A stretch of DNA of 64,000 nt, taken from NCBI GenBank assembly GCA_950022655.1, contig OX465579.1:40837950-40901949 (forward strand). The letters run 5' to 3'. The notes below the pieces were generated by a model. It was not told the origin of the DNA. It worked only from the letters and a program-made list of their open reading frames with translations, and searched no databases. The DNA is from Alentia gelatinosa. Taxonomy: Eukaryota; Annelida; Polychaeta; Phyllodocida; Polynoidae. A program made the position numbers and the translations under genes. Positions within the stretch are counted from its first letter, which is position 1. Every line of letters begins with the position of its first letter. Below are positions 1 to 64,000 of this stretch, one piece after another.

Positions 1-70
1 AACCGGAAATTGAGATGAGGAGGGTGGTTCCTGGTTAGCACACCAGGGGGGGGACACATGGGGTGCGCAG

Positions 71-262
71 TGTAGTATCCAGACCTATCACTACATATTA
101 GGTGCTACCACCTAGTGGCTATAATTGTAATGCGTTGTACCCTGCCATCTAGTGGTAATAAATAGAGATCCTAACTTCCAAAACAATGCCTAGTTCCTGT
201 CTAGATCATCTCACCAACTAGACCCAATAAATACACAATCACCACATCCCCACATCATTACA
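71..262 (+). repeat. 5' LTR of the gypsy element
   Basis: 192 bp, starting tgtagtatcc and ending cattaca (TG...CA ends). It contains aataaa-type signals (taataaatag around 157-167). It is near-identical to 5247-5438, differing at a/g in ggtgctRccacc and a/c in cccaatMaatac. Confidence 0.95.
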
Positions 263-263
263 A

Positions 264-281
264 TGGCGATGAGGATAATGG
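264..281 (+). other. Putative primer binding site
   Basis: Begins TGGCG one base after the LTR, as expected for the complement of a tRNA 3' CCA end. It resembles the tRNA-Ser-type sites used by Mag-like elements. The tRNA assignment is from memory and not tested. Confidence 0.55.
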
Positions 282-587
282 AATGATCAATGATTCTGTA
301 GGTACCAGCCCGGCTGTTCAATAAGGCCCCTTTCTCTAAAAATTTGACCATCCTGATCTGTGAGTGATAATAGAGGAAAGGGAGGGACCCAAACAAAGAG
401 AAAGCTATCAGGACCTGTCTGTGAAGTGGAATCTGTGAGAAACTGAGTACTGTTCACTGCTATCAAGTGAAAATAAAGTGCTGCCGTGCTGAAATAAGGC
501 AGAAGCACTGTAACAATCAACTGAACACTGTATATGTCAAGCATAGTGATTTATCATCACCTGTAGTAATTTGAGTAACCACTCAAA

Positions 588-1628
588 ATGGCAGAAGGTC
601 TATCCCTGTCACAATTCCCTGCATTTGACACCACCACAGACCCTAGTAGCATCGGGCCCCGATGGAAAAAATGGATGATCCGTTTCGAAAATCGTGTAGT
701 AGCCATGGATCTGAAAAATCCAGACCGCAAATTAGCCTTATTATTAGATTATGCCGGGGAAGGAGTACATGATGACTATCTCACCCTGACCATACCACCT
801 GCTGTCGCTGGCAATAACCCCCCTCCTGGTGATGATATCTACTCCCGTTCAATCGCAGCCCTTAATAACCACTACTCACCACAAGTTCAGAAGGAATATG
901 AGATATTCAATTTCCGGACAGCCACACAGGAGACAACTGAAACTCTCGACCAATATGTCACGAGACTGCGCAAATTAGGGGCAACATGTGATTTTCCAAA
1001 CCTTGATGCTGAAATAAAGTCCCAAGTGATACAGAAGTGTAAGTCAACCAAACTTTGGACAAAAGGGCTGGCCGATCTTACCATGACGTTATACGAACTC
1101 ATAAAAATGGGAAATGCAATGGATCGCGCCATGGAGTATGCTAAGGGCATCGAAGGTAAGACAGAAACAACCGTCAACAAAATGACCACCAGAGGGCACA
1201 ACAACCACAACCAGAGAGGCAACTGCTGAGGTAGATCCCGAGGACACCAGAGTAACCAGTGCAGCCAACCGGCTAGCAACAAATCAGACAACTCCAACAA
1301 CAGCTGTGGACACTGTGGGTTATCTTATCCCCATGATGGAGGCCGTGAAAAATGCCCTGTGTATAATTCAGCATGCCATAACTGTGGAACTGTAGGACAC
1401 TTCGCCCGACTTTGTCGCAAAGGCCAAACTCAACCGAGTAACCGTGGCCAGAGCCGTGGGCGAGGCCGAGGCCGTGAGCGAGGCCATGGTTGGGGACGTA
1501 GCCACAGTAACAACCGAGGTGGACGCTCAAATCAAATACACAACCTTGAAACTTCTGACATTAACCAAGAGGACTACAGCTATCAGGAAGATGACTATCT
1601 CTACACCACCGTCCAGTCGCAAAACTGA
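588..1628 (+). pseudogene. gag of gypsy element, interrupted by a TGA stop
   Basis: The frame opens at 588 with a capsid-like region (about 200 residues, including FNFRTATQETTETLDQYVTR) and is interrupted by TGA at 1227-1229. It then continues in the same frame to 1628 with two nucleocapsid zinc knuckles: a first Cys/His cluster encoded around 1310-1355, and CHNCGTVGHFARLC at about 1377-1418 (C-x2-C-x4-H-x4-C). An RG-rich basic tail follows. The stop is compatible with CpG decay of an arginine codon. Gag packages the element RNA in cytoplasmic particles. The last codons overlap pol, which lies in the -1 frame from 1595. I see no canonical slippery heptamer in the overlap. Confidence 0.85.
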
Positions 1629-4600
1629 TGTTTTTAGTGTATCTCAACGGGGTACCAACACGTATGCTTGGTGACTCCGGAGCATCAGTTAACGTGATCG
1701 ACGAGCCGACGCTCCTCAAAATAAAGCCGCAACCGAGTCTGCAAAAACCCAACATGAACCTCTTCCCTTACAGACCAAAGGAAAAGCCAATACCTCTGCT
1801 GGGAATGTTTAAAGGCACCTTCAATACCGAATCCCATACCTATTCGGCAAAAGTATATGTGGCTCGCGGAAGTCATGGTGTGCTAATGGGACATGACACT
1901 GCAGACTAGCTGAACCTTATCAGAATCAACAAAGAGGCTGTGATAGCGAATGTCGTCACTGACTCTACAACCAAATCAATCATGGAAGAATTTGAAGACA
2001 GATTCAATGGACTAGGAAGGGTCAAAGGAGTACAGGTTCAACTACACCTAGATCCTAATGTGACACCAGTAATCCAGCCCCATCGTAGGATTCCTTTCCA
2101 CCTGCGCCAAAAAGTGAGAGAAGAGCTACGGAATCTTGAAGAAATGGATGTCATCGAAAGAGTGACTCAACCAACCTCATGGGTATCCCCATTAGTTGTC
2201 GCGCCCAAACCAAAAAACCCGAATGCTGTTCATCTATGTGTTGATATGAGACGCACCAATGAAACTGTCAAAAGAGAACGTCACGTCATGCCGACAGTCG
2301 ACGACATCATAAACGACCTAAACGGAGCCACCGTCTTCTCGAAGTTGGACCTTAACCAAGGATACCACCAACTTGAGCTCACACCAGAGTCAAGAGATGT
2401 GACCACATTTTCAACCCAAGACAGACTCTGGAGATACAAACGACTGAACTTTGGCATTTCTGCTACATCAGAAATATTTCAACATACCATCGCACAAGCT
2501 CTGACCGGAATCCCGGGAGTAAAAAATATGAGTGATGACATCATCATATTTGGGCGAACCAAAGATGAGCGCGACACCAACCTGAGAAATGTGCTTATGA
2601 GGCTTAGAGACAAGAACATAACCTTGAGGCGCGAGAAATGTGAGTTCAACTGCACAGAGCTGAAGTTTTACGGATTTGTCTTCAGTGCCAAGGGAATGAC
2701 CGCAGATCCGGAGAAGATAACAGCAATCAACAATCTGGAAAAACCGACAAACGTCCCAGAGCTAAAGAGCTTCTTAGGCATGACCAACTATTGCTCACGC
2801 TTCATCAAGAACTACTCTGATGTAACAGAACCTCTCCGTCAACTCACCCATGAGAATACACCATGGTCCTGGGGTAAAGCACAAGATCAAGCATTCAACC
2901 GAGTCAGAAGCATGCTCACAGGACGTCCTACTCTCGCCTACTTCGACCCTAGGAAGAAAACGTGTATTGCAGTTGATGCCAGTCCTACTGGACTTGGAGG
3001 AATCCTCACTCAAGAAGATAGCGACGGTAATCAGCAAATCGTAGCGTATGCAAGCAAAGCATTGAGTGACGTGGAGCGTAGATACAGCCAGACCAAACGA
3101 GAAGCATTAGCTATCATCTGGCCATGTGAGCACTACCACCTGTACATATATGGACAATCTGTTACCGTTCTCACCGACCACAAGCCACTTCTCGGGATGT
3201 TTAACAAACCAGGGATGAAGCTATCAGCCAGGGTAGAGCGATGGGCGATACGACTTCAGCCCTACGATGTATCACTTAAGTATCGCAAAGGATCTGACAA
3301 CCCTGCTGACTACATGTCGCGTCATCCCGACAGAACAACACAACCAACTGCAAGAGCCAGCAAGATTGCTGAGGAATACATCAACTTCCTAACTCAAGAA
3401 TCAAGACCACTGGCCCTGACTGAAGAGGACCTGATCGTGGCCACCCAAAGTGACAAGAATCTGCAAGCTGTGGCTAAAGCTCTGACTACCGGAAACTGGC
3501 GATCTCCAGAGGTTGTGTCATACTTGAATGTGAAATCAGAACTTTCAGAAACCAAAACTGGACTGATTCTTCGAGGCACCAGGATTTGTATACCCTCTAA
3601 TCTCCAAGACCAGGCTGTAGAACTGGCCCACCTAGGGCATCAAGGAATTACCAAGACCAAGGCCCTGATCCGTGAGAAAGTATGGTTCCCCAACATAGAC
3701 AAGATGGTGGAAGAAAAAGTGAAACATTGTATGCCATATCAGGTAGCATCGACACACACAGCCAGAGAACCACTTCAAATGACAAACATCACCAGACCAT
3801 GGGAAGAAGTCAGTGTGGACTTTGCTGATGTCGGAAACGGGTACTACATCATGGTGCTCGTCGATGATTTTACCAGGTACCCAGAGGTTGAGATACTATC
3901 CTCCCTCACAGCAAGAGCTGTAATACCGAAATTGGAAGGCATATTTGCGAGGTGGGGAGTACCCCTCGTAGTAAAATCAGACAATGGACCGCAAAGAGTT
4001 TGCGGAATATGCCAAAGTGAATGGATTCCAACATCGCCGAGTTACACCACTATGGCCAGAAGCAAACGGGGAAGCAGAACGATTCGTGAAAACTATCAAG
4101 AAACCCATTAATGCTGCCAAAATGGAACACAAGAATTGGCAGTATGAGATGAACATCTTTCTCAGAAACTATCGCGCAACACCACATGCATCGACAAAAG
4201 TGCCACCTGCGACCGCAATGATAGGTCGGCCGATAAGAACAGGCCTACCACAACCATCACAAGGCAAACTTTCTCTGATGGAGAAACGAATCAAACAGAA
4301 TGATGTGAAATCAAAGGAGGTGATGAAGGACTATGCCGATAAGAGTCGACACACCCAGAGAGGAAACATCAAAGTAGGTGATAAAGTGATTATCATCCAG
4401 AAAGATGGAAAGAAGCGATTCAGCCCGGAAATCCACACAGTGGTGAAAGTCGCAGGATCACAAATTCAGGCATGGAGAGGAGAGCGTGTTGTGACCCGAA
4501 ACTCCTCCTTCTTTAAAATTGTGAATGACATTCCCAAACTGGAAAGAAAGGAAAACACCGAGGATGAATATGACATAGACATTCACATCAAGAACAACAA

Positions 4601-4748
4601 CAATGTACCTGTTAACCAAAATGGTAGAGCAGGACAAAATGACCAACTCCAGGAGGACCCTCAGTTGCTGGGCCAGCAGCCGCAGGCCCAACGCCCAGTG
4701 AGGAATAGACATCCTCCTAACTACCTAAATGACTATGTGAGGAAGTAA
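1595..4748 (+). pseudogene. pol of gypsy element (PR-RT-RNaseH-IN), with a stop and a frameshift
   Basis: Order of domains: aspartic protease (DSGASVNVID, about 1675); in-frame TAG at 1907-1909; reverse transcriptase (FSKLDLNQGYHQLEL near 2340 and the SDDIIIFG catalytic box near 2530); RNase H (IAVDASPTGLGG near 2965, TDHKPLL near 3175); integrase zinc finger (HLGHQG near 3630), then the DDE core (VSVDFADV near 3810, KSDNGP near 3975, NGEAERF near 4068). The frame changes between about 3984 and 4000: the reading frame to 4111 loses the integrase, and the C-terminal half is encoded at 3984-4748 in another frame, consistent with a small deletion right after SDNGP. The last cysteine of the HHCC zinc finger is tyrosine (codon 3737-3739). 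Together these make the copy inactive. Confidence 0.9.
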
Positions 4749-5231
4749 AAGTGGACCACTGTTCAAAAGGGCACAATAATCCCTTGTGGTTCACTCAGCA
4801 GATCAAGAGATCTTGCATTTAAAATTTAAGAGGTATATAACCATTCACTGTTTATGTGACTCCTGTTGAAAGACTCTAAATCAAACCTCATCCAAAGACA
4901 TGTTTGATTATCTTTTTTATGCTCATTACTGAAGTTAACTGTTCAAAGACTTAAGCACATTTTGAAAGACTTAAGCACTGTTCAAAGACTTAAGCACATT
5001 TTGATCTAGAATTTAAAGTTAATGTGTTGAATAGAAAGCTAGTCGTTATATTAAAGCTAGTCATTATATAAACGCTAGTCATTAGATAAAAGTAACAAAA
5101 CAAGAAACACCAAAGACTCTGACGACGAATCTCAGAAGACCCACTCAGACAAGTTTAAATGAAAAGACACTTGTCTAAGATAGATTTATCTGTATGCCAA
5201 CATGTTCACTTTTATAGTATATTTAAAATCT
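4749..5231 (+). other. Gypsy 3' untranslated region with short internal repeats
   Basis: A non-coding stretch between pol and the polypurine tract. It contains three near-copies of aagacttaagcac (about 4945-4995) and three near-copies of gctagtcattata (about 5037-5085). No ORF of interest. Confidence 0.6.
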
Positions 5232-5246
5232 AAGGAGAAGAGAGAA
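5232..5246 (+). other. Polypurine tract
   Basis: The purine-only run aaggagaagagagaa sits immediately upstream of the 3' LTR, the expected site for plus-strand DNA priming. Confidence 0.85.
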
Positions 5247-5438
5247 TGTAGTATCCAGACCTATCACTACATATTAGGTGCTGCCACCTAGTGGCTATAA
5301 TTGTAATGCGTTGTACCCTGCCATCTAGTGGTAATAAATAGAGATCCTAACTTCCAAAACAATGCCTAGTTCCTGTCTAGATCATCTCACCAACTAGACC
5401 CAATCAATACACAATCACCACATCCCCACATCATTACA
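5247..5438 (+). repeat. 3' LTR of the gypsy element
   Basis: 192 bp, near-identical to 71-262. It is followed by the target duplication cgcag (5439-5443). Confidence 0.95.
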
Positions 5439-5443
5439 CGCAG

Positions 5444-5837
5444 TGTAGAGGGGAGACACCGAGGGGGGGGAGGCAAGGACCACCTCTGACCCCATAAGCC
5501 TGGATGAAAAAGAAGAGGCCGTAGTTTGGAAAATAAAATTTTATTGAATTTTATAAAGAAAATAAGGATTTTAGTTGTCCTTATGAATATTGATTATTAA
5601 TCATACTTTTGTTTGTTTGTGTAGTTTTAAGTCTCAGTAGGCTAGTTACGTCCTTTTGAGACTGAATCATTGGTTGACCTATCTGGTTCTTGAAAAGTAT
5701 ATTGACTCAACTTTGCTCTGCTTGTATCAGTGGGAACCTATGCCTGTTTATAGTGCTGCCTCACTGAAGGGCTGTGCCGCAGACCATGGACACAGCACTC
5801 CACCGGTCACTGACTCAACCTGTGGGGAAATTTCAGC
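5444..5837. other. Flanking non-coding DNA
   Basis: A purine-rich stretch continuing the sequence interrupted by the gypsy insertion, then AT-rich DNA. A 67-codon open frame at 5656-5859 has no recognisable domain and runs into the Harbinger fragment, so I do not call it a gene. Confidence 0.5.
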
Positions 5838-6088
5838 ACTTAATTCTAATGGAAAGTGAAGTTGCGCATTCGCTACCACATGTCTAGAGTGGTCTTAGAC
5901 CTACGACACTTGTAGCGACACTTTCCGGTCCATTGGCCACCGAGTGTCGTGACTATAGCACACCTCACACCGCCCTACGTGTCGTAGAGCGGCGATAATT
6001 GTCCGACCCTCTAAAATGTCGCGACTATAGCACACTCAGAGCAAAAACATGTCGTTCATAACGATTGTCGTGACTGAAAAACAGGGCC
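5838..6088. mobile_element. Right-end fragment of a non-autonomous Harbinger element
   Basis: The sequence matches the right arm of the complete element at 6092-7152: both contain gtggtcttagacctacgaca or a close variant, followed by the gacactttccg and tcgtgactatagcacac motifs. It ends with the family terminus cagggcc at 6088. No left terminus is visible upstream, so the copy is truncated. It abuts the next element through a shared CTG (6089-6091). Confidence 0.75.
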
Positions 6089-6091
6089 CTG

Positions 6092-7152
6092 GGCCTTGTT
6101 TTTTAGTCACGATATCGTCGATCCACGATGGCCTAAGATCGTCCCTTGAGACCAAGACATTATTTGGTGATACAAAATGGCCGCCGTGCTATAGACGGTG
6201 TCGTAGCCTGCAGCCCACGATCTGAGCTCAAATTGTCGGCTCTGACGACAAGTATAGAATTGTCTTAGGTTCTATCAAACTTAGACAGTACTGCAAGTCT
6301 AACTCACTGCGCGTATATAGAGGATTTAACCACTTCTCGTAGGAATTAAGCAATGAAATTTTAACATGAGTAAGGGGTACATATAAACTATAATCGTACC
6401 AAATATGAAGAAGAACGGTTTCACGGTTCCGAAGATAGCGGCCTTTGAACTTGAAACATTGGGCTATCGATCGAATATCGTACAAGCACTCTCCTAGCAG
6501 ATCTTTCGCGGTATAGCGTGCGGAATCTCTGCTGTGAGAGTGAAGTAAGCACAGTCAATGTCAAGGTAGCCGCATATTGAATTTTGTTTTCCTTCTATTA
6601 CCATGGAAACGAGTATGATGCTACACTTTTTGGAACAAACGAGTATCAGATTCAGATTCCTGAGGTCATAATTGACTAATATGGCAAGTTTCAGCCAGTA
6701 GACTTTCGGGGGTCAATTTTACCCATTTTTAGGCCATTTGCTCCTCTACTAATAAATTAGATCACGTGATGCTAAGCGTACACTGGCCACCACAGCAGTA
6801 TTTGCTATGACAAAATTCAAACGGCCGTAACTTCTTAACCCTGTGGCCGATTTTCTTCATATTTGGTACGTTTATAGGTTCTATATATACCTTACTCGTG
6901 TAAAAGTTTCATTGCTTAATTCCCAGGGGAAGTGAAGTTCAAAATGTCCAAAATGGTCTTAGACCTACGACATAGTTCGCGACACTTTCCGCTTGGCTAG
7001 GCACCGACTGTCGTGACTAAAAAATACATTTGAGCTCTCTAGGTGTCGTATGCCCACGCCATTTGTCGTTGGTTCTACGATTGTAGCTCTCTAGCACACT
7101 GCCGCCTGGAAGATATCGCCGATAATGATTGTCATGACTAAAAAATAGGGCC
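6092..7152. mobile_element. Complete non-autonomous Harbinger foldback element (1,061 bp)
   Basis: Starts ggccttgttttttagtcacg and ends with the inverse repeat ...gtcatgactaaaaaatagggcc. It is flanked by CTG on both sides (6089-6091, 7153-7155), a 3-bp target duplication. The arms are long inverted repeats: the block around 6335-6420 (ggaattaagcaatgaaat...) reappears inverted around 6825-6925. No transposase reading frame is present, so it must be mobilised in trans, most simply by the autonomous relative at 20577-31669, which has the same termini. Confidence 0.9.
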
Positions 7153-7155
7153 CTG

Positions 7156-7727
7156 GACTCGTCGTGGAAGTGCGGGCGAGTGGTGCCCATCCCAAAAGAG
7201 GGAATGGCCCATTCTCACGGAACCAGTGATATATTATTTCTATTCTGTGAATATCATCTTGAACGATTATTTGTATATGGTGTAGAGAAGATAAGGTAGG
7301 TGAAATTTGAGATTGTCTTACGTGGATAGTTAGTTCAAACATTTCTAACCTATTATGAATAATACATAAACATTATAGGCCATGACTATAGGCAAGGTGG
7401 TGGTATCCCATAGTACTTTACTTCAATAGCTTATGGTCTAATGTCAATGTGAAAAAAATAGTGGGCCCTCATTGAAAATTGACTCGAAATATCATGCTGC
7501 GTGGATCATGCTACGTGGATCGTGCAATATTGCCATATTATCGGTCTTTTCAACTTAAATGGTCAAATTTAATACAGGATATCTCCTGCCCTGACTATGA
7601 ACATAGGATACCATAACCAACGACATTTCTCACAGATCATCAATTTCCTGCTTGCCTGCTTACAGGCATCGGGATGCATGTGATTAATAATTGTACCGCA
7701 TATTTTTGACATACGAAAACAGTTAGC
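7156..7727. other. Unassigned non-coding DNA
   Basis: No coding signal. A short reiterated motif, (t)gctRcgtggatc, occurs near 7497-7530 and recurs at 8726, 8887 and 9271 (inverted). Confidence 0.5.
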
Positions 7728-8127
7728 CAATACTTAGTGACCTTTCTTGAGTGACCCTTTCTGAGTGACACATACTAAGTGATACATATTTAGTGACCCT
7801 TCCTGAGTGATGCATACTAAGTAACCCTTTCTGAATGGCACAAACTTAGTGACCGTTCCTGAGTAACACATACTAAGTGACTCTTCCTGAGTGACACATA
7901 ATATGTAACCCTTCCTGGGAGACACATGCTGTGTGACCCTTTTCTGAGTGACACATACTGAGTGACACATACTGTGTGACACATACTGTGTGACACATAC
8001 TTAATGACCCTTCCTGAGTGATACACACTAAGTAAACCTTTCTAAGTGACACATATTTAGTGGCCCTTTCTGAGTGACACATACTTAGTGACCCTTCCTG
8101 AGTGACACATACTAAGTGACCCTTTCT
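7728..8127. repeat. Minisatellite, degenerate ~14-bp/28-bp units
   Basis: About 400 bp built from alternating blocks gtgacacatacta and agtgacccttcctg with frequent substitutions. Open frames on the minus strand through it are by-products of the periodicity, not genes. Confidence 0.9.
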
Positions 8128-8264
8128 GTAGTGTAATGCGGAGCATTATACCTGTCCCTGGTACCCGTCCCAACCAACATGGGTCTGCTACTGCCCCCAC
8201 CTGCAAAGGGTTAAGAAAAAAATATCAATTTTTTTTCCAAATTACTACTTATGTCTCGTGTTGT

Positions 8265-8520
8265 CAACCTTTTCTTTATAATAGAAACACAGAATTGTTG
8301 GGGGTTTTTTTTGGGGGGGGGGGGATTTTCTTTATTTTGGTGAAATATCCACCTAGCACATTCACATTTCAATGCACATATGTTCTCTGAACCCTGGTGA
8401 CCACAGTTTTAACATTTAACTATTACTATTTCAGGAAAAGTTGACCCATACAATAGACACTATAACCACATATCAATTTTTATCTTCCTCTAAAATTTTT
8501 ATTTTTGCCCCCCTAAGGTC
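8265..8520. repeat. Diverged direct repeat, copy 1
   Basis: Shares a colinear block with 9185-9440: gtagcac-like motif, cacatttcaatgcacay, ccacagttttaRYatttaacta, tatttcaggRaaagttgac, atagacactatRaccacat, then an A/T block and a C run. Both copies contain a G tract and a terminal poly-C. Spacing is about 925 bp. Confidence 0.75.
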
Positions 8521-9184
8521 ATATGCACTGGTTTCGTGAGAATCGACCAATTATTGATCGTTTCTAGATATGCTATATGCCAAAATTGCAACATGAGTGT
8601 GCCACTGGCACTCCCCATACTCCCCCCCCCCCCCACCCACCCGTAAATGTGTCCAAAATAAATTTAACTAAAAAAAAATTTGATAACAAATTTCCCGCCC
8701 CCCTCTAATTCAGTGTATGCAAACGTGCTACGTGGACATATTCTATGGTTATATCATATATTTCATGTTTTCACACTGCAAAGAAAAAATGTAGATAAGT
8801 AAAAATATAAATTCTAGATACAAAAAAATAGTTGCCTCATCAATTAGTGAGTACGTTTCTGATAACTACTGAGCCTATTACCAAAAACGTGCTATGTGGA
8901 TATTTATGTAAGTTCAATTATTAAGCTTTTGTGGATATATAGGAATTTTTTACACTTTGGATAAATGATTTATTTGAAAGTAGAGATGTTACACGCACAT
9001 TATATTTGCTTGACTTTATTTAATTATTTTTTCTGTAAGAACTACAGCAAACGCAAAGATTGTACTCTCCTCCGATATAGAGAAAAAGAGGTTTTAAGAA
9101 TATGGATTTCTGATTTCTGGCTTAAAAAACTCTTAAAATTGTAATTTAGTGCTGTGAAACCCAATAAATTATAGTACACTACTT
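8521..9184. other. AT-rich non-coding DNA between the direct repeats
   Basis: Contains a poly-C tract (about 8620-8635) and two copies of acgtgctaYgtggatat (8726, 8887), a motif also present in both direct repeats in inverted form. No coding potential seen. Confidence 0.5.
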
Positions 9185-9475
9185 ATGTTTCATGATTCTA
9201 ACTTTTGATTTATATTGATAACATAGAGTTTTTCGGGGTTTTTTGTGCATATTTTCTTTATTTTGGGTGGAAATCCACGTAGCACGTTCACATTTCAATG
9301 CACACAAGTTCTGTGAAGCCTAGTAACCACAGTTTTAGTATTTAACTAATAATATTTCAGGGAAAGTTGACTCATACTATAGACACTATGACCACATAAT
9401 TATTTTTACCATCCTCCACGATTTTTATTTTGCCCCCCCCCCCCCCACCCCCCCCCCCCCCTAGACCCAGTTGCA
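9185..9475. repeat. Diverged direct repeat, copy 2, ending in a long poly-C tract
   Basis: Colinear with 8265-8520 (see that entry). It ends in a C-rich tract at about 9433-9463 that produces a spurious polyproline reading frame. Confidence 0.75.
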
Positions 9476-9896
9476 CTGCTTCTATGAGAATGACCCGAAA
9501 ACTTGAGAAGGTGGAAAATTGGAGACCTATAAGTCTATTGCCAGCCCCCTCCGAGGTTTTAAAAAGAGTAGTATTGGAAATCTTGCTATGTGAGACTGGG
9601 GAAATGTTAAGTGTAAATCAGTTTGGATATCCCAAGTGTTATGGAACAGGTGACGCGATTTTTAACCTTTATCAAGAGATATGTGAAGACAAGGACGAAG
9701 GGAAAATTACGGCTTGTTGTTTCTTTGATGCGAGAAAAGCTTAATTGATTGTCTCCCTTAAGAAATTCTGCTAACAAAGCTAAAGCACTTACATACGGAC
9801 TGTCGGATACGTTATACCAATGGCTCTGCGGATATTCTAAGGATCGGAAACAGTTAATTTGTTTTAATGGGGTAGATGGGCCGTTTTATTTAACTA

Positions 9897-10112
9897 CAGT
9901 AGAACCCCGCCTAACGGACACCCCGCGTACCTAACGGACACCCCGCGTTAACGGACACCCCGCGTTAACGGACACCTTCGTTCGGAACGGTTCCCTATAT
10001 TAGATGTTTATTTTAACCTCGCGTAAGCGAGCACCCCGCGTAAGCGGGCACCCCGCGTAAGCGGGCACTTTGGCCCGGAACGGAGGGTGCTCGCTTACGC
10101 GGGGTTCTACTG
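9897..10112. mobile_element. MITE of Tc1/pogo type, TA target duplication
   Basis: 216 bp bounded by cagtagaaccccgc and its inverse gcggggttctactg, flanked by TA on each side. The interior is tandem copies of ctaacggacaccccgcgtta on the left and cgcgtaagcgggcaccc on the right, so the terminal repeat itself is amplified. It lies inside the RT relic. Confidence 0.85.
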
Positions 10113-11110
10113 TATTATGTTAACGATTTGATGGACAGAGTAAAAGCTTGTCGTACTATGCAATATGCCGACGATTTGGTGGTAAAGAAAACAAAGACTA
10201 TCTGGTTCTCGAGCCCGAGATGCCTAAGGTATCTGGAGCCAATTGGTATAAAGTATTTGGGCACAATCATTCTGTTTGTCACAAACTACAAGTATCTCGT
10301 GGTAACACTCAGTAGTACCTTGGATCTGAGCAAACATCTAAAAGCAGTGGCAAAAAGTGTATCTTTGTATATATTCAAGCTTAGTAAGATTTGACACATG
10401 ATCACTGAAAACGTAGCGAGGTAAATTTATGTGTCAATTATAAGGCCCAAGATGGAATATTGTGCTTTCCTGTTTGAATCGTCAAGTCAATGTGAAATTA
10501 TAAACTTACAGCAGTTACAAAACTGTGCTATGAGGGCAATATTGAGATCTTGGAATCATCGACGGTTACATTACATGACAAGTGCCATATTCCAACGCTC
10601 AAAGAGCACAGGATAGAACAACTTTTGGTAATTATCTTTAGAGGCCCCTCCCACCTACTTCGATTAAGTCTACGATTAACTCTTTTTCCGTGTCGGCGAC
10701 AAACTAAAGGAATCGTGGAGGTGTTGCCGACGAACTCGTCAATTAGTCAGGTTTTGTCGGCGACGAACTAGCTGCGCACTGACGCGCTACGACGCACTAC
10801 AACAAAAAAAACGTTAATCGTAGAGGCTCTACGATATTCAAACATGTTTTAATTTCGTAGAGCGTCGTAGTGCGTCGGAAGGTTAATCGGACGATTATTA
10901 CGTTAATAATGATCGTAGAAACACGAAATAAAAAACCAGAGGATAGGTTTCAACCCCCCACACACATCTCAGATTTAATTTTTCAAGATTTCAATTTTTC
11001 AACAATACATAATATATGGTATAGACTTGCATACATATTATGAGAAAACATGGTTACTGAGCCAGTACAGGTGGCTGTTCGAGGTCATTTGATGGAAAAA
11101 ATACGGCCCG

Positions 11111-11712
11111 ATGCCTACATCCTACTTTCCCACATCCCTACATCCCCACATCCTACATCCCCACATCCCTACATCCTACATCCTCACATCCATACATCCT
11201 ACATCCCTACAGCCTACATCCCCACATTCCACATCCATACATCCTACATCCCCACATCCTACATCCCCACATCTCCACATCCATACATCCTACATCCCCA
11301 CATCCTACATCCTACATCCCCACATATCCACATCCATACATCCTACATCCCCACATCCTACATCTATACAGCCTACATCCCCACATCCTACATCCCCACA
11401 TCCCTACATCCCCACATCCCTACATCCCCACATCCCTACATCCCTAAATCCCCACATCCATATATCCATACATCCCCACATAATGTGGGGATGTATGGAT
11501 GTGGAGATGTGGGGATGTAGGCTGTATAGATGTGGAGATGTGGGGATGTAGGGATGTATAGATGTGGAGATGTGGGGATGTAGGATGTAGTGATGTGGGT
11601 ATGTAGGATGTGGGGATGTATGGATGTAGTGATTTAGAGATGTGGGGATGTAGGGATGTGGGAAAGTAGGATGTAGAGATGTAGGATAAATGGATGTGGA
11701 GATGTGGGGATG
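11111..11712. repeat. Minisatellite arranged as a large inverted repeat
   Basis: The left half (11111-11481) is tandem units of about 15 bp, ctacatccccacatc. The right half (11483-11712) is the same unit on the other strand, gatgtggggatgtag. The switch point is a perfect short palindrome, ccccacat-a-atgtgggg, with arms extending to 17 nt. Long open frames through both halves (for example 11050-11551 plus, 11444-11854 minus) encode only simple repeats and are not genes. Confidence 0.95.
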
Positions 11713-11880
11713 AGTATATTCTCCTTATGTTATTTCTATGGCGAAGCTTGTACCAGGGGTGAGATAAAAGGGCAGTATGATTAAGGGACAGTATGGTGGA
11801 GGGACAGTATGGTTGAGGGACAGTATATGGCGGGGTAGTATTTTGTCGCCGCAATTAGTCAGCTTTCCTTAGTTACGCTA

Positions 11881-11973
11881 CGACGCACTACGATTAAGTC
11901 TGCGATGGCAGCGCTTGTCGCCGACGCCGTCGCCGACAAGCGCTGCCGTCGCAGACTTAATCGTAGTGCGTCG
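11881..11973. repeat. GC-rich near-perfect palindrome
   Basis: 40-nt arms (11881-11920 and 11934-11973) with one mismatch and a 13-nt loop. The arms contain cgacgcactacgattaagtc at their outer ends. Confidence 0.9.
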
Positions 11974-12266
11974 TAGTGCGTCGAAGTAGGTGGGAGGGGC
12001 CGGCCCTTAAAATGTCTGGGAAGTTGGATCTACTAGATGAAAGGGAACTACGGACTAGATAGGACTCAAAGAGGGAGTTGGGACTATACAGTCACTGAAC
12101 AGTTAATTGTATCACTACTAACCCAACTCATTAATCATGCTTGTTACTCCAATTGACACATGTGGACGGAATCTAGATGTATAATACATTATCTCCATTG
12201 GGAGAACTGTTATTATGACAGAAGTGAATAAAGTCATATAAAAAAGTCTAATGTTTAGTCCCTATA

Positions 12267-12490
12267 TGTGTTAACATGACACACTTACTGTAAGCTGCTG
12301 CCATCTGTGAGCAACTCTAACAACTACTCATGTATGACCTCTATGTGGTATTTCTTGGAACAGGGTATTGTGACATACTTCTCTCTCTATCCATAGCCTT
12401 GGTCCCATGAAGACATGGGAATAAATGCTGCCATATTAATCCACCATCATCCTGCCTTAGTTCCCATATTTTACACAATCACACATTACA
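12267..12490 (+). repeat. Possible solo LTR
   Basis: Starts tgtgttaaca and ends cacattaca (TG...CA). It contains ataaatgctgcc and ends in a tail resembling that of the 5' gypsy LTR (cacaatcac...cattaca). No 5-bp duplication is evident, and the boundaries are guesses. Confidence 0.3.
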
Positions 12491-12955
12491 CTCGTAGACA
12501 ATGGACTTACTGCTATTTATTAGTTTTTCAACTTAAAAAGCCACAATTTGCCTAAACTGTCTAATATTAAGGTAAGTTTGGCGAACTTGGCAAAACCTGG
12601 CCTGTTTAGATAGGACAGCTGTTCACCCCTTCAGGAATGGAGGGAACAGACAGATTAAGGCCTTTCTCCCCTCTGCGACTGAGGGGGCTTGCGATCCGGT
12701 ACCTCCAGTCTGAGACTGGGTGTACCTCGGATCGCACAGTGCAAACCGGGCTTTAAGTGTGAATATTTTACCTATCCATAACAGTACATAATAGTAACCC
12801 TTTCTGAGTGACTCATTTTCCAGCCACTCTTAATTCATCTTTGTCGAGACATCTCGCGAATATATAAACTCAACCTACCCGTGGCTATGCAGTCTGGAGA
12901 TGTCTACTTTAAGATTTAAGATATTTAAGTCGAATTACTTCTGAAATTCACTCAC
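12491..12955. other. Non-coding DNA with an imperfect hairpin
   Basis: An imperfect inverted repeat tgcgatccggtacctccagt / actgggtgtacctcggatcg lies at about 12689-12736. No gene recognised. Confidence 0.5.
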
Positions 12956-13144
12956 CTTGAGAGGTTCTTTGTCAAACCTTTCGTCTTTCATGTTGATATT
13001 TTCTAAAAGTTTACAAATGTACTCCTGAGTAACATCGTAAGACGTCTTCATGTCGTCCTTCGATAAGGTCACATAATTATTGAAGAAGTAATTTAAGTCT
13101 TCATTACTTGCTCTTGGTGGTCGGTATTGATTGAAGTCCATCAT
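12956..13144 (-). CDS. Possible first exon of a Mab-21-domain (cGAS-like) protein, partial
   Basis: A 63-codon exon starting ATG ATG at 13144 and ending at a consensus donor (aag|gtgagt, donor at 12955). The residues LNYFFNNYVTLSKDDMKT and LLENINMKDERFDKEPLK resemble the N-terminal helices of Mab-21/cGAS-like nucleotidyltransferases, just before the conserved glycine-serine of the active site. I did not find the catalytic exon downstream, so this is a gene fragment, or the rest was displaced by the nearby repeats. Upstream (13145-13370) could be 5' untranslated sequence. Family assignment is from memory of the fold and is moderate at best. Confidence 0.45.
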
Positions 13145-13993
13145 GCTGAATCCCTTCCAATCCGTAAATGTGGCGCAACGAAGCCGTTGTCCCTTGTCTT
13201 TTAAAACTCAGTCAACAGAAACCTGCGGAATTCCCCTTGCTTGTCAAGATTGCGAAAGTGATGACGCATGTTTTCTTATCAGGAGCTGTTCTCCACCTTC
13301 CACAAAGGGATCTTAAGGCTGTAAACAAGATAAAATATAAGCACAAAGTTACCTAGTACGTCCAGACACTGATATAGAGTGTTTATCTATATTCCCGATA
13401 AGGAGACAACGAAGCTCAGCAGCTACTTTAAAACCACCTACACAGACCGCCAGAATCAGCAAGGCCCAGCGCAAGGATGCCAAAACACTCTGTATCCACT
13501 CCATACTGAGTTTGATATGATATGATATATAGCCCTAGCCCAGAGAACTAGGGGTTCTGGTTCTTTTTTCTTTCTTATGTGCGAAATCATAACATAACAG
13601 TTATCACATCTTTGACAAAACTACTGTAAAATACCATTAATTTAGAGGGAGATATTACATTTATTTATATAAGACAAAACTTCTGATCACTAAAAAGCTC
13701 TTGATACTTTATCATACTTTACTGTAGTAATTGTCATTTTAGACCAACCAATCATATGCACTGCTGAATTTTTGATCAAGCATAAATCTAGTCCGGTCTA
13801 TTCTACTCTGGTGAATTATTACCTAAATCAACCTCTTCCTCATTTTGGTACTACACATATTACTCCTCCTTTTATATGATGAAAGACATTTATAAATGAG
13901 TTCAACCTGCCCACGAAATAGGCACTGTACAAAATTTGGCAGGTGGTGCATTAGGGGATATATCCTTGTGCATAATCAACAACCCCATTAACG
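13145..13993. other. Non-coding DNA
   Basis: A short simple repeat (atgatatgatatgatata, about 13512) and AT-rich sequence. No supported gene. Confidence 0.5.
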
Positions 13994-14060
13994 GACCGTT
14001 TCCACCTGATGACTGCTTAGCATTTAGTAAATGCTAAGCAGTCATCAGGTGGAAACGGTC
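13994..14060. repeat. Perfect 67-bp palindrome
   Basis: 33-nt arms beginning gaccgtttccacctgatgac and ending gtcatcaggtggaaacggtc, separated by a single g at 14027. There is no mismatch. Confidence 0.97.
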
Positions 14061-14356
14061 AGGGATGTCAGAGTTCAGGGAAATCCCTGAAATTAGGGTT
14101 TTTATAAAATACAGAAATATTGTCCTCACTATTCAAAAGCTTCAAAAGAACCTGTGTATGTCAGCCCCTAGTGTTTTAGGAACCCCATATACCCATTTCC
14201 CTATACATGTGTGCATCATTACTTCCATGATTTTCAGGGTTTTCCCTGAAAAGCTCCCCATAGATAATGCATTGCTAAAAATCCCTGAAATCCCTGAAAC
14301 CCTTGCGGTGTTACCATACAAATCACTTTGAATGCATAGATAACACCAGGAACCAG

Positions 14357-15199
14357 GGCCCTGTTTTTTAGTCACGACATTCGTAACTTACGACACGTAT
14401 CTGCCGTCAGTGTGCTAGAGAGCTACGATCGTAGAGCGGGTACGACACTTAGGGAGCTAAAAGGTGTGCTATAGTCACGACAGTCGGTGGCCAATGGAGC
14501 GGAAATAGTGGTCATAAGTGTTGTATCTCTAAGACCATTCTGGACATGTCGTAACAAATGCGGAACTTAACTTCCCGTAGGAATTAAGCAATGAAATTTG
14601 AACACGAGTAAGGTATACATATAACCTATAATCGTACCAAATACGAAGAAAACCGGCCGCACCGTTATGAAGATATCGGCAATTAAATTTTGTCATAGCA
14701 AATACTGCTCTGATGGCCAGTGTACCCCTACCAGCACGTGATACGATATCCGATCAATAGCCCGATGTTTCAATGGTCTCTTTCACGTCCGCTCGAGGCG
14801 CACAGGGCACGCTGACTAGATGTTTACATGCCGTCTGGTGAATGGTGGCCGCACTAGAGGCTAGATGTTTCAAATTCAAACACCAATATCTTCAGGACGA
14901 TAAATCCGATCTGCTTCATATTTGGTACGATTATAGGGTATATGTATCTCTTACTCGTGTTAAAATTTCATTGCTTAGTTCTTATGGGAACTACAGAAAA
15001 TCCACAGTGATGTTTTATAGAACCTAAGACAGTTCTATACTTGTCTTAACTTCCAATACATCTCGCCAAGATAGTTTGATTTAACTTACGACCGTGTCTA
15101 TAGCACACCCGCCATCTTGTGTCTTGAAAACACGCGTAAAATCTTGATCCGATCTCAGCCGATCGTAGACTTGCGATGTCGTGACTAAAAACCAGGGCC
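14357..15199. mobile_element. Non-autonomous Harbinger foldback element (843 bp)
   Basis: Starts ggccctgttttttagtcacg and ends with the inverse ...gtcgtgactaaaaaccagggcc. It is flanked by CAG (14354-14356 and 15200-15202). The arms share the inner block ggaattaagcaatgaaattt / aaaatttcattgcttagttc with the element at 6092-7152. The left subterminal region matches the autonomous element closely (cgacatTYgtaacttRcgac, gtgtgctatagtcacgac). It has no transposase frame. Confidence 0.9.
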
Positions 15200-16334
15200 C
15201 AGCTTCATACTACAATTTCCCATGCACATATTTGGTTTGACATCAATAGGACATGGAAAGTAAGGCTCTGCTTGGAGAGCACAGACTGTAGTTCCAGTCC
15301 TACTCACCAGGGAACACGGTTTTCAAAATTTTCCAGTTCCCAGTAAGCTTGTTCATTGTAGTCTTGGGGGGGGGGGGGTTGTCCCGGACAATAATTTCAG
15401 GGATTTTCTTCAAGGGCTGCTGACATCCCTGATTTACATCATTGGTTGGGAGAGAAACCTGAAGATAATCCCTTCCTAAGCTACAGCTGAGTATATATTT
15501 CCAATAGACAAACTGGTGGGGTTCCTATATGTCTGAATAAGGTTATGGTAGAAATCATCATCAAATGCATTTATGGTAGAAATCATCATCACTGAGGGAA
15601 AGGCCTTCTTTTTCATGGGAGGTGACCACTGAACCTGCAGTCTGCCACTGATTAAATGTATCCAGACACTTCCGGCTTAGGGCATAATGGATTATATCAT
15701 TGCATTCTAACTTTGTTGATATCATCTGCTTTACTAGATTTATGATGACATCCTTAGGGATCTAGGATGTATCTATAAAGAAATGATTGACCTGAAATTG
15801 TTATCTCCTATTCCACCTGATAATCGTCTTCCCAAAAGTGTCAAATAGTCAGTGGGTGGTGCTTGATGCCATAATCATCCAAAATCATCAGGTGAAGACA
15901 TGGCAATAGTCATCTTGCCTCCCTGGCAGAAACCTGTCCTCATTGATCAGAAAGGGAACTCTTCCAAGTATAACAGCCCTCTCTGCTGTTACACTTAACC
16001 ACTTGTAGCATATAGATGTAATTACTTTCCTTAATCTGGATATTCTCCTATTTGGCTGCCTTTTTGATTAAGTGTTAGACTATTTCAGTGATTTGTGTAT
16101 GCAGCCTTAACAAGATACCCATCCATAACCACTTATTATCATACTTTTCCCAACATCTTTCCAGCATGGGCAAAGTTGCCTCTAAAGTATTGGAAAGTTG
16201 CCTCTAAAGTCTTTGAAATAGGTGACGCGTGTTCTGTCACACATCTCTGGACTCCCGCCCCCCCCCCCCCCCCCCCCCCGCTTGATTTGACACCTATTGT
16301 GTTTATGGAGAAGAATCACTAGTCACAACAGTCA
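15200..16334. other. Non-coding DNA
   Basis: Contains a G tract (15367-15378), a 23-bp local duplication (tatggtagaaatcatcatca, near 15544 and 15570), and a poly-C tract (16257-16279). The motif gctgacatccctg near 15419-15431 is the inverse of cagggatgtcag at 14060-14071, so an older TIR element may enclose the Harbinger copy. No gene seen. Confidence 0.45.
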
Positions 16335-16416
16335 TGTTGACAAACCCAAATGGAAGTGTTTATTACCATCGCGCAACCATCCACGCTCACTATGCGCGAT
16401 TCCAAAATACATGACA
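16335..16416 (-). repeat. Short 3' LTR remnant of the minus-strand gypsy element
   Basis: On the minus strand the segment begins tgtcatgtattttgg directly after a purine tract (aagggaggaa, 16417-16426) and ends caaca, with an aataaa signal. At 82 bp it is unusually short for an LTR, and no matching 5' LTR is present in the window, so the outer end is uncertain. Confidence 0.5.
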
Positions 16417-19400
16417 TTCCTCCCTTATGATATCAAAGTACATCAGTACATAAAGTATACATGCACATAACTCTTGAATAACATAACCAATAGCACAGAT
16501 CAAATGTTTAATAAATATCACATATCTAATACCTTCCATTCCTTAACTGCTCGACCTCTACTGGTCTGTCTTGGCATTACCACTGGCATAGACGTGACGG
16601 TATCATATCTGGCAGATGGCCGCTGGCTGTCATTAGGGCTACTTGCAGGTTTTGATATCCTTCTAGGTGTAGATCCTGGTGATGGCACACAGGGAGTAGT
16701 CACGCTTGGTACGGTATCGGTATGTGCAAGTGGTTGAGTGGTTACTGGAACAGGTAAGATCGGTGCAGGAGTCTCAGGTGTAATAGTATTGGGAACATGA
16801 GGGTAGGGAGGCTGTGGCTGAATTGTTCTATCCTTTGTTACGTCTCTTGGGTGAGAATGAGGCCTTCTTCTGACTTGGTCACTTATCACTTGAGGCGATG
16901 TGCCCTGAGTGATTGTTGGTCGGTATTTATATAGAACGTCCTGACCATGCTGTACAAGCTACAAAACGAGATGATAATTCACGGTTCGTACGGAACGAGG
17001 CGTTTATGCCGTTTATGCTGCAATTGCTAACCCAAACTGGCTGGCCAACATCAAATTGTCTGTATGCTGATCATGGTCCATCATGAAGCTCCTTGGATCA
17101 TAGTTGAGACTCTTTGACATGTCGCTGTAAGCTAGGTTTCACCAGTAATAGAAGGGTTTGTGGAGCCTTGCACACCACCAGCTCAGCGGGAGTCTTGCCA
17201 GTTGTTGAGTGCGGCAGATTTTGATATTTGTCTAGAACATCTGATATGCGGGAAACAATTGGTTGTTGATTTCTTGAACATCCTCTTAAATGTCTGAACA
17301 TGACGTTCAGCCAATCCATTGGTAGGAGGATGATATGGAGGACTCAGTATATGTTTGATTTTCTTCTCTCAAGAAATGATCTAAACTCCTCAGAAATGAA
17401 TTGGGGACCATTGTCACTTACTAATATCCTGGGAAGTCCAAAGCATGAGATGACCTCCTCCAATTTTTCAATTGTGGCTGAGGATGTAGTATGAGGCATG
17501 TGGAAAACCTCCAGCCACTTTGAGTAACTGTCCACTAGTAGAAAGTATTGTTGACCATCCATCTCTAAGAAATCCACATGAATGCGCTCCCATGGCTCTG
17601 TAGCCCAAGGCCAAAACACTAAGGGCGCTGCCACGGGCATCAGCTGAAATTCTGCACATGTGCCACAGGTATGAGACATATCCTCAATGTCTGCGTCCAT
17701 AGATGGCCACCATATGAATGAACGTGCCAAGGCCTTCATCTTCACCATCCAGGGTGGCATAAGTGTAGTTCATCCAGAAGCCAACCCTACAATGACGAAG
17801 GCACTGTCACTCGTCTGTCCCACAAAAGGTATTCGTCCTCAAGAGACAGGTCGAAACAATTTCTCCAGTATGCCTGCAATGCAACATCATCACAATGTTT
17901 TGGCCATCCATGCAAAGTGAACTCATATGCCTTTGACAACACTGTATCAGTTTTCTGCGCCGTCACCAGTAAACTGTCAACCATCAAATGGAACATATAA
18001 ACTTCATCCACATTATGTTCCTTGCATGAGCCAACAGGTAGTCTACTCATTAAGTCTGCTGGCACACTATCCTTAGATTTTCGGTAACGTATATCATAAC
18101 TGTAACCTGCCAAAAGAAGTGACCAATGTGTTAGTCGTGTCGCCGACAGTGGTGGTATGCCATACTTGGGACCAAATATCAGGGTCAATGGCTCATGATC
18201 AGTGATCAGTACAAAGGGCTGGCCATACAAATACAGATGAAATCTCTTTAGACCAAACACAATGGCCAGACCTTCCTTTTCTATTTGGGCATAGTTCGAC
18301 TCGGCCTGGGACAGTGGCCTAGATGCAAAAGCAATTGGTTTTTCTGAACCATCTTCCATCTTATGACTAATGACGGCACTTAAACCATATGGACTTGTGT
18401 CAACTAACAACACAACTTCTTCTTTAGGATCATAATGCACCAAAACTTTGTCACTTGACAACAAAAACGCTTCCTCACAATATTTTGACCAGATAAAATC
18501 AACACCCTTACCCAGCAGGGAATACAGAGGATGCATGTGACTAGCTAGGTTTGGCACAAACTTACCATAATAATTCATCATGCCCAGGAATGACCTCAAC
18601 TCACCTACGTCCTGAGGCCTGGGAGCATCTTGGATACATGTTAACTTATCACTAACAGGCTTTATGCCACTTGCGCTGAGAATGTAACCCAAATACTGGA
18701 TTTCTGAGAGGAAATATGAACATTTTTCCTCATTTAGTTTGACATTAAACTCTGTGAAACATGCAAATATCTCTGATAATGCCTGTAGGTGTTCCTCTTC
18801 AGTCTTAGTAGCAATAAGCACATCATCCACATAACAAAACACATTATCGATACCAACTAATATCTGGTCCATTGATGACTGAAAAATGGCTGGCGCAGGT
18901 TTAATACCAAAAGTGAGTCTGGTTAGCTTTATCAAACCTTTGTTAGTGTTTATAGTCAATATTTCTGATGACTTTTTGTCCAGGTAGAGCTGATTAAAAG
19001 CACTAGCTAAACCTAGCTTACTGAACACCTTGGGTCTTTTACCACCATCACAAAGTTTGTCTAACATCTCTTCTACATTCGGTAGTTTGTATTCATTATC
19101 CTCAATCAACTCATTGACTTTCTTATCACCATAAACCTGTATATTACCGGGGTACCCTTTTTATCCTTTGGAACTAAAACTGCTGGCGAAGCCCACTGCG
19201 AAAAAGTCACGGGCTCAAATACCTTCGCCTTTACCAATTTGTCATAGGCCTTCTCCACATCTGTGCGTACTGGGTAGGGAACTGACCTCGATTTCTGAAA
19301 CAAAGGTTCGACATAAGCTTTCAGCTTGACACTAGCAGTGAATCCCTTAATACCAGAATTGTCAGTGTCAAATAACTCTTTGTTTTCATGCAACAACTTT

Positions 19401-19765
19401 CTCACCACTATAGCTACGAAGGTGAACCTCTGAAGGCTGAATAGGATATTTTGTCAGTTTATGATAATAGACAATATCACTGATGGTAGAGAGAGATGCT
19501 CCTGAATAAATCTCCATCTTTATGGTTGAAGTGTCAATTTTAGCATTAACCACATAGGGGTCAATCCTAACAGCATGATTTATGTCAGCAGGTTCCTTAC
19601 ATTCATACTCTGGTTTTAGGTTATGCATCCCAAATGAGGCGGATGAGTCAGAGGCGGCATCATCCACGTCATCCACCTCCTCTATATGTTGTGTCGGGTG
19701 CTCACGACGTCCTCGCTGCTTCCACTGTTGTGGGGCTAGGAGACCAACACGCTGCCAGGTCGACT
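16417..19765 (-). pseudogene. Ty3/gypsy pol relic (K02A2.6-like), 5'-truncated
   Basis: Read on the minus strand: protease remnant (19676-19386), RT N-terminus (19408-19106), RT and RNase H (19109-17787), integrase zinc finger and core (17760-17344), integrase C-terminal part (17319-17098), and a proline-rich tail (16889-16518). Recognisable signatures are CYVDDVLIA (RT), TDHEPLTLIFG and PADLMSRLP (RNase H), SHTCGTC (zinc finger), SDNGPQF and NGLAERH (integrase). Several frame breaks separate the blocks. Two catalytic positions are mutated: YSGAS replaces the protease DSGAS (about 19500), and FSKLGLASA replaces the first RT aspartate (about 19010-19022). Gag and the 5' LTR are absent. The copy is dead. 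Confidence 0.9.
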
Positions 19766-20576
19766 AATAATATCATCACGCAATCAACAAATGGCCCTAC
19801 AGAGGTTGCAATTCCAACCATGACCCTGATCAACTAAGGAGTGACTGACACACCTCCTGCAGATGCGTTCGACTTTGGGATTTACCATGGTCGGAACGGC
19901 TTGGTCTTCGCTGGAGATAAATCATACCTTAGCTATTTTCATCACAACCCACTCAAATTGAACATTGGGACACAGGGGGCAACTCCCATCTTCTCCTTTG
20001 ATAATGCAGAAATTGCCTACCAATATCTTTACGCAATTACTGTGAATGACACCGAAACTGCTCGCAAACTCTTGAAGTGCACAGACAGCGGACACGCTAA
20101 AGACACGAGTAAATTGATTAATCCAAAAGGCTCAAGATGGTCATGAAGGCAAAATTTGATCAGCATCCCGCTTTCCAAGAAAAGCTGAAACGAACACATC
20201 CGTTTAACCTGCTGGAGGGCACGCTGGATCCGTTCTGGGGTGCCGGCTGTGACTTCGATATCGCCCGCACATTGCATTGATTCTCTGGTTTGAACACATG
20301 TGGTGCGCTGTTGGTCCAACTACGCCAGGACTACCTTGTAGCTTGATTAGTTATCGCTGCCATAAATATGGCTGTGACCTCATAGTTGGAGACTCGCGGA
20401 TTCGTTTTGCTATGAGTGCCGCCAGACATATTCCCAAAGTGGTGGACTGTTTTATGTTCGGGGGAGCCACAATGCACCAACTAGGCCTTCATGCAGTAGA
20501 CATTCTTAAATATTTCCAGGAGATTCGCGCTGTGTACATACTTGGCGGCATTTGCAATTTGACTGTTAAAGACCGG
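19761..20576 (+). pseudogene. Coding relic with NADAR and SGNH-hydrolase domains, left part
   Basis: The plus-strand frame from about 19761 has TAA at 19835-19837, then NGLVFAGDKSYLSYFHH and FDNAEIAYQYLYA (NADAR N-terminal half, about 19880-20035). After a frame break near 20137 come VMKAKFDQHPAFQEKL and LDPFWGAGCDF (NADAR C-terminal half). A third frame (20277-20576) holds VGDSRIRFA (SGNH block I), CFMFGGATMHQL (block II-like) and YILGGICNLT (block III-like). NADAR proteins handle ADP-ribose or N-glycosyl riboside substrates; SGNH proteins are esterases. The same order continues at 31673, beyond the Harbinger insertion. It may be an accessory ORF of a retroelement (SGNH domains occur in some) or a cellular gene relic. 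Confidence 0.65.
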
Positions 20577-20815
20577 GGCCCTGTTTTTTAGTCACGACAT
20601 TTGTAACTTGCGACACTTTAAATGCCTGAGTGTGCTATAGACATACGATATTCGGGGTGCGCCCACTGACCCTAGGGATACGACACTTATGCCGGTGATA
20701 GGTGTGCTATAGTCACGACCTTTGTAGAAGAAAATGTCCGGCAAAAGGTCTGATCTCACGACATCTATAGACATGTCGTATATGGGTTTGAGACATAATT
20801 TCAACGGTATCCAAG

Positions 20816-23641
20816 ATGGCCAATTTTTTACGGCGACCACGTAAGCGAAAGGAATATCGGCCGAGGACCAATCCTCTTGACGTTTTTGATGACGATACGT
20901 TTATGCGACGTAACCGAGTTTCCAAAGATATCGCCCGGCAACTTTCTGAAAGGTTTAGACTTTCCGGTTGTTGTGGAAGCGATATAAATATACGTCGGGG
21001 CTTCGGAATTTCCGCGGAGGAGAGGGTGAGTAAAAACCCGCCCATAATATCTCCTTTATCGCTCATTTTGTCATGCTATTTTTTATGATAATAAAATACC
21101 TGTGTTAATTTCTATAAGTCCAAAAAAATGTGTAATATCTTTAATATTCTTCAATTATATGCAATAGCTTATATGGTTTATAATGGTATAGAATTCTATA
21201 TAATCTAGAGGAAGCCTATGAAACTGTTGGGTCTACTATGTGTATAACCCCACCTACTATCGTTTTATAAGTAGTTATAACTTATTTATAGTATTGTATG
21301 CCTTTTACTTGTCGTATAGAGCACGCCTGTAGAGTTTATATATCTTTAGAATGGACGTTCTAAAGGTTATAAAAAACGTTCCTGATTTTATTTCATTAAC
21401 GAAAATTTTAACAAATAGGTTAAATCCAATAGAGAATTGACATGCAATTATTTATCACTTGCAGATGTGCCTAGCCTTGCGGTATTTTGCAACCGGGGCT
21501 AATTACAGCCTTGTTGGAGATTATCAAGGTGTCAGCAAGAGTACTGTCAGCAAGAGCTTACATGAAGTTTTGAATTTTTTTGACCAAGTTATAGATGAGT
21601 ACATTAAAATGCCTAAGTCCATAGAAGAATTGCAGGCATCTTCACGTCTATTTTTTGAACGCTTTGGTGGGAAACCTATGGTTGTGGCCTGTGTTGATGG
21701 TACACACATTCCAATACTCGCTCCTCGCCAGAATGAGGTGGACTTCGTCAACCGTAAGGGGTTCCACAGCCTCAATACTATGGTGATTATATAATTTATG
21801 TCACATAGGCTAACAATTTGTTCTTATTATATATGTACAGTTACACTTTTTCTAAAATCTACACGCATACTTGTGTAGTTATGTACATCTAAACATTCTG
21901 TTTTAATATCTAGAGGACTCGCCCCTGTGATACTCTAATAACTTAAGGAAATATAGCAAACATCAACCAATTATTTATTTTTTCCAATTAACCTATTCAT
22001 ATAATAATGCTATTTTCCGTTTGTGTCTGCCACTTCTGGAAAGCAACCATTTCACCGTACATGTTATTACTATTGCAGATAGTTGCTGGAGCAGACAAGA
22101 TAGTATACTTCGTAGACCCCGGTTACCCCGGAGCTGTTCATGACAGCTATATACTACAATGTTCTGATGTTTGGGATGAGGCTGTCGCTGGTAGACTTGG
22201 CGAATACTTTCTCCTTGGGGATTCTGGGTAGGTTGCTAAAATTATATAATTATAATATCATAACTGTTTATCGACTTTTCTTGACTAATTAATTAAATAT
22301 TTCGTATTTTAACTAGGTACATAAGGGTGTATGATTCATATTATTTTCTGCAAGTAGTAGGGATACACGGTACCTTGTGAAGTCATTTTTTTACGGAGGG
22401 TTCCATAAATTTAGATATTCTATCAAATTGGGTTAAAACTCTTATTAGCTTTATTTTAGATGACCAAAATTTATAAAAAATGTTATAACTTGTTTGCCAC
22501 GTTTATTAAAAGTGTTGACTAAAATTATTCTTTGCCAGCTATCCCCTTACTCCATTCCTATTCACACCAATACTGAATGCACAGACTGAGGAGGAAGAAA
22601 GGTTCAACCGATGGCACATGGCTGCCCGGGTCGTTGTAGAACAGACCATAGGATTGATAAAGCAAAGATTTAGGTGATTACGTTTACATATCGTTATAAA
22701 CTATTCATAAGTTGTGCAACTAATAAAAAACCACACAGTATAATTGCTATTGCTACATAACGTTTATTGTTTCTGGTGTATATTAGTCTTAACAGAGTCC
22801 ATTTCTTCTATTTGCTGAAACTCTACAAAAAGAAGATAAAATAAAGTGTATCTTGTAAACATGTACTGCGAGGGTCCAGACGGTTCTACACTATACAGCT
22901 TTTTTGCTTTGTGCTTCCTTCCAAATGGATATTGACATATATAAGTTCACAAGTCATGATGCTTGTTGATTTTGCAATAAGTTTTCAACAGTCAAAGTGG
23001 TTTACTTTTTGTTGTTGTTTATAAAGAAAAATATAATAACCCTACTTATGGTATCGCTACAGGAATAATGTCTCGCATAGTATACCCTTACCTAGGTCTA
23101 TACGCATCTACAAATGATTTGCGTTTTAAACACACACTTCAAAGACACCTGGTAAAACTTAATCTATATTTATTATTTACGGTTCATTAGACTTAAACAG
23201 TTGTTTGTCCGTGGAACTAGGCAACCGCCATTTCTCCTAGGACTGTTCCGTATACCATCAAATTGTGTGATGCACTGTAAGGCGGTCGTCTCTGTACTAC
23301 GACATAAATTGCCAAAATAATAGTATCCAAATATTGTTACACTTATGATAATCGTAAACCTAATATTTTTATTGGCAGATGCCTTGACCGCCACGGGGGC
23401 TACTTGTACCATAGGCCCCCGCGATTGTACGCGCATAATCACTGTGTGTGTGGCCCTGCACAACATGTGCATAACCGGAGGTCTACCACTGCCGCCTGAG
23501 GAAGATGATGAGGGAGGTCCTTTACCTCAACGGCAACGTGTGCCTCCTGGAAATCCGAATGGGCCTCCACCTCGACCGGGGCAGGCTCATCAAGAAGGCC
23601 GAGCAAGAAGAGGCCGCTACATTGAAACGCATTTTCTATGA
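20816..23641 (+). CDS. Harbinger DDE transposase, 5 exons, one frame break in the last exon
   Basis: Exons by splice signals and phase: 20816-21025 (donor gtgagt), 21465-21782, 22079-22227 (gtaggt), 22539-22673, 23379-23641. Product about 358 residues. Exon 1 is basic (RRPRKRKEYRPR). Exon 2 has the HTH-like region GVSKSTVSKSLHEVL and the first catalytic Asp in CVDGTHIPILAPRQNEV. Exon 3 has VHDSYIL and the second Asp in LLGDSGYPL, completed across the exon 3/4 junction. Exon 4 has the catalytic Glu in VVVEQTIGLIKQRF. Exon 5 starts RCLDRHGGYLYHRPP and then must change frame by one base to reach RIITVCVALHNMC. The change lies at or near the C run at 23416-23420. Either the gene is freshly broken or the run is miscounted. 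It cuts and pastes the element in the nucleus. Confidence 0.88.
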
Positions 23642-24172
23642 ATTGCGAAGAACTTAAATTTTTTTCTTGATTAGAAAGTGGCCCTTAACACTCATCTTAC
23701 ATAAAAGAAAGTTTTTAGTCTTCTGTTAGACTTTCGAATTTGTCTTAAAACTAACTAGAGGAGACTGAACACTTTGGCTGTATTGAGTTGCCAATTGAGG
23801 TACCAAAACGTACAAAGCATATGTGAAATAACTAAATAAAAATGCTGTTTTACTTACATAAAGTTTTCGTTCTATACAACATTGTAATTATAATGAAAAG
23901 CTATTGATCATTAAGCTAATCATATAGTTTCTCAAGGACATATCAGTATCGTAGGTTTATTGTCTTCTAACTGACAAGAATAATATAACATGGACTTAAA
24001 TACTCTATAAAAACTATCAATTTCTGCATCTCATCTTTGCTCTCTTGCTAAATGAATGTATTTTGTTATACTGTGCTTAACAGGTCAAATCAACGAGTCT
24101 TTGATGACTAAAATAATAAAATATATAGTGGACGCATTTAACAAAGTAATAATATCAATAATATTTATCTGT

Positions 24173-27100
24173 TCATATGTCAAATAACTGTTTTGGTAGG
24201 CGTTGACGTGTGGACTTTCGTACCTCGATATCTCCGATCCTCCTGATATTTTCCGTAACCTTCTGTTTTGTTTCTAAAAATAGAAAGTACATAATTCTAT
24301 ACAATTTGATTCCGATTTAAACAAGGTAATACAAATTAGTTATTTCTGAAAGAACTTTAAATGGAATAGTCCGAACGATAATGATGACAGGGTAGAAGTG
24401 TTAGTGAAATAAGAAATATTTTTTTAACTACTGTGTTCATTGACTTATAAATAAAAAAATATTTAGGCCTGTACAGTGTCTATATCAAGTTAAATACATA
24501 CTGTTTTTATAATTTCTGCTCCTACTGGCTTTTATCATATTAAATGATATGAACTGCTATCTTCAATAAATTATAAGTATATTGGTTATACACATTTTCT
24601 CTCATTATTATTAAAATAATTTGGTTTCCGTTCTACTCACCTAGTTTTTCCGGAATAACTTTCGAGTTGCCACGGACTATGTTTTCACAACTGTCTGTGT
24701 CAGTGTCTGGTGCTCTAACAGATGCTGCACTTTTGTCTTCCAAATGACTTTGGTTGGCATCAGAAGTGTTGCTGTTTTCACTGAGATCATACAATTTTTC
24801 TTTGAGCTCATCTATGTCCTTCCTCATTTTCTTTATTTCTGCGTACATATCAACCATAGCCGTTGAAGAGGTTTTAACGCAAACTGTCCTTAGAATATCG
24901 CCTAATTTAGCAATTTCAGAGGCTATCTCATTTGATTTGGGTGGGGAATGATTTTCCTCTTGTTGAGTGTAATTCACATTGTAGTTACCATTCGTTTTCT
25001 GAGTTTCAGAACTGTAGCTGCCATCAGAGGTCAACATTGCCAAAGCTGTAATAGCAAAATATCCATACATTATGATTTAATTTTATTTTCTTAACTATTG
25101 TTTAGAACGTATCATATATTATTTTCTCCTGTAAAAAAAGCATTGAAAGGTCGTATGATAGGTATAGCATTGGTCCTATATTTGTGTGTGATACACACCT
25201 TTACTTTCTTATAATTTTGTAGTAAGACCTTAATAACGTCTTAATATGTTCTCTTATGCTATTCAATGGTTATCTAAAATAAAATATGAAAATAAATTCC
25301 CGTCCGTAGCTAAAGCAATAACCTATAATTTTTTTTTTTTATTGACTAGATATAAGGTATAGAGTAAATATGTTAGATTCTTACTGTTTTGTGATAATGT
25401 AGGATTTTCATGCGTTGCAATAACCCTTACATCCGAGACATTAGAAGACTGTTGACTCAGATCGCTACTCGAGAACACTTTGTCATACGAGGTTGGAAGC
25501 TGTAGTTTCAACTCGGGTAGAATAGAACTAACATCCGTATAGGCGGTTGATACGGTTTCACCTGTACTTTCCAGTACCGCCACTTTATCTCCTAGAGATG
25601 AAACATTTACAAATTTGATTGTAAATATTATAAAATAACTACTTTGTTATGATTCTCGGTAAAGAGTGTTATATAACCTATTTTTCGAAGTGTTTTTTAT
25701 ACTATTAACCAATCTATTTTCTAAAATAAATTTTAAAACCGGTTATATTATTTTTTATGTATGTGTTACTCTGTTTAAACAGTTATTTAAAGCATAACAT
25801 GTAATCCAAAAATGTGAACGTCTTAAATTTTAAAGTACATTATCATCTCTGGTTATAAAAATGGCAGTAAAATAAGTAATGTAATAAATTTTGCTAATAT
25901 AGGAAACTTTACCGGGTAGAAACAAATCAGAATCCATGGTATGCATCGCTTGGTCCTCTATGTTTGAAACTAGGGGTATTAACAAAGGCCGTTTCAAAGG
26001 TGGTTCTTGATTAGCTGTTACAATAGATATATTTATAATATTTAATTATATCCTATAATGAGGGCAATAGAAACTAGTAAACGGAAAGAATAGAAATATT
26101 TTCACATATATAATAATAAACTGCACTATTAGATAGTTGTATTTCTTAACACATCCAGATCTAGAGATATTACACATTATTTTAGAATTATATAGTCATT
26201 ATTAAATTGTCTTATGAAAAAAGGATGCTTATTGAGGCTTACCGCATTCCTCATCTTGACTGAGGCTCACTTGTTCTCCCTGAAGGTCAGAGGAGAGACA
26301 GGTCTTAGCTCGTTTCTTGTTGTGTTTATCCTGTGAAATAATTTTGCTTTGCTCTTCCTCCATTTGGGCTTCCTTCAGTTCTCTACGCAGTGTCTCAACT
26401 CTACTTTCTCCTTTCACTAATGGTTTCGTTTGGTTATTCGCCAGGAATGAAGGCAATTTCAGGTCATCGGTTAGTGAAAGTACCGAATTACGAGCGGAAG
26501 AGGCAGACAGGTCAGAGGAAGATTCAGACACAGAATACCCCGATGCACCAGTATCCGAGGGTAGTGGAGAAATAACAGATGAAGGTGAAGATATATTTGA
26601 GGAAGTGTCAGACATGGGAGCAACCGAAACTGTAGCAGAGCAAGAAGAGGGTTTAGAGGTATTTTTTACCAAACCAGACGTATTAGGGCCTGGGGTAGAA
26701 ACAGGAATAACTTTTTTTTTTGTTTTTTTCCTAGTGACATCGCTGTCAATCAACTCTTCAGTATCTAAATTCTCTTCTGAGCTAACGTATGGAGCGGTAG
26801 TCTTATTTCCACATCCGACTTTTCGTGATCCGGGTACACCTTTAAAATAAAAGAGTAACGAATTCCATAGGTGTTTTTGCAATCTATGACTTTTTTGGAA
26901 CATTAAACTATGTACAGTGACTAACGATTAATAACGTAATACCATATTTTGTTATATTTTGATATCAATATATTAATGTCTGTACATGTTCACATTTTTG
27001 TAAAATTTGTTACCTGTTATAGTTTGCTGAGAAGAGTACTGCAGTGCTAGGTCGTCAATATCTGTCAGTTTTAATCTAACGGGAATCGGACCACTGCCTG

Positions 27101-30100
27101 TCTTCTTCATGTGTGTGTTTCTTTCCCTCGCCTTCATAAACAAACAATAAAAATAGAACCCTAATTTTTTTTATTATATTTCTATTGTGTTATGACTATT
27201 AAAAATAAAATTATGGAAATATGTCAGGAAATTTATGCTTTTATTCTTATATTTAACGGTCCAGTATGCAATCTATAGACAGCATCATAGGCTAATCATA
27301 CTACCCCTTCACAGAATAATTCACATTGGGCAATTTGACGAATAGTGCAATTTTTCTATAACAAATAATGAATAATTTATCAAATATTCTTATGGCTATA
27401 ACATAAGTAATGATTAATAAGAAAAACTAGTCTTCCTAAAATATTTCTGTATATTACCCGCGTTAGCGGAAACCCTCCGTTCATGGTCAAATCTTATACC
27501 TACGCGCGATGTCAATTTTCCCTAGATAAAAAATAATATCAAATATAGGGAACCGTTCTGAGCGAAGGTTTCCGTTAACACGGGTTGACCGCTTACGCGG
27601 GGGACCGTTAGACGGTGTTCTATTGTATAGCATAATAGAGAAGCATTGTTACAATGTATTACAGTTTAAAAAAAAGGTATTAACTTTGGCATCCTCACCA
27701 TGGGTTCTCCTCTGCAAATAGTACGCCTTCACATTACACACCAAAGGAGATGGTCACTTAAGAAATAGATGCATATCGACCCGTAGACGCATCTCGTCCG
27801 CCTAGGCCGAAGACTTGTGAACGTGTTAGTGGCGCCACCTTGCGTTTCTTACAAACATATGCAGCGGATCATGACGTTAACATTTCCGAGAACGGGAACG
27901 TTCCGAAGTAAGAAGGTGAGTTGTTTATGGCTTGCTTTAGCGAAATATGAGCACTTCATTACTTAATAACGAGTATTATATAAGTAGTAATATGCATTTT
28001 CATAAGAACTATGTTATGTGTTAGCATCAATAAACAATTAAGAGGGAATATGGTGTCGCACTGATGAACGTCACTCAGTATGATAAAGACGCTAAATTGG
28101 CCCGCATTCCACCCCTCTCTCCTATTTCAGGTCACAGGTACATAGGTATGACCTGTAAAACAATGGGAATACAATGTATTTCACTATGCAGCCAACTATA
28201 TTTTCTAATCATAAGACATAGTCGGTGCTGTGATATAATCGAAATACCCACGATATGAAGCCGTTAGATCTCTGGTAAGTGCGGTACGCCAAGCCAAAAA
28301 ATCAGTTGGGTCTATTCTGAGATGGTAGGTGACAGATAGCAACAAACCATTGTCGGCAAGTGGAGACAGGTGTGACAAATGTAGAGATATTGCCTAAAAT
28401 AAGATTAACAAACATATAATATACATTTCCGTAATTCTATCGGGAAAAAAAATGGAGGTATTGCTACAGACTAGTCAAGTCTGTGACCCATAACAAAATG
28501 TGGAAAATTCTTATAGATCTAATTAGGTGCCTTGTTTAAACAAGGAAGCAAGTAGCATAGAAGTTGTTAACATGTATGTTTATATTTTCAAATCTACATA
28601 GTGAAAAACATTGAAATTTTTTTTTTTTCCAGTGTAGCTATGCCGTACAAGAACCCTTCATCGGAAGAGACTAAGAGAAAGAAGGCAGAAAGTGCTAGAC
28701 GCTGTTATGCACGAAAAAAAGATTCCAAAGAGTACAAGGCACAGAGGAAAATGTATAGAGAGGTAAAATTTAAGGCTATTGATGGATACATTCTAGGAAT
28801 CGATGTAGTGCATGTTGGGTGACTTTGCAAGGGATATAAAATGTTAAATATATTAACATTTGGTGATACTCATCCTAATTGTAAGCTTCCCTAAAAATTT
28901 ATACTACGAAATAAGATGAGAACAACTAAACTATAGGTGTGCCTATATTTAACCCTTTATTTGTGAATTGTGTTATACTATACGAGGCAGTTGGCCACTA
29001 ATAAACATTTCCGTTCCAGAGATATGCACATACTCGGAAGAAGGTGGGACAACTTAATGAAGATGAATTACAAAAGAGGCGATTACAGAAGAGGGAATGG
29101 GCGCGCATACACAGGGCCAAATTAGCCGAGGAGAAAAAAAGAACAGGTATCACAAGTGTTATTGTTTATTCTTATCATACATGGTATATAAGCAAAGTAA
29201 TCAACTACCCAGTTCTCCCACAAATATGCTGTAAAAACGGTTCAAAATATACTGTTGATATATCTGGTTATTAAAAGTAACACCTTTTCTATATCATGAA
29301 GTGTAGTTATAAACAAAGTGAAAGCGTTAACCCGATTTTTAAATCCTTCAATTGTGTCAGATAAATGCAAAACACTTATTAAGAGATAGAAAAGCTTACA
29401 GGAAACAAAAAGCATTTCTATTTGAATATATGTTTGTGAAATCACTCTATCATATACTATTTTGAATATGCACTTTCTCAAGTGGAAGTCTGAGACACAT
29501 TGTCTTATTTTATTTAGCCCAACCGGTAGCTGGCCCCTCCTGTGAGAATAACCCAGATATAGATGACAATGAATGTGAAGAAGACCTGGTAGAAGACTCT
29601 CCAGAGCAACAGCCATTGCAGACGGTGGACCCACCGAAGAGGAGTTATAAGAATAAGGGCAAAGGCAAAAAAACCACCTGCAGTCCTCAAGACAGTGTGG
29701 CAACTAGGTAAGTAATTATGTTCTACATATATCAAATTTATGAAAAATTGCACAATTTGCCATATTTGTGCAGTCCAACACTGATGAATACACTATGCTA
29801 TGCAGGAGAGTGTATTCAGATTACACAGTCAATGAACAAAGGATCCATTTCAGAAATAACTACTGAACACCCAAACAGATGAAATTATACATGATTTTTT
29901 GGTCTCATTATTTCATGAATTAAAGGCCTGTTCATTGAAATAAACGGTGCAAATTATTGTATATAATTTACAAGATATTCCTATTTTTTTGTGCTTTTTT
30001 ATAGGACTCGTTCACACACTGTTTCACAAAGAAAAGAAGAGACACAAGAGGTGGTTATGAAAGGGCAAGAAGAGGACAGCAGGATGAGTCCACGCACCAA

Positions 30101-31037
30101 ATTTGCCTTTGCCCTTGGTTTACGACGAGTGTTCCCTTCAAATAAGTGAAAAAAAAAAAAATTTTAATATATCTATATCTATTTTTTCAGCCATTTATCA
30201 GTTAATATATATCAGAGACTTCAACAATATACACTACATCAGTTGTTGTAATAATGTGAAAGCTTTCTTGCTAATTATATAGTCTTAATATGCATGTGCA
30301 ATCGTTAATGAAAGTATCAGTATTAAATTAAACAACTGTTATAAATGAATATTATGTTTTATTATCATTGGCTTTTGACAAAATCTCGCACATAATTAGA
30401 CTAAAGATAGCATTAATGTAATACCTTAACTATGGCTAAGGATTATCCATTGTATTAAACTTAACCTGATTGACACCAGGTAACCTAACAGAATATGCAC
30501 CTAAGTGTAAAAGATTACTTTATATTCGAAAATAACCTTATTACTTACACGTTTTCTGGCCTCGGAGAGGAAACAAATTAACTTTTTGCGGCATTCACCC
30601 TCGTTTCGAGATGTGAATGAGACTAAATTAATACGGTCTGAAACGGTATAATAATGATACATTACTTAAGTATTAGGGGATACACGCTTTCCTAATGGAT
30701 TACATATTATATTGCAGTAATTCGTTAAATGAATGATATTAACAAGACAAGAAACTATTGATTAGTGTTAAAGGTAGAGACCACTGTCTTTATTACCAAC
30801 AACTCGTTTCCATGCTTCAGCTTTCTGACGTCTCGTACCACCAATACCAGTATGTGGGGCTTTCAATATTGGCTTTTCCTCTAAAACAGCACTCAAAAGT
30901 GTATGAGTTTGTTCGTGCGTCCAATTATTACGCCTTCTGCCTTCATCTCCGGCATCGCGACCTCCCTTCGGCTTGGCAGTGGGCCCTCCTGCTTGTGATC
31001 CACCGGGCCCCTCACAGGGTCCAACCCCAGAAGCCAT
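24173..31037 (-). CDS. Harbinger Myb/SANT-like protein, 8 exons, 619 aa
   Basis: Minus-strand exons: 31037-30797, 30637-30549, 27131-27014, 26839-26243, 26014-25913, 25591-25385, 25045-24641, 24273-24173. All introns are GT-AG, phases match at each junction, and the summed length is 620 codons including the stop, so the gene looks intact. Residues 1-150 carry a Gly/Pro-rich leader, then a SANT/Myb-like DNA-binding region (NNWTHEQTHTLLSAVLEEKP, AEAWKRVVDRINLVSF, ECRKKLICF) and KKTGSGPIPVRLKLTDI, typical of the Harbinger partner protein. The centre is Ser/Thr-rich with a KKTKKK cluster. The C-terminal part has a heptad-like coiled coil (YAEIKKMRKDIDELKEKLYD). In studied Harbingers this partner binds transposon ends and brings the transposase to the nucleus. 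That role is inferred here. Confidence 0.82.
27461..27632. mobile_element. Degenerate pogo-like MITE, left end missing
   Basis: The right end (ttacgcgggggaccgttaga, then ggtgttctattgta) and the left interior (cccgcgttagcggaaacc) match the inverted-repeat units of the MITE at 9897-10112. The left terminal bases are not recognisable. It lies in intron 2 of the Myb-like gene. Confidence 0.6.
27770..27915 (+). promoter_or_regulatory. CpG-rich putative promoter and 5' UTR exon for the nested small gene
   Basis: Locally GC- and CpG-rich DNA in an otherwise AT-rich transposon interior. It ends in a consensus donor (aagaag|gtgagt at 27916) that would splice to the acceptor at 28632, just before the ATG at 28640. 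No TATA box is evident. Inference from position and splice signals only. Confidence 0.4.
28640..30149 (+). CDS. Third Harbinger-borne gene: small basic protein of unknown function, 4 exons, 194 aa
   Basis: Exons 28640-28762, 29020-29146, 29518-29707 and 30005-30149, joined by GT-AG introns of matching phase, give 195 codons with one stop at the end. A 5' untranslated exon probably ends at 27915 (aag|gtgagt), because a strong pyrimidine tract and acceptor (ccag, 28629-28632) lie eight bases before the ATG. Residues 1-85 are extremely basic with two Arg/Lys blocks (SARRCYARKKDSKEYKAQRK and KRRLQKREWARIHRAK) like a DNA- or RNA-binding helix. The middle is acidic (NECEEDLVEDSPEQ) and is followed by a lysine-rich nuclear-signal-like patch (YKNKGKGKK). 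I do not recognise the family. It lies wholly within intron 2 of the minus-strand Myb-like gene. Confidence 0.72.
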
Positions 31038-31672
31038 TGTTCCTGTAATATAGTTACATAGATGTTTTAAAAATTCTTCTAAATACAAAAACTATTTCTA
31101 GAATACAACTTATATATAACAAATGCAAAAATTTTTACAATAAAGGATGACAGGGAGTAAATATTGGAATTGCTAGCAACTATGTACCCGGTACTATTCG
31201 ATCTCTTTCGGTGAGCGATAATAGGAAATAAGGAAAATAAACAACTAAATATACATTTTAAACGGCAGAATGTACTGTCACGCTTTCGTATGTCAGTCGT
31301 TTTGGTATATTTGTACTACACACTAAAGGTTTTTCGAAAAGGAAGAGATGTGTGAACTTTTATTTACCCTTTTAAGTATAACTATAAACTCCAAGCGTGT
31401 GGACGATGTAGCAACGTGTTCGGGCGATAATAGAAGAACATCGACCCTTCTGCAGTTGAAGCTGGTACTTGGCGATAGAACAGACATAGAACTTGCGACA
31501 TTTCTATATCTACTTTTATTTAAGACACTTTTCACGCCGACCTTTCCGGGCGCGCTACGACATCGTCTATAGCACACCCGCCATCTTTGGTCTTAGAATT
31601 ATGTCGTAAATCACAGATACCTTCTTAGACTTGCGACACTATAAAAGGTCGTGACTAAAAAACAGGGCCCGG

Positions 31673-31935
31673 TATTGTGGGATATGTTAGCCCACGACAC
31701 TCCTCACCTGACCTCACAGTCGCTGATATTGAGGCATCGATGAACCAAATTGACAGGGATTTATACTAGCGGTTTCACCATCTTACCACCCATTATGATC
31801 GTCTGTACGACGGATTACACATGGATGCCACCAAATTGTGCACAAGTTGGACACTGCCATTTGCCGTAAAAATGTCAACCTGGGACTGTAGTTTATGTTA
31901 TGGTGTAATGTTGTATTCCGTGAAACCGACCTGTC
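31673..31935 (+). pseudogene. NADAR/SGNH relic, right part (C-terminal SGNH block)
   Basis: After the transposon the frame PDLTVADIEASMNQIDRDL and then RLYDGLHMD can be read. DGLHMD fits the D-x-x-H block V that supplies the catalytic His of SGNH hydrolases. A TAG and a frame shift relative to the left part confirm decay. Confidence 0.55.
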
Positions 31936-32945
31936 TGTAACCGAGACTCATCTTTGAATACACTTATTCTTAAGGTTTGGATCTCAGCCTGCAACATATA
32001 GGTCGTTAGATCTTATCTGTATTATGATTAGTCTGTAACAAAGACCTACCATCCTGACATCAAGGTTAGCACACATGTCCCAATGTTATCACCTCAGCAT
32101 GCAACATAGGCTGTTATCTCATCCTCGTTCGTTGATACATTGCTATTTTGTCTTTGATTGTTCTCTGATTCTTGGTTGTGGTGCCTGTAACTTAGGCCTG
32201 AACAACTAGGTTCCTCAGCTATTACTATATCACTATTTTCCTTAGTTGATTTTTGTCTGTAACATAGACGACCCATGGCGTTACTGGATATTGATTCTCT
32301 CTCTTTCCCAGACGAGGTTATTGGACTTGCTCAAGAGATGTGCACTCGGTCCATTATGCTCGATTGCTTATTATAATTCGCTGATTAAAAAGCACTTATA
32401 TTATATGATTGTCCTGCTCGTATTCTGTAACTCGGATCAGCTGGGACTCACTTACTGTGCAAGTCTAATTGAACAAGTTGGACGTTAAACTACCCAAACA
32501 AACAAACTTACTGTGCTCTCCAAGCCTGGATATCTGACGTATCCCAGTATAAATCTGTAGTCTACTTAATGTTTTTCAATTACATATATTTTACTGGAAA
32601 CTAGAAAGTAATTATGCCTTGCTGGGGGTCACTCCTGTCCCTCGTATATTTTTTTGAAAATCTCTCTTACTTCTTCCCAAATTCCTATCTTCATCTATAA
32701 CTACTCGACCTACTACTGAAGTACTGGCCGAGCAGTTCGGGGCAACTCATATTCAGATTATGGGGTGCTCTTCATTATCTCACCCACGGATATCATTATG
32801 GCATAGTACACTTGAATGTTTTCATATCATGTTTATTATGCTTTTCCAAAAAGATATTGAGTTATGTTAGAACTATCAAGTAAAGGCTTGAACATCATTT
32901 GGGCAAAACATACGCAGTCTCCATTCTAAACTGTCTGAAGTCAAG
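31936..32945. other. Non-coding DNA upstream of the second non-LTR element
   Basis: Contains two imperfect copies of cagcMtgcaacata (about 31986 and 32096). A short open stretch from ATG 32275 (33 codons) has no recognisable domain. It may include the 5' part of the retrotransposon. Confidence 0.4.
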
Positions 32946-35806
32946 ATGGCATTCTGTGGGGCCGACTTTGTGTGCCTTACCGAAACGCTTCTTCATGCGG
33001 GCTACACGGATAACATGTTACACTGGCAGGGTTACCGCTTCTTCAGGCTAGATCGTGCCATTGGCACCTGGGGAGGGCTGGGTTGCTATGTCATAGATAA
33101 ACTTGCGCCATATGTCTCAGTTAGGTATTATCTATGTATCACAAATGAGGATCATGAAATCTTAGTTCTACTTGTGAGTAAACCCGGTTTCAGAAAGAGG
33201 TGTTTCATTACATGCTACAAACCCCCTCCTAAGTCTGCACGCATATTATATGATAAACTGATTGAGATCCTGATGTATCGAAATGTGAAACTTGGATAAT
33301 TGGTGATTTGAATGTTGATCTTAAAAGGACTAACACTACAGACTATCGCTTAGCACAAAACTTTATTTGGACTACGGGAATGTTACAACATGTTAAAAAT
33401 ATCACCAGACCCAACCATGCTGGTGGGACCTTGATAGATCACATCTACAATGTACACACGTAAACCATTGTATAGTTATGACCAAACTTCTAAGTGATCA
33501 TCATCCAACTTTGGTAAATAGAAAGTTTGAGCACAGATGTAGGAAAACGGCATCCTTCCAAGGATGAAGCTACAAAAACTTTTGATTTTGGTCAATTTGA
33601 GACTTCTCTACTGGAGCTTGACTGGTCGACCTTTTATAACTGTAATGATGTCAACCAGATGTTGGATATACTAATTGGGGCTGTCACAAATATTCTGGAT
33701 GTCCATTACCCGATACGTAATATAGATTTTCACGATGCCAAGCCTCATTGGATGAGTAAAGCTCTACTCAACCTAATAGCCCATCGGAGAGATCTAGTAA
33801 AGCACATGAGACGAGGTCGACACCAAGAAATTTTACGAGAGACCAGACAAATCTCTCGGGAAATAAGGTGGCGTATAAAAGCCAAAACAAGTGCTTATTG
33901 CAAAGCTAAACTGGTGGAGGCCAAAGGACAACCACATACATTTTGGAAAATCATTAATGAAATATTAAATCCAGTCGGTAAGGTGGTCCAGTGTGAGATT
34001 TCCCAGAATGGTTTCCTTGTTGAATCGTCACAGGTAGCTGAAGTTTTCAACAATTTTTTCGCTACGATCGGAAGCGAATTGTTCTGTAACCTAGACCAGT
34101 CTGGCTTCGACCGTCTGACCAAATATTTAACCCTCATGGACAATGTTTCTCTTACATACCCTGATATTACTGTGAATGTGGATGAAGTGCTCAAATTGAT
34201 GAATAGTGTGGACTGCCAGAAATCCAGTGGAATTCCTTTTTTTAGAACCAGTGTTTAAGTTCATGTTTTAAAATTCCTGATCAGGCAACTAACAGACCTC
34301 ATTAGTACCTCACTGCAAACACAAGTTTTCCCCTCCTTGTGGAAAACTGCGCTAGACCTTACTTCAATAAAAAAAGAAATGGAAGCCGATTTCGCTTTTG
34401 ACTCTTTTGTTTATGACCTGCTTGATAATGCAAATGTGCTTCATTACCTGCAATTCGGATTTCGTCCGAATCGCAGTACTGCGGATGCAATCTTTTATTT
34501 CTTGAAGGACCTTTACTCTGCGTGCAGGAAAGGCCATGTTACAGTATGCTGTTTCGTCGACTTCAAGAAAGCGTTTGATTCCATCCACCATGGCTTACTC
34601 TTGCACAAACTCAGGAAATTCTAAACATGCCCGACAACATCGTCGGCTGGATTAGGAACTATCTAACTAATCGTTCGCAGTCTGTCATTACTAACAGCAC
34701 CACTTCTCGCCCTGCACCCATAACTTTTGGCGTCCCACAGGGATCGGTATTGGGTCTGTTGTTGTTTCTACTTTCCATAAATGACATCGGGAACTGTCTC
34801 AATAAAACGCGTCACCTGCAATATGCTGACGATCTGTATGCGAGCATGTATATGAGCGTGGACCCAAACCATGCTATATCAGATCTCCAAGTTGACATCA
34901 CGTCTCTCGGAAACTGGTGTTGTGCTAATGGTCTCACGGTTAATGTATCTAAAACCAAGGTTATGTGGGATGAAACTGTTCTAATTTTCAAGAAATGTCT
35001 ACCCCTTGATGTAAAACTGTTGAATTGCCAAATTTCTGCTTGTTCCAGTTACAAATATCTAGGGATCATTATTGATAGCAATCTCACCTGGTCCTGTCAG
35101 GTGCAATCACTAGTATGGAATAACAACGGTCTTTTATCTAAATTTGGTAAACTGCAGAGATCCCTGACCTTCGACATGACCAGACAGATCTATCTGTCAA
35201 ATATCATGTCTCTTTTTGAATACTGTGCCATCTTGTTTGACAGTTACAAAAAAACAGACCAGCAGACTCTAAGAGAAATTGCACAATCGCGGCTTGGGAA
35301 CAGTATTAAGTAAACCTTGTCGTAACCTATCAATAGCTAACCTCCATGAAGCTTGTAAAGTGACCCCCTCTCTGGAAGCACCGGAAAATACAACTCCTAA
35401 CCATAATGTTCAGGAACAAGTTTAACAATAGTTGGCTGGATCCATCAGAAAGGCGTACCCGTTCTGGGGACAAAATCAACTTTATGTTAGAAATCACTCG
35501 GATTTCCACAGTCCTAAGGTCACCCTAGTATCGTGGAGTCAAGGACTGGAATGCACTCCCAGCTTCAGTCCAGAAAATAACTGACCTAAACAACTTCAAA
35601 AAGGCTTTGCCTGGACTTATCTAATCTAATTGTCTCAGAACCCATTACTACCTCATCCTTCACTATCCAGCCGTTATTGGTTGTTCTTGTTAAATGTTTT
35701 TTTACTCTGCTGTTATTTTGCTAAACCCAAAGAAATGTATCGAGCTGTACCGACGAGTATCTGAAAAACTCAGGGTTCCTGAGAGATGCTTTAAAAAAAA
35801 AAAATC
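32946..35806 (+). pseudogene. Non-LTR retrotransposon ORF2 (endonuclease + RT), broken
   Basis: AP-type endonuclease blocks: DFVCLTETLLHAGY (about 32965), GGLGCYV (33073), and in another frame IIGDLNVDLKR (about 33297). The connecting domain is open from 33527 to 34258. RT: FGFRPNRSTADAI (34457), CCFVDFKKAFDSIHHG (34548), FGVPQGSVLGLLLF (34725), LQYADDLYAS (34818). The C-terminal region WNALPA...NNFKKALPGL ends near 35624. A tail runs to a poly-A tract at 35793-35804. The arrangement fits the Jockey/CR1 group. Stops and frame changes occur at about 33297, 33470, 34258 and 34624, and the region that should hold the first RT block (YRPIS) is deleted between about 34360 and 34400. Inactive. Confidence 0.85.
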
Positions 35807-38800
35807 TCAGACTGAAAGACATGTGACTGCCAGTGGTATTATCTGCCAGTTACCACTGCTGGTACATGGCAAGTACCATATCTATGTTGGTATCTGAACA
35901 ACGAGTAACAAGAAGTAGACTAGACGTTGTATTCAAACTCTGCCAAACCTAAAGTATGTGTGCTTTACATCTTCTAACTGCCAAGCTTATATAAATAGAA
36001 CATATTGGCTCAAGACAAAGAAGACACCATACCATTTCTTACAATGCTCTTAACACTTGGACAACCAGCTATAAGCAATTTTTGCAAGTCTTTGGTGGTT
36101 CTCCTAAGGTGAAATACCATTTACATGAAATTAGCCAGTGAGGTTTAAAAAAGAAAACCTGGATATGTCTACAGCCTATTCATCTACAATCACTATCTTT
36201 GATGTGATAATACTTTGACACAAAATATCAACGTATATCATGTAGGGATGGCACTGAAGTTAGGGAAAACCTGAAATTTCCCATTATTCAAGTCAAAATC
36301 AGCTCATTCACTATGTGCCAGCTCTATTTTTAAATGACACGTAGTGGCCTGTCAAACTTGCTTAAGTCTTAATGAAACATTAGATATTAGTTTTGTATAA
36401 ATACCATTTTGGATATTTCATAATATTATTCTAATATTGTCATTTTTATTGGGTCCTGGTCAAAAGATTTACTATTGGTTTAAATCATTAGCAGAGTTCA
36501 CAGAATTCACTGTATCAACTTTGTTGAAAAGAGACAAACGAATTTGATGAAAACTAAGATTCTTACTCAGCGATATCAACCTTATATTCCTTTTCATCAA
36601 TGCCGTTTCTCTTAGTACCCATTTCCCTTAGTAAGGGTCCAAGGTGGTGGGAATTCCAATATGATTTAATATGATTAGTATTAATTCACTTAAGAAGAGC
36701 ACAGCATACAATCTGCCTTTCGACAGGTTGTCATTGCAGTGTAAGTATTATATACTATAAAGAATCGTTTCTTCATCCTCTCGCAGGAGTACTCTACATT
36801 ACTATACTACCATTATAACTAGCACTATCACAAGAACCTCAATGTCATTTTGATTTTGATAAACTGAGTTGTATAATAACATTGTTATACTATAATCATA
36901 CCATGAAACCAAAATAAGTGTATTAGAAACGAGAATTGGTATAGATAAAAAGGAGGTGGAAGAACGCGACAAGCGTGTATGAGAACCGGTTAAAAAAAAA
37001 AATCTGAAAAATAAGATCTTTCAGATTTGAGCAAGTCTCTGCAAATGGCCACTCTGTTGTCAGTGGTAGTGTTGCCTCAACAGGGTGTGTGCTGCACCGA
37101 GTCCAGCACTGAGTGCAACAGACAGATCCAATAACACCCGTTCCAGGGTTCCGGTATGCCTATGGCAGTGTGCCCGGTAGGCAGTGTGCTTTCCGGGAGA
37201 TTCCCGGAAGCTGCAAGGCCCTCAGTACCACTACCAGTGGTGAGTACGGGTGGTTAGACTGGTAGCAGCCGGCCGCAGAGCAGTAGCGGCCGGCCTCGGA
37301 CCACCCGTCGGGCCGGGGACTGGTCTCCATGGTCGGGGACAGCTGCTGCCACCACCCAGCCTCAGTCACACAGAATTTTTTAGACTTTACGGAAAACCGT
37401 GAATTCCTGGAAAACTGGCATCCCTGTTTTTACTTTTTTGTGTTGTTGTTTTTTATTATGACCCCTGGTAAATATAAAAAGGTCAAACAATAGAAACTGT
37501 ATGTGTGCGGGTTTTTATTTTGCTTCATTCAGGTGGTGTCAAAACATATTCTGGGTACAGAGGTATAACATTAAAAGTAAAGGATGGGGCACCCGACTGG
37601 CTACCCATGGTCATCAGGCAAACAGACATGTACCACTAAAGAAAATAAATGCCAATTGTTCAACGTTCGGTAGAGAGTAGCATCCACTATTATCCAATAG
37701 ATATAGATAGAATTCAGCTGTAGACTGCAGTGCAAGTGGTATGAATGATCAGTTCTGTAGGGGGATTTTACTTATACTTACATTTCAATTGTCTACAGGA
37801 AAGACAGCAAACGGATACAGGTGTCACACAAATATCTAGTCATATTTGATTGATTCCTGCCAAGATTGGTTTTGTGGTTTATTTTACAAGTGTTTAGTTA
37901 CGGTACTTATATTGTGATCTAATGAACTATAACTTACCCCCTTTGATGCACCTTTCAAAGCCTCTATTTGAACATTAGTTACTATTTCAGTATCAAGCAA
38001 ATCACATTTCATGTGCAGAAGGAAGAGGGAAATAATGCAAAAGAAAAGGCAGATAATTAATGAATACTACACGGTCTACTGGCATTGAGGACGATAATAG
38101 AAAGCCTCAGTTAAGGAGCCACCTGTATTCTAAATCGACAGGAGTGCCTCTTACATTTATTTGGATATATCCATATACAACAATGGAATAGGCGTAGTTA
38201 CCAATTTCAATGTTCGAAACCAACTATAGCGTGGTGACAGCCCCACGCTACCGAAAGTAAATATCAGAAAAATTGACATCAAAATATTATATTCCTCTTC
38301 ACAAAAGAGAAAGTCACACTACAGTGAGCATCTTCATAGACTTATGTTTTTATCACAACACACACAGGTCTTATCCCATTTACAATATTGAAGAATGCTT
38401 ACTGATTTCAATGTCAATTGTGGAGCGCATCGCTCGATAAGTAATTCAAAGATACGGTAAGCTCTGGTCTGGTTTTGAATGGAATAGTCTTATAAATAGA
38501 TCTAGTTTCAAATGCCTCATTAACAGCGAACACCTTGGTGTCCATTGTTAGAAATTACCTATGATAAATAATAGTACACACAAGCTTATCGGGTTCAGAC
38601 GTCCAATTTGAAAACGTATTTGTTGCAAGGTAATCCTGCTTCCATATATATCTTTTAAAACGCAAACATATATAGGACGTGTACAGTAACATAAATGAGG
38701 GCTTCACTAGTGCGTGACCCAGACTCGTGGGTATGTGGAAATATGTCTCTCTAAGATTGTGCGCCAAGAGTGACATATCCACAGTCACGGCGCTCCATCG

Positions 38801-41502
38801 AATAGCATTAATTTTTATCATAAATAACAGTAAATACAGATACCAAGACTAGACCAGGTGCAACTGAGCACAAGTCATCTCACAGCGTAAAAGGTACGTT
38901 TACTCAGAACCCACGGATAGTGTATGTACAGAAAGGGTTAAGCGTCTTCGTATGAACTGTTAGTACTCACATTAGGATCAATAGGGTACGGTATTTTAGT
39001 CTTCGGCGCGTTAACGTGGAGGGGGTTTGTGGACCCAGAGTACTGTAATCGATACCGCAAAGTACAATATATCGACGGTATACTAGTTTCCTACCAAACA
39101 AAACACGTAGACGAAAGGTGGATCTTTCAATGTAATCGCTCTTTCGTTAGGCTACGAAATGAATTGAAGGTTTCACCAGTTTATTTATGTACCATGGATA
39201 TCAAATGCTATATACGCCTGTGTTTGCAAATTGCACTGTGACCACACGTTTTATTCGATATGCAATTTGTTTCATGTGTTCAATCTACCGGTTCTCCAGT
39301 TTTAAAACAAATCCCCTTGTGGATCTACTGGGGCAGGACAAACGACACACCCGGCAGCTCACAAATTACCAAACAAAAATATACATTTTTCTTTTCTATA
39401 AAATGTAATTAGACAGTATAGATGAAAAGCGCTATTTGGGTTGTGTAGTGTTTGATTAAGACCTATGGCACATTAGCACTACTGAGGATTATCAAAGTAT
39501 TATTCTGGGGAGTAAAGTGTCATTTCCATACCGTAAGTTAGTTTTATAACGCAACTCTAGTAAAGATAGTTACTTGCTTACACCTCTCTGAACCTAACCG
39601 AGATATGGTAATAATACGGTTTACTTTACTTCTTTACGAAACAATTAGTCTCATGTTGAGTCCTTTCTATAGGTATGTATACACCCTCAACATTTCTTTA
39701 TCGAAAATAAAGATATTTAGATTAGGGAGAGCGCCCTCGATTGATATATTTGAAGTAGGTAACATTTCATTGAAGATGTACGCCCTCATCCAACATAGGA
39801 ACACAAAGCAACATTAACAAAAGAAAACTCAAGTACTTTTTCAGTCAACTCTACCTAATGAGGCCTCGCATGTACACAAAGTCCAGCACATAATCTACAT
39901 TAACATCTCTTAAAAGATCAAACCGGATTATGATGACTCAGTACTATTCGTATATACATATGCACAGATTCAATCAAGTGTGGAATTACAATGAACAACA
40001 GTAAGCTTTCATGGACTTCACTTACATATAACTTAATGACGGCAGCTTTACACGAAAAGAATGCCATTGCTTTGGAGACTTGCCAAGGTTGGTCCATCCG
40101 AACCTAACCTTCTTCATAAAGCCATCATATTAATATTCTGGGAGACAGATGTCCCTCGGAAGCGAACAACAAACTCAAAACCTTGTAAAGTGGGAAAGGG
40201 ATTGAATAAATACTGTTAACAGATGTGATCACACTACGAAACCAGATGGCGTGCTAAAACTATCAAAGCCATAGCACACATTGTAAATTCCTCTAAAATA
40301 CACAGCAAGAAGCGCGACGGGTAAAAAGGACTCGTCTGTGGCAATGTCATCCGAGTCGTAGGAAGTTTCTGCTGTTGGTAGTTAGAGGAAAGACTGTTCT
40401 CTTTCTGGTACAGTGAAGGCCGACTCACCGCAGGGACCAAACAATTACGGGATACATTTATGGAATAAGACTACACTCGGCTACGTTATTTGTTCATCTT
40501 AGCTTTGCAGACATATCAGATGTAAAAAGAAGGAATGATGTCCCTTCCCCCTCAGGCTTTAGGAAGGTATCTGGTCCATCTCAATTAAAGACAAAACAAA
40601 GCTTGCTTGGTCCAGTTCCGAGGTAGATGCTTACTTAAAGCATCTTCTTCTGGATCCAATAAGAAAAGAAAAAAGGTTTCGCTGAACTTCAAAAGTTTAT
40701 AACGCGAGGCATCATCTAATTTCATCACTTTGGGACAATATGAGATTTCAGGACCACGACTGGTATATAACTTCCACTTAAGACGAGATTAAGGCAACCT
40801 TGGTCTCGGGCAAACCAGAAGGCATTAGGTACAAAGGGCTACTCAGTATACACATCACATAACATTGATTTTGTGTAGTTGTTTGCGTTGGGTTCTCAGA
40901 CGGCCCAAGTTTCAAAAATCAGGAAAATTCCTTCCCTCGTGACAATATAAATGCACACGCGAGAGCAGCCTGCGGGCCAACAAAGGTATGGCTTTGACGC
41001 AATATTATGCATTAATTGGTTCTACAATGATTTAATTAGAGACAATGACGCGCTGTCATTCACATAGGAACAGTTATTTTCACCGAGGACTCATTTAAGT
41101 TTACACAGATGCACTTTTGAGGTTCTTTACAAAGCATTGAATGTAGCTAAACTTAACCGTTTTGAGAAATGCCCACATATGACTACCTGCAGATCCATAC
41201 AGGTAAACCAAGCTGTGATACACAGATTATGATCGGTACGAAATCTTCTTGCCTTATGTGTTTTGTCGGTGGACCCATGTCACCAATATACGAAGACGGT
41301 CAGTGTGGTGGAGGGGACACAAAGCTAACACGTCTCACACTAGTCATTTGTGATTTCCTTGTGATAACATCGGGTAGAGTGCACACATCAACAACAGATG
41401 TAGGTCCATGAAGGCCGTCCACGTGTTGCCAACTCTTGGATAGTTGTAGCTCTTCACCACCAGGGTGCGCCAGTGTAGTGACTGAGCGTCTCGTCGGGTG
41501 GC
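35807..41502. other. Long intergenic region, no supported gene
   Basis: AT-rich unique-looking sequence downstream (3') of the kinesin gene. One GC-rich island (about 37060-37370) contains an inverted motif ccggccgc / gcggccgg (37269-37295). Small open frames here lack recognisable domains or a codon bias I can see. Confidence 0.5.
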
Positions 41503-58017
<16,515 letters not shown>

Positions 58018-60958
58018 TCCAATGTCAGGTAATAACGGGGGTTATTCAACCAGTACTCAACTCAGGATGTATGTACAGTACAAGTGTGATACAGTCATCG
58101 GACCATACGGTGGAAATATAAGATTACAGAGAATTTAGTACACGGCTGTAGAAATAGCTACACAAAATTGTATATTCACTATAAAAAGTATTAAAAGTGA
58201 ACCCAATGAAACGGCTAAACAGTACTCCCTGAAACACGAGGCGTCAGTGCTTTTGGTCTATGGACTTTTGGACTAAAATTTTGTTGGGGTCTCAGTCGCT
58301 AGTACTGGGCTGGACGATGTTATAATCGCCTCCGAACACCTTTTGATTAACTAAATTACGATATGTCTATTTGAGGGTAGATGTATTGCAATTTGCATTT
58401 CAAACATTTAAGATTGAGAGATACATTCTCAAACCACACATAACCAAAGGCCTGAGTGCCAGTCCCTAGAGAACAGGTATCTGCAGTTTCAGTAGGTTCA
58501 ATTTTAGCGTCATTATGACAGAGCTTCAATTTCCCTTAGATGAACCTTATTCTTGACTCCTCTCCTATACCGAAGAAAGCGCCCACAGGCGCCATAGATA
58601 ACAAATCTACACATGCTTACATACGCCAATAACAATGAAGTTCTCACACGACAACGACGACACAAACAAAGGCATTATAATCATATCCAGTGACCATGAG
58701 AAAACCCAGGCCTAATTCACCTATGTAACATGAAGCACAGAGAAATTACATTGTCACAATATGACAGTACCAGAGGATCAAAATTTCATTCAGAGATATG
58801 CTATTTTGAATATAACCTCATTCAGAATAATTAGAACAAAGTAAACTTCAAAGAAAATGATAAAGTGGGCTATTGAAGCGATATTTCATTTATGTATCTG
58901 CATCCAAATTTGGAAAGTCAAACACAAGGTTTATTTCTACGGTAGGTGACCCCCACCCCACAGCACAGCACAAATTCAAAAACGTATTACTTGGTTGGGC
59001 GTGACTGATATAACTGATATCTGGTGTCGGGAAGGGCACTTTTGAGCAGGGAGGGAAAGTGAGAGAGTTCATTAATGTTCCAAACATGTTCCTCGTATAA
59101 AAACAAAACAATAGAACATAAACAAATGAGGATAGTATTATACCGTTCTGATCGTTCTTAATTCAGGTGGTATACAGTAACCCTATAGGCTTTATACTTA
59201 ACCGGGTTAGCTGAGGTATGTACTCATGTCTCATTGAATTCTACATGTCAAAGGCTAGACTGGCTTCAGTCACTGTACCCCTCCACATACTCCACTCCTC
59301 CACGTCGCGATACGGCAGGGTCCTGGATCTCTCAGGCCTTGCTGGGGGGAGGGGGGGGGCATAGTGAACCTACTTTGACGTAGTTTGAATGCCTATAATG
59401 AAAAACTTGAGCAAGTCTAGTCAAAGGCTAACGAGTCCATCTCAAGATATATTCTTAAAACCATTACAAAAACAGGGAACGGGAAATCTGCATTCAGTTC
59501 CAATAAAATATACTGAAATTACATTTTCTTCCAAGTAGAAAAAAGACACGTTAACCATAACGTTGGTTTTGAGGATTAGGTCAAACATTGCAGTAGGTTA
59601 TCTGCCATAATTGTCGTAAATAATGGAGTGCTACACGCTATGCCGGTATTGACATGTCATAGCATCACTCTCATTCCCCTATATTCATCCCTCCCCCTGT
59701 GTGATGCTGGTACAGGCATGATAGGTCCCTGATCCCCACAGTTATGCTGGGTCGTGGAACAATTACCCAGGCATTATTCACACGTGAAAAGAGGTGGAAA
59801 TTTGGCAACCTCGTCCCTCGATCATAGACGACCGTTCTTCTGTCTATGTGTGCAATATTGACCCTCCCTCATTCCTAAGTGTAGGCCAACACACCGGCCA
59901 GTCCCAGTCAGAGGTTCCTCCCGCCCCCAAGCCCTTCTCGTCCTGCACCAGGGTGCGAGACTTAATACAATACTCCAGATTTTGCATGATATAACTTGCA
60001 GCTAATACGGTACCAGCCTTCGAAATACATTGACTCATTACTAAATACGTCATGGTGCATTAACAGTTGACTCTGTTCAGACATTTCGGCATGTTATACA
60101 CTGTATAACCTTCCCCTATGGACGTGCCCCTCCCCCCTCCCCCAAGCCAACACTCGACCACTGAGTCATACCCTGACCCACTTGATGATTGCCCGGGCGC
60201 CGCCACCACCCTCTCCACCATCCCCAGGCTACCCCCGACCTGCCAGCACTGACATGCTGGGCATGAGCCTGGTCCTGGGTTCATTCACAGATAGATAGAA
60301 GCTTGCACCAAGCTGTAGGAAGGCCCAAGCAGTAGCTCCATGCGGAGCCATCTGGGCAATATGTGCCTGGAAAGGAGAGATGATGGAGGACGGGGTACCA
60401 CTGGACCAGGCACAGAACGACACCAGATACCACTGCACCAGGAGTACTGGTGTAAGGCGCGTGGCATGCAGGAGGAGGTCACCACTTCATGATCTATGAA
60501 AAGATCCCCCATATCAATTCTTTTGGAAACTTGCTCGTGTATCGTCATAACTCTGTTCTGTAAACATCTCAGACCATTTTACAAGACATGAATTAAGACT
60601 GAGACTATGAAAATACCCCCAGACATGAATTAGATTAGAATCTTTCAAATCGTTGCTTCTCGTGATGTATCATTAATCTCGCGATCGATTATTTTCCAGT
60701 ACAGCAGTTGCACGTTTTTACTCTGAATGCATAATGTATATACATGTACATACGTTTGATAGAATATCACTCTATTCCAATACAAAACCGTCACAGGAAA
60801 ATAAGTCTTCCCAGATTCTAGTTCCCCAAATGTTCAAGAACTGGCCAACTCTTTCTTCATGTACGCATCTAGAGTGTTCGTACTATAGAGGAAACCCATG
60901 AAAGTTTAGGGTCTGAGCTCGTATCCCATCAAGTTTGAATCACGTAGTAATTCACAAG
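58018..60958. other. Region upstream of the kinesin model, no supported gene
   Basis: Mostly non-coding. A G tract lies at 59346-59359 and a GC-rich patch at about 60120-60260. Open frames on the minus strand at 60060-60548 overlap each other in several frames and show no domain, so I do not call them. An upstream kinesin exon could be hidden here. Confidence 0.45.
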
Positions 60959-61299
60959 CAGGGATGAAAGTCGGGACTGATGAAAAAGTCGGAAACGGAA
61001 TTTTTTTTTTTTTAAATGGGGCGTATTTCGGGGGGGGGGGGGGGGGGCGCCCCCCGCCCCGTGCCGTCAAACAAAATTTCGGCACTTGACGGAACTCTGA
61101 CGGCAGTGTCAACGGCCCTTGGCGCGTTTAACTGCCGCCAAAGTACTGACTGGAGGTTTATACGCCGTCGGTGAGAGCCTGCTGCCAGAATTTCTTGGAA
61201 TTTAGTTTCATTTTATGATTTTCATACTCTGTTAATGATCATATTTCAAGATGCAGAAATTTCTGATTTCCGTCAATTGTCGGCAAACTTGCATCCCTG
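60959..61299. mobile_element. MITE with CAGGGATG ends and a 6-bp target duplication
   Basis: 341 bp. Ends cagggatgaaagt and acttgcatccctg are inverted with one mismatch. Flanks are cacaag on both sides (60953-60958, 61300-61305). It holds a T tract and a G18/C6 hairpin (about 61030-61055). Duplication length and CAGGG ends match the element at 50737-51239. Confidence 0.85.
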
Positions 61300-61305
61300 C
61301 ACAAG

Positions 61306-63589
61306 GCGAAGCCGCGTGAATTGCTATGTGATTCAAATGAGATGGGATCGAGCTCTGACCCTAAACTTGAATGGTTTTCTGAATTTATCTCACCCTTAAT
61401 ATTGACTAATGGGCTAACATTTGTGACATTATCCCCCATTGGATATTTTTCCTAAATATCTAATGGGTGTTAGATACGAGTTCCCAATGTTAAGTCTATG
61501 GAGAAAAAATATCTGGGGTGAGATAATGGACACTATCATATTTCAGATCTATGTGTGACCTCCTATATACTATGTGAGCAACAGCAGATCTTTAAACTCT
61601 TTTGTCGGGAGTGTTACTTGCAATATACCTATAATTCTAATACACATAGGGAACTGAGGTTTTGCAGTTGCCCGCAATGTACATCATACATCCCCATCCA
61701 CTAAGGCAGATCTGGCACTGCGTCCTCGGTATGCTGCTGTGAGCGGCGTTGGATTCTGGCCGCCAACCCGTACTCCTCAGGTGTGCGCGGGAGTGTCTAC
61801 CGGCGTGCGTCTGGAGAGGCCATTTGAACAGCGCAATGACCTAGCTCCCCAGTCGCCATCAGCAACGTCACATAAATTATGCCTCACCTTATTGACTCCT
61901 AGACGGGACTGCTCGATACTCTAATCCTCGCCAAGAGACGTGGTGGGAGGGCGTCTACAGCAGTCTTGTTTATAAACCTGATTTACAATTAACCCTTCCT
62001 CACCTATGTTCATGTTTCTTAAACGTGTCTTCTATCTCGAGCGCACACTTAAATATTTTGATATGGGGGATCGATAAGGGAGTTAAATAGAGCAATATCA
62101 CAGATTATTCAAATGCTGGAAGATATACACACAACATTGCACTATGTTTTTAAAAGACTTATTTAGTTTACATGTATATGTATATAACTAAATGACATTG
62201 CTTATTTTCAATTAGTGAAGTTAAGGGTGTTATGGGATTGAGGTGGTGTACTGAGGGTGGGGTGATGTGTGGTGGGGCGGGGTAGAGTGATGTGTTGTAG
62301 GTTAGTGTGTTATCGGGTGTTATAAGGTGATCGTGTTAACAGTGTACAGTGTCCAGCTTTGTCTAATTCAAACCACTGGAAACGCTATATGCCACAACGT
62401 TGTGGTTTATCACACTGGTCAGTATGCTTCATAATGCATTACTCACTGTATTTCTAGGTGCCGGGCCCCAGCGCGTCACTCACCGCATATAAACACACAC
62501 TAGTCGACTTATATGTATGACACATGTAGGTCCCATTGTGTACTCAGGTTTCATCGTGCGGCGCGCACCGAGTTACATTACCACAGACTGATTCACTCAG
62601 TAGGGATCCAGGGATTCCTGGTCAACTGCTCGGCCGGGCTATCTATGTAACAAGTCAACCATTCCCCAAACTTTCTTTACCAGGGATTTAATGTGTACAA
62701 TCTACCCAAACATTGACTCGGACATATTACTCTCACTAGTAAATTTAGCAATATGTTGGTGATGGAATATCAAAAGACATATACATCAGCGGACCAATCA
62801 AGCGTCAGTGTTAAAGCTTATGAACTCATATTGACCGTGTCTGTAAATGACAATAAGGGCTACTGCTGCCAGTATGTTTATGTAGTGACTTGGGAATTTC
62901 TTGTGTACAACTTGAAAATATATGCTCATATAAGAGATTTCCAATTCAACATATTCTGAGAGCGAGCCTAACACATTTGTAAATCTCACCTGTTCTATTA
63001 TTTCAGGTAATTTTCACTGATAATTTTCACCATCAGGAATAAATATGACGGTCTTTAACATGTATTTTATCCTTCTCTCCAGAGGTACCGACTTTGGCAA
63101 CCGTACTTACAAGTAATGCGTCTAACTACACCAAGGCGAAGACTCTCGCATGTTCTTCATGAAATCATCGTCATTAACAAACTACAAGTCTACCAGTACG
63201 TCGGAAGTGATGTGGTTTAGTGTACTAGATAACTGGGTAGCCCCATTAAGTCTCAGTTTTAACAAAGGCCGGAGAAGGACGTTCAGGCTGACCTAATGTC
63301 AACTCGAGCCATGTCTGACCTCAACCTTCTGGGATACGTGGAAATGTCAAGTGTCAACAAGTGTGTACGATTATGCCTCGTCGTTCCACTTAATGAAATA
63401 ATATATGTATTCACTTCGATTTCCACTGGTTCGACTTTTTCCCCTTCATTTAATTTCCTATGACTGATTATCCGGAGCTGCAATTCCCCGTGTTTAGAAT
63501 ATAGTTTCTCTTTTCTTTTCTATTTTATTATCAAACTATTCCATAATTCAAACTCATTTCTGCCAAGTTTTCTTTTATTTGTCGATGGA
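61306..63589. other. Non-coding DNA
   Basis: Includes a purine/GT-rich stretch (62220-62335, repeated gtggtgta/ggggtggggtgatgtgt motifs). No supported gene. Confidence 0.45.
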
Positions 63590-63810
63590 GCGAGATTACG
63601 ATGCACGGTAAATACTGCGGCACGCGCATCCGGGATCGTTACTCTGTTCTATTCTCGGGAGTTCAGCGCAGCTCCTGACAGAGCAGAGATCGCTGACAGC
63701 GGGCCTGACCCATATTTGTTTACCCGTTGCCATGGCAGCACACGACAACCAATCCGCGGCTTCCTCTGATCCATCCAGCGACCACGGCCGTTGTCTACAC
63801 TACCTGGCCG
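63590..63810. promoter_or_regulatory. CpG-rich promoter-like region with X-box-like and CCAAT motifs
   Basis: CpG density rises sharply compared with the AT-rich surroundings. gttgccatggcagc (63726-63739) is close to the palindromic RFX X-box, and ccaat lies at 63749-63753. It could be the promoter of the kinesin gene (minus strand), of an unseen plus-strand gene beyond the window, or of both. Motif-level inference only. Confidence 0.4.
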
Positions 63811-64000
63811 AATGCCAGACTACCTGCTAAACTATCTATTCTCGTTAAGCTGTTCAAGGCACATCCGGAATCAGTGTAGTAAGGAGTATGATCTCAACTG
63901 CATACCAGGCCTGGATAATTGCTAACGGTTTTAGATGTGCAATTAATGTAGATTGAAAAAGCGCGTATACCATCACAATGAGTCTGATGTGTGGGCGACT

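Follow-up and report, generated by a model that had tools for sequence, protein, structure and literature searches.

A third gene nested antisense in the Myb-like partner gene of a Nuwa-like Harbinger transposon clade of the polynoid annelid Alentia gelatinosa

The mobility of PIF/Harbinger transposons is described as needing two element-encoded proteins (excerpts of PMC2836001, PMC4482050 and PMC12730594), with two open reading frames in the PHIS groups and one in Spy (excerpt of PMC4482050). An element of this type lies in a stretch of 64,000 nucleotides from contig OX465579.1 of Alentia gelatinosa (the whole stretch is called the window here), and inside its Myb-like gene four exons on the opposite strand appear to encode a further protein. 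This raises the question whether the element carries a third gene and, if so, what this gene does. We are virtually certain that it is a real third gene of one Nuwa-like PIF/Harbinger (PHIS) clade, inherited with the element in antisense within the second Myb intron and maintained by purifying selection; its status follows from its structure, its recurrence, its antisense position, its link to one part of the Myb tree and the constraint between families. The features of the window are as follows, with positions counted from its first letter.

20574..20576, strand not applicable: target site duplication CGG, left
20577..31669: Harbinger-type (Nuwa-like) element, family A, 11,093 bp, defined by its inverted ends and the flanking CGG
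20577..20602, plus strand: left terminal inverted repeat, the inverted-repeat arm trimmed by one base for the duplication
20816..23641, plus strand: transposase gene, five coding exons, from exon matches
24633..31037 (approximate span), minus strand: Myb-like partner gene with start codon at 31037, from open frames and matches in families B and C
about 27132..30548, minus strand: intron 2 of the Myb-like gene, read by eye
27829..27915, plus strand: probable 5' leader exon of the third gene, its 3' end being a GT donor and its start undefined; block shared with family B
28640..30149, plus strand: third gene, four exons, antisense within intron 2 of the Myb-like gene
28640..28762, plus strand: coding exon 1 of the third gene, 123 nt, 41 codons
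29020..29146, plus strand: coding exon 2, 127 nt
29518..29707, plus strand: coding exon 3, 190 nt, with the acidic middle and the lysine patch; the most variable exon
30005..30149, plus strand: coding exon 4, 145 nt, with the motif SPRTxFAxxLxLxRV and the stop
31644..31669, minus strand: right terminal inverted repeat, the arm trimmed by one base
31670..31672, strand not applicable: target site duplication CGG, right

Before trimming, the arms of the family A element (20576-20602 and 31644-31670) are 27 nt each and 96% complementary. The element ends read GGGCCCTG, where the first G is possibly part of the duplication, leaving GGCCCTG. In Pfam the joined exons 2–4 of the transposase matched DDE_Tnp_4 (PF13359; E 8.6e-27, 94.1 bits, cut-off 24.8), and the Myb-like gene matched Myb_DNA-bind_5 (PF13873) with E 0.00091 and 19.6 bits, which is under the curated cut-off of 21.7. 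Aligned to families B and C, which are described below, the last coding exon of the window transposase (23360-23470) has one additional base, so the window copy may be non-autonomous, though its third gene is open. Between the transposase and the Myb exons a block of 51 bp (24172-24222) is 84% identical in families A and B and matches no assigned exon. The frames adjoining the element at 32892-35313 on the plus strand, with a reverse-transcriptase-like YADDL, presumably belong to a non-LTR retrotransposon.

The sequence-only reading had joined the four exons into a gene for 194 amino acids, and this holds: the exons sum to 585 nt, the introns are GT-AG with phases 0, 1 and 2, a single stop ends the frame, and the gene lies on the plus strand inside intron 2 of the minus-strand Myb gene. 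The charge pattern described for the protein was also found, with basic residues at 11-40 and 61-80, an acidic stretch at 91-110 and a patch of lysines at 121-140; families B and C show a less marked acidic middle. Only in part could we follow the suggested 5' exon ending at 27915, as the region 27829-27921 aligns to family B with 75% identity and has GGTGAGT at the donor in both, while no significant match was present in the other families. When the Myb introns of A and B are compared, the shared blocks are this leader and the four exons and nothing else. Upstream of exon 1 (within 1.5 kb, in the window at about 27831) the sequence GGCGCCACC occurs in five of 18 loci, with 0.025 expected from a mononucleotide shuffle, and looser forms (GGCGCCA or TGGCGCC) occur in ten of the 18, a count made without a control. 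Such an element could possibly be a promoter or start-site motif.

A DNA search of the same genome identified a diverged copy on C11 as family B, and matches of exon 1 in five places as a third family, C. The expectation that other copies would keep the frame was thereby confirmed, since in B and in all five C copies the four exons of the third gene are uninterrupted and have the phases seen in A. Among the C copies its length differs by in-frame steps only, and in B exon 3 is longer and the frame closes four codons after ..LQRV. In the aligned blocks one of the five C copies (L010-L014 with L016-L020) is at least 97.9% identical to the remaining four, repeats apart; with five near-identical copies all open, the third gene has thus travelled along in a recent burst. 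A transposase accompanies the third gene in each of the three families where it was mapped, A, B and C. At the four C copies with both ends read the duplications are CTG, CAG, CTG and CAA (the latter in the C9 copy), and for the fifth copy (C1) the ends were not found. Family B (L009 and L015) contains stops in its transposase and Myb segments, of which four were matched, and its third gene is open. Two further observations concern the C copy on C12 (L017 and L011 joined): a 99-bp tandem repeat of 7.7 units is located between the transposase and Myb genes (7687-8452), and about 0.87 kb (2056-2921) matches both family A ends, with A-type ends abutting C-type ends head to head, and looks like a short non-autonomous derivative.

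The same gene structure thus recurs in other families, which is more than chance would give. The five full-length proteins, which show 39-65% identity to the first, have GKGK, RTR and SPRTxFAxxLxLxRV in common, and exon phases as well as the C-terminal motif are kept down to about 39% protein identity. In 14 N-terminal sequences the common residues are M1, P2, Y3, K15, R20, Y23, K26, K27, K37, Y39, Y43, A44, K48, L53, W68, A69 and R73. AlphaFold2 models, for which exons 1 and 2 were folded separately, predict two helices for exon 1 (8-27 and 30-40; mean pLDDT 83) and one for exon 2 (14-41; mean pLDDT 89).

To see how the gene is distributed, the host genome of 1.23 Gb, in which the genes are spliced, was scanned with both proteins. 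The third protein gave at least 67 exon matches, at least 32 of them to exon 1, and the Myb protein gave at least 156 matches, 150 of which were listed; both numbers are lower bounds, the best candidates having been scored. The Myb matches listed include 89 to exon 1 and 49 to exon 3, and pairing an exon-1 match with an exon-3 match on the same strand within 12 kb resulted in 46 paired and 43 unpaired exon-1 matches. Among these listed pairs 30 hold the third gene in antisense and none in sense, and 16 are without it. Two of the 30 carriers share one exon 3 (tandem units, C1), leaving 29 independent ones. Seen from the third gene, 30 of the at least 32 exon-1 matches are located inside Myb pairs on the opposite strand, and the other two have an antisense Myb exon 3 no farther than about 3.2 kb away; none of them is therefore accounted for by the 43 unpaired Myb exon-1 matches. 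As no exon-1 match among these at least 32 lies away from Myb genes, a capture unique to the window copy, which the sequence-only reading had named as a way to be wrong, is ruled out.

From the third-protein search 15 further distinct loci were read and six of them extended; not all exons of all loci were covered. L029 and L048 (overlaps), L039 (a tandem partner without an exon-1 match) and the loci belonging to A, B or C (L021-L025, L031, L033, L037, L044-L047) were left out. All 15 show antisense Myb exons and an exon 1 of 123 nt followed by GT, and two have a stop in a coding exon (L038 in exon 1, L043 in exon 2). L030 contains exon 1 twice in tandem, 615 bases apart (1501-2238). In L035 and L040 exons 2 and 3 read as a single exon, and either intron loss or an older state could account for it.

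The pairs without the third gene are also informative. Among the matches listed, the span of the Myb pair is below 1.5 kb in 11 of these 16 and 2.2-8.0 kb in the carriers. Twelve of the 16 were read: three have clear remnants (L057, L059, L062), one a doubtful fragment (L061, E 0.024) and eight no clear trace, showing that the third gene is not needed by every relative. In an unrooted Myb tree of 37 genes (25 carriers, with family C as one tip, and the 12 negatives; about 116 columns) seven of the eight genes without a trace form one group with a support of 0.884, and the eighth, L063, is placed beside a decayed carrier (0.954), a position that looks like loss of the third gene. Supports are partly low, down to 0.19 for one pair within the trace-free group, and with the tree being unrooted a single gain and a single loss on the opposite side are equally compatible with the topology.

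It had also been proposed that the frame should show a dN/dS below 1, and between families this is the case: for A and B the ratio is 0.247 over 189 codons (bootstrap 0.14-0.38). The transposase core, at 0.040, is far more constrained than the third gene, and the Myb gene has 0.173 in its first exons and 0.295 in its later ones. Of the 153 differences between the third genes of A and B 80 are at third codon positions, and the synonymous distances of A–C and B–C are saturated. For exons 1 and 2, ten pairs with pS of 0.38-0.65 gave ratios of 0.08-0.29, and pN was smaller than pS in 149 of 153 pairs, which are not independent of each other. Very close copies showed no deficit of nonsynonymous changes in the third gene: the C copies differ per pair by 0-3 synonymous and 0-3 nonsynonymous changes, L027 has ratios of 1.27 and 1.49 to L028 and L032 with few changes, and all changes are nonsynonymous in L026-L038 and L028-L032. 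The family-level ratios are low but those of close copies are not, and hence the third gene is under purifying selection between families, a constraint that is not seen within recent bursts.

Profile and structure searches with the third protein, which had been suggested as a check, revealed no convincing relative in Pfam, the PDB or a large protein collection. Pfam gave no profile match over its cut-off for the full proteins of A, B and C, and for the 14 N-terminal parts scattered weak matches (best E 0.0073, in one of them) with no family in more than two; no enzyme domain was found in this search. Nothing better than E 0.73 was obtained from the PDB. The large protein collection contained no relative at E ≤ 1, a weak negative as short spliced exons are possibly poorly represented there, and an equally weak one came from a scan of viral_contigs. 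Nothing was found in favour of a bZIP-like basic region or a phage-type 'YKDP' module. The third protein is an unclassified protein family and as such adds to transposon biology.

What might this protein do? There is strong support for a third component encoded by the family, and the second half of the original proposal, nucleic-acid binding, fits the composition of the protein together with its predicted helices. We infer that its function is most likely that of a nuclear DNA-binding accessory factor; for gene and mechanism taken together we see somewhat better than even chances. The basic, helix-forming N-terminal 83 residues (exons 1 and 2) would bind element DNA, the C-terminal SPRTxFAxxLxLxRV could contact the transposase or the Myb partner, and through these contacts the third protein might assist assembly at the element ends or tune activity. 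Being nested, the gene would be hard to lose without harm to its Myb partner, and the two transcripts might interfere with each other. A bolder version, which we hold only tentatively, would have the clade run on three proteins, the third being a novel DNA-binding protein outside the known classes, which would license or control transposition or act against silencing, as an antisense-locked built-in switch.

Other explanations have to be weighed against this. Short exons (41-63 codons) and splice sites that are easily found could suggest chance reading frames joined by eye, but the agreement of exons, phases and splice sites across families that are 39-65% identical, the recurrent open exons in antisense Myb context and the excess of differences at third codon positions refute this idea, to which we give practically no credence. 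A captured host gene or a passenger without a role for the element has precedents, since two or more other Harbinger lineages carry extra genes such as TET or SET (excerpt of PMC12730594); it is nevertheless highly improbable here, with the gene kept under constraint in many diverged families and none of the at least 32 exon-1 matches lying away from Myb genes, a count in which divergent host genes could be missed.

Two alternatives concern the role and not the existence of the gene. It might mainly regulate its partner, antisense transcription or the product holding down the Myb-like gene and so limiting transposition. The strictly antisense orientation in all 30 carrier pairs listed and a leader and promoter that would sit in the intron of the partner speak for it, but transcriptional interference alone needs no constraint at the protein level and one ancestral insertion equally explains the fixed orientation, and we consider it unlikely. 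By analogy to VANC of the plant VANDAL elements the protein could instead be an anti-silencing factor that binds noncoding DNA of the element and counters host silencing. A basic protein changing faster than the transposase (0.247 versus 0.040) would suit this idea, and such a rate would likewise agree with a protein recognising the rapidly evolving noncoding DNA of its own element; sequence-specific anti-silencing proteins are on record (excerpts of PMC10398659 and PMC5735166), with the 99-bp array of one C copy as a possible target. Against it stand the lack of likeness to any named family in Pfam and the result of TRF, which at its threshold found no tandem array in A or B, and we regard it as quite unlikely. 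A DNA-binding accessory factor thus remains our preferred reading. Elements with and without the third gene coexist in one genome, which makes its role directly testable.

How does the element compare to known systems? In the open-licence literature no third open reading frame and no nested or antisense gene in Harbinger was found, nor did a term search of a teleost Harbinger paper (PMC9179366) return one; Repbase is outside this scope and may hold a prior description. FMBP-1 with its STPR domain of tandem 23-residue repeats is similar in being basic and helix-forming with acidic and hyper-basic stretches (excerpt of PMC4821344), but exons 1 and 2 of the window protein have no significant internal repeat of 22-26 residues (shuffle p 0.35, 0.12 and 0.28), and an STPR domain is therefore not supported. 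VANC of VANDAL (MuDR) is likewise an accessory protein of a DNA transposon (excerpts of PMC10398659 and PMC5735166), but belongs to another superfamily and another host kingdom and is likened to our protein by description, not by sequence. Closer are HarbingerS and the fungal PHISTA, Harbinger relatives with an additional gene; their extras, in the SET-bearing HarbingerS and the TET-bearing fungal Harbinger, are SET or TET/JBP enzymes plus a further protein (excerpt of PMC12730594), unlike the third protein with no enzyme domain found.

The closest likeness is to Nuwa, with a DDE_Tnp_4 transposase and a probable Myb-like gene, inverted ends starting with GG or possibly GGG and 3-bp duplications mostly of C..G type. 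For NuwaI, CWG duplications and ends usually starting with GGG are described (excerpt of PMC4482050), and of our five copies with both ends read three fit (CTG, CAG, CTG) but the C9 copy of family C (CAA) and the window copy (CGG) do not. Nuwa families are stated to 'encode two proteins' (excerpt of PMC12730594) and are described with two open reading frames in about 4.5-4.7 kb, in contrast to the 9-11 kb of the elements described here, which in A, B and all five copies of C have the antisense-nested third gene. Compared with the two-protein description of PIF/Harbinger mobility, this clade has kept a third gene through many families, and it adds a stable antisense-nested gene arrangement to transposon biology.
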